Positions 1-39,619 of a stretch of DNA of 39,619 bases are shown here, one piece after another. Source of the DNA: Acidimicrobiaceae bacterium (lineage in GTDB: Bacteria; Actinomycetota; Acidimicrobiia; Acidimicrobiales; Palsa-688); assembly GCA_030838045.1 (NCBI GenBank), contig JAUTXN010000141.1, positions 1 through 39,619 on the forward strand, written 5' to 3'. Position 1 is the stretch's first letter. Every line of letters begins with the position of its first letter. Position numbers and translations under genes: made by a program. Below the pieces are notes generated by a model. That model ran no database searches, was not told the origin of the DNA, and saw nothing but the letters and a program-made list of their open reading frames with translations.

Positions 1-777
1 CACCGCCGCAACATCAGCCACCCGGTCGGTCATGTGATTGCACACCGTTCCCTCGGTGGCGATCCACGCCATCTCCTCCGACTCGGCCAAGAGGGCCTGG
101 TAGTCGGCCAGATCCGGGGTCGAGTGCTGGCGGCCGAAACACGAAACGAGGACCGGCAGTAGCGCCGCCGCGTCCTCCAGCCCGAGCGAGCGCCGGGACC
201 GCAGCTCTGCCAGCCGGGCGGTCACCGCCGGATCCAACGGGTCGCGCGACGAGCCCAGCACCCGGGCCGCGGCCTCCTGAAACGGCGCCGAGAACAGGCC
301 GGCGTGCAGCTCGCTCACGAAGTACTGCGGAATCGCCTCGGGCAGGTCGAGGTGGCACCACGACCGGCCGGTCATGCGCAGCCGCGTCAGGTCGTAGGTG
401 AACCGGTGTGTGTACCCGAGCGCCGCCAGGACCCGGGTGACACTCTCCTGGCCCGCGGGCAGCTCGCCGCAGTCGACGCCGGACACGGTGCGCACCGCCC
501 CGTGGTCCAGGTGCACCGTCTCCGCGCGGCTCGCCTTCTCCTCGACATAGGCCGCGGCGCTGGGCACCCGGGCCAACAGATCGTCGAACAGCACGATCCC
601 CAGCGCCTGGGCGAGCACGCTCCGGGACACCGAGGCGCCCGCGTCGGCCGGCGCCGCCGGGTGAACGTCCACGACACCGGCCAACCACTTAGCCCGGGAC
701 GCACCGAGCTGCCCGCCGACCAGCCACCAAAGCGAGCCCGACTGGTCCGACCGGTGCGACTGGTCCGGCGAGCTCAC
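1..777 (-). CDS. hglS: 2-oxoadipate dioxygenase/decarboxylase, HglS/YdcJ (DUF1338) family, 3' end cut by window edge
   Basis: The minus-strand frame is open from a GTG at 777 to the window edge (259 codons seen, C-terminus missing). It carries DUF1338 landmarks: HGAVR at residues 92-96 and NHMTDR at 247-252, aligning with HGAIR and NHLTPR of YdcJ/HglS. In characterised HglS the first His and the Asn-His His bind the metal and the Arg of HGxxR binds substrate; here they would be H92, H248 and R96. The third ligand, a Glu, lies beyond the window. HglS turns 2-oxoadipate into D-2-hydroxyglutarate in lysine breakdown. The start codon overlaps the stop of the upstream dehydrogenase (GTGA), so the two are probably translationally coupled. 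The family call is firm; the substrate is inferred from family and neighbours. Confidence 0.82.
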   Translation of the reverse strand, partial: MSSPDQSHRSDQSGSLWWLVGGQLGASRAKWLAGVVDVHPAAPADAGASVSRSVLAQALGIVLFDDLLARVPSAAAYVEEKASRAETVHLDHGAVRTVSGVDCGELPAGQESVTRVLAALGYTHRFTYDLTRLRMTGRSWCHLDLPEAIPQYFVSELHAGLFSAPFQEAAARVLGSSRDPLDPAVTARLAELRSRRSLGLEDAAALLPVLVSCFGRQHSTPDLADYQALLAESEEMAWIATEGTVCNHMTDRVADVAAV

Positions 778-1859
778 GCCGCCACCGGGGTGGCGTCGGC
801 GAGCATCTTGCCCGTCGGCGTGGCCATGAGGGCATCGAGGTCGACCTGCTCCTGGCACACGAAACCACGATTGGGCAGGTCGCGGCGCGCCATCAGTTCC
901 ACCGCGGCGCACGCCGATGCCGCAGTCGTCCACGAGATGGCCCGCCAGCGCCGCCCCGCCAGCGCCACCGGCCGGTAGGTCCGCACCAGCTGCTCTCGGA
1001 CCAGCACCCCGCTGCGTTCCCCCTCCACCGCGGCGTACAGGTAGACCACGTCGTCGTCGACCGGTGGCTTGGCCTTGACCAGGATCCGCCCCGCCAGTTC
1101 CCGGTCCTGGCGCATGTGGAGCTCGTCGAAGAAGAAGCGCATCAGCTCGCAGTGGCCGGGATAACGCAGCGTCTTGTAGTCCAACCGCTCCACCTGCCCT
1201 TCGAAGGTGGCGCACATGGTCCCGAGCCCCCCCGAGGTGGTGAAGGCCTCGAGCTGCGTGCCGCCGATCCACACCACCTCGATCTCACTCATCGACGGCA
1301 CCGACCGCCGGCGACCGTCGCGGATGACCTCGCAGTCGTTGAGGTACTCGTTGACCACGCCCTCGGGGGACCAGTTGAAGGCGTAGCCCAGCAGCCCACT
1401 GGGGCTGGCCGGCAGGGCGCCGACCTTCAACTCGATCGACTCGACCCGGTCCAGGCCCCGGGCCAGCCACGCCCCGGTCATGCAGATGAGCCCGGGCGCC
1501 AGTCCGCACTGGGGCATCACCGCCGACGCCGCGCCGTCCGCCAGCGCCATGAGCCGCTGCGTCGTGGCCACGTCCTCGGACAGGTCGAAGTAGTGCACGC
1601 CGAGCGCCACCGCGGCCTCGGCGATGGGGCCGTTGAACCGGAACGGCAGGCACGACACGACGGCATCGCAGCCCGCCAGGCGGTCCGCCACCTGGGCGGC
1701 GTCAGTGACGTCCAGCGAGACCACCGGGAACGGTGTGGCCCCGCTCCGGCAGACCAGGTCGGCCCCGACCACGTCGAATCCGGCGCGGTCCAGCAGGTGC
1801 GCGACCAGATCGCCCACTTTCCCCAGACCGAGTACCAAGACGCTGGAGATCTCCCCCAT
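774..1859 (-). CDS. lysine 6-dehydrogenase / saccharopine dehydrogenase family protein
   Basis: This 361-residue oxidoreductase has an N-terminal Rossmann fold with G11-L-G13-KV-G16, then family motifs CLPFRF, QCGLAPGL, SPEGVVNEY and YKTLRYPGH. It should act in the cytoplasm on lysine or saccharopine with NAD(P), giving 2-aminoadipate 6-semialdehyde. Its length is nearer to bacterial lysine 6-dehydrogenases than to yeast saccharopine dehydrogenase (about 446 residues), and no lysine-ketoglutarate reductase domain is fused or adjacent; I cannot separate the two activities by eye. The ATG at 1859 has no Shine-Dalgarno, but TACAAT lies 7 bases upstream, which fits a leaderless transcript. It overlaps the HglS-type gene by 4 bases and is divergent from the ALDH7 gene by 22 bases. 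Operon and product chain suggest lysine catabolism. Confidence 0.85.
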   Translation of the reverse strand: MGEISSVLVLGLGKVGDLVAHLLDRAGFDVVGADLVCRSGATPFPVVSLDVTDAAQVADRLAGCDAVVSCLPFRFNGPIAEAAVALGVHYFDLSEDVATTQRLMALADGAASAVMPQCGLAPGLICMTGAWLARGLDRVESIELKVGALPASPSGLLGYAFNWSPEGVVNEYLNDCEVIRDGRRRSVPSMSEIEVVWIGGTQLEAFTTSGGLGTMCATFEGQVERLDYKTLRYPGHCELMRFFFDELHMRQDRELAGRILVKAKPPVDDDVVYLYAAVEGERSGVLVREQLVRTYRPVALAGRRWRAISWTTAASACAAVELMARRDLPNRGFVCQEQVDLDALMATPTGKMLADATPVAA

Positions 1860-1866
1860 ATCGGGG

Positions 1867-1872
1867 ATTGTA
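1867..1872 (-). promoter_or_regulatory. probable -10 element (TACAAT) of the lysine dehydrogenase-hglS operon
   Basis: Read on the minus strand this hexamer is TACAAT, ending 7 bases before the ATG at 1859, with no Shine-Dalgarno between. This spacing is what a leaderless actinobacterial mRNA requires. The gap to the divergent ALDH gene is only 22 bases, so the two promoters must overlap. I see no convincing -35 box. Confidence 0.5.
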
Positions 1873-1881
1873 CGGGGTAGC

Positions 1882-3432
1882 GTGCCGCCCATCACCGATC
1901 TGGCCCTCGACCTTCCGACGACTGACGATCTGGCCGCCGTGGCCGGCGCTCTTTTGGGACGATTCGGTGTCGCCTGGCCGGATGGCGGGGAAAACGAGGC
2001 CCGGACGCCGATCACGGGCGGCGCCCTCGGGTCGACCCGCGGCGCCACCGCCGCCGACGTGGACGCTGCGGTCGAGCGGGCCAACACCGCCTTTCGCGCC
2101 TGGCGGCTCACGCCCCCGCCCCGCCGCGGTGAGCTGGTGCGCCAGCTGGGAGCGCTGCTCCGGGAGCACAAGGACGACCTGGCCGAGTTGGTCACCCTGG
2201 AAGCCGGGAAGATCCCCGGCGAAGCCCAGGGCGAGGTTCAGGAAATGATCGACATGTGCGATCTGGCGGTGGGCCTGTCCCGCCAGCTCTACGGCCTCAC
2301 GCTCGCTTCGGAGCGTCCAGAGCACCGCATGACCGAGGTGTGGCAGCCCCTCGGGGCGTGCGCCGTCATCACGTCGTTCAACTTCCCGGTGGCGGTGTGG
2401 GCGTGGAACACCTCCGTCGCCCTGGTCTGCGGCGATCCCGTGATCTGGAAACCGTCGGAGAAGACCGTCCTCACTGCGTTGGCCTGCCAGGCGCTCGTCG
2501 AGCGGGCCGCGGCCGCGACCGGGGCACCTGCCGGACTGTCGCAGGTCGTCGTCGGGGGTCCCGAGGTGGGCAAGGCGCTGGTCGACCACCCCGGCGTGGC
2601 TCTCGTGTCGGCGACAGGCAGCACCGCCATGGGGCGGGCGGTCGCCCCCCGGGTAGCGGGGCGTTTCGGCCGGTGCCTGCTCGAACTGGGCGGCAACAAC
2701 GCCGCCATCGTGGCCCCGTCGGCCGACCTGGATCTCGCGGTACGGGGCATCGTGTTCGCGGCCGCGGGCACCGCGGGGCAGCGCTGCACGACGCTGCGAC
2801 GGCTGATCGTGCACGAGTCGCGCCACGACGAAGTCGTTTCCCGGCTGGCAGGGGCCTACCGGACCCTGCGGGTCGGCAACCCCCGCGACACCGGTGTCCT
2901 GGTCGGCCCCCTGATCGACCGCCGGGCCTACGAGGGATTTGCCCGGGCGCTGGCGGAAGTGGCGGCCGGCGGGGGGCAGGTGGTCACCGGCGGCCAGCGG
3001 GACCCGGCCCTGGCGGAGCAGGCGCCGGAGGCCTTTTACGTGCGGCCCGCCTTGGCGTCGATGGCAGAGCAGAGCGAGCTGGTGCTCCGGGAGACGTTCG
3101 CGCCGTTGCTCTATGTGCTGCGGTACGGGGACTGGGACGAGGCGATGGCGTTGCACAATGCCGCCCGCCACGGGCTCTCGTCCTCGATATTCACCAACGA
3201 CCTGCGGGAGGCGGAGCGTTTCCTGTCCCCGGGCGGCTCCGACTGCGGGATCGCCAACGTCAATATCGGCCCATCGGGCGCCGAGATCGGCGGAGCCTTC
3301 GGCGGGGAGAAGGAGACCGGCGGGGGCCGCGAGGCGGGTTCCGATGCCTGGAGGGCCTACATGCGCCGCCAGACGTGCACCGTCAACTTCGGGCGGGACC
3401 TGCCCCTCGCCCAAGGCGTGGAATTCCTGTAG
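1882..3432 (+). CDS. amaB: aldehyde dehydrogenase, ALDH7 type (probable 2-aminoadipate semialdehyde dehydrogenase)
   Basis: A complete 516-residue NAD-dependent aldehyde dehydrogenase. Visible catalytic elements are TSFNFP (N167), LELGGNN (general base E269) and GTAGQRCTTLRRL (nucleophile C302). The last motif and its following sequence are hallmarks of the ALDH7/antiquitin group, whose members oxidise 2-aminoadipate semialdehyde to 2-aminoadipate; length also fits that group (about 510). The start is taken as GTG 1882 because the frame upstream runs into the divergent dehydrogenase; only a weak GGGG precedes it, so a very short or absent leader is likely. Next to the lysine dehydrogenase and HglS homologues it would supply the middle step of lysine degradation. 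The aminotransferase needed between its product and HglS is not in the window. Confidence 0.88.
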   Translation: MPPITDLALDLPTTDDLAAVAGALLGRFGVAWPDGGENEARTPITGGALGSTRGATAADVDAAVERANTAFRAWRLTPPPRRGELVRQLGALLREHKDDLAELVTLEAGKIPGEAQGEVQEMIDMCDLAVGLSRQLYGLTLASERPEHRMTEVWQPLGACAVITSFNFPVAVWAWNTSVALVCGDPVIWKPSEKTVLTALACQALVERAAAATGAPAGLSQVVVGGPEVGKALVDHPGVALVSATGSTAMGRAVAPRVAGRFGRCLLELGGNNAAIVAPSADLDLAVRGIVFAAAGTAGQRCTTLRRLIVHESRHDEVVSRLAGAYRTLRVGNPRDTGVLVGPLIDRRAYEGFARALAEVAAGGGQVVTGGQRDPALAEQAPEAFYVRPALASMAEQSELVLRETFAPLLYVLRYGDWDEAMALHNAARHGLSSSIFTNDLREAERFLSPGGSDCGIANVNIGPSGAEIGGAFGGEKETGGGREAGSDAWRAYMRRQTCTVNFGRDLPLAQGVEFL

Positions 3433-3505
3433 CCCACAGGGGAAACGTGATTCGGTTTCGTCAACTTCCGCGCCCCCGCTCCGTACCGCGGAACGATCGG
3501 AATGG

Positions 3506-4687
3506 TCAGAAGCCGGGGAGGAAGAACTGATTCGAGGGGATCTCGGTGTAGTTCTTGACCGCCCAGTTCTGCGAAGTCAGCGTCTGGAGGCGCGAGTCGT
3601 AATTGACCGTAAGGTTGGGGCCGCCGTTGCACGTGTAGGTACCGATCACGAGTGCCCCGGTGAGGTCCATCTTGCACCCGTTGCTGGTGATGTTGGCGCT
3701 GGGGGCCCAGACGGTGCCGGTGATCGTGGCGTTGTGGGCACCGTTGCCCATGTCGACGGTGCCTGCCCCAGCCAGATAGACAGAGAAGTCCCTCGGGTCG
3801 CCCTTGTCGTTGATGGTGGTGCTTGTGAAGTCGACATTGGCGTTCCCGCTTGTCGGTATGAGATACAGACGGAACGGGGCGGACACGGTGATCGGGCCCG
3901 CGGAAGAGAACGTGACGCTTCCGGTGCAGTAGTAGGTGCCCGAGATGAACCCGCTGAAGACATTGCCGGACGGGCACGGTTTGAACGACGCCGGCATGCA
4001 CGGGACCGGCGGGAGATTCGTATTTAAGACGGGACAGCTGGCCGAGACCACCGGATCCTTGGGGACGTACGTGCCGACACCGGCGACCTGGGTGGGGCAA
4101 CCGTTCCAGCTGTTCTTGTAGCTGACCTGCTCGTCGCCCTCGTTGGCGCCACTGTGGCAGGTGACGGTGTTGTTGGATCCGGCGTCGGCGAATCTGTTTG
4201 GATCGGTCGACCCGTCGGGAAGGGTCGCCCGAATGGTGCCGCTCCCGTTCCCGTTGAAGGTGACGTCACCGTTGCCAAAAATGGCGAAGGGATACAGCGC
4301 CGTGCGGACCACCGTGGCTCGAATCGCGTGCGGTCGATTGTTGACGACCCCGATCGCGGTCACAGTGAAGCTGTTGCTGTCCACCCTCACGGCCTTGTAC
4401 GACGCGGCCGGAGCGACCGGCACGGCGGACGGATAGCAACTCGGATGAGGGCCAACGCAGAAGCTGGCGATGTCATTGGCCCCGAACTGGTCGATACGGA
4501 ACAGCGCATCGGACAGGCCCGCGTCGGCCTGGGCCAGCGACGCCGAAAAGTCCTCGTCGAGGTGAACGCTGGCCAGGGCGCTCAGCGTCCTGGCCACCAC
4601 GGCGATGCTGATGAGGGTGATCACCATGATCACCTCGACGGCGATGATGATGCTCCCCCGCTCGTCGCGGCGCCAACGTTCGAGCAT
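3506..4687 (-). CDS. PilX-like minor pilin / pilus-assembly protein
   Basis: A 393-residue protein with a short basic leader, Gly11 as candidate prepilin-peptidase site and one long hydrophobic helix (about 12-38). The first mature residue is Ser and the only early Glu is at +7, not the canonical +5, as in PilX-like non-canonical pilins. The rest is a Gly/Asn/Thr-rich beta-type region ending in a NATITGTVWAPSA stretch like those in PilX C-terminal domains. Start chosen at 4687 because it forms TGATG with the stop of the upstream pilin gene; an ATG at 4699 would add four residues. Last of three coupled genes; it faces the ALDH gene, 73 bases away. Role (surface or pilus-tip component) is inferred; no pilus motor genes are in the window. 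Confidence 0.7.
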   Translation of the reverse strand: MLERWRRDERGSIIIAVEVIMVITLISIAVVARTLSALASVHLDEDFSASLAQADAGLSDALFRIDQFGANDIASFCVGPHPSCYPSAVPVAPAASYKAVRVDSNSFTVTAIGVVNNRPHAIRATVVRTALYPFAIFGNGDVTFNGNGSGTIRATLPDGSTDPNRFADAGSNNTVTCHSGANEGDEQVSYKNSWNGCPTQVAGVGTYVPKDPVVSASCPVLNTNLPPVPCMPASFKPCPSGNVFSGFISGTYYCTGSVTFSSAGPITVSAPFRLYLIPTSGNANVDFTSTTINDKGDPRDFSVYLAGAGTVDMGNGAHNATITGTVWAPSANITSNGCKMDLTGALVIGTYTCNGGPNLTVNYDSRLQTLTSQNWAVKNYTEIPSNQFFLPGF

Positions 4688-5379
4688 CAGGTGGCGCATC
4701 CGATGATCCCGCCGGGCAGGCGGTTGCGCAACTCGACATCGATGTTCTCGCTGAACGGCTGTGGGCCGGGCTGAGCGTCGGAATCCACCTGGACGTGCAC
4801 CCGGATGGCGCAGTTGGCCACGTTGGCCGGGGTCGTGGGATTGCCGGCGACGAGATCGTTGCCCCCGGAGTCGTAATAGGTGAACAGCGCAGTATTGGTC
4901 TCGACATTCCGGACCCTGGTGATGACGGCGACTTGGCTGATCACCGTCGCATTGGCGACGTTGCCGGACATCACCTGGCGCAGGAGCGACTCATAGGTGG
5001 AGGAGGTGGGTGTCCTGTCATAGAACCAGCGGATGTAGACGCGGGTTCCCGGATTTGGCCCGAGCTCAATCCGGATCGCGTTGCCGTACTCGGACGTGGT
5101 CGATGGAGCATCCACGGGATTGGCGGCTCGAAGATCGCGCTGGAGCCGGTCCAACCCGAATCGAACCGTCTCCTGGTTGTTGACCAGTGCCTGGATCCGC
5201 AGGCCGGTATTGGTGAGGCTGTTGAGGGCCCCGAGAAAAGACGCGACGATCACCAGCATCGTCGTGAGGACGACGGACACCTCGACAAGGGTGAACCCGC
5301 CTTCGCCCCGTGCCTCGGTCGCAGTCGCCATCGCAGCCGCTGGCAGGGAAATGAGAGGAGGTGGGTCTCGGCGCCACAT
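4687..5379 (-). CDS. PilW-like type IV prepilin (minor pilin)
   Basis: A 230-residue type IV pilin-like protein. After a 28-residue leader comes G28^F29TLVEVSVVL, with Glu33 at the canonical +5 position, followed by the hydrophobic alpha1 helix and a GLDRLQRDLRAA segment typical of PilW-type minor pilins. Prepilin peptidase should cut after G28. The start at 5379 forms TGATG with the stop of the upstream gene, the same junction type as at its own 3' end; an internal ATG at 5331 would give a more usual 12-residue leader, so the start is uncertain. It belongs to the three-gene cassette and is likely an export or tip-complex pilin. Confidence 0.75.
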   Translation of the reverse strand: MWRRDPPPLISLPAAAMATATEARGEGGFTLVEVSVVLTTMLVIVASFLGALNSLTNTGLRIQALVNNQETVRFGLDRLQRDLRAANPVDAPSTTSEYGNAIRIELGPNPGTRVYIRWFYDRTPTSSTYESLLRQVMSGNVANATVISQVAVITRVRNVETNTALFTYYDSGGNDLVAGNPTTPANVANCAIRVHVQVDSDAQPGPQPFSENIDVELRNRLPGGIIGCAT

Positions 5380-6848
5380 CAGCAAGTGGTGGACGATGCG
5401 CTGCGCTGTCCGGGCGGCTTCCATGCGCAGATCAGCAATCCATGGCTCACCGCGGTGGTCCGGCCCACGAGAACGATCGTCATGTCATGGGTGCCGACCG
5501 ACCAGCCCGATTGCCCCGACGACGAGATGGTGGCGGACCATTGACCGCCGGTGGGGAGCCCGAAGAGCACGTAGGGACTCGCGGGGTCCGCGGTGAGTGT
5601 CCCGTGGAGGACGGAGACGACCGACGCCAGCCAGGGGCACGGGGCGTTGACCGTGAGATTCAAGATCACGTTCTCCGACATCGTCCCGCTCTTGTTCAAG
5701 TAGGTCTTCCCGGTGGTTGAAGTCGTGATCGTGAACGCGCCGAGGGTGCACGGGACAGTGGTGGTCGTGGTCGGCGGCACCGTCGTCGTCGTCACCGGCG
5801 GCAGCGTGACCGGCGGCAGCGTGACCGGCGGCAGCGTGACCGGAGGCAGCGTGACCGGCGGGATGGTGACCGGTGGCAGCGTCACCAGCGGCGCAGTCGT
5901 CGTCGTCACCGCCACGGCCGGCGCCGTGGAAGCCGACACGACGGACGAGTACGCCGACTGCCCGGTGGCGTTGCCGGCGAATATGCGCAGGAAGTAGGTG
6001 GTCCCGGTGGCCAGGCCCTGGACCGCGTAGGAGGTGCTCGTGGGTGGCAGCTGGGGGCTCTGGGCCGGCGCCGGGAAGATCAGGTCGGTCGACCATTGGA
6101 CGAAGTAGGCGGCGACCGCGCCGCCGCCCGTCGGGGCGACGATGCTCAGGTCGATCTCCTGCTGATCCTGCGGCGATGGCGGTTGCACGTCCGCGATGGC
6201 GATCGAAGGTGGTCCCGGTGCCAGCGGCGGTGCGGTCGTCGAGGTGGTCGGTGCGGACGAGCCCCCGGGACCGGAATACAGGCCCAGACCTCCCGGATAC
6301 ACGATCGAGTCCTGCTGCAGGCTGTGGTGGCCGGTGACATCGATCCAGCTGACCGTGATGGTTGTCGCCTTGTAGGCCTGGGCGAACGTGGTTGAGGTCG
6401 ACCCGTTGTTGACGCCTTGGGCTTCCGCCCAGTACACGTATCGAGCAATCGAGTACGTGACTCCGGCGATCGCGGCGGTGGCCGCCTGGAGGATCAGCGG
6501 TGCGAACGGCTGCAGGCACGACGTCGAGCACGACCCGATGAGCACCGTCGGGTTGCTCCGCCATGGGATCGCCACCTGGTCGCTGTAGAAGCCGACGAGG
6601 GCATACGGGTCGGCGTGCAGGCTCTCGGTCTCACGGGCCGCGATCGCGAAGGCGTCGGTGCGGTGACTGCTCGTCGCCGATGTTCTCAACCCGCTCCAGA
6701 TGACGTTCGTCAGGGGGATGACGGCGATGATGATCAAGCTCATGGCGATCAGGAGCTCCAGCAACGTGAAGCCTGACGCGTCGGTCGCATCAGGCTGCGG
6801 GGCTCTCACAGCCGGAGGATCGGCGGACAAACGCCCTCCGAGCATCAT
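5379..6848 (-). CDS. PilV-like prepilin with fibronectin III domain and VTLPP repeat stalk
   Basis: A 489-residue modular pilin. Order: leader, G26^F27TLLELLIAM with Glu31 at +5, and the hydrophobic helix; a pilin head to about 200; a fibronectin type III domain (about 212-310, with TSYAVQGLATGTTYFLRIFA); a Thr/Pro linker (311-366) containing repeated VTLPP; and a C-terminal beta-rich domain (367-489) with cysteines at 367, 404 and 474. This looks like a minor pilin that holds an adhesive or binding domain away from the fibre. First gene of the cassette; two adjacent ATGs (6848, 6845) are possible starts, with only a weak GAAG before them. The FN3 and stalk are unusual for a PilV-type protein and are the main reason to suspect an adhesive role. 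Confidence 0.78.
   Translation of the reverse strand: MMLGGRLSADPPAVRAPQPDATDASGFTLLELLIAMSLIIIAVIPLTNVIWSGLRTSATSSHRTDAFAIAARETESLHADPYALVGFYSDQVAIPWRSNPTVLIGSCSTSCLQPFAPLILQAATAAIAGVTYSIARYVYWAEAQGVNNGSTSTTFAQAYKATTITVSWIDVTGHHSLQQDSIVYPGGLGLYSGPGGSSAPTTSTTAPPLAPGPPSIAIADVQPPSPQDQQEIDLSIVAPTGGGAVAAYFVQWSTDLIFPAPAQSPQLPPTSTSYAVQGLATGTTYFLRIFAGNATGQSAYSSVVSASTAPAVAVTTTTAPLVTLPPVTIPPVTLPPVTLPPVTLPPVTLPPVTTTTVPPTTTTTVPCTLGAFTITTSTTGKTYLNKSGTMSENVILNLTVNAPCPWLASVVSVLHGTLTADPASPYVLFGLPTGGQWSATISSSGQSGWSVGTHDMTIVLVGRTTAVSHGLLICAWKPPGQRSASSTTC
5791..5895. repeat. 15-bp tandem repeat encoding the VTLPP stalk
   Basis: Seven head-to-tail 15-bp units (plus-strand consensus GTGACCGGCGGCAGC, the last two diverged) occupy 105 bases and encode VTLPP/VTIPP pentapeptides on the minus strand. 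Two units are identical, so unit-number change by slippage would keep the frame and alter stalk length. Confidence 0.9.
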
Positions 6849-6867
6849 TCTTCGTTAACAGGACCGA

Positions 6868-6920
6868 AACAGCACCTGCAGCGTCGGCTGAACGCGTCAA
6901 AATCGTCCGTGGGTGCTGTT
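6868..6920. repeat. spaced inverted repeat between the pilin cassette and the response regulator
   Basis: AACAGCACC at 6868-6876 is matched exactly by GGTGCTGTT at 6912-6920, with 35 bases between. It lies in the 152-base gap between the divergent pilin and response-regulator genes. It could be a pair of regulator half-sites; the wide spacing makes chance plausible. Confidence 0.3.
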
Positions 6921-7000
6921 ACACGAAGTCTTGGACCTCAAGTCAGCGCCTGGAAATGCCGATAGCCGCGGATATGCGTACTGCCCGAAAGGATTCACGG

Positions 7001-7411
7001 ATGACCAAGTCGCTCGAGATCGTCGTGGCCGATGATGATCCGGTCCTTCGGGCTCTGCTCCAGATGAAACTGGAGGGTGAGGGCCACCGCGTGCGCCTCG
7101 CCAGCGACGGTGACGAAGCGATGCAAATGGCGACTACTGACCCCCCCGGCCTGCTGGTCCTTGATGTGGTCATGCCGGGAATCGACGGGCTGGAGGTCAC
7201 CCGCCGCCTCCGCGAGAAGCCCGAAACCGCGAACCTGCCGATCGTGCTCCTGACCGGCCGCGACACCGATCCCGACATCGTGGCGGGATGGAAGTCCGGT
7301 GCGAACTACTACATCACCAAGCCATTCGTGATCGAACACCTGAGATACTTCATCAAGACCATGCAGCACGCGGCGGAGCCCGACGAGCGCTGGGACGACA
7401 ATTTCGGGTAA
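7001..7411 (+). CDS. single-domain CheY-like response regulator
   Basis: A 136-residue receiver domain with no output domain. Acidic pocket D11-D12-D13, phosphoacceptor D55 in LLVLDVVMPG, switch T85 and conserved K107 in ITKPF are all present. The C-terminus ends with an acidic tail and no DNA-binding region. Start chosen at ATG 7001, preceded by GAAAGGA at a 7-base spacing; an earlier in-frame ATG at 6956 lacks one. It ends 49 bases before the hydrogenase genes on the same strand and could be the terminal phosphate acceptor for the hybrid kinase that follows them. It could equally serve the upstream pilin genes or act alone; partner and output are inferred. Confidence 0.85.
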   Translation: MTKSLEIVVADDDPVLRALLQMKLEGEGHRVRLASDGDEAMQMATTDPPGLLVLDVVMPGIDGLEVTRRLREKPETANLPIVLLTGRDTDPDIVAGWKSGANYYITKPFVIEHLRYFIKTMQHAAEPDERWDDNFG

Positions 7412-7460
7412 GGCGCCGCCCTCGTAGGATGGGCGCTCCATGGATGGAGGGAGGCGGGCA

Positions 7461-8552
7461 GTGAGCAAGGCAGCTGCCGGTGCGGTTCCGGTGCTGTGGT
7501 TGACGGCCGGCCTCAGTTGCGATGGTGATTCCATCGCCATGACCGCCGCCACCCAACCCAGCCTCGAGGATCTCGTGTTCGGGGCGTTCCCCGGGGTTCC
7601 CAAGGTCGACTTCCACCACCCGGTTCTGGCCTACGAGGTCGGAGCCGAGTTCCTGGCGACGTTCGAGGCCGCGCAGAGCGAGGATTTTCCCCCGTTCATC
7701 CTGGTCATCGAGGGCTCGGTGCCCAACGAAGCCAACCACCTGGAGGGCTGCTGGGCGGGCCTCGGCACCGACCCGGCCACGGGCCAGCCCATCCCCACGA
7801 CGACCTGGATCGACCGGCTGGCACCCCGGGCGTGGGCCGTCATGGCGGTCGGCACATGCGCCACCTACGGCGGCATCCATGCCATGGCCGGCAACCCGAC
7901 CGGCGCCATGGGCCTGGCCGACTACCTGGGCTGGGGTTGGCGCTCGCAGAGCGGCCTGCCCATCGTCAACGTGCCCGGCTGCCCGGTCCAACCCGACAAC
8001 TGCACCGAGACGCTCCTGTACCTGCTGCGCCAGATGGCGGGCGCCGCCCCGCCCATCCCCCTCGACGAGGTGCTGCGGCCGAAGTGGTTGTTCTTCCAGA
8101 CGCTGCACGAGGGGTGCGACCGGGCGGGGTACTACGAGCAGGGCGACTTCGCGGCCGAGTACGGGTCGCCTCGATGCATCGTCAAGCTGGGCTGTTGGGG
8201 CCCGGTGGCCGACTGCAACGTGGGCAAACGGGGCTGGATCAACGGCGTCGGCGGGTGCGCCAACGTGGGCGGGGCGTGCATCGGCTGCACCATGCCCGGA
8301 TTCCCCGACAAGTTCATGCCGTTCCTCGACGAGCCGCCCGGGGCCAAGATGTCCTCCTCGGCCGTCCTGCTCTACGGCCGCACCGTGCGCGCCTTGCGCA
8401 AGGTGACCCGGAGTTCGATGAACGTGGAGCCGGAGTGGCGGCACCGGACCGACGCTGACGGGACCCCCGGGGACGCGGCCGGCCTGGCCGGGCCGCCGGG
8501 GGACGCGGGCGGCGCGGGGGACGCAGGCGGCGCGGGGGACGCAGGCGGATGA
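7461..8552 (+). CDS. hhyS: [NiFe]-hydrogenase small subunit, group 1h (actinobacterial type)
   Basis: A 363-residue small subunit carrying the iron-sulfur clusters that take electrons from the NiFe site. The N-terminal motif is C20-D-G-D23, with Asp where most hydrogenases have the second Cys; this 3Cys-1Asp proximal cluster is the known signature of the actinobacterial O2-tolerant group. Further motifs: VGTCATYGG, VPGCPVQPDN, HEGCDRAGYYEQGDF, and the Cys-rich LGCWGPVADCN to CIGCTMPGFPD. No Tat signal and no membrane anchor, so it is probably cytoplasmic. Start is GTG 7461 behind GGAGGGAGG (7446-7454); an ATG at 7440 would add seven residues. The C-terminal tail (about 335-363) is an expanded Gly/Ala/Asp repeat absent from family members I can recall. 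Its stop overlaps the large-subunit ATG. Confidence 0.93.
   Translation: MSKAAAGAVPVLWLTAGLSCDGDSIAMTAATQPSLEDLVFGAFPGVPKVDFHHPVLAYEVGAEFLATFEAAQSEDFPPFILVIEGSVPNEANHLEGCWAGLGTDPATGQPIPTTTWIDRLAPRAWAVMAVGTCATYGGIHAMAGNPTGAMGLADYLGWGWRSQSGLPIVNVPGCPVQPDNCTETLLYLLRQMAGAAPPIPLDEVLRPKWLFFQTLHEGCDRAGYYEQGDFAAEYGSPRCIVKLGCWGPVADCNVGKRGWINGVGGCANVGGACIGCTMPGFPDKFMPFLDEPPGAKMSSSAVLLYGRTVRALRKVTRSSMNVEPEWRHRTDADGTPGDAAGLAGPPGDAGGAGDAGGAGDAGG
8498..8548. repeat. 18-bp tandem repeat encoding the hydrogenase small-subunit tail
   Basis: About three 18-bp units beginning GGGGGACGC encode a GDAGGA repeat at the extreme C-terminus of the small subunit. The last unit runs straight into the ATG of the large subunit, so the start region of that gene, including its only purine-rich upstream sequence, is repeat-derived. 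Confidence 0.85.
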
Positions 8553-10288
8553 CGATCATCGAGAAGTCGTGGGACCCGATCACCCGCGTGGTCGGCTCGC
8601 TCGGGATCCACGCCCGCATCGACCTCGGGACCCGCCAGGTCCTGCGCTGCCACAGCACCTCGTCGATCTTCCGGGGCTACAGCGTGTTCATGCAGGGCAA
8701 GGACCCGAGGGACGCCCACGTCATCACCAGCCGCATCTGCGGGATCTGCGGCGACAACCACGCGACCTGCTCGGTGTACACCCAGAACATGGCGTATGGG
8801 ATCCAACCGCCCCACCTGGCGGAATGGATCATCAACCTGGCCGAGGCGGCCGAGTACATGTTCGACCACAACCTGTACCAGGAGAATCTGGTCGGCGTGG
8901 ACTTCTGCGAACGCATGATGGCCGAGACCAACCCGTCGGTGCTGGAGTTGGCCCGGGCGACCGAGTCACCCCATGGCGGCATACACGGCCTGCGCACGAT
9001 CGGCGACATCATGGCGGCCTTCAATCCCTTCGAGGGGTCGTTGTACCAAGAGGCGCTGCAGATGAGCCGCCTGACCCGGGAGATGTTCTGCCTGATGGAA
9101 GGTCGCCACGTGCACCCCTCGACGCTCTACCCGGGCGGGGTGGGCACCGTGCCGAGCGTGCAGCTGTTCAACGACTACCTGGTGCGGTTGGTGCGCTACA
9201 CCGAGTTCCTGAAGCGGATGGTGCCGTTGCACGACGACCTGTTCGATTTCTTCTACCAGGCACTCCCGGGCTACGAGGAGGTGGGGCGGCGGCGGATAAC
9301 ACTCTTCTCGTGGGGTTCGTTCCAGGACCCCGAGTCGTGCGATTTCACGTATTCCGCCATGTCGGACTGGGGAAAGAAGATGTTCGTGTCGCCGGGCATC
9401 GTGCTCGACGGAGCCTTGATCACCTCCGATTTGGTGGATATCAATCTGGGTTTGCGAATTCTGCTCGGCAGCTCCTTCTATGAGGACTGGCAGGACCAGC
9501 AGACATTCGTCACCCACGACCCCTTGGGCAACCCGATCGACCAGCGCCACCCGTGGAATCAGACCACGCTCCCCCGGCCCCAGAAACGGGACTTCGACGG
9601 GCGCTACACCTGGGTCATGTCGCCGCGGTGGCTCCACGGCGGCGAACACCTGGCGCTCGATACCGGTGGGGGGGCGCTGGGCCGGCTCTGGGTGACCGCC
9701 CTGGCGGGGACCGTGTCGACACCGTACGTACACGCCACTGGGTCGTCGGTGCGGATATCACTTCCGCGGACGGCGCACCTGCCCGACACCGTATTCGAGT
9801 GGCGGATCCCGCAGTGGTCGAATGCGCTCGAGCGCAACCGGGCCCGGACCTATTTTCAGGCCTACAGCGCCGCGATGGCGTTTCACTTTCTCGACAAGGC
9901 AATGGCCGAGGTGAATGCCGGGCGTCTGGACACATGGACGCCATTCACGGTGCCGGACGATGCTATTGCCTGCGGATTTCATGAGGCGGTACGGGGAGGC
10001 CTTTCCCACCATATGGTCATCCGCGACGGGAAAATAGCGAACTACCACCCGTATCCGCCGACCTGTTGGAATACCAGCCCCCGCGATTCGTTCGGTACGC
10101 CGGGACCGTGCGAGGACGCAGTCGAGGGGACGCCGATCTTCGAGGAGAGCGGCGCGGACGACTTCAAGGGGATCGACGTCATGCGGGTCGTGCGGAGTTT
10201 CGACCCCTGCCTGCCGTGCGGCGTTCACCTCTACACCGGCGGTGGGCGGCACCGACAAGTCGACCACCTGCCACTCTTGGGAGGGTAG
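8549..10288 (+). CDS. hhyL: [NiFe]-hydrogenase large subunit, group 1h
   Basis: A complete 579-residue large subunit. The L1 motif SRICGICGDNHATCS (C64, C67) and L2 motif DPCLPCGVH (C554, C557, H560) supply the four Cys ligands of the NiFe site, and both are of group 1h form. The 19 residues after H560 would be removed by a maturation endopeptidase. This group oxidises H2, including at atmospheric levels, and feeds respiration. Its ATG overlaps the small-subunit stop (ATGA). No hyp maturation genes, endopeptidase or electron-transfer partners lie in the window; instead the next codon after its stop is the start of a hybrid histidine kinase. Confidence 0.95.
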   Translation: MTIIEKSWDPITRVVGSLGIHARIDLGTRQVLRCHSTSSIFRGYSVFMQGKDPRDAHVITSRICGICGDNHATCSVYTQNMAYGIQPPHLAEWIINLAEAAEYMFDHNLYQENLVGVDFCERMMAETNPSVLELARATESPHGGIHGLRTIGDIMAAFNPFEGSLYQEALQMSRLTREMFCLMEGRHVHPSTLYPGGVGTVPSVQLFNDYLVRLVRYTEFLKRMVPLHDDLFDFFYQALPGYEEVGRRRITLFSWGSFQDPESCDFTYSAMSDWGKKMFVSPGIVLDGALITSDLVDINLGLRILLGSSFYEDWQDQQTFVTHDPLGNPIDQRHPWNQTTLPRPQKRDFDGRYTWVMSPRWLHGGEHLALDTGGGALGRLWVTALAGTVSTPYVHATGSSVRISLPRTAHLPDTVFEWRIPQWSNALERNRARTYFQAYSAAMAFHFLDKAMAEVNAGRLDTWTPFTVPDDAIACGFHEAVRGGLSHHMVIRDGKIANYHPYPPTCWNTSPRDSFGTPGPCEDAVEGTPIFEESGADDFKGIDVMRVVRSFDPCLPCGVHLYTGGGRHRQVDHLPLLGG

Positions 10289-12961
10289 GTGAGCGCGGGC
10301 GATCGGCTGGACGACGACATCGAGTCGTTGGAGCAGCGACTGGCCGACATGGCCTCGACTGGCGGCGACGCGGCCGAGGCGGACGAGGCGGTCGAGGTCC
10401 TGGCCCGTTTGGCCGAGGCGGTGTTTCCCGGCCGGGTGGCCATGGGCGATCCCAGCCGGATCCTGTGGCCCGAAGCACGACCGAAGACGGGGAAGCCCCG
10501 TCTCGGCACCACTGATCCCCGGGAACAACTCGAACACCAGATACGCCAGTCCGAGGCCCGATTCCGCTCGCTCGTCGAACAGCTTCCCGCCGTGGTCTTC
10601 TACGCCGCTCTGGGCGACGAGGAGAACGAGGTCTACGTGAGCCCCCAGATCGAGAGCCTGCTCGGGTTCACCCAGGAGGAGTGGCTGACCAACCCGCTGC
10701 TCTGGTATTCGCAGCTGCACCCCGACGACCACGTGGCGCTGATCGAGGCGTTCACCAAGGGGGTGCAGACCGGCGACCCGTTCCGGGCCGAGGTGAGGTT
10801 CTTCTCCCGCGACGGCGAGGAGGTGTGGATCCTCGGCGAGGCCCGGCTGATCCGCGACGAGGCGCAGCGGCCCGCGTACTTCCAGGGCGTGGGCTTCGAC
10901 ATCACCCTCACGAAGCGGGCCCAGGACGCGATGGCCCAGGCGGAGCGGGCCAAGGCGGAAACGGCCCAGACGAGGGCCGAGGCGCTCGCCACCCACAACG
11001 TCCGGTTGCAGGAGCTCAACCAGGAGATGCGAATGGCCAAGGAGGCGGCGGAGGCCGCGGCCCAGGCCCGCTCGACGTTCCTCACCACCATGAGCCACGA
11101 ACTGCGAACGCCGCTCAACTCGGTGATCGTCCTGGCCGGGCTCCTGGCCGACGAGGAGCTGACCGCGGCCCAGAACGACATGGTGCGCCGGATGCGGCTG
11201 GCGTCGGACAACCTGCTGGAGCTGATCAACGACGTGTTGGAGTTCAGCCGCCTGCGCGCCGGCCAGGTCGAGCTCGATCAACGGACCTTCGACCTCGTGG
11301 CGTGGATCGAGGACACCCTCGAGATCGTTGCGCCCCGAGCGGCGGAGAAGGGTTTGGAACTGCGGCTGGTCGTCGCGGGCGGCGTCCCCCAGACCCTGAC
11401 TGCCGATCAGAGCCGGCTCCGCCAGGTCCTGATCAACCTCCTGGCCAACGCCGTGAAGTTCACCACGCAGGGCTCTGTGGAGGTGCGGGTGTCGGCACAA
11501 CGGGTGCCCGAGGCGTCGTCCCCGGCGGGGGGCTTGGTGTCCCCGGCGGGGGGCTTGGCCGCGGGTGGCTTGGCCGCGGGTGCATTGCGGGCGGGGGGCT
11601 GGGAGTTCGAGTGCGCCGTGCGGGACACGGGAATCGGGATTCGCTCGGAGGACGCGGCCGGATTGTTCGACGAATTCCGGCAGGCCGACAGCGGCATCTC
11701 CCGGGAGTTCGGCGGCACCGGCTTGGGCCTGGCCATCAGCCGGCGGCTGTGCGAGCTCCTCGGCGGCCGGATCTGGGTCGAGCAGGAGGAGGGGGACGGG
11801 GCGACCGTGGCATTCACATGGCTGGCCGAGGCCGACGACGACCCGTTGACACCCGCGTCGGGGTATCGGGTCACGGTCGGGACGGCTCCGGCCGGCGCCT
11901 CCGGCGCGAGTGCGGGTGCGGTTGTGGCTGCGGGTGCGGGTGCGGGTGCGGTTGTGGGTGGCGGTTCGGGTGGCGCTTCGTTCGGGGGTGTGGGGGCGGC
12001 GCCGGCGGGTGCCACGGGTCGACCGCCGCCGCCTCCCTCGTCGCTGCGCATCCTGGTCGCCGAGGACAACCTGATGAACCAGCAGGTCGCCCTGCTGCTG
12101 CTGTCGGCCCTCGGCTACCGGGCCGACTTGGCCGGCAACGGCGACGAGGCCATCGCCGCGGTGCGGACCCGGCCCTACGACATAGTCCTCATGGACGTCG
12201 CCATGCCCGGTACCGACGGCCTCAGCGCCACCCGCGCCATCCGCCACTTGGGCTCCGACGTGTACCAGCCCTACATCGTGGCGTTGACCGCCCACGCCTT
12301 CCCCGGCGACGCCGAGACCTGCATCGCGGCAGGGATGGACGACTATGTCGCCAAGCCGGTCGACCGGGCGCAGCTGGCTCGGGCCCTCGATGCCGGTGCC
12401 CGACGGGCCGCCGCCAACCGCGACGTCGCCAACGGGGACGCCGGTCTCGCCGGTTTCGACGGGGCCGCATCCGGCAATGCCGCCAGCACCGCTGCGACCG
12501 CCGCGACCGTGATCGAGACCGCGACCGAGACCGCGACCGAGACCGCGACCGAGACCGCGAACACCCCCGCGACCGTCGCACCTTGCGATACGACCGCCGA
12601 CGACCGGGATGGCGACTTCGATCCCAGCCTCCCAGACCAGCTCCTGGCAGAGTTCGGGCCGGAACCCTTCAGCCGGTTGGTCGGGATCTTCCAGTCGGAG
12701 GCGATCCGGTTGGTCGGGGCGGCCACGACCGCGGTCGCCATTGGAGACGTGAGTCAAGCCGAAAAAACAGCCCACACCCTCAAATCGAGTGCCGCCAACT
12801 TGGGCGCCCAGGGGCTCTACGAGAGTTGCGGCCGGCTCGAGGCTCTGGCCCGTTCCGGTTCACTCGACGGCGCCGAGCTCTTGACCGCCAGGATGGAAGG
12901 GCAGCTCACCACCGCATTGCGACGGCTCGACGAAATCGTGCGGGGCGTCGGCCACCCCTGA
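10289..12961 (+). CDS. hybrid histidine kinase PAS-HisKA-HATPase-REC-HPt, fused transcriptionally to the hydrogenase
   Basis: An 890-residue soluble sensor kinase. Order: unknown N-terminus (1-85), PAS fold (about 88-212), coiled coil (213-260), HisKA with phosphorylated H270 in MSHELRTP, HATPase with NLLANAVKF, DTGIGI and GGTGLGLAI, receiver with D636 in LMDVAMPG, and C-terminal HPt with H829 in AHTLKSSAANLG. No transmembrane segment. The GTG at 10289 abuts the hydrogenase stop and its Shine-Dalgarno GGGAGGG is inside the last hydrogenase codons, so co-transcription is nearly certain. Three low-complexity linkers are tandem repeats, one inserted within the ATPase domain between the N box and DTGIGI. 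Candidate PAS inputs are redox state or a small ligand; the H2 link is inferred from position. The final acceptor may be the regulator at 7001-7411. Confidence 0.92.
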   Translation: MSAGDRLDDDIESLEQRLADMASTGGDAAEADEAVEVLARLAEAVFPGRVAMGDPSRILWPEARPKTGKPRLGTTDPREQLEHQIRQSEARFRSLVEQLPAVVFYAALGDEENEVYVSPQIESLLGFTQEEWLTNPLLWYSQLHPDDHVALIEAFTKGVQTGDPFRAEVRFFSRDGEEVWILGEARLIRDEAQRPAYFQGVGFDITLTKRAQDAMAQAERAKAETAQTRAEALATHNVRLQELNQEMRMAKEAAEAAAQARSTFLTTMSHELRTPLNSVIVLAGLLADEELTAAQNDMVRRMRLASDNLLELINDVLEFSRLRAGQVELDQRTFDLVAWIEDTLEIVAPRAAEKGLELRLVVAGGVPQTLTADQSRLRQVLINLLANAVKFTTQGSVEVRVSAQRVPEASSPAGGLVSPAGGLAAGGLAAGALRAGGWEFECAVRDTGIGIRSEDAAGLFDEFRQADSGISREFGGTGLGLAISRRLCELLGGRIWVEQEEGDGATVAFTWLAEADDDPLTPASGYRVTVGTAPAGASGASAGAVVAAGAGAGAVVGGGSGGASFGGVGAAPAGATGRPPPPPSSLRILVAEDNLMNQQVALLLLSALGYRADLAGNGDEAIAAVRTRPYDIVLMDVAMPGTDGLSATRAIRHLGSDVYQPYIVALTAHAFPGDAETCIAAGMDDYVAKPVDRAQLARALDAGARRAAANRDVANGDAGLAGFDGAASGNAASTAATAATVIETATETATETATETANTPATVAPCDTTADDRDGDFDPSLPDQLLAEFGPEPFSRLVGIFQSEAIRLVGAATTAVAIGDVSQAEKTAHTLKSSAANLGAQGLYESCGRLEALARSGSLDGAELLTARMEGQLTTALRRLDEIVRGVGHP
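11519..11590. repeat. tandem repeats inserted in the kinase ATPase domain
   Basis: Two 21-bp copies beginning TCCCCGGCGGGGGG (11519-11539 and 11540-11560) are followed by two diverged 15-bp copies beginning GCGGGTG. They encode SPAGGL and AAGGL/AAGAL repeats between the N box and the G1 box. Confidence 0.75.
11912..11970. repeat. hexanucleotide repeat in HATPase-REC linker
   Basis: Imperfect GCGGGT/GCGGTT hexamers encode an Ala/Gly/Val linker between the ATPase and receiver domains of the hybrid kinase. Confidence 0.7.
12509..12556. repeat. 12-bp repeat in REC-HPt linker
   Basis: One diverged and three identical 12-bp units (GCGACCGAGACC) encode ETAT repeats between the receiver and HPt domains. 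The exact identity of three units suggests recent expansion. Confidence 0.88.
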
Positions 12962-12969
12962 CCGGCTCG

Positions 12970-13221
12970 CTACGGAATGCCGGGGGCCGCCGTCCTCGGA
13001 TGTCGCCGCCTATTGGCCAGGTCAGCCATGGCATCGACGTCTCGCTGCGAAAACCGGCGGTGACCCCCGAAAGTGCGGATGCACGGGATCCGGCCGTCCT
13101 TGGCCCATTGCTGAATCGTCCTGGGCGGTACGCCCAGGCGCCGGGCGGCCTCGCCCCGACTCAGGTACCTCTGCTCGGACTCCTCGGCCTGTCCGGGCTC
13201 ATCTGTCGCCGCGGTAACCAA
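12970..13221 (-). CDS. BldC-like small MerR-type DNA-binding protein
   Basis: A short (about 83-residue) protein that is almost wholly one winged helix-turn-helix: YLSRGEAARRLGVPPRTIQQW, then a wing with RTFGGHRRFSQRDVDAM. The GGHRR wing motif and size match BldC-type MerR-family regulators of actinomycetes, which bind DNA without an effector domain. The start is uncertain: TTG 13221 is chosen because AGGAGAAAGG lies upstream (11-base gap); the open frame extends further without a better start. It is convergent with the hybrid kinase, 8 bases apart, and so not in the hydrogenase operon. Targets are unknown. Confidence 0.72.
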   Translation of the reverse strand: MVTAATDEPGQAEESEQRYLSRGEAARRLGVPPRTIQQWAKDGRIPCIRTFGGHRRFSQRDVDAMADLANRRRHPRTAAPGIP

Positions 13222-13372
13222 CTTCGTGTGGACCTTTCTCCTGTCGAGCTCACATCGCGGCCTCGTCCGAGAAGCTGCGATCACGGTCAGGAGGAAGGTA
13301 TGGGATGATCGCGAAAATTGCGCGTATGAAGCGCGTTCGGTCGCGCCGCGGACAGAAGGGACGGTCCGGGCG

Positions 13373-14314
13373 TTACGGGACGGTCGAGGCCGGGGCGGTG
13401 CTCGGCGTGTCGCTGGGCGTGGCGCCCTGCTCACATTGGGGGAAGGGGAAGGAGATCGAGTTCACGATGTCCTTGACCGTCTGCAGTTGGGCCAGGTCGG
13501 CGAGATTGGCATCGACCCCGAGGGCGTGTTGGGCGTCGAGCGTCAGGTGGACCTGGACCAGATAGCGCTGCGCCGCCGTGGCTCCCGGCGGGGCCGTGCC
13601 CCCTGGTGGCGCCGTCGAGCCGGCGCTGGCACTCGAGGTCGATGTGGCCGTCGTCGAGGTCGACGTGGCGCGCGACGTGGAGGGTGATGAGGACGTTCCC
13701 GACTGGCTGAACGTCACCAGGTCGCCGGTGACACCGCAGACGACCACCACCGTGGAGCTGTCCTGGCGGTAGCCCGACCGGCCCCGACCGAGCTGGCTGG
13801 CCGTGGCCGCGGTGGTCACCACGACACTGTCGGCACCGGTCCCCGAGTGAAACACGACGCTGGTGGGCGGCAGCTCCGACTGGGTCCAGCCGTCGGGGTA
13901 CAGGGCGGAGAAGTTGTGCTGGCTGGAGCTGTACGGCGAGAACTTCCCCTCGGCGCTCAGCACCGGGTTGTCGGTGATGTACCCGGTCTGGGTGGCGCCC
14001 TTTACCTGGTAGAACCCGGATCCGCCGTCACCGGTGTGGCTGAGCACCGTGAGGGTGACCCCCTGGGCGGCGGTGCCGACCACCGCCGCCGTCTTGGCGG
14101 GGGCCGCCCGCAGATTGAGGCCGATCGGGCTCAACACGGTCCGGGGGCCGCTGGTCTGGATCGGGATGGTCGTGGACGATCCGTTGGCCGGGGTGGTGGA
14201 CCCCGACGATGTCGGTGTCGGCACCGCCGTGGTCGGCGATGCGGCCGGTTTCTTGGACCCGCGGCAACCGACGAGGACGACGATCGCGGTGGCCAGGAGC
14301 GCCCGACGCAGCAT
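13373..14314 (-). CDS. lipoprotein with SH3b-like domain
   Basis: A 313-residue exported protein with signal peptide MLRRALLATAIVVLVGC and a lipobox Cys at 17, followed by a Ser/Thr/Pro linker. Residues about 60-130 resemble an SH3b fold (IGLNLRAAPAKTAAVVGTAAQG to GYITDNPVL), a module often used for cell-wall binding. A middle domain (about 135-200) with LYPDGWTQSELPP resembles lipoprotein beta domains, then a long Ser/Thr tract and a final segment. ATG 14314 is chosen because it puts the hydrophobic core in signal position; GTG 14326 is an alternative. A TAGGTT about 40 bases upstream could be its -10. Divergent from the ABC ATPase. Function unknown. Confidence 0.65.
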   Translation of the reverse strand: MLRRALLATAIVVLVGCRGSKKPAASPTTAVPTPTSSGSTTPANGSSTTIPIQTSGPRTVLSPIGLNLRAAPAKTAAVVGTAAQGVTLTVLSHTGDGGSGFYQVKGATQTGYITDNPVLSAEGKFSPYSSSQHNFSALYPDGWTQSELPPTSVVFHSGTGADSVVVTTAATASQLGRGRSGYRQDSSTVVVVCGVTGDLVTFSQSGTSSSPSTSRATSTSTTATSTSSASAGSTAPPGGTAPPGATAAQRYLVQVHLTLDAQHALGVDANLADLAQLQTVKDIVNSISFPFPQCEQGATPSDTPSTAPASTVP

Positions 14315-14438
14315 GGTCCGTTCCACTGTCAACCCCCCGGTTCGTGGCCCACAACCTATCCCCTGGCAACAGGCGGGCACCGGCGATGGTGTCGCCCCGA
14401 CCGGGAGTATCGTGGGCTCCTTGGCCATACCTCGGCCG

Positions 14439-15323
14439 ATGGCCCAGCACCCCGGCGATCTCCGCGATCGCCCTGCGCCGGTCGGGGCGGAGGCGACACC
14501 CCCCGCTCCGGTGATCGAAGCACGCGGCGTGGCCGTCTCCTACGGGCCTCGCCCGGTGTGGGTCGGGGCGACGTTCACCGTCGAGCCTGGCGAGTTCGTC
14601 GCCGTCCTCGGGCCCAACGGGGCCGGCAAATCGACCCTCGCCCGGCTCCTCCTCGGCCTCGTGGCGCCTGCGGCCGGCGAGCTCACGGTCCTCGGGCGAC
14701 CTCCGAGTCGCGGCAATCCGGCCATCGGGTACGTTCCCCAGCGCCGTCCCCTGGACCCCGAGCTGCGGCTCATGGGTACCGAACTGGTCAAGCTGGGCCT
14801 GGTCGGCCACAAATGGGGCCCCGGCCTCCCCCGCCGCAAGGACCGCGCCGAACTGGCGGCCAAGGTCGCGGCCGCGGTCGCCGCGGTGGGCGCCACCGAC
14901 TTCGCCCGTCACCCCGTCGGCACCCTCTCGGGCGGCGAACTCCAACGCCTCCTCCTCGCCGAGGCCATCATCTCCGACCCCCGAATCCTCCTGCTCGACG
15001 AACCCCTGGCCAGCCTCGACCTGCGCAACCAAGCTGCCGTCGCCCGCCTGGTCTCGGATCTGGCGCGCTCGCGCAACATGGCCGTCCTCCTGATCGCCCA
15101 CGACGTCAACCCCCTCCTGCCGGTGCTCGACAAGGTCATCTACGTGGCCCGGGGCCGGGTCACCATCGGGCGTCCCGAGGCCGTCATCACGACCGAACGG
15201 TTGTCCGCCCTCTACGACGCCCCGGTCGAGGTGCTGCGCGACAGCCGGGGCCGGCTGTTCGTGGTCGGACTCGAGGACGAGGCGTCGCACCCCCACGACT
15301 GCCCACCCCACGAGGTGTGCTGA
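14439..15323 (+). CDS. ABC transporter ATPase, zinc/manganese (ZnuC/MntB-like) type
   Basis: A 294-residue ABC ATPase with Walker A GPNGAGKST, Q-loop VPQRRP, signature LSGGELQRL, Walker B ILLLDEP, D-loop SLD and switch His in LIAHDVNPLL. The overall pattern (ARGVAVSYGPRPVW, and HDVNPLLPVLDKVIYV) is that of metal-chelate ATPases such as ZnuC. The tail ends in a His/Cys-rich HPHDCPPHEVC, perhaps metal-binding. Neither permease nor binding protein is adjacent: a minus-strand lipoprotein follows after 19 bases, so the partners must be elsewhere. The start is uncertain; in-frame GTG 14412 has GGGAG before it and TTG 14421 follows a TATCGT by 7 bases. Confidence 0.82.
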   Translation: MAQHPGDLRDRPAPVGAEATPPAPVIEARGVAVSYGPRPVWVGATFTVEPGEFVAVLGPNGAGKSTLARLLLGLVAPAAGELTVLGRPPSRGNPAIGYVPQRRPLDPELRLMGTELVKLGLVGHKWGPGLPRRKDRAELAAKVAAAVAAVGATDFARHPVGTLSGGELQRLLLAEAIISDPRILLLDEPLASLDLRNQAAVARLVSDLARSRNMAVLLIAHDVNPLLPVLDKVIYVARGRVTIGRPEAVITTERLSALYDAPVEVLRDSRGRLFVVGLEDEASHPHDCPPHEVC

Positions 15324-15342
15324 CCGGCTCAGGGCCGGGCAT

Positions 15343-16461
15343 TCAGGGCCAGACGGAGATCTCGGTGAGGTTGGCGGCCGAGGCGCCGCTGGTGGAGCGC
15401 ACCCGGATGTAACGGGCGGTCGTGGCGCCCGCCGGCTTGACCGGGGAAAAGCCTCCCGATGTGTTGCCCAGCGGGTTCCAGGCCTTGGCGTCGGTGCTGC
15501 TCTCGATGGCCAGGGCGCTGCTCCCGCCGCGAACCACCACCAACCCGATCGACGTGGGGCGGGCCAGATCCACGTAGACCGAGTCGCCCGCCACGCTCCC
15601 CGGTGTGAACAGGTCCCCGTCGGTCAGCCGGCACGGGTTCACCGGGGCAGGCGGCTGCGCCGCGGTCGAGGCGAAGCACTGCGCCCCGCGTGACGGAGGT
15701 GAGGCGTGTCCCTGGAACGGTGCCGTCTGGGAGCGGTAAGTGAACACGAAGTCCGTGCCGGGACCCTTCTGCCGGGTGCTGGCGTCCACCTCGGCTTCAC
15801 CCGAGCGGTCCTCGAGCCACCGCGAATCGACCGAAGCCCCGGGCGATGCGCCGGCGACGGTCGCGACGGCCTGTTGGGTCGTTCGATCGACGAACTGCAC
15901 GGAGTACGACGGCGAAGCGCCGTACCCGCTGGCCGGCAATGGTGTCCAGCCGACACCGACGGCCGGGCGGCCGTCGGTCATCTGTATCGGCCCGCCCCAC
16001 GCCCGCAGGGCCGGGATGGCGAGGGTGGTGCGCTGGATGCGAAAACGCACCGTCGTCGCCGCTCTGGCCGGCCCGCCCGACGATGGGGGCAAGAGGGTGG
16101 TGAGGTCGAAGCTGTCGGCGTTGCCGACCGAACCCTGGGTGTCGCGGCCGGTCAGATCGAACGAGAAACCGCCGCTCGGCCCCGACGTCGCCTTGCGGGC
16201 CCTGGCGCATACCGCAGGGCCATTGGACAGAAAACAAGCGGCGCCCAGCGTCGCCAGCGCCAGGGTCAGGCCCCCCAGGGCCTCCCCGAAATCGACCTCC
16301 TTGAACAAGCGCAAGGGTGCGCCGGCGACGGGACGACCCTCGGCGTCGACCACCGTCCCCGTCAGGTGGATCGTCGCATCGGAAGCCACCTTGGAGACCG
16401 TGCATCCTGCGCCGATGAGTGCGACCGCCAGTCCCAGGACCACCCACGAGCGTCTGGACAC
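15343..16461 (-). CDS. lipoprotein with carboxypeptidase-regulatory-like and discoidin-like regions
   Basis: A 372-residue predicted lipoprotein: signal peptide VSRRSWVVLGLAVALIGAGC with lipobox Cys20. Residues about 28-60 (LTGTVVDAEGRPVAGAPLRLF) look like a carboxypeptidase regulatory-like beta sandwich. The C-terminal 110 residues (LTDGDLFTPGSVAGDSVYVD to YIRVRSTSGASAANLTEISVW) look like an F5/8 type C (discoidin-like) carbohydrate-binding fold. No enzyme motif is seen. The start is GTG 16461 with a weak GGCGGGG upstream and TAGGTT at 16485-16490 as a possible -10. Probably a cell-surface binding protein; the ligand is unknown. Confidence 0.6.
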   Translation of the reverse strand: MSRRSWVVLGLAVALIGAGCTVSKVASDATIHLTGTVVDAEGRPVAGAPLRLFKEVDFGEALGGLTLALATLGAACFLSNGPAVCARARKATSGPSGGFSFDLTGRDTQGSVGNADSFDLTTLLPPSSGGPARAATTVRFRIQRTTLAIPALRAWGGPIQMTDGRPAVGVGWTPLPASGYGASPSYSVQFVDRTTQQAVATVAGASPGASVDSRWLEDRSGEAEVDASTRQKGPGTDFVFTYRSQTAPFQGHASPPSRGAQCFASTAAQPPAPVNPCRLTDGDLFTPGSVAGDSVYVDLARPTSIGLVVVRGGSSALAIESSTDAKAWNPLGNTSGGFSPVKPAGATTARYIRVRSTSGASAANLTEISVWP

Positions 16462-16529
16462 ACCCCGCCGACATCGCACGTCCAAACCTAACCGGCGGCC
16501 GCGACGGTGGGACCGCGATGCGACTGGCG

Positions 16530-16567
16530 GGAGTACAAACCGTTGTATCCACGACGGTTTGTACTCC
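16530..16567. repeat. perfect 14-bp inverted repeat (hairpin), 10-base loop
   Basis: GGAGTACAAACCGT at 16530-16543 pairs exactly with 16554-16567 around a 10-base loop. It lies in the 167-base gap between the DyP peroxidase stop and the next lipoprotein start, both minus strand. There is no T-run on either side, so a simple intrinsic terminator is not supported; an operator, RNA-processing hairpin or small palindromic element are alternatives. Confidence 0.85.
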
Positions 16568-16628
16568 GGCCTGGCCGGCTGGCCGCCTGGCCGGGCGCCG
16601 GACCGGCCGCCGGGGCGGTTCGGTCCAG

Positions 16629-18128
16629 CTACTCCGTCTGGGCGGCGATCCAGCGCATGGCCGGGAGGCTGGGCAGGAACGTGTAGGCCCCGCCCCGAGT
16701 GACCACGAAACGCTTGAAGCCCCGCAGCACCAGCGGGTCCGCCCCTTGGCGCGGCCAGGTGAAGCTGCTGGTGGCGGGGTCGTTGGCGCCCAGCAGGGGG
16801 TCGTTGGTCCCGGTGATCCGCGGGTCCTGGAAGCCCAGGTTGATCCAGTCGTACTGCATGGCCTCGAACTGGGCCGCCAGGCTGGCGCACAGGAAGTTGC
16901 CGAGCAGGCCCCTTGGGGTGTCACGGGTGGCGGCGTCACCGGGGTCCCATCGCGGGCCGTAGGGGATCCCCCGCCGGATCAAGGACCGGCTGCGGTTGGA
17001 CGACCGCTGCACGATGTGCGCGCCGCGCGGGTTGGTCCGGCGGATGTGGGCCCCGATGGGGCAGATGACGCCGTCGGGGTCACCGTCGACGTAGTCGAAG
17101 TCGTTCAGATGTACGTCGTCACGGAATGCCTCGGCCTGCGCAGCAGTCGGCGCCAGCGAAAGGGGTACGCCGCTGCGCCACCGGCCGCACAACTTGGCGG
17201 CCGTCAGTTCCCGGTCCAGGCCGTGTTTCGCCTCGACCGCCGCCAGGAAGCCCTCGAAACCGGCCACGTCCTGGCCCAGCACGCGGAAGGCGTTGAAGGT
17301 GCCGTTGTGGCCCAGCACCTTCGGTTGGGGGACGTTCCAGCTGACGTGGGGAATGGCGCTCGGGTACCCCAGCAGGACCACCCCGACAGGGGCCATCGGC
17401 AGCTGGTCGGGAGACGCAGACGGATCGTGCACGTCGACGAAGCGGGGCTGGGAGATGCCGTCGGCGTAGCCAAAGTGCACCAGGCGCCGCCTCGTCACCG
17501 GGTCGTACAAGACCTCCCCGTCGAAGGTCTCGTCCGACAGCCGGGAGAACGCCCGGCCCCCGGCCGCCGCCATGACCTCCTCCGCCACGCCGTCGACGTC
17601 GGAGCGGGTCCAGCCGTGAATGGTCACCACCAGGTGGACCCTTCGCGTCTCCGCCAGGCCCCCTACCCAGCCCGCGGGCGCGCTGTCGCCGACATCACCG
17701 AGGCGCGACGCCCGGGCGGCCATGCCGTCCCTGAACTCGGGCGGGAAGGTGTCGAGACTGGCGGCCGGGACGCCGAAGGCGGCCAGGCCGGCGAAGGTGA
17801 ACCCGACGTTGAGACACCACTGGTACCCGGCCTCCTTCGGCGGGCGGTCGCCTGACGTCACGTCGGGCGTCGATCGGTCGCCGTCGACCATGAGGCCCAG
17901 CGCCCGGCGGGCGGCGAACCGGTCGTCCACCGTGAGCACCAGGTGGCGCACCGCCCGGTAGCGATCCCCGTAGGCGCGCAGGATGTTGCCCTGGACCTCC
18001 CGCATCACACACGGAAGCGACTCGGCGGCGGGGGCACCCGAAGCGGCCCCCGAGTCGGGACCCGGACCGCCTGAACGACCCGGACCGCCTGAACGGCCGC
18101 CCGACGCCGTCGCCGGCCGGGCTACCAC
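16629..18128 (-). CDS. DyP-type heme peroxidase
   Basis: A 499-residue DyP-family peroxidase. The catalytic GxxDG motif is G220-YA-D223-G224 (YADGISQP), the proximal heme ligand is H361 in PIGAHIRRTNPR, and the distal Arg is R385 or R386 in RRGIPYG. The first 40 residues are a Gly/Pro/Ser-rich disordered segment with no Tat or encapsulin-type signal that I recognise. It reduces H2O2 and oxidises bulky substrates; the natural substrate is unknown. GTG 18128 overlaps the upstream partner gene stop by 7 bases, so the two are coupled. The divergent catalase-like gene beyond the partner extends the theme of heme-dependent peroxide handling. Confidence 0.9.
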   Translation of the reverse strand: MVARPATASGGRSGGPGRSGGPGPDSGAASGAPAAESLPCVMREVQGNILRAYGDRYRAVRHLVLTVDDRFAARRALGLMVDGDRSTPDVTSGDRPPKEAGYQWCLNVGFTFAGLAAFGVPAASLDTFPPEFRDGMAARASRLGDVGDSAPAGWVGGLAETRRVHLVVTIHGWTRSDVDGVAEEVMAAAGGRAFSRLSDETFDGEVLYDPVTRRRLVHFGYADGISQPRFVDVHDPSASPDQLPMAPVGVVLLGYPSAIPHVSWNVPQPKVLGHNGTFNAFRVLGQDVAGFEGFLAAVEAKHGLDRELTAAKLCGRWRSGVPLSLAPTAAQAEAFRDDVHLNDFDYVDGDPDGVICPIGAHIRRTNPRGAHIVQRSSNRSRSLIRRGIPYGPRWDPGDAATRDTPRGLLGNFLCASLAAQFEAMQYDWINLGFQDPRITGTNDPLLGANDPATSSFTWPRQGADPLVLRGFKRFVVTRGGAYTFLPSLPAMRWIAAQTE

Positions 18129-18793
18129 CCGATGCCCAAGCCGTCGCGTATCTGGGCGACCGAGTACCCGGGGTAACCGCGGTAGATCCCCATCTGGACA
18201 TTGGGGTTCTGATGCAGCAGGACGAGCGTCCGCCGCCGCAGCGCCACCAGGTCAGAGGTGACGTCGGTGGCCAGCTCAGGCATCTGGAGCGCGTCGTGGC
18301 GCCGGACCCAGTCGATGAACGCGTCGACATTGCTGCCGCACGGTGTCGGGGCGGGGTCCTTGACGAACTCCATTATCCCGTCGAAGGCCTGGCCGATGAC
18401 CCCGATGAAGTCGCGGATGTAACCCACGAAGTCGCCGTCGAATATCGAGAACATGCACAGGTTGCCCTCGACCACATCGAAGCGGGCGAAATGAACGGTC
18501 CCGACATTGTTGAGCCCGACGAGTATCTGATCGGTCTGGTCAAACAGCATTTTGCCCAATTGCCCGCGGAACGCGACCTGGGGGAACTTCAGCGGCATTA
18601 CCAGGTTCATCGGTGTCTGCAGATTGTCCGAAGGCGCCAGCGAAGACTTCCGCGGCACCTCGACTGGTCCCTCGACGCGCGACCAGAACGCCGTGAGCAG
18701 CGATCCGAACAACACCGAGGGGCGCTGCATGGGGTTGCCGAGGTAGAAGCGGAACCGGGCCCAGGCCTTCCCCACCCCGGAAGCAGGCCCCAT
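18122..18793 (-). CDS. uncharacterised DyP-partner protein
   Basis: A 223-residue soluble protein with no signal peptide or transmembrane helix, coupled to the DyP peroxidase by a 7-base overlap. A central stretch (NNVGTVHFARFDVVEG, then FSIFDGDFVGYIRDF) resembles the ferredoxin-like half-barrel seen in proteins found beside or fused to DyP-like peroxidases; a C-terminal part has Arg-rich LRRRTLVLLHQNP. I do not recognise a catalytic motif. Start ATG 18793 is taken because TAGGCT lies 8 bases upstream with no Shine-Dalgarno; GTG 18823 is an alternative. Likely a DyP partner or substrate-channel protein; this is inference from linkage only. Confidence 0.62.
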   Translation of the reverse strand: MGPASGVGKAWARFRFYLGNPMQRPSVLFGSLLTAFWSRVEGPVEVPRKSSLAPSDNLQTPMNLVMPLKFPQVAFRGQLGKMLFDQTDQILVGLNNVGTVHFARFDVVEGNLCMFSIFDGDFVGYIRDFIGVIGQAFDGIMEFVKDPAPTPCGSNVDAFIDWVRRHDALQMPELATDVTSDLVALRRRTLVLLHQNPNVQMGIYRGYPGYSVAQIRDGLGIGW

Positions 18794-18835
18794 GGGCGTC
18801 GAGCCTAGGGTCGCCTTCGACACCGGGCAATGTTT

Positions 18836-18873
18836 CCGGCAAAACCTATCCTTCCGTCTAATTGTTTTGCCGG
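18836..18873. promoter_or_regulatory. operator-like spaced palindrome between DyP-partner and catalase-like genes
   Basis: CCGGCAAAAC at 18836-18845 and its exact reverse complement at 18864-18873 flank an 18-base AT-richer spacer. The site is centred in the gap between the two divergent heme-protein transcription units. Its right arm ends 27 bases before the TACAGT at 18901, just upstream of where the catalase -35 should lie, which suits an activator or repressor. A hairpin in RNA is less likely given the spacer length. Confidence 0.55.
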
Positions 18874-18900
18874 TTACCTGATCGCGCGGAACCGGATGGA

Positions 18901-18906
18901 TACAGT
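18901..18906 (+). promoter_or_regulatory. probable -10 (TACAGT) of the catalase-like gene
   Basis: TACAGT lies 4 bases before ATG 18911 and 7 before an adjoining in-frame GTG 18914, again without a Shine-Dalgarno. The hexamer is identical to the one upstream of the permease at 24913. It would be coding if ATG 18896 were used instead. Confidence 0.4.
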
Positions 18907-18910
18907 TTCT

Positions 18911-19963
18911 ATGGTGCCCGTTCAGGCAAATCAAAACGGCGAGGCGCCGGATGCGGACGAGTTGGTTGACGCCCTGATCAAGGCCTGTCCGGCATACCGG
19001 CCCGGGACCCGCCCGATTCACGCTCCCGGAATCGCTGCGACCGGGTGGTTCAGCGCGACCCCCGTTGCCTCATCACTTACCATTGCGCCTCACTTCGCGG
19101 GCCCGCCGGTGGCGGTGACCGTGCGGTTCTCCAACGGAACAGGCGATGGCTGCGATCCGGACTCGACGCCTGTGGTCCGGGGCATGGCCGTCAAGTTCCA
19201 GCCGGGCACCGACGACGAGACCGACCTGGTCGCCATGAGCCTGCCGATGTTCTTCGTCGAAGATGTGCCGCAGTTCCGTGAGTTCGTCGCCGCCGCCATC
19301 GCGGTGGCGCCCAAGCTACGGACCCGCTGGCAGCTCCTCCGGGAGAAGCTCCGCCTGGACACGCCGTACCCGTCGCCGACCCTCGCGCCAGGGTCCGAAA
19401 CGTCGACCGATCAGGCGGTCTTCGACTTCGCGGTGGCCCACCCCAAGGCCTGCCCGGCGGTGGCCTACCTCGGGGGCAAGTTCGTGCCCGAGAGCTACAC
19501 CACCTGCGCCTACCACGCCGTGCACGCCTTCACCCTCACGGCGCCCGACGGCACCGAGCGATCCGTCCGCTTCCACTGGGAGCCGGTCGAAGGCGTCCGG
19601 TCGGCCGCGCCCACCGTCACCGGCAACTTCCTGCGCGGCGGCCTGCAGGACTGGATCACCAATGGCCGGGCCGAGTTCGTCCTGCGGGCCCAGGTGGCCG
19701 AACAGGGTGACTCCACGGCCGATCCCACCCGACCGTGGCCCAGTCGCCGGCCACGGGTCGTGCTGGGCCACCTCCGGCTGACCGACATCCCGAAGGACCA
19801 GTTCCACGGCGGGGAACTCCTCGACTTCAACCCGACCCGCTTGGTCCGCGGCATAGGAATGTCTGACGACCCCACCCTCGCCGTGCGCGGCGGGGTATAC
19901 CGACAATCATTTGACCGCCGCCGCGTCGTCGCCGAGGGGGCGGACAAGACAGCAGCCCACTGA
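18911..19963 (+). CDS. catalase-like heme protein (SrpA/catalase-related peroxidase type)
   Basis: A 350-residue protein of the small catalase-related family. H37 in IHAPGIAATGWF matches the distal His of catalases, VTVRFSNGTGDG and VRGMAVKF are family motifs, and RGGVY (R326, Y330) matches the R-x3-Y that gives the proximal heme tyrosinate. It is shorter than true catalases (about 480 or more), so it may act as a peroxidase or a peroxygenase-like enzyme and not as a strong catalase. Start placed at ATG 18911 behind TACAGT; ATG 18896 with a weak GGA is the alternative. It faces away from the DyP/partner operon with a palindrome between them, suggesting shared control. Confidence 0.85.
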   Translation: MVPVQANQNGEAPDADELVDALIKACPAYRPGTRPIHAPGIAATGWFSATPVASSLTIAPHFAGPPVAVTVRFSNGTGDGCDPDSTPVVRGMAVKFQPGTDDETDLVAMSLPMFFVEDVPQFREFVAAAIAVAPKLRTRWQLLREKLRLDTPYPSPTLAPGSETSTDQAVFDFAVAHPKACPAVAYLGGKFVPESYTTCAYHAVHAFTLTAPDGTERSVRFHWEPVEGVRSAAPTVTGNFLRGGLQDWITNGRAEFVLRAQVAEQGDSTADPTRPWPSRRPRVVLGHLRLTDIPKDQFHGGELLDFNPTRLVRGIGMSDDPTLAVRGGVYRQSFDRRRVVAEGADKTAAH

Positions 19964-20267
19964 GCCTCCAGCCCCGGGGCGCCAGAACCGACTCGTACAT
20001 AGGGAGACTCGGGACATCGCCAGTTCTTCCGCCAGCCCCGAATCCACATCGGACGGGCCCGCCGCTTCGGCGACGCGGGCTCCCCGGCCGGGCGCGGCGC
20101 GCTCGCTGGCCGAAGCCCCGAACGACGCCGAGCCCGAAACCGTCCGCACGACCGACCGCACGACCGACACCGAAGCCTTGTCCAAGTCCTCGCACCACAC
20201 CTCGAACCAGACCTCGCAGCAACCGCCGCCGGACCAGCCGCGATGGTTGCCGCGCGACGGGGACGAG

Positions 20268-20975
20268 GTGGCGCCGCGTCTCGCTCTCACGAGGCGGCGG
20301 ATCGTCCTCACGGCGCTGAGCCTGGTCGAGGAACACGGGCTGGACGCGCTCACCATGCGCCGGGTGGCGTCGGCCCTGCATGTGACACCGATGTCGCTCT
20401 ACAACCACGTCTCGGACAAGGGTGAGCTGGTCGACCTGATGGTCGACTTCCTCATCGGCAACGTCGTCGCCGAGTCGGCTCTGGACAGCGGCGATTGGGA
20501 GGCCAAGCTCCGGGCCCAGGCCCGGCGCAACCACGACATGTGGCGGGCCCATCCCGGCATCGTCCGGGTGTACGCCGAAGGCGTGACGATGGGCCCCAAC
20601 GGTCTGGCCAACACCGAGCACGCCCTGGGAATCCTGCGCGATGCGGGCTTCAGTGACGCGGAGGCGGGTGCCGCCTTCATGCTGCTGTACCGCTGGAGCA
20701 TGGCCACGCTGCTGGTCGGGCGGACCCGGCCGGTCAGCCGGCATGTCGAACCGCCGCCCGCGCCGCGCACGAAAGAGGACCGATTGCGAGCGTATTTCTC
20801 GGCCGTGCGGCTCGAGGAAATCCCCAACATCGAGGCGACAGTGATGCACCTGTCGGGCTCGTCGATCGAGTTCGGCCTCGACATCATCATCGGGGGGCTG
20901 AAGGAGCGGCTGGAGAAGAACGCCCGAGCCCGAGCCGAAGCGGAGACGAATGAGGCGCCCGAAGACGCGAGCTGA
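20268..20975 (+). CDS. TetR-family transcriptional regulator
   Basis: A TetR regulator (235 residues from this start) with an N-terminal helix-turn-helix ALTMRRVASALHVTPMSLYNHV and a TetR C-terminal-type ligand domain. GTG 20268 is preceded by GGGGACGAG. The same frame stays open back to 19911, inside the catalase-like gene, so a low-complexity N-terminal extension of up to about 119 residues is possible. The 304 bases between 19964 and 20267 hold only that open frame and a GGGAG near 20001; I see nothing else there. It may control the upstream catalase-like gene or the downstream aldolase, 40 bases away; the regulon is unknown. Confidence 0.82.
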   Translation: MAPRLALTRRRIVLTALSLVEEHGLDALTMRRVASALHVTPMSLYNHVSDKGELVDLMVDFLIGNVVAESALDSGDWEAKLRAQARRNHDMWRAHPGIVRVYAEGVTMGPNGLANTEHALGILRDAGFSDAEAGAAFMLLYRWSMATLLVGRTRPVSRHVEPPPAPRTKEDRLRAYFSAVRLEEIPNIEATVMHLSGSSIEFGLDIIIGGLKERLEKNARARAEAETNEAPEDAS

Positions 20976-21015
20976 CAGTACGCTTGGGCTGGCGACACTC
21001 ATCACAGGAGGTGGA

Positions 21016-21783
21016 ATGCCGAGCGATCGCGTCCCCCACCAGATTCCAATTTTCCAGGATCCGGCCGACGAGCGCCGCCACCGCAAGCAGCGCTTGGCCG
21101 CTGGTTTCCGCCTCTTCGGGCACTTCGGCTTCGACGAAGGCGTGGCGGGCCACATCACCGCCCGCGACCCCGAGCGCAGCGATCATTTCTGGGTCAACCC
21201 ATTCGGGATGCACTTCAGCCAGATCCGTGTCCGGGACCTCATCTTGGTCAACCACGACGGCCAGGTCGTCGAAGGCGACTGGCCGGTCAACCAGGCTGCG
21301 TTCTGCATCCATTCCCAGGTCCACGCGGCCCGGCCCGATGTGGTGGCGGCCGCCCACTCGCACTCCATCCACGGCAAGGCATTCTCGGCCCTGCACCGCC
21401 GTCTCGAGCCCATCACCCAGGACGCCTGCTCGTTCTTCGACGACCACGAGGTGTTCGACGACTACGCCGGCGTGGTGGTCGACATCGAGGAGGGCAAGCG
21501 CATCGCCCACGCCCTGGGCGACTACAAGGCGTGCATCCTGAGCAACCACGGTCTGCTCACCGTCGGCCACTCAGTCGACGAGGCGGTGTGGTGGTTCGTC
21601 GCCATGGAGCGCTGCTGTCACGCCCAGCTGCTCGCCATGGCCGCGGGCAGCCACCGGACGATCGACGACGAGACCGCCCGCCTCACCCGGACCCAGATCG
21701 GTAGCCACTTGGCTGGTTGGTTCTCATTCCAACCCTTGTACGACTGGATCGTGACCCGCCAACCCGACCTCTTGGAGGAGTAG
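21016..21783 (+). CDS. class II aldolase/adducin family protein
   Basis: A 255-residue class II aldolase fold enzyme. The zinc ligands H114 and H116 (AAHSHSIHGKAFSAL) and H178 (SNHGLLTVG) are present, and DEGVAGHITARD replaces the usual GNISxR loop, which is typical of the adducin-like branch with unknown substrates. ATG 21016 follows a strong AGGAGGTGG. It begins 40 bases after the TetR gene and is probably in one unit with it. Possible reactions are retro-aldol cleavage of sugar phosphates or a decarboxylation; the sequence does not decide. Confidence 0.82.
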   Translation: MPSDRVPHQIPIFQDPADERRHRKQRLAAGFRLFGHFGFDEGVAGHITARDPERSDHFWVNPFGMHFSQIRVRDLILVNHDGQVVEGDWPVNQAAFCIHSQVHAARPDVVAAAHSHSIHGKAFSALHRRLEPITQDACSFFDDHEVFDDYAGVVVDIEEGKRIAHALGDYKACILSNHGLLTVGHSVDEAVWWFVAMERCCHAQLLAMAAGSHRTIDDETARLTRTQIGSHLAGWFSFQPLYDWIVTRQPDLLEE

Positions 21784-21919
21784 GGCCCCTCTGAATTGCT
21801 GGCCGGGGCCAACCGGGCATGCTCCGGCGGCCTCGATCGGGCGGTGCCGACCATCAGCATGGACCGGCCGCCCGCCACTGAGCGGGAAACTGGCCACGAA
21901 GTCCTACCCTAAAGCGTTG

Positions 21920-21925
21920 TAAGTT
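21920..21925 (+). promoter_or_regulatory. probable -10 (TAAGTT) for a leaderless transcript
   Basis: TAAGTT ends 7 bases before ATG 21933 and no Shine-Dalgarno is present. The 149-base gap before it holds nothing else that I can identify. Confidence 0.45.
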
Positions 21926-21932
21926 AAGCGCC

Positions 21933-23579
21933 ATGGCCCGCAGGATCGAGATCGAGCTGACTAGCGCGCGGCCCGATGGAAGCTGGACCTGGCGGGCCGC
22001 CGGTGCCCTGAAGCCCCGCGGCGTACTCGACGGCACCCTCCTCAGCCAGGGCGCCAAGGCGGGCGACGTGCTGCGGGTGGACGCCGAGTTCGAGATGGAC
22101 GGCATCACCATCGTGGCCGTACTGCCACCAAAAGAGAAGAAACCCGAACCGGGACGCGTCGAGATCATCGGCCCCCCCCGGGCGGCGACCCCCGACGTCA
22201 CAACCAGCCTGACCCGACCCCTGCGCGACGGTGACGACGGCTCCCGACGCCCCCGGCGAGACGGTGGTCCGGCGCGCAACGGTGCCGCTCCCGCGGGCCG
22301 CGGCGGCCCCCGAGAGGGTGGGGAAAACCCCGACCGGCCGCGACCGGCGAGATCCGAGGGATCCGACCGCGGTGCGGGAGGACCCCGGCCGCCCCGCCAG
22401 GATCGGGCGCGCATCGACCGAGGCTCCCGGCCCGGCGGACCTATTACCACCGGCGGAGCCCCCGGCGGCGCCGAGCGTCGCCCCGGCGGTCCCTCCGCCC
22501 GAGGCCAGCGGCCGCCCCGGCCTCCCCGCGACCAACCGGCCGGCTTCGGCGGCAGTCCCGAGTCGCCAAACACGCAGCCCGATGCCCGCGCAAGCGGCGG
22601 CGGCCCAGGTACCCGATCCGGCGGTGGCCCAGGTACCCGGTCTGGCGGCGGTGCCGGCGGCTCCGGTGGGACCGGCAGCGGTTCTGGTCATTCTGGCGGC
22701 GGTTCCGGCGGCGGGCGTGGTGCCGGCATTCCGGGCGCCGTGGCCGCGACCGGCGGACCTGGTACGTCACCAGGTGGGCCGGCGCGACCGAAGCCCCGGC
22801 GGCTCAATCCTGGTAGCACCCACCGCAACGCCCTGCTCGAGTCCCTGCCCCCCGAGCACCGGCCCATCGCGGAGCAGGTCGTCCGGGGCGGCATCCCTTC
22901 GGTACGGGCGGCCATCCATCTGGAGGGCGAGAAGGCCGCGGCCGAGGGGCGCCCGGCACCCAACGCCGATGCCCTGCTCGGCATCGCCGAGCAACTCCTC
23001 CCCAAGGTCAAGGCGGCCGAGTGGCGCGACCGGGCCGAGGCGGCAGCCAAGCTGGCCGACGAGCTCCCCTTGCGCGACCTGCGCTCCATCCTCGACGGGG
23101 CCAGTTCGGCTCGCGACGACGAGGCGCGCGACCTGGCAGCCAACCTGCGCGAAACCCTGGAACGCCGGGTGGAGGCGCTGCGGACCGGCTGGATCGACGA
23201 GATCCAGTCCAACCTGGTCGAGACTCGCGTCGTTCGGGCGCTGCGGCTCTCGGCCCGGCCGCCCGACGCCACGACCCGGCTCCCCGCCGACCTGGCCACC
23301 CAGTTGACCGAAGCGGCGGGAAAAGCCATGAGCGCCGACACCCCGAGTGAGCGCTGGGCGGCCATGCTCGAAGCGGTCGCCGCCTCCCCCGTTCGGCGCC
23401 AGGTGAAGCCCGGAGGGCTGCCGGCCGACGCCACCGAAGCATTGCTTCAGGCGGCCCGCCAGCAGTCGGGGCGGATCCCCGCCCTGGCGCCCATGCTGGG
23501 CATTTCGATGCCGCCGCCGCCGGGGCCGATCCGCCGCAGCCCCGCTCCCGCTCCCGAAGCCGGTCGTCAGGCGACCTGA
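21933..23579 (+). CDS. uncharacterised basic protein with OB-like N-terminus, RGG-like linker and helical C-terminus
   Basis: A 548-residue three-part protein. Residues 1-75 look like a small beta barrel (RRIEIELTSARPDGSW, KPRGVLDGTLL, AGDVLRVDAEF), perhaps an OB or S1-like fold. Residues about 80-290 are disordered, rich in Arg, Gly and Pro with RGG-like runs, including a duplicated 24-bp segment at 22596-22643 (GGGPGTRS twice). Residues 290-548 are Ala/Leu/Glu-rich and almost certainly helical, with EWRDRAEAAAKLADELPLRDL. The layout suggests an RNA- or nucleic-acid-binding protein, but I recognise no named family. It overlaps the convergent permease gene by 13 bases. Start is ATG with a leaderless-type TAAGTT. 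Confidence 0.7.
   Translation: MARRIEIELTSARPDGSWTWRAAGALKPRGVLDGTLLSQGAKAGDVLRVDAEFEMDGITIVAVLPPKEKKPEPGRVEIIGPPRAATPDVTTSLTRPLRDGDDGSRRPRRDGGPARNGAAPAGRGGPREGGENPDRPRPARSEGSDRGAGGPRPPRQDRARIDRGSRPGGPITTGGAPGGAERRPGGPSARGQRPPRPPRDQPAGFGGSPESPNTQPDARASGGGPGTRSGGGPGTRSGGGAGGSGGTGSGSGHSGGGSGGGRGAGIPGAVAATGGPGTSPGGPARPKPRRLNPGSTHRNALLESLPPEHRPIAEQVVRGGIPSVRAAIHLEGEKAAAEGRPAPNADALLGIAEQLLPKVKAAEWRDRAEAAAKLADELPLRDLRSILDGASSARDDEARDLAANLRETLERRVEALRTGWIDEIQSNLVETRVVRALRLSARPPDATTRLPADLATQLTEAAGKAMSADTPSERWAAMLEAVAASPVRRQVKPGGLPADATEALLQAARQQSGRIPALAPMLGISMPPPPGPIRRSPAPAPEAGRQAT
22596..22643. repeat. 24-bp tandem duplication in the RGG-like linker
   Basis: Two adjacent 24-bp copies (about 90% identical) encode GGGPGTRS twice within the disordered linker. 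Confidence 0.8.
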
Positions 23580-24895
23580 GGGGTACCGGCGTCGGCCGGC
23601 TGCGGCTCGTTAGGTTCGCGCCCCTCACGCTCCGGTTCCGGCTGCACCCGCATCGGCTCCGCCGGTTCCGGTTCCCCCCGCATCGGCTCCGCCGGTTCCA
23701 GCTCCCCCCGCGCCGGCTCCGCCGGCTCCGGCTCCCCCCGCGTCGGCTCCGCCGGTTCCGGTTCCGGTTCCGGTTCCGTCGGTTCCGGTTCCGGTTCCGG
23801 CTCCGCCGGTTCCTCCGGCATCGGCTCCGCCGTCGGAGCAGGCTCACGGCCCGCCCGGCGGCGCGCCGGCGGCCACGACTCGACCAGCGCCAGGACGAAG
23901 ACGAGGGCGATCGTGGCGTAGGCCGCGCCGCCCACTCCGTAGAGCCGGAATCCGATGAGGCCGACGATCAGCACCAGCGCCGGTCCGACTCGGACGGTAC
24001 GACGGTCGACCCGGCGCCGGACGACCAGTATTTCGACCAGTTGCACCGCGACGAGCAGCCCCGCCACGGTGGCGATCACGGTCTTGTCGGTGTCGGCGGC
24101 CGCCAGCAGTACCGCCGGAAGGCCCCCGAGGATTGCGCCGAGAAGGGGCACGGCGCTGAGCGTCCCGAGAATCAGCCCGAGGATGAACGGGGCGGGCAGG
24201 TCGAGCAGGTAGAAGGCGAGGGTGCCCACCGCCGTGACCACGATCACCTGCGCCAGCGTGATGAGTACGTAGTTTCGGGCGCGGGTAGAGGCCCGCGAAA
24301 ACGCCCGGGCGAACTGCGCCTTGCGATCAGGATCGCTGATCTGATCCAACGCCCCGGCCAGGAAACGCGGCCCGTAGCCGAGGAAGAACAGCAGGAGCAC
24401 ACCGTTCACGAAATACACTGGTGCGGTACCGGCGGCTTTCGACACCGCCGCACTGGCACTGAATCGTTTGTCGATTTCGGCGACGAACGAGTTCACCCGC
24501 TCGGCCAACCGGAACTGGGCCGCCACTTCATAACGCCGCTCGAGTTGGACGGCGGCCGATGGAAGCGATGTGCGGACGTGGCCCACCTCGGCCCGCAGGC
24601 TGGCCATGATCCCGAGCCAGGTCCCCACACCGATGATCATCACGGCGAGGATCGTGACCAGTAGCGCGATGCCCCGGCGCATCCATTTGTCGAGCGCGTC
24701 GATGATCGCGGAGAGCAACCAGGCCACGATGAGCGTCGCGAACGCCCAGCCGATGGTGCGCCGGGCCGCCACGAACACATTGCCCGCGACGATCGCCGTT
24801 CCGATGGCCGCGATGACGAGCAGCGTCGAGCCGAGCGTTGGCTTGACGCGCAGTGTGCCAACCGGAGCCGGTTCGGCTGGGTCGTCTCCGGACAC
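23567..24895 (-). CDS. AI-2E transporter (UPF0118) family permease with Pro/Glu repeat tail
   Basis: A 442-residue membrane protein of the AI-2E/PerM family: paired N-terminal helices, a soluble middle region (about 105-165), then helices including LDLPAPFILGLILGTLSAVPLLGAI, the family's signature loop. The family includes exporters of autoinducer-2 and ion transporters, so the substrate is open. From about residue 345 a Pro/Glu/Arg-rich tail appears, much of it four 10-residue repeats and EPEPEP runs, which is unusual for the family. GTG 24895 starts 6 bases after a TACTGT shared with the divergent permease. The stop overlaps the convergent gene at its 3' end by 13 bases. Confidence 0.85.
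   Translation of the reverse strand: MSGDDPAEPAPVGTLRVKPTLGSTLLVIAAIGTAIVAGNVFVAARRTIGWAFATLIVAWLLSAIIDALDKWMRRGIALLVTILAVMIIGVGTWLGIMASLRAEVGHVRTSLPSAAVQLERRYEVAAQFRLAERVNSFVAEIDKRFSASAAVSKAAGTAPVYFVNGVLLLFFLGYGPRFLAGALDQISDPDRKAQFARAFSRASTRARNYVLITLAQVIVVTAVGTLAFYLLDLPAPFILGLILGTLSAVPLLGAILGGLPAVLLAAADTDKTVIATVAGLLVAVQLVEILVVRRRVDRRTVRVGPALVLIVGLIGFRLYGVGGAAYATIALVFVLALVESWPPARRRAGREPAPTAEPMPEEPAEPEPEPEPTEPEPEPEPAEPTRGEPEPAEPARGELEPAEPMRGEPEPAEPMRVQPEPEREGREPNEPQPADAGTPQVA
23641..23808. repeat. 30-bp and 6-bp tandem repeats in permease tail
   Basis: Four consecutive 30-bp units (23641-23760) each encode ten residues of the AEPxRGEPEP type; GTTCCG hexamers (23761-23808) follow and encode EPEPEP. 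The change of period within one tail suggests repeated slippage. Confidence 0.85.
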
Positions 24896-24900
24896 CGGTC

Positions 24901-24907
24901 TACAGTA
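24901..24907. promoter_or_regulatory. shared palindromic -10 for two divergent leaderless genes
   Basis: TACAGTA reads TACAGT on the plus strand and TACTGT on the minus strand. Each hexamer ends exactly 6 bases before a start codon: ATG 24913 (plus) and GTG 24895 (minus). One seven-base site would therefore serve as the -10 of both permease genes, and only one polymerase could use it at a time. Confidence 0.55.
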
Positions 24908-24912
24908 ACCCG

Positions 24913-26031
24913 ATGGCCGTGCCCGACCCTGGGAGTCCGAGGACCCTGGTGCTCGAACCGCAGGCGTTCGCCTATATCGTCGGAGGCCTCCTCCTGAGCG
25001 CCGCGGTGTTCGCGGTGTTCCGGGCCGCTGCCTCGGCGATCACCACCATCGCGGTGGGCGTGATCCTGGCCCTGGCCCTGGATCCGGTCGTTGCGACCGT
25101 CCGCCGGCGATGGGGCTGGCGACGCCCGCACGCCGTTCTGTTCGTGATGGGTGGGGTGTTCACACTGGTCGCACTGCTGGTCGTGGTCATGGGGCCGAAG
25201 GCCGCCAACCAGGCCCGCAAACTGTCCTCCGATCTCCCAAAGACCGTCCGCCAGTTCTACGACCTACCCGCGGTCGGGCCCTGGTTGCAACACCACGATG
25301 CTGCGGGCAAGGTCGACGACGCGGTTCAGAAGCTGCCGTCGCAGATAAGCGACCAGAGCATCACCACGACCGTGGAACGGTTGATCGGTGGTGTGCTCTC
25401 GGCCCTGCTGGTGGTTACCGTCGCCTTGGCCGTCCTCCTCGACGGTGAATACCTGATCCTCCTGGTGCGCCGGCTCCTGCCGGTGAAATGGCTCGACCGG
25501 GCCGATGAGGTCGGGCGGGTGTTCTATGTCGCCATCGCCCACTATTTCGGTGGATCACTCGCCGTGGCCGCCCTCATGGGGGTTGTGGTGCTCACGCTGT
25601 GCCTGTCGTTCGGAATACCACTGGCACCGCTGGCCGCCATCTGGGCCATGTTCACCGACCTCATACCGCAGGTCGGCGGACTGCTCGGTGGGGCCCTCCT
25701 CGGCTTGCTGGCGCTCACGAGGGGGCCGTTCGTCTTCGTGGCCGTGGTGGGGCTGTACGTCGTCTACATGAACCTCGAGAACCACATCATCAGCCCCGCC
25801 ATCATCGGGCCCGCGGTCGACGTGACACCACCGACGACGATGCTGGCGGCGCTCATCGGCGGTGCGGCCGCAGGCGTGCCGGGGGCATTGGTCGCCACGC
25901 CGCTCGTCGGTGCCATGAAACAGCTCTACATGGAGTTCCGATGGGGCCGGAAGCCCTTTGTATCGGATTCGCCCAGCCTTTTGAGCCGGGCGCGAAGACT
26001 GGCGAGGCGGGGGCACGCTGAAGGTTCCTGA
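24913..26031 (+). CDS. AI-2E transporter (UPF0118) family permease
   Basis: A 372-residue integral membrane protein of the same family as its divergent neighbour, without the repeat tail. It has the signature region GIPLAPLAAIWAMFTDLIPQVGGLLGGALLG and the C-terminal NLENHIISPAIIGPAVDVTP that is strongly typical of the family, then a basic cytoplasmic end. The start is ATG 24913, 6 bases after TACAGT and without a Shine-Dalgarno. Divergent duplication or a two-subunit transporter are both possible; sequence similarity between the pair is low outside the family motifs. Confidence 0.88.
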   Translation: MAVPDPGSPRTLVLEPQAFAYIVGGLLLSAAVFAVFRAAASAITTIAVGVILALALDPVVATVRRRWGWRRPHAVLFVMGGVFTLVALLVVVMGPKAANQARKLSSDLPKTVRQFYDLPAVGPWLQHHDAAGKVDDAVQKLPSQISDQSITTTVERLIGGVLSALLVVTVALAVLLDGEYLILLVRRLLPVKWLDRADEVGRVFYVAIAHYFGGSLAVAALMGVVVLTLCLSFGIPLAPLAAIWAMFTDLIPQVGGLLGGALLGLLALTRGPFVFVAVVGLYVVYMNLENHIISPAIIGPAVDVTPPTTMLAALIGGAAAGVPGALVATPLVGAMKQLYMEFRWGRKPFVSDSPSLLSRARRLARRGHAEGS

Positions 26032-26111
26032 ATTGGCCGTTCGGAGGTGACCGCTGGACCACCCTGCGACCGAACGCCACCCTGAAGGGACAGCCCATCA
26101 GGAGGTACATC

Positions 26112-26696
26112 GTGTCGACCAGCACAACACCCACTGCGCTTCGGCCATGGCAGGGAACCGTGCACGCCAGCATCATGCGAGTCACTGTCGACGTGGTGGA
26201 AACGGTCCAGTACGACAATGGCCAGTTCACGCGGAGCAACCACGTGGTCGGTGGCCTCAGCTCGCAGGCCATCGTGCAGCTCGACGACCAGGCCCGACGC
26301 GACCTGCTCTCGGAGCTGCAAACCGAACTGAGCACCGCGCCCCCCGGGGCCGACGTCGAGGCGCTGAAGGTATTCGTCGACGTGCTGGAATCGTCGCTCC
26401 AGCCCACGCCTTCGCATCGCTTCGATGCCGCTCGCTTCGGCCCGATCACCAACGACGAGTCGACCGGGACACTGTTCGGTCATCTGGTCCTCGGCGTAGA
26501 CACGGCCGCCACGGTGCACGACCGGGCCCACCGGCTCAACTATGAGCAGCATCCGGTTGTGCTGCCTCCGGGGAAGTACCGCACCTTGTCACCGGCCGAC
26601 CGGGCGTCGCTGGCAGAAGCGCTGCGGACCCGTCCTCCCGACGACGCCCGGTGGCAGCAGATCCGCGCCGACGCCGAGGCACCACACTCCGACTGA
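26112..26696 (+). CDS. hypothetical protein
   Basis: A 194-residue soluble protein from GTG 26112, preceded by a good AGGAGGT. No signal peptide, membrane helix or domain that I recognise. It is moderately acidic, with a beta-like N-terminal part (VHASIMRVTVDVVETVQYDNGQ) and a helical C-terminal part rich in Arg/Asp. It lies 80 bases after the permease and 53 before the crotonase on the same strand and could be co-transcribed with the permease. Confidence 0.7.
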   Translation: MSTSTTPTALRPWQGTVHASIMRVTVDVVETVQYDNGQFTRSNHVVGGLSSQAIVQLDDQARRDLLSELQTELSTAPPGADVEALKVFVDVLESSLQPTPSHRFDAARFGPITNDESTGTLFGHLVLGVDTAATVHDRAHRLNYEQHPVVLPPGKYRTLSPADRASLAEALRTRPPDDARWQQIRADAEAPHSD

Positions 26697-26734
26697 TCGG
26701 GCGGCGGTTCCCCGCCGGGGCGAGGGTCGGCCAC

Positions 26735-26740
26735 TACTGT
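26735..26740 (+). promoter_or_regulatory. probable -10 (TACTGT) of the crotonase gene
   Basis: TACTGT ends 6 bases before GTG 26747 and 9 before ATG 26750, without a Shine-Dalgarno; another leaderless-type arrangement. Confidence 0.42.
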
Positions 26741-26749
26741 CTTCGGGTG

Positions 26750-27511
26750 ATGGTCGACTACCTGGTGGCCAACCGTGTGGCGGTCATCACGATCGGGCGG
26801 CCCGAGGCTCGCAACGCCGTCGACGGCGCCGTGGCGACGGGGATCGAGAACGCCATCGACCGCATGGAGGCCGACCCCGAATGCTGGGCCGGAATCCTCA
26901 CCGGCGATGGTCCGGTGTTCTGCGCCGGGGCGGACCTGAAAGCCATCGCCTCGGGCCACGCCGCGGGCCTGCGGACAGAGCGGGGCGGCTTCGCCGGGTT
27001 GGTCAGCCGGGAGCGGGCCAAGCCGCTCATCGCGGCGGTGGACGGGCCGGCACTGGCGGGCGGTTTCGAGATGGTCCTGGCCTGCGACCTGGTCGTGGCG
27101 TCGCGCCGCGCCGTCTTCGGGCTGCCGGAGGTGAAGCGTTCCCTGGTCGCGGCGGGGGGCGGCCTGTTCCGCCTTCCCCGCACGGTCGGCCCGAAGGTCG
27201 CCATGGAGCTGATTCTTACGGGTGACCCCATCGCGGCCGAACTGGCCTACGAGCTGGGCCTGGTCAACATCCTGGTCGACCCGGGCGAGGCCCTCGAAGG
27301 GGCCCGGTCACTGGCGGCGCGGATCGTCGCCAACGCCCCCCACGCGGTGTGGGCCAGCCGCAGCGTCGCCGCCCAGGCGATGAGCGAGGACGACGTCACC
27401 CTTTGGAGACTCACCGCCGATGCCTTCGCCAAGGTGGGCAAGACCGACGACTTCGTGGAAGGCCCAAGGGCATTCATCGAAAAACGCCCCGCCAAATGGC
27501 AGGGCCGCTGA
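26750..27511 (+). CDS. enoyl-CoA hydratase/isomerase (crotonase) family protein
   Basis: A 253-residue crotonase. The oxyanion-hole segments FCAGADLKA and GPALAGGFE and both acidic residues that match the catalytic pair of enoyl-CoA hydratase (E107 in GGFEMVLACD, E127 in GLPEVKRSL) are present, so hydratase activity is plausible. Length is typical. It acts on acyl-CoA in the cytoplasm; chain-length preference is not visible. ATG 26750 or the immediately preceding GTG 26747 is the start. No other beta-oxidation gene is next to it, and the convergent Nudix gene lies 113 bases away across a gap in which I see no clear terminator. Confidence 0.88.
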   Translation: MVDYLVANRVAVITIGRPEARNAVDGAVATGIENAIDRMEADPECWAGILTGDGPVFCAGADLKAIASGHAAGLRTERGGFAGLVSRERAKPLIAAVDGPALAGGFEMVLACDLVVASRRAVFGLPEVKRSLVAAGGGLFRLPRTVGPKVAMELILTGDPIAAELAYELGLVNILVDPGEALEGARSLAARIVANAPHAVWASRSVAAQAMSEDDVTLWRLTADAFAKVGKTDDFVEGPRAFIEKRPAKWQGR

Positions 27512-27624
27512 GCACCGCCCACTCCCGTGGCGTTCTCGGGCTTTGACGGCGCGGTAGCGCTGGTTGACCCTCCACAACGCCATCGCCGCAGATCGCCAGA
27601 GGTCGGGCGGGAATCCGGCCTCGG

Positions 27625-28032
27625 TCAGGCGAAGGTGGGGAGAATGCCGTGCTCGTGGAGGAATTCGGCCAAGCCCTCGACCAGCGGCAGCGAGGCCACG
27701 TGGACCAGGGGGATCCACGCCGCCTCGGCCGCGTCGTCCCCGGCGCGCGGCGGGTCGGTGGAGAGCACCGTGACCATGAAGTCGAGGATCAGGTAGTGGT
27801 GGTCGTCGCTGATGCGTTCCACCCACCCGACGAACTGGTCGCACATCGCCTCGAGGTTGGTCTCCTCGGCCAGTTCGCGCACGACCGCCTCGGCCAGCGT
27901 CTCGCCTCGTTCGACCCGGCCCCCCGGGACCGACCAGCGGCCACCCGCCGGGCCATGGCCGCGGCGGATCATCAGGAGCTGGTCGTCGGCCACCGCGAGG
28001 GCGCCGACACAGACCTCGGGGCGATCAGGCAT
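27625..28032 (-). CDS. Nudix hydrolase
   Basis: A 135-residue single-domain Nudix protein with a full Nudix box, GGRVERGETLAEAVVRELAEE, giving the metal-binding REXXEE helix. It hydrolyses a nucleoside diphosphate linked to another group; substrate not evident (MutT-like and NADH-type members share this form). Start ATG 28032 overlaps the GNAT stop by 8 bases, so the two genes are coupled. Confidence 0.88.
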   Translation of the reverse strand: MPDRPEVCVGALAVADDQLLMIRRGHGPAGGRWSVPGGRVERGETLAEAVVRELAEETNLEAMCDQFVGWVERISDDHHYLILDFMVTVLSTDPPRAGDDAAEAAWIPLVHVASLPLVEGLAEFLHEHGILPTFA

Positions 28033-28501
28033 CGCCTTTGAGCCGCCGGTGCATGACGAGCAGCCGGGCGGTGAAACCTGATTCCTCGAAGAAGTTCTTG
28101 GTGGCCCGGGCGCCCGGCAGGGCGAGGGCGTCGGCCCCAGAACAGCCATGTTCCTCGAACCAGGCGATGACCAGGTTGGTCATGGCCTCCCCCACCCCGA
28201 CGGAACGAGCATCCAGCTCGACGAACAGGTCCTCGATCACCCCCAGCCGTTCGCCGTCGGGAAGGTCGTCGACCCGGGCGGCGGCGTAGCCGATCACGAA
28301 GTCGTCGATGGTCCCGACCCATACGGTGCGGTCCGGGTCGCCTATCTCGCGGTGCAGTGACTGCTCGACGGGGTCGCGCCAGGCCTCACGGAGGAACAGG
28401 AGGCTGGCGCCCCGGAACTGGAGGAGCTCCTCCTTGGCCTGCAGGTACAGCTCCGCCAGCCGGGCCACGTCGTCGGCCGTGGCCAGCCGCGCCCCCTCCA
28501 C
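28025..28501 (-). CDS. GNAT-family N-acetyltransferase
   Basis: A 158-residue GNAT fold: an N-terminal helix pair (ATADDVARLAELYLQAKEEL), the central VIEDLFVELDARSVGVGEAM in which R-x-x-G-x-G binds acetyl-CoA, and the C-terminal ATKNFFEESGFTARLLVMHRRL. Acceptor unknown. GTG 28501 begins 4 bases after the stop of the upstream gene, and the 3' end overlaps the Nudix gene, so this is a three-gene operon. Confidence 0.85.
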   Translation of the reverse strand: MEGARLATADDVARLAELYLQAKEELLQFRGASLLFLREAWRDPVEQSLHREIGDPDRTVWVGTIDDFVIGYAAARVDDLPDGERLGVIEDLFVELDARSVGVGEAMTNLVIAWFEEHGCSGADALALPGARATKNFFEESGFTARLLVMHRRLKGDA

Positions 28502-28505
28502 CGGC

Positions 28506-29177
28506 TCAGGACCGCCCGGTCTGGAGCTGTGCGATCTTGGTCAGGATTGTGCGCCGGCCCCGGCCTGCGGCCTCGTACGTGCGGACCGCCTCAAGTTCGG
28601 GCGGGGCCAAGCCGGCCAGGCGTTGCACGACCTGCGATGCCGAGAGTGAGTCATAACCGGGGATGGCCAGCTCGGCGCTGTCGAGGACGAAGCCGTCGGC
28701 CGCCGAGACGCCGTGGCCACCGTTGGCCGAGAGCGGGGCGGGATCCAGCCGGAAGCCCGCCCCCCCCAGAGGCCCGTCCGTTGCGACCTCGTGGTCGTCC
28801 GGGGCGGGCGCATCGTGGCCGGAATCGTCGGCGGCGACGTTGCGGCCGAGGTCCTCACGGGCCTCCTGGGCGGCCCGCTGGCGGGTCTCAGGGGCGGCCA
28901 TCGGCGGCTCCTGGGCTACGGGCGCCGTGGCGCGGGCGTCGGGCGGAGGCGGTCCGGGGAGCAGACCGAAGCTCACGAGGGCCTCGGAGACCACCTTTTG
29001 ACCGTGGCGGCTGGCGTGTTCGCCGACCATCTTGGCGATACCGACTTGGTGGCCGACGCGGTTACGGCCGTTGACCACCCAATCGGGAATGGCGTCCTTG
29101 GCAGCCAAGGCCAGCCCCACCGGGCCGAAGAACGCCAGGTCGAGGACCTGCTTGATGGGTGATCGGTCGTGGCTCAC
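28506..29177 (-). CDS. uncharacterised protein with C-terminal PxYDSLS helical domain (DUF8129-like)
   Basis: A 223-residue protein with three parts: an N-terminal half (about 1-75) with a hydrophobic helix LDLAFFGPVGLALAAKDAIP, a long Pro/Ala/Asp-rich disordered middle, and a C-terminal 45-residue helical domain IPGYDSLSASQVVQRLAGL to RRTILTKIAQL. The latter resembles a small domain found at the end of many actinobacterial proteins (I believe DUF8129; recalled from memory). Function unknown. First gene of the operon with GNAT and Nudix. GTG start with no clear Shine-Dalgarno. Confidence 0.68.
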   Translation of the reverse strand: MSHDRSPIKQVLDLAFFGPVGLALAAKDAIPDWVVNGRNRVGHQVGIAKMVGEHASRHGQKVVSEALVSFGLLPGPPPPDARATAPVAQEPPMAAPETRQRAAQEAREDLGRNVAADDSGHDAPAPDDHEVATDGPLGGAGFRLDPAPLSANGGHGVSAADGFVLDSAELAIPGYDSLSASQVVQRLAGLAPPELEAVRTYEAAGRGRRTILTKIAQLQTGRS

Positions 29178-29207
29178 GTCGGGTCTCGGTACGTCACCTT
29201 ACGGAGG

Positions 29208-29714
29208 TCAGACGCAGTCCCGGCAAACCATGGCGTCGCGGTCGGCCAACTGGCTGGGATGCTTCACGAGGAAGCACGACTGGCACACGAACTCGCCCGG
29301 CTGCTTGGGCAGCACCTTGAGGGGGCTGTCGGGGCGGTCGTCGCTGTCCGGGGAATCCTCGTCGTCGTCATCCTCGTCGTCGGCCACGACCAGCCGTTCC
29401 TTCAGGATCACGTCCAGGCTGGCCTCGACGTCGTCGGAGTCGGCTTCCTCCTCGTCGTCGTCTTCTTCTTCCTCTTCGCGCACCGGCGCCACGTGCACCG
29501 GTCGGGGCGGCTCGGCCAGGACGACATCCACCTCGTCCAGCACCTCGTCGTCGAGGACCTCGTCATCATCATCGTCGTCGAGCGGCTCGTCATCGAGGTC
29601 GACCTCGTCGAGATCCCCGTCCAGATCTTCCAGTTCTGCCTCGTCGGGATCCTCAGGAGCCTCGCCGTCGTCGGAGGGGAGATCCTCGTCGAGGTCGTCG
29701 TCTGCCTTGCCCAT
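29208..29714 (-). CDS. DUF4193 acidic zinc-ribbon protein
   Basis: A 168-residue, extremely acidic protein: the first 125 residues are mostly Asp and Glu, and the last 35 form a zinc-ribbon-like end with CQSC and CRDC pairs (EFVCQSCFLVKHPSQL). This C-terminus is the DUF4193 signature common in actinobacteria. Role unknown; acidic tails with a zinc ribbon suggest protein or RNA-polymerase contacts, but that is a guess. ATG 29714 is chosen because AAGGA sits 5 bases upstream; ATG 29720 lacks space. TATCAT at 29744-29749 is a possible -10, giving it a promoter separate from the mce operon. Confidence 0.85.
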   Translation of the reverse strand: MGKADDDLDEDLPSDDGEAPEDPDEAELEDLDGDLDEVDLDDEPLDDDDDDEVLDDEVLDEVDVVLAEPPRPVHVAPVREEEEEDDDEEEADSDDVEASLDVILKERLVVADDEDDDDEDSPDSDDRPDSPLKVLPKQPGEFVCQSCFLVKHPSQLADRDAMVCRDCV

Positions 29715-29794
29715 TCGCATCCTTCGGCCGCGGTCGGTGCGGGATGATAGGCCGACCCGAGTGGGCTTGGGGACACGGGCGGTGAGTTACCCGG

Positions 29795-30535
29795 TCAGGG
29801 GGCCGGCGGAACGGTCGTCGTAGCCTGCGGAACGGGGGTTCCATCGGCGCCCGAGCTGGCCCCGCCGCCGGTGTCAAAGGTGGCCTGGACATCGTCCACC
29901 CGCCAGTGCCCCGCCACCTTGAGCAGGGTCAGCTGGACGTAGGGCTCCAGCGAATGGGTCCCGGTCAGGCTGGTGACGGTGATCTGGGCCAGGACGACGG
30001 TCGTGGCCTTACCGGCGTCGACCGGACCCACCCAGACCCCTTGGATGGAGCCGGTCCCCCGGTTGTGCTCGGCGATGTACGCCTGTTCGAATCCCGTGAA
30101 ACCGGACTCGAACTGGTTCTGGAACGAGCCCGTGGAGTTGGCCAGGACCGATTTCTTCCAGACGTCGAGGTGCTGGTAGTCGTAGGAGGTGAGCGCCGCG
30201 ATGGTCTTGCCCGAGACGTCGCGCAGTTCGGTGGTGCGGTCCCGTTCCGCCTGGAGGGCGCTGCGCTGCTGAAGAGCCACGACGGCGAACACCAACGCCG
30301 CCAGGGCGAGGACCACGCAGCCGACCAGTGACCATCGCGCCGCCAGGCTGCCCGAGGCGGGGACGAGGACGGTTTCGGTGCGGTCGGCGGCCGGGACGGC
30401 TGGTTCGGGGTCGAGCGGCTCGGCCGACAGCTCGGCGAATGTCGCCTCGACCTCAGCCGCCTCCTCGGAGGGGGTGGTGCTGGCGGATCGCCCGATGATC
30501 GTCCCACCGGCGCGTCCGCTCACCGGTTCGGTCAT
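29795..30535 (-). CDS. Mce-associated membrane protein
   Basis: A 246-residue single-pass protein: a cytoplasmic disordered N-terminus, one transmembrane helix (about 71-94, WSLVGCVVLALAALVFAVVAL), then an extracytoplasmic cystatin/NTF2-like domain (TSYDYQHLDVWKKSV to GHWRVDDVQATF) and a Pro/Thr tail. This layout is that of Mce-associated (Mas/Mam) proteins that stabilise Mce complexes. Its ATG overlaps the mceF stop (ATGA), which places it in the operon as the last gene. Confidence 0.85.
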   Translation of the reverse strand: MTEPVSGRAGGTIIGRSASTTPSEEAAEVEATFAELSAEPLDPEPAVPAADRTETVLVPASGSLAARWSLVGCVVLALAALVFAVVALQQRSALQAERDRTTELRDVSGKTIAALTSYDYQHLDVWKKSVLANSTGSFQNQFESGFTGFEQAYIAEHNRGTGSIQGVWVGPVDAGKATTVVLAQITVTSLTGTHSLEPYVQLTLLKVAGHWRVDDVQATFDTGGGASSGADGTPVPQATTTVPPAP

Positions 30536-31797
30536 GGCGCCGACCGCGGCATCCGCCCGCGAGCTGCGACCGCCAGGGCGAACAGGACCACGCACACGCC
30601 GGTGACGGCATCGGCGGCCGGCCCGGGAAGATCCCCGGAAAGGAGGGTGAACCGGGCCGAGATGTTGGTCGGCCGGTAGTCGGCGGCCACGGGGCGCAGC
30701 GCGCTGGTGCAACTCGGGATGGCCGCCGGGGCGGGGAACGTGTGGACCGGGTTGTACAGCACCGCCGGGTTGTTGCTGTTCAGCGTCAGGCCGACCCGAA
30801 GCCATGCCCCCTTCAAGCCCGTACCCGAGGGACCCGAATCGAAGTCCACGCTGTCGTTGATGCCCGCGAACGCCTTGGGGCCGACGTCGAGCAGGGTGCT
30901 CAACTCCTTCAGCTTCCTCGGCGTGGACGTGAGGTCGAGCACGGGGTTCAGGCCCTTCAGGGTGCAGTCGAGGTTGCCTTGGGCAGCGGCCACCAAGTTA
31001 GCGACGGACAGGAAGAGGGGGTTGGCGGTGTCCAGCAGGTGGTTGGTGGTGGGCTGGATGGACTGGAGCGTGGCCGCCACCTGGGTCAGGTCCACCAACG
31101 ACTGGTCGAGCGAGCCCCGGTGCTCCGTCACGGTGTGCACCAGCTTGGTGCTGTTGGCGAGCAACTGGTCGATGGCGCCCGTCCGGGTCACCAATGCGCC
31201 CGAAAGGCGGTCGCCCGACTGGATCAGCGAGCGCAGCGAGTCGGAGGTCCCCGCCAACGCCACCGAGAGGTTGGCCACCAGCGACTGGAGCTGGTCCGCG
31301 GGGATCGATTTCAGCAAGCCGGTCGCGGACTGCAGCAGCTCGGAGAACTGCACCGGCGTGGTGGTGTAGCCGAACTCCGGGTGGGCGTCGTCCTTGTGGG
31401 CCGGGATCTTGAACCCGGTCTGGTAGTAGGGCCCGTGGTTGCCGGTGTAGCCCGCGGGCGGCTGGAAGTTGATGTACTGCTCGCCGATGGTCGACTTGAG
31501 ATCAAGATGGGCGACCGACCCCTCGGGGATGAACCGGCCTTTGATCATCGCCAGGCGCACGACGGCCCCGCCGTCGGCCGGGTCGCGCGACACGCTCGAA
31601 ACCTCGCCGTAGGGGACGCCCAGGTAGTCGACCTCGTCGTGGGCCACCAGCCCGTTGGCGTCGGTGAAGGCGGCGCTCAGCTGGTAGGGGTGGGTGATCT
31701 CACCCACGGTGATGACGGCCCGGGTGGCCTCGAAGAGCAGCACTGCGAAGAGCAAGACGAAGAAGATCAAGTTGAGCCGGACCCGGGCCCTCCTCAC
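30532..31797 (-). CDS. mceF: Mce family protein, position F
   Basis: A 421-residue Mce protein: one N-terminal transmembrane helix (LNLIFFVLLFAVLLF), an MCE domain (about 40-120, with YLGVPYGEVSSV and STIGEQYINFQPP), a long helical region that forms the hydrophobic lipid tunnel, and a Cys pair in the C-terminal part, followed by a second hydrophobic segment (VTGVCVVLFALAVA) near the end. With the YrbE permeases it imports lipids or sterols. GTG 31797 follows the mceE stop by 7 bases; its stop overlaps the Mce-associated gene. Confidence 0.9.
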   Translation of the reverse strand: MRRARVRLNLIFFVLLFAVLLFEATRAVITVGEITHPYQLSAAFTDANGLVAHDEVDYLGVPYGEVSSVSRDPADGGAVVRLAMIKGRFIPEGSVAHLDLKSTIGEQYINFQPPAGYTGNHGPYYQTGFKIPAHKDDAHPEFGYTTTPVQFSELLQSATGLLKSIPADQLQSLVANLSVALAGTSDSLRSLIQSGDRLSGALVTRTGAIDQLLANSTKLVHTVTEHRGSLDQSLVDLTQVAATLQSIQPTTNHLLDTANPLFLSVANLVAAAQGNLDCTLKGLNPVLDLTSTPRKLKELSTLLDVGPKAFAGINDSVDFDSGPSGTGLKGAWLRVGLTLNSNNPAVLYNPVHTFPAPAAIPSCTSALRPVAADYRPTNISARFTLLSGDLPGPAADAVTGVCVVLFALAVAARGRMPRSAP

Positions 31798-31804
31798 TTG
31801 AGAC

Positions 31805-32800
31805 TCACTTGGGTGACCTCGGGTCAAGGAGGAACGGGACGACCCGCAGATAGATCCCGCCATAGTTGCCGTAGATGCCCTTGGGGAAGTCGACCGAGAA
31901 CCGTTGCAGCCAGTCGAGCAGGACCTGGAGGTCGCCCAACGAGCCCACGATGGTGGCGGTGACCGCGTCGACCTGTTTGATCTCCCGGTCGATGTCGGCC
32001 TGGTACTTGTTGAGGCTGTAGTCGGCCGCCTCGGCCAGGTGGGTCAGCGAGGCCAGGGCGGTGACCGCCTGATTGCGGTCCTTGGCGAGCAGTGTCGTCG
32101 TGGCGGCCAGATTGCTCAGCAGGTTGGACAGATCCGGGGCCCCCGCCGCCAACGTCTGGGTGGCGTGATCGAGGCTGTCGATCACCTGGCCGATCTCCTT
32201 GGTCCGGGTGGCCAAGGTGCCCGAGATCTGATTGAGGTCGCCGATCAGCACCCCCAGCTGCGGCCCCCGGCCGCCGAAGCCTTGGGCGCCGGTGGCCACG
32301 ATCGTCTGGACATCGGTCGCCGTGACCGCGCCCAGCAGTTTGACGGCGGTGTCGGCGACGACCTCGAGCTCGGGTTGCTGGACCGAGTTCGGGACCTTGT
32401 CGCCGTTTTGCAGGAACGGTGCTTGGCTCGGAGCGGCCAGTGGTCGCAGCTCGACGAACCGCTCGCCCAGCAGCGAGGTGGTGCGCAGGATGGCCTCGGA
32501 GTTCTTGGGGATCCGCACGCTGTTGTTGATACGGAGCTTGACTTCGGACTGGAAGTCCTTGGTCAGGGTGATCTTGGTGACCGTGCCCACCCGGAGGTCC
32601 GCCACCTGCACGCCGCCGCGGCTCTGCAGGTCGCCCGAATCGGAGAAGTAGGCCGTGACCGTGTAGCCGCCGCTACTGCAGGCCGACAGGAGGGTAGCAA
32701 CCAGGATCGCGGCCAATACCAGGGCCGTCCGGCGACCGTTGTGTTCAAAACGCGATGGTATAGCTACGCGTTTTGAACACAATGAACTCGGGGGGCTCAC
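31805..32800 (-). CDS. mceE: Mce family lipoprotein, position E
   Basis: A 331-residue Mce protein with lipobox LLSAC (Cys41) and an MCE domain (VTAYFSDSGDLQSRGGVQVADL to LLGERFVELRP), then the helical tunnel region. Start GTG 32800 overlaps the mceD stop (GTGA), as at mceA/B. With this start the n-region before the signal helix is unusually long, and residues 7-21 are encoded by a perfect inverted repeat (32739-32782); no better start lies between the repeat and the hydrophobic core. MceE homologues (LprK) are usually lipoproteins, which agrees. Confidence 0.85.
   Translation of the reverse strand: MSPPSSLCSKRVAIPSRFEHNGRRTALVLAAILVATLLSACSSGGYTVTAYFSDSGDLQSRGGVQVADLRVGTVTKITLTKDFQSEVKLRINNSVRIPKNSEAILRTTSLLGERFVELRPLAAPSQAPFLQNGDKVPNSVQQPELEVVADTAVKLLGAVTATDVQTIVATGAQGFGGRGPQLGVLIGDLNQISGTLATRTKEIGQVIDSLDHATQTLAAGAPDLSNLLSNLAATTTLLAKDRNQAVTALASLTHLAEAADYSLNKYQADIDREIKQVDAVTATIVGSLGDLQVLLDWLQRFSVDFPKGIYGNYGGIYLRVVPFLLDPRSPK
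32739..32782. repeat. perfect 16-bp inverted repeat (hairpin) inside the 5' end of mceE
   Basis: TTGTGTTCAAAACGCG at 32739-32754 is matched exactly at 32767-32782 around a 12-base loop. It begins 15 bases after the mceD stop, and in mRNA would form a strong hairpin just after the mceE start. AT content is well above its surroundings. No T-run; candidates are a processing or attenuation hairpin, or a small palindromic element inserted in the signal-peptide region. Confidence 0.92.
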
Positions 32801-34275
32801 CACAGTTCCCCCAAGGCGTCGTGGGCCCACCCGGCGAGGGTCGCCACGGGACCGCGCTGGGGGGCGGGGGGCGCCGAGGCGACCATGCCGTAGCCAGCCA
32901 CCTGCGGCGCCGCGGCGCTGCCGCTACCGATGAGGCTGAGCACCGCCGCCAGAGGGCTGGCGGGTTGCGGCGTGGCGTCGAGGGCCTTCTTGCCCGTGGC
33001 CGGCGCCTTGGTCGTCGGGGTGGTGCGGGCGGCGCTGCCCGCCGGGCCGTTGGCCTTGGCCGCGGGGCCCGCACCCGCGGCCGGCGCCACCGGTGCGGCG
33101 GCGCCCGCGGCCGGGGCCGGGGTCTGGCCCAGGGGGAGCTGGATGCTCCCCGGGGCACATTGGGGCAGCACGTCGAGCAGCGGGATGGCGAGGCACAGCG
33201 GCAACCCCAGCGCCTGCAGCAACCCGTTGACCGTCGACCCGAGGCTGTCGCGAAGGTCGATGCGGTGGTAGGTGGGGTTGTAGGCGGCGACGAAGCCCGC
33301 CTTGCCGTCCAGGTTGGGCCCGGCGACCAGTTGGGGCAGCGACGACAAGAGGGTCGAGACGTTGTTGAGATTGCCGTCCAGGGTCTGCACCAGGTCGGAG
33401 AGCGACTTGATGTCCTCCTGCAACGGCGCGGCGTGCTTGGTGACCAGGTCGAGGGCGTTGGTCGACACGCTGGCCAGGCTGGTGATGAGGCTGGCGATGG
33501 TGCCCCGCTCCTGGGCCAGGAGCGAAGTGGTCTGGGCGAAGAGGTCCATCACCTGGCCGAGCTGCGACTCCCGGGTGTCGAGCACGGTGGTGAACTGCTG
33601 GAGGTTGTCGATTAGGGCGACGAGCTGCTGGTCCTTGTCGGCCAGGGTGTTGGTGATGCCCGCCAGGCTGCGGATGGCGTCGTTGACGTTCTGCCCGTTT
33701 CCGGTCAGGTCGTCGTTGAGGTTCGTGATCAGCTTGCCGGTGGCCTGGGGATCCAGCGACTTGAGCAGGTCGTTCACCGCCGAGAGGGCCTCGTCGGGCT
33801 CGACGGGGACCGAGGTGCGGTCGACGGGGATGATTCGTTGGTCCGCCGCGGCCGGATCGAGCCGGGGCTGGCCCTGCACCCAGGCGGGGAACAGCTGGAC
33901 GTAGCGGGCGCCGAGCAGCGATTGGGGCACGATGACGGCCTTCACGTCCCGGGGCAGGGGGACGTCCTTGCGGACCGAGAACGACACGCGGACCTGGTTG
34001 TCGTTGATGACCTTCAGCGACTGGACATGGCCCACCGTCATGCCCAGCACCTTCACCTCGTTCTGGGAGTACAGCGACACCGTGTTGCGGAAGATGGCGA
34101 CCAGATGGTCGCTGGCAGTGCCGCCGAAGCTGCAGCTCGTGAGGAGGGCGGCGAGGAGGAGCGTTGCCAGGCTTGACGCGGCGAGGCGCTTGGCCCGACC
34201 CGCGGCCCTCTTGAAAGGCAGCACGGGGCGCCGTTGGGTACCGGGGCGGCCCTTTTCCCCGGTCATGGTCTTCAT
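32797..34275 (-). CDS. mceD: Mce family protein with lipobox, position D
   Basis: A 492-residue Mce protein. The N-terminus has a basic stretch and a signal with LLTSC (Cys48), so it may be a lipoprotein like MceE; in typical operons MceD is anchored by a transmembrane helix. MCE domain about 50-130 (LGMTVGHVQSLK, SLLGARYVQLFP), then a long helical tunnel region with repeated N-x-x-L heptads, and a disordered Ala/Pro/Thr C-terminus (about 410-470). ATG 34275 overlaps the mceC stop (ATGA). Confidence 0.88.
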   Translation of the reverse strand: MKTMTGEKGRPGTQRRPVLPFKRAAGRAKRLAASSLATLLLAALLTSCSFGGTASDHLVAIFRNTVSLYSQNEVKVLGMTVGHVQSLKVINDNQVRVSFSVRKDVPLPRDVKAVIVPQSLLGARYVQLFPAWVQGQPRLDPAAADQRIIPVDRTSVPVEPDEALSAVNDLLKSLDPQATGKLITNLNDDLTGNGQNVNDAIRSLAGITNTLADKDQQLVALIDNLQQFTTVLDTRESQLGQVMDLFAQTTSLLAQERGTIASLITSLASVSTNALDLVTKHAAPLQEDIKSLSDLVQTLDGNLNNVSTLLSSLPQLVAGPNLDGKAGFVAAYNPTYHRIDLRDSLGSTVNGLLQALGLPLCLAIPLLDVLPQCAPGSIQLPLGQTPAPAAGAAAPVAPAAGAGPAAKANGPAGSAARTTPTTKAPATGKKALDATPQPASPLAAVLSLIGSGSAAAPQVAGYGMVASAPPAPQRGPVATLAGWAHDALGELW

Positions 34276-35429
34276 GGCGCCGGCACCGCCAGGGGGAGGT
34301 GGAGGGCGCCGAGGGCTTTGATCAAGGCGGTGCACAGGGCGTCGAGCGGCGAACCGTCGGGTGTCCCCTTCAGGGCGGCGACGCAGCCCAGGACGTCGAA
34401 GCCGATCGTCTTGATGTACACGTCCTGCCACGGGCCGTGTGACGTGGCCAGGGCCATCGAGTTCACGCCCGGGCCCAGGGCGGCCAGGATCTTGTTGATG
34501 TCCGACTCGTGGGCCGCGATGGAGCCGAGCGTCGGGTGCAGGCGGGTCAGGATGGCGTCGAGTGTCGCCTTGTTGGTCGCGATGAGCCGGTCGAGCTGGG
34601 CCACGGCGCCGTTGGCCGCCGTGAGACCGACGGCGATGTCGTTGCGGCGCTGCTGGAGGTTGAGCAGGATGCCCTGGCTCTGGTCTATGAGGCTGACCAG
34701 GACCTGATCCTTGGCGTTCAGCTGCTTGGACAAGGTAGCGGCCCGGTCCAGCAGCTCGCGGACCTGGGCGTCGCGGGCATTCAGGGTGTCGGAGATCTGG
34801 GTCACCGAGGTCAGGAGCGTGGTGATCTGCTCACGCTTGCCCTGGGTGACGCCGGCCAGTTCCTTGATCAACTGGTTGAGCTTGGCGGTGTCGGTGGCCT
34901 GGATGTTGGTGGTGGCCTTGGTGAACAGGCTGAAGATGTCGAAGGGGATCTCGGTGCGGTCGATCGGGATGACCCGGGCCGAGGGCGCCAGCTGGTCGAG
35001 GAACGGCGCCGTGGCGGCGCCGGTCAGGCGCACCGCCCGGGCGCCGAGCAGCGTCTCGAGGACGATGTGGGCCTGGGTAGAGGGGCCCAGGTGGACGCCG
35101 TTGTGCACGTTGAGGCTGACGCGGACGCAGCCCGCCTCGGCCCCCTGGATGCCGATGAAGTTGGGGTCGGGGGATTTTCGGGCGCACGGGCCGGCCTGGT
35201 GGACCGCCTCGACCTTGGTGACCCGGCCCACCCGGACGCCGGCCAGGAGGACGTAGTCGTTGGTCGAGATGCCGCCCGAGTCGACGAAGATGGCCTCGAC
35301 GGAGTAGCCGTGCTCGAGCAGGTGCTTGACGCCGATGGCCAGCGCCCCGCCCACGATGAGCACGATCACCAGCACCGAGGCGATGCCGACGACGAAGGGG
35401 TTGCGGTCCCGAAAGGACTTGACCGCCAT
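34272..35429 (-). CDS. mceC: Mce family protein, position C
   Basis: A 385-residue Mce protein with an N-terminal transmembrane helix (VVGIASVLVIVLIVGGALAI), MCE domain (VEAIFVDSGGISTNDYVLLAG to LLGARAVRLTG) interrupted by a Cys-containing loop (CARKSPDPNF to AEAGCVRV), and the helical tunnel region with an ARDAQVRELLDRAATLSKQL coiled segment. Starts 3 bases after the mceB stop. Confidence 0.9.
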   Translation of the reverse strand: MAVKSFRDRNPFVVGIASVLVIVLIVGGALAIGVKHLLEHGYSVEAIFVDSGGISTNDYVLLAGVRVGRVTKVEAVHQAGPCARKSPDPNFIGIQGAEAGCVRVSLNVHNGVHLGPSTQAHIVLETLLGARAVRLTGAATAPFLDQLAPSARVIPIDRTEIPFDIFSLFTKATTNIQATDTAKLNQLIKELAGVTQGKREQITTLLTSVTQISDTLNARDAQVRELLDRAATLSKQLNAKDQVLVSLIDQSQGILLNLQQRRNDIAVGLTAANGAVAQLDRLIATNKATLDAILTRLHPTLGSIAAHESDINKILAALGPGVNSMALATSHGPWQDVYIKTIGFDVLGCVAALKGTPDGSPLDALCTALIKALGALHLPLAVPAP

Positions 35430-35432
35430 GGC

Positions 35433-36710
35433 TCAGCCCCCTCCCCCGGCAGCGGGACTCGACCCGGCGCCCGCCAGGGCCCCGAGGAAGTCGTAGATGC
35501 CCTGGCCGGGCGCGGTACTGGCGGCCGGGTTCGAGGCGTTGGCGTTGGCGCTGGCGTTCGGGTTGGCGGCGGCGTTCGGGTTGGCGGCGGTCGTGGTGTT
35601 GCCGGAGGGGGCGGCGTTGGGGTTTGCGGCCGCGGCCGCGGCGGCGGCCGCTTGGCTGGCGGCGCCGGCCGGGCCGGGGTTGTTGAGCGGGGTGTTGCAG
35701 GGGATGGCGGCGTCGACGCCCGGCAGCAGCTGGACCGATAGGCAGGGCGCCGTGAGGGCGAGGAACTGGCCCACGTTGCCCAGCGCCAGGAGGCTGCGGG
35801 AGGCGTTGGGGAAGCCCGACAGCACCGCGTTGATGGTGGGCAGGCGGCCCACGACCACGTTGAGCACCGTGTTCAGGTTGGTGAGGATGCGGTCGATCTG
35901 GGCCCGGTTGGCCGACAGCAGCCGGTCGAGGTTGGTCGACACCGTGCCCAGGTTGGTGATGGCGTCGTCGACGATCTTGGTGTTGCCGCTGAACGTCGAG
36001 GAGATGGCGACCAGGTTGTCGAGGACGGTCTTGATCTCCTGGTCGCGGTTCGAGACCGTCGCGGCCACCGTATTGACGTTGCCGACCAGGCGACCGATGG
36101 CGTCGTCGTGGGTCGCCAGGCTGGCGGTGACGTTGGCCAGGTTGTCAAGCGCCTGGGTCAGGTTCTGCTCGTTGCCCGATAGTGCCCCCGACACCGCGTC
36201 GACGAACTGGTTGATCTGACCCGGGTCGAGGACGTTGATGATGGGACCCAGCCGGTTGAACAGCTCGCCGATGTCGACCACCGAGATGGTGTTGGTGATG
36301 CGGTCACCGCTGCGCAGCACCGTCGGGGCGGCGTGGGCCGCGTCGGGTGGGGTGAGGTAGAGGTAACGCTGGCCGAGGAGGTTGCGCCAGCGGATCGACG
36401 CCTCGGTGTTCTTGGGCAGGCGGATGGTCTTGTGCACCGAGAAGCGCACCTGGGCCCGGCCGGTCCCATTGTTGGGCCCGTCGACCACCTTGACGGAGCT
36501 GACCTTGCCGACGATCACGCCCGCGACCTTCACCGAGTCGCCCGTGTTCAGCCCGGTCACGTCGTCGAAGTTGGCCGACAAGCTGTAGTCGCGATGGAGG
36601 AACCAGAGATGGCTGGGGCGGATGTTTCCGATGGTGAAGGCCAGGTAGACGGTAAGGGCCAGGCACACAGCCACGAAGGCCAGCAGTTTGGTCCCCGCGA
36701 AGCGGGTCAC
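35433..36710 (-). CDS. mceB: Mce family protein, position B
   Basis: A 425-residue Mce protein: transmembrane helix (KLLAFVAVCLALTVYLAF), MCE domain (LSANFDDVTGLNTGDSVKVAG to LLGQRYLYLTPP), helical tunnel region and a C-terminal Ala/Asn/Pro-rich tail containing a poly-Ala run and NPNA/ANPN repeats (about 355-405). GTG 36710 overlaps the mceA stop (GTGA). Confidence 0.9.
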   Translation of the reverse strand: MTRFAGTKLLAFVAVCLALTVYLAFTIGNIRPSHLWFLHRDYSLSANFDDVTGLNTGDSVKVAGVIVGKVSSVKVVDGPNNGTGRAQVRFSVHKTIRLPKNTEASIRWRNLLGQRYLYLTPPDAAHAAPTVLRSGDRITNTISVVDIGELFNRLGPIINVLDPGQINQFVDAVSGALSGNEQNLTQALDNLANVTASLATHDDAIGRLVGNVNTVAATVSNRDQEIKTVLDNLVAISSTFSGNTKIVDDAITNLGTVSTNLDRLLSANRAQIDRILTNLNTVLNVVVGRLPTINAVLSGFPNASRSLLALGNVGQFLALTAPCLSVQLLPGVDAAIPCNTPLNNPGPAGAASQAAAAAAAAANPNAAPSGNTTTAANPNAAANPNASANANASNPAASTAPGQGIYDFLGALAGAGSSPAAGGGG

Positions 36711-37969
36711 TTGAGCAGCCCCCCGACCAGCTTCAGGAGGTTGTTGACCCCTTTGACGACCTGGGGCAGGCCGGGGTTGTTGGCTCCGTTCGGGGCGTTC
36801 GGGGCGGTGCCCGCGGTGCCCGTGGCGGCGGTCCCCGCCTTGCTGGTCGGGGCGGCTGTTCCCGAGGCCCCCGTCGCCTTGGGCGTGGCCCCGGTGGTGT
36901 TGGCGGCCGCGGCCGCGGCCGCCGCCGCCGCGGCCGCCTTCGACGCCGGCTGGCCGGTCGGGGTGCACGGGGCGACCTGGCCGAACGGACACCCGCCGCC
37001 GAGCACCAGCTTGATGGCGCCCAGCACCGTTCCCGGGCCGTAGGGGACGTGGCCGATTTCGGTCAGCATCTGCACGAACTGGCGGATTCCGACGACCGTT
37101 GGGTCGACCTCGCTCAAGCGGGGCACGAGCGTGCTCAGGACCTGGCCGCCTTCGAGGATCAGCTTGTCCTGGGCCGCCCGGTTGGCGTCGAGCAGGTTGG
37201 CCGTGTCGTTCGACAGTCGGGACAGGTTGCCGAGGATGCTGGTGATCTCGTCGCCGCGGGCGTTCACCTGGGGCAGGACGATGTTGAGCGACTTGGCCAG
37301 GGCCACCACGTTGGGGGAGTCGTTGGCGATCGAGGCGCTGAGCAGGGCGAAATCCGACAGGAGTTGCTGGGTGTCGAGGTCATGGGCGACGGCCACATCG
37401 GCCAGCTGCTGGAAGTTGCCCAGCTGGCGGTTGATGGCGGGTCCCTCGCCCCGTCCCGCCTCGGCCAGGGTGTCGAGCACGACCGTCAGCTGGTTGGGAT
37501 CGATCTTGGCCAGGATGGGATAGGCGGCGGCCAGCACGTCCTCGAGCTCGGTGCCCCGGGTGGGCGCGGTCTGGGTGATGGTGTCGCCGTCTTTGTAGAA
37601 CGGCCCGGTCAGCTCGACCTGGGTGTCGTTCGGGACGATGTCCACGAACTTCTCGCCGAAGAGGGTCTTGGGCTTGATCCGCGCCGACGAGTCCTTGGGT
37701 ACCTGCTGGTCGCGGGAGATGACCATCTTGACGCGGGCCTGCCCGTTGACGAGCTTCACCGACTTGACCGAGCCGATCGTGACACCGTGGATCTTGACGT
37801 CGGACTTGGCTTGGAGCCCCTGACCGGCGGCGTCGAAGGTGGCATACAGGCTGCGGAGGGACTTGAAGCGGTCGCCGTTGGTGTACAGGACGCCGACGTA
37901 GACGGCGGCCGAGAACAACATCAGCGCGATGGCGCCGGTCAGGGCGTGGATGACTCGGTCTTTGTCCAC
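36707..37969 (-). CDS. mceA: Mce family protein, position A
   Basis: A 420-residue Mce protein with transmembrane helix (IHALTGAIALMLFSAAVYVGV), MCE domain (LYATFDAAGQGLQAKSDVKIHG to LFGEKFVDIVP), helical tunnel region, and a disordered tail holding a run of 13 alanines (from GCC/GCG codons near 36900-36940) and Thr/Gly/Ala repeats. GTG 37969 is 8 bases after the yrbEB stop. Confidence 0.9.
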   Translation of the reverse strand: MDKDRVIHALTGAIALMLFSAAVYVGVLYTNGDRFKSLRSLYATFDAAGQGLQAKSDVKIHGVTIGSVKSVKLVNGQARVKMVISRDQQVPKDSSARIKPKTLFGEKFVDIVPNDTQVELTGPFYKDGDTITQTAPTRGTELEDVLAAAYPILAKIDPNQLTVVLDTLAEAGRGEGPAINRQLGNFQQLADVAVAHDLDTQQLLSDFALLSASIANDSPNVVALAKSLNIVLPQVNARGDEITSILGNLSRLSNDTANLLDANRAAQDKLILEGGQVLSTLVPRLSEVDPTVVGIRQFVQMLTEIGHVPYGPGTVLGAIKLVLGGGCPFGQVAPCTPTGQPASKAAAAAAAAAAAANTTGATPKATGASGTAAPTSKAGTAATGTAGTAPNAPNGANNPGLPQVVKGVNNLLKLVGGLLK

Positions 37970-37977
37970 GGCGCGCC

Positions 37978-38823
37978 CTACCCCGCGATCTTCACGGTGT
38001 TGGTGCCGCCCCAGAACAGGATGGACAAGATGAGGTTCAGGATGACAACGGTCACGATGCTGGCCCGGATGGCCCGCCCGACCGCCACCCCCACGCCCGC
38101 CGGGCCGCCCTTGGCGGTGAAGCCGTAGTAGCAGTGGATCATCGCCACGACCACGGCGAACAGCGTCGCCTTGCAGACGCTGTAGAAGATGTCGATCGGG
38201 GGCAGGTACTTGCGGAAGTAGTGGTGGTACACGCCCGGGGACATCCCGAAGAACTTGGTGCTGACCAGCTCGGTGGCGAAGAAGCTGGCGATGAGCGACA
38301 GCAGGTACAGCGGGATGATGCACAGGGCGGCAGCGATGACCCGGGTCGAGACCAGGTAGACCAGGCTGGGGACGGACATGACCTCGAGGGCGTCGATCTC
38401 GTCGGAAATCCGCATGGCCCCGAGCTCGGCGGTGAAACCGGCCCCGACCTGGGCGGCGAAGGCCACGCCGGCGATCAGCGGGGTGATCTCGCGGGTGTTG
38501 GCGAAGGCGCCGATGAGACCGGTGAACGACTGGGCCCCGATGGCCTGGAGGCCCTTGAAACCCTGGAGCCCCACCTCGGTGCCGGTAAAGAAAGACATCG
38601 AGAAGATGACGAAGATCATCCCGCCGCCGACGATCAGGGCGCCCGCTCCGATCGCGATGTCGCTCATGAGCGAGAACACGATGCTCATGTAGCGCCGCCG
38701 GATCACCTTGCCGGTGAGGATGTCGCCGATGATCCGGAGATAGAACGACAGCTGCCGTCCGGCCTCCTCCAGGAGCCCGGCGGCACCGGCCAGAGGCCCC
38801 GATGAGCGAAGGCGGGTGGCCAC
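37978..38823 (-). CDS. yrbEB: YrbE/MlaE-type ABC permease, second subunit
   Basis: A 281-residue MlaE-fold permease with the conserved AAQVGAGFTAELGAMRISDEIDALEVMSV region that contacts the ATPase and the usual five to six helices. It partners YrbEA and the six Mce proteins to move lipids across the membrane, powered by an MlaF-type ATPase not seen in the window. GTG 38823 is 3 bases after the yrbEA stop. Confidence 0.92.
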   Translation of the reverse strand: MATRLRSSGPLAGAAGLLEEAGRQLSFYLRIIGDILTGKVIRRRYMSIVFSLMSDIAIGAGALIVGGGMIFVIFSMSFFTGTEVGLQGFKGLQAIGAQSFTGLIGAFANTREITPLIAGVAFAAQVGAGFTAELGAMRISDEIDALEVMSVPSLVYLVSTRVIAAALCIIPLYLLSLIASFFATELVSTKFFGMSPGVYHHYFRKYLPPIDIFYSVCKATLFAVVVAMIHCYYGFTAKGGPAGVGVAVGRAIRASIVTVVILNLILSILFWGGTNTVKIAG

Positions 38824-38826
38824 GGC

Positions 38827-39609
38827 CTACAGCTTCTGGGGTACCAAGGCGAAGTACAGCGTGGTCATGACGAAGTTGGCGAAGAAGATCAAGATGAACG
38901 CCACGACGACGGCCTGATTGACGGCGTCGCCCACGCCCTTCGGGCCGCCCTTGCAGTACAACCCCTTGTAGCACGCGACCATGGCCGCGATCAGCCCGAA
39001 CACGAACGCCTTGGCCAGTGCCGACCACAGGTCGGCCAGCTGGGCCAGGGTGGTGAAACCCGAGAAGTAGGCGCCCGCGGTCACGTGCTGGACCTGCACG
39101 TTGAAGACGAATCCGCCCGCGAGGCCGGCGACGCCGACCAGGGAGACGAGGAGGAGGCTGACGGTCGCCGCGGCCCACAGGCGGGGTGTGACCAGGCGGT
39201 GGATGGGATTGATGCCCATGACCTCCATGGCCGCGATCTCGTCTCGGATTTTGCGCGAGCCGATGTCGGCGGTCATGGCCGAGCCGCCCGCGCCCGCGAT
39301 CATGAGGGCGGCGGCCACCGGCGACGCCTCCCGGACGATGGCCAGCAGCATGACGGCTCCGGTGGCGGACTGGGCCCCGAGTTGCTGGTTGAGCGATCCC
39401 ACGTCAAGGGCGATCACCATCCCGAAGGGGATGGCGATCAGGATCACCGGCAGGCTGGTCACCTTGGCGATGAACCAGCACTGGTCGATGTACTCCCGCT
39501 TCCAGTCGCGGACCCGGAAGGTGGCACGGAGGCCCTCGAGGGCGACGGCGAACATGTTTCCGGTTTCCCGGACGAGGGTCTGAGGCTTGTTGACGAACGT
39601 CGATGCCAT
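38827..39609 (-). CDS. yrbEA: YrbE/MlaE-type ABC permease, first subunit
   Basis: A 260-residue MlaE-fold permease with SAMTADIGSRKIRDEIAAMEVMGI, the ATPase-contact motif. First Mce-operon gene visible; ATG 39609 is 10 bases from the window edge, so its upstream context and true promoter are outside. Gene order yrbEA-yrbEB-mceA-F-mas is standard for actinobacterial mce clusters. Confidence 0.9.
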   Translation of the reverse strand: MASTFVNKPQTLVRETGNMFAVALEGLRATFRVRDWKREYIDQCWFIAKVTSLPVILIAIPFGMVIALDVGSLNQQLGAQSATGAVMLLAIVREASPVAAALMIAGAGGSAMTADIGSRKIRDEIAAMEVMGINPIHRLVTPRLWAAATVSLLLVSLVGVAGLAGGFVFNVQVQHVTAGAYFSGFTTLAQLADLWSALAKAFVFGLIAAMVACYKGLYCKGGPKGVGDAVNQAVVVAFILIFFANFVMTTLYFALVPQKL

Positions 39610-39619
39610 CAGCGGACCT

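Follow-up and report, generated by a model that had tools for sequence, protein, structure and literature searches.

DNA uptake sequences of the Neisseriaceae reportedly form dialects, in which a short genome-wide sequence takes a form that varies between related species. REP and REPIN elements with their RAYT proteins are, according to the relevant parts of the sources (PMC8049555, PMC2817692, PMC3686654, PMC3733652), short, non-autonomous hairpin palindromes with many copies per genome. Passages of PMC3733652 place REPs mainly between convergent and codirectional ORFs, with some inside genes, often ones of replication or repair, and give their tags as GTAG or CGTC, the CGTC class being described there without a dedicated transposase, while part of PMC3686654 describes REP classes that vary around orthologous RAYT genes of related strains. 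Palindromic insertions that keep the reading frame are known from Rickettsia, whose palindromic elements (RPE, 105-146 bp), like MITEs, are mobile, and have a stop-free frame by which they stand in conserved protein genes (PMC2229807, in the sections concerned).

Here we describe a palindrome family that came to light through a hairpin in an mceE-type gene of an Acidimicrobiaceae bacterium, within a 39,619-nt stretch of DNA (the window). The window genome (G000; 4.0 Mb, 380 contigs) is a draft, as are all genomes compared here. The family shares with REP/REPIN elements, as far as the passages cited above describe them, the short hairpin form, the many non-autonomous copies per genome, the convergent and codirectional sites, the occasional site in a replication or repair gene, and sequence classes that differ between relatives. 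It differs from them in having no constant tag, no Y1 transposase found in four of five carriers and fewer copies, and in that copies at shared positions bear different ends in two congeneric genomes. It is therefore not filed as REP proper, since location, size class and coding insertions are shared but tag and RAYT are not. Like the RPE it is a mobile palindrome with a stop-free frame found in frame in conserved protein genes, but its core is only 44 bp, no relation in sequence is apparent, and its host is an actinobacterium. Like the Neisseriaceae dialects it is a genome-wide short sequence with a species-dependent form, but it consists of tens of fixed-length palindromes with almost no solitary half-sites. 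No published description of the family was found in the literature searched, and in the part of PMC12306157 concerned Acidimicrobium ferrooxidans appears merely as a row of counts.

The hairpin in mceE

The mce genes of the window lie on the minus strand and encode products with matches to TIGR00996 ('MCE family protein') as well as to two domains, MlaD and Mce4_CUP1. The name mceE is a putative one, taken from gene order and from a lipobox (LSAC) as we read it, and not from a model match. The preliminary description had reported a perfect hairpin in this gene, translated as MceE residues 7-21 and lying in an AT-rich segment, and all of this is borne out: its coordinates are exact (Table 1), the two 16-nt arms are 100% complementary around a 12-nt loop, the G+C content of the core is 41% versus 69% in 32 pooled sequences of the window genome, and the core codes for residues 7-21 when GTG 32800-32798, which overlaps the mceD stop codon, is taken as the start. 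This GTG is a candidate start only and not proven, as three start codons are possible; GTG 32803-32801 lies just upstream in the same frame and TTG 32782-32780 lies inside. Arms matching at 16 of 16 positions with loops of 3-20 nt are expected about 0.0014 times per 39.6 kb of the same composition (analytic estimate), and the arm has two matches within the window at up to 3 mismatches, versus 0.04 expected from shuffles. The window contains a second near-perfect hairpin at 16526-16571 (21-nt arms at 90%, 4-nt loop), whose sequence is unrelated to the palindrome family.

Table 1. Features of the mceD-mceE region (positions in the window)
Feature	Position	Strand	Remarks
Palindromic core, 44 bp	32739..32782	-	left arm 32767-32782, loop 32755-32766, right arm 32739-32754 (as in mceE mRNA)
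Family-alignment unit, 66 columns	32728..32793	-	oriented as in every copy
mceE-type gene, MCE family lipoprotein	31805..32803	-	GTG start at 32800 or 32803
mceD-type gene, upstream of mceE	32797..34431	-	stop codon overlaps mceE start
Likeliest inserted segment relative to G001	32736..32791	-	ends uncertain by ~8 bp; net difference 48 bp
Stretch common to window and C37 copy	32723..32807	-	85 bp at 92%, extending into the mceD end

Empty and filled sites

The mce cluster was compared with that of a single same-genus genome, G001, which is 79% complete and in which loss of an element is possible at any one site. The gene order is the same and the G001 mceE-type protein is 96% identical to window residues 21-330; its gene lacks the palindrome, and no family member was scored anywhere in the 7-kb mce stretch of G001. 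Counted from the upstream GTG, MceE has 332 residues in the window and 316 in G001, a net gain of 48 bp or 16 residues with the frame kept, and the inserted residues (SLCSKRVAIPSRFEHN) stand ahead of the signal peptide's hydrophobic core. Where precisely the insert begins and ends is uncertain, as the flanks have diverged too far for the junctions, including any target-site duplication, to be read. This comparison of mceE 5' ends, which the preliminary description had proposed, supports its suggestion of a recent insertion into a tolerant n-region.

A second coding insertion is found on contig C33, where a copy lies in an alanine-rich stretch of an open frame that matches error-prone DNA polymerase; the match to NF004225 (E 8e-242) stays under the curated cut-off because the end of the locus cuts the frame. 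The copy encodes SLCSQSASISSGFEHN in the same frame as the MceE insert, the two following the pattern SLCSxxxxIxSxFEHN, and the polymerase homologue in G001 is without the insert. In-frame insertion into conserved genes by way of a stop-free frame, as in RPE, is thus seen twice, in MceE and in the polymerase. Flank pieces of the 20 G000 copies that have no known partner were also searched in G001; at least one flank was matched for 11 of the 20, and none of the 12 loci reached in this way contained the element. The copies on C280, C260 and C37 are missing at aligned G001 loci, the alignments being clean for C280 and C260 and fair for C37 and C33, while those of the C282, C298, C366, C175, C242 and C127-type loci are poor and rearrangement could explain absence there. 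A converse case is the G001 copy on C112, where G000 (C126) has CCATTGTGGTC only, possibly the remnant of half an element. Judged by sequence comparison, these empty and filled sites demonstrate movement of the palindrome, and terminal inverted repeats together with insertion polymorphism between relatives are features of MITEs.

The direction of one such movement may be visible. The 85 bp shared with the C37 copy include AACTGTGGTG of the mceD end, and since this also belongs to the mceD end in G001, the C37 copy seems to derive from the mce locus and to have brought along some of the host flank.

Dispersed copies in the window genome

A genome search for the 16-nt arm at up to 3 mismatches, also proposed in the preliminary description, gave 32 places in G000 versus 7 for the reversed control. 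The pattern TGTTCA-N{20,40}-TGAACA occurs at 28 places, every one with a spacer of 26 nt, and at none in the reversed control; the core length is thus 38 bp in 28/28 copies although 32-52 bp was permitted, and the 28 copies align without gaps. The constant TGTTCA ends of this set are imposed by the search pattern, and other ends occur among the three extra copies recovered by a covariance model built from it (31 places in G000; 32 with a later model, R2). A short palindrome repeated at 31-32 places and mainly extragenic corresponds to what is described for REPs. The window copy forms a close subfamily with those on C37 and C175, and in 29 of 31 copies the reading frame used in MceE is stop-free. 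The copy at G000:C260:36598-36657 is accompanied by an extra half-site, TGAACACAATG, 12 bp further on, and contigs C277 and C298 share a repeat of ~843 bp (91% identity) that spans the palindrome at both places.

RNA structure and location relative to genes

The mRNA strand of the 66-nt unit folds at -28.6 kcal/mol (z -5.4), and the hairpin starts ~18 nt past the mceE start codon, where structure could slow initiation. It is nevertheless very improbable that the mceD-mceE junction has an mRNA hairpin specific to this locus that tunes the MceD:MceE ratio or serves as a processing site, in view of the dispersal of the element, its absence from the sister mce cluster, and the lack of an Rfam match and of strand bias. 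The preliminary description had considered a strong RNA-level function between mceD and mceE; as a property of this locus it is not supported, given the ~30 other places, most of them intergenic, the G001 cluster that lacks the palindrome, and the Rfam result (window stretch, no match at E up to 1; nine loci, none at gathering score). A locus-specific RNA device was set aside once the dispersed copies and the empty site in G001 were found. A strand-specific RNA constraint had also been suspected from U-G pairs in G001 stems, and was rejected as G-U does not outnumber A-C among the stem mismatches of 53 copies (outer 23 versus 29; inner 13 versus 18). The inserted hairpin may affect mceE expression, and any such effect would be a by-product of the insertion and not its origin.

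From the five genomes that carry the family (see below), 73 copies were analyzed, of which 62 lie between two called genes, 9 at edges and 2 inside genes, according to a crude home-made gene caller; the window copy was called intergenic because the caller had shortened mceE. The 62 flanked copies comprise 28 in convergent, 30 in codirectional and 4 in divergent gaps, compared with 11, 74 and 10 among 95 background gaps of <400 bp. Convergent gaps are enriched (28/62 vs 11/95, Fisher p 3.3e-6; 11/27 vs 11/95, p 0.0013, in G000 alone), with the qualification that the copies are not independent, some being counterparts of one another. This preference for convergent and codirectional intergenic places is also that of REPs. 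The enrichment, together with the three of four copies of a further genome (G059) that take up the whole 54-66 bp separating two convergent genes, would suit a family of bidirectional transcription terminators whose copies are alike as functional 3'-end hairpins. A T tract (at least 5 T in the 8 nt after the stem) is present at just 2/146 strand ends, which is not what defines an intrinsic terminator, and a known terminator was dropped on that ground. In addition, the arms in G000 are weak and AT-rich, the copies have a sequence in common and not structure alone, and some lie inside coding genes. We consider the terminator explanation quite unlikely, with factor-assisted termination possible as a secondary role.

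End sequences among genomes

The taxonomic family of the host is represented by 32 genomes, of which 5 are carriers and 27 have no copy at E 0.001. Every carrier has an end sequence of its own, which is matched between the two arms. In addition to G000 the carriers are G001 (19 places), G010 (12), G012 (7) and G020 (5). The G001 copies have the same length as those of G000 and a similar centre (identity within the genome 0.866), but TTGCCA or TTGTCA ... TGGCAA replaces TGTTCA ... TGAACA at the ends, and further spellings occur in G010, G012 and G020. The right-arm hexamer is TGAACA in 28/31 G000 copies and TGGCAA in 18/19 G001 copies, and the closest relative of every copy is in its own genome (31/31 for G000, 19/19 for G001), even at positions shared between the species. 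Inner arms in G020 (L183, L190, L193) read AAAGGAGGTG / CACCTCC(T)TTT, letters that coincide with those of the ribosome-binding consensus and the 16S rRNA 3' end, with unit lengths of 65-69 instead of 66.

The arms change together. Over 60 of the 73 copies, 82.4% of stem positions are paired compared with 64.5% after shuffling, and double changes number 180 versus 67; since the shuffles ignore relatedness, the size of this excess should not be read as a probability. When the structure is slid instead, which keeps relatedness, at most 47.5% are paired and double changes reach at most 76.

Beyond the family, a scan of 397 genomes of the order matched 7 at 1e-4 under stricter filters with 13 candidates scored per genome, and G001 and G012 are not among the matches listed. 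G059, from another family of the order, has four copies of a palindrome in its own spelling, GTTTGGTCAATCGG... (L243, L247, L248). The exact pattern occurs at five loci in genome_contigs, one of them in an Acidimicrobiaceae MAG (PMHH01000170.1), while the other four are from unrelated phyla and their number is near chance (3.7 by our own estimate).

Concerted change at shared positions

Ten G000 copies have a counterpart in a homologous G001 locus. A single alignment runs through the element in 6/10 of these pairs, and in 4/10 each of the two 40-bp flanks scores above the 95th percentile for random pairs. True counterparts do not resemble each other more than re-paired copies do (core identity 0.693, with 3179/5000 permutations as high; 0.716 and 1239/5000 for the six best-aligned pairs), in a test that has low power at 6-10 pairs and gives a slight excess for true pairs. 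This is what would be seen if ectopic gene conversion among copies homogenized the shared positions with no dedicated factor. The homologous stretch is, however, just ~44-70 bp, and homology of this length is short for efficient recombination; moreover, conversion alone cannot seed new places. Gene conversion is on these grounds an unlikely explanation.

A few copies do not conform. TGGTCA ... TGACCA is found in the C198 copy of G000 and in one G001 copy, and a G001-like copy is present on C304 of G000; these minority spellings are as expected of relics. If the palindromes were binding sites of a chromosomal protein (architectural, terminator or regulatory), a TGGTCA-like half-site would have become TGTTCA or TTGCCA, with all sites following a change in specificity under selection. 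The symmetric, concerted change of three stem base pairs at shared positions agrees with such a history, as do the spacing fixed in 28/28 copies, with TGTTCA half-sites 32 bp apart centre-to-centre (about three helical turns), the stems that do not favor G-U over A-C, and the sites at convergent gene ends. Point mutation and selection are not sufficient, however, for whole cassettes newly placed within genes (mceE, DNA polymerase) or for the one copy that seems to bear the flank of another, and the interiors are also alike within a genome beyond the half-sites, as the centres in G001 illustrate. Binding sites that track a protein are therefore a possible explanation, although one we lean away from.

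Mobilizing enzymes

Y1_Tnp (PF01797), the RAYT domain, has no match in G000, G010, G012 or G020, all of which are incomplete genomes, and is matched in 3/21 genomes (G001, G005 and G016). RAYT/REP proper was dropped on this negative search of G000 and three further carriers. GTAG was found near the end of 2/73 copies and CGTC in 21/73 (anywhere in 18 nt on either side), and the alignments show no constant tag at one end. Among 77 of 119 neighbor references, the 25 most frequent of 117 Pfam families are all housekeeping and include no recurrent transposase. All 21 exact places of CATTGTGTTCA are in or beside copies; no autonomous parent element of the kind that accompanies MITEs was seen, the end motifs being nearly all within copies. 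A viral origin was dropped as two exact patterns gave no match in viral_contigs.

Discussion

The hairpin in mceE is very probably a member of a dispersed family of short, non-autonomous mobile palindromes that are REP/REPIN-like in size, behavior and location. As there is no strand preference, T tract or Rfam match, and no Y1 transposase in G000, the family is read as a mobile palindrome that acts at the level of DNA. Against this count the mobilizing enzyme and the visible autonomous parent that were not found, the switched ends at shared positions, which are unlike simple transposition, and the dependence on one incomplete same-genus genome with possible loss at each site. The best reading of the family as a whole is that of untagged REP-like palindromes that evolve in concert with a putative factor.

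How such palindromes might spread and change can be outlined provisionally. A putative DNA-handling protein would recognize the palindromic ends and copy the element in trans, the dialect would track the specificity of this partner, and old copies would be overwritten, or selected, toward the current dialect. The element would persist in mceE by virtue of its stop-free frame in one orientation and of a signal-peptide n-region that tolerates added residues. In its strongest form, each genome of the lineage has one current spelling of a fixed-length palindrome at tens of places, and a putative dedicated, sequence-specific protein both inserts new copies and rewrites the existing ones where they stand; we offer this tentatively, as a possibility with the balance against it.

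What appeared to be a regulatory hairpin in an mce operon becomes evidence of a mobile palindrome family able to lengthen exported proteins in frame. Two congeneric genomes have elements at the same places with ends that are spelled differently and yet are matched internally, and the family is thus a compact natural case of dispersed sites changing in concert. The cause may lie in a partner protein, in gene conversion or in repeated insertion; the question concerns REP-like repeats in general, and it is testable here because carriers and non-carriers occur in one taxonomic family. If the copies are indeed rewritten in place, their spelling would drift as a unit, and the family would be a genomic mark that updates itself and stands apart from the RAYT/REP and uptake-sequence systems.
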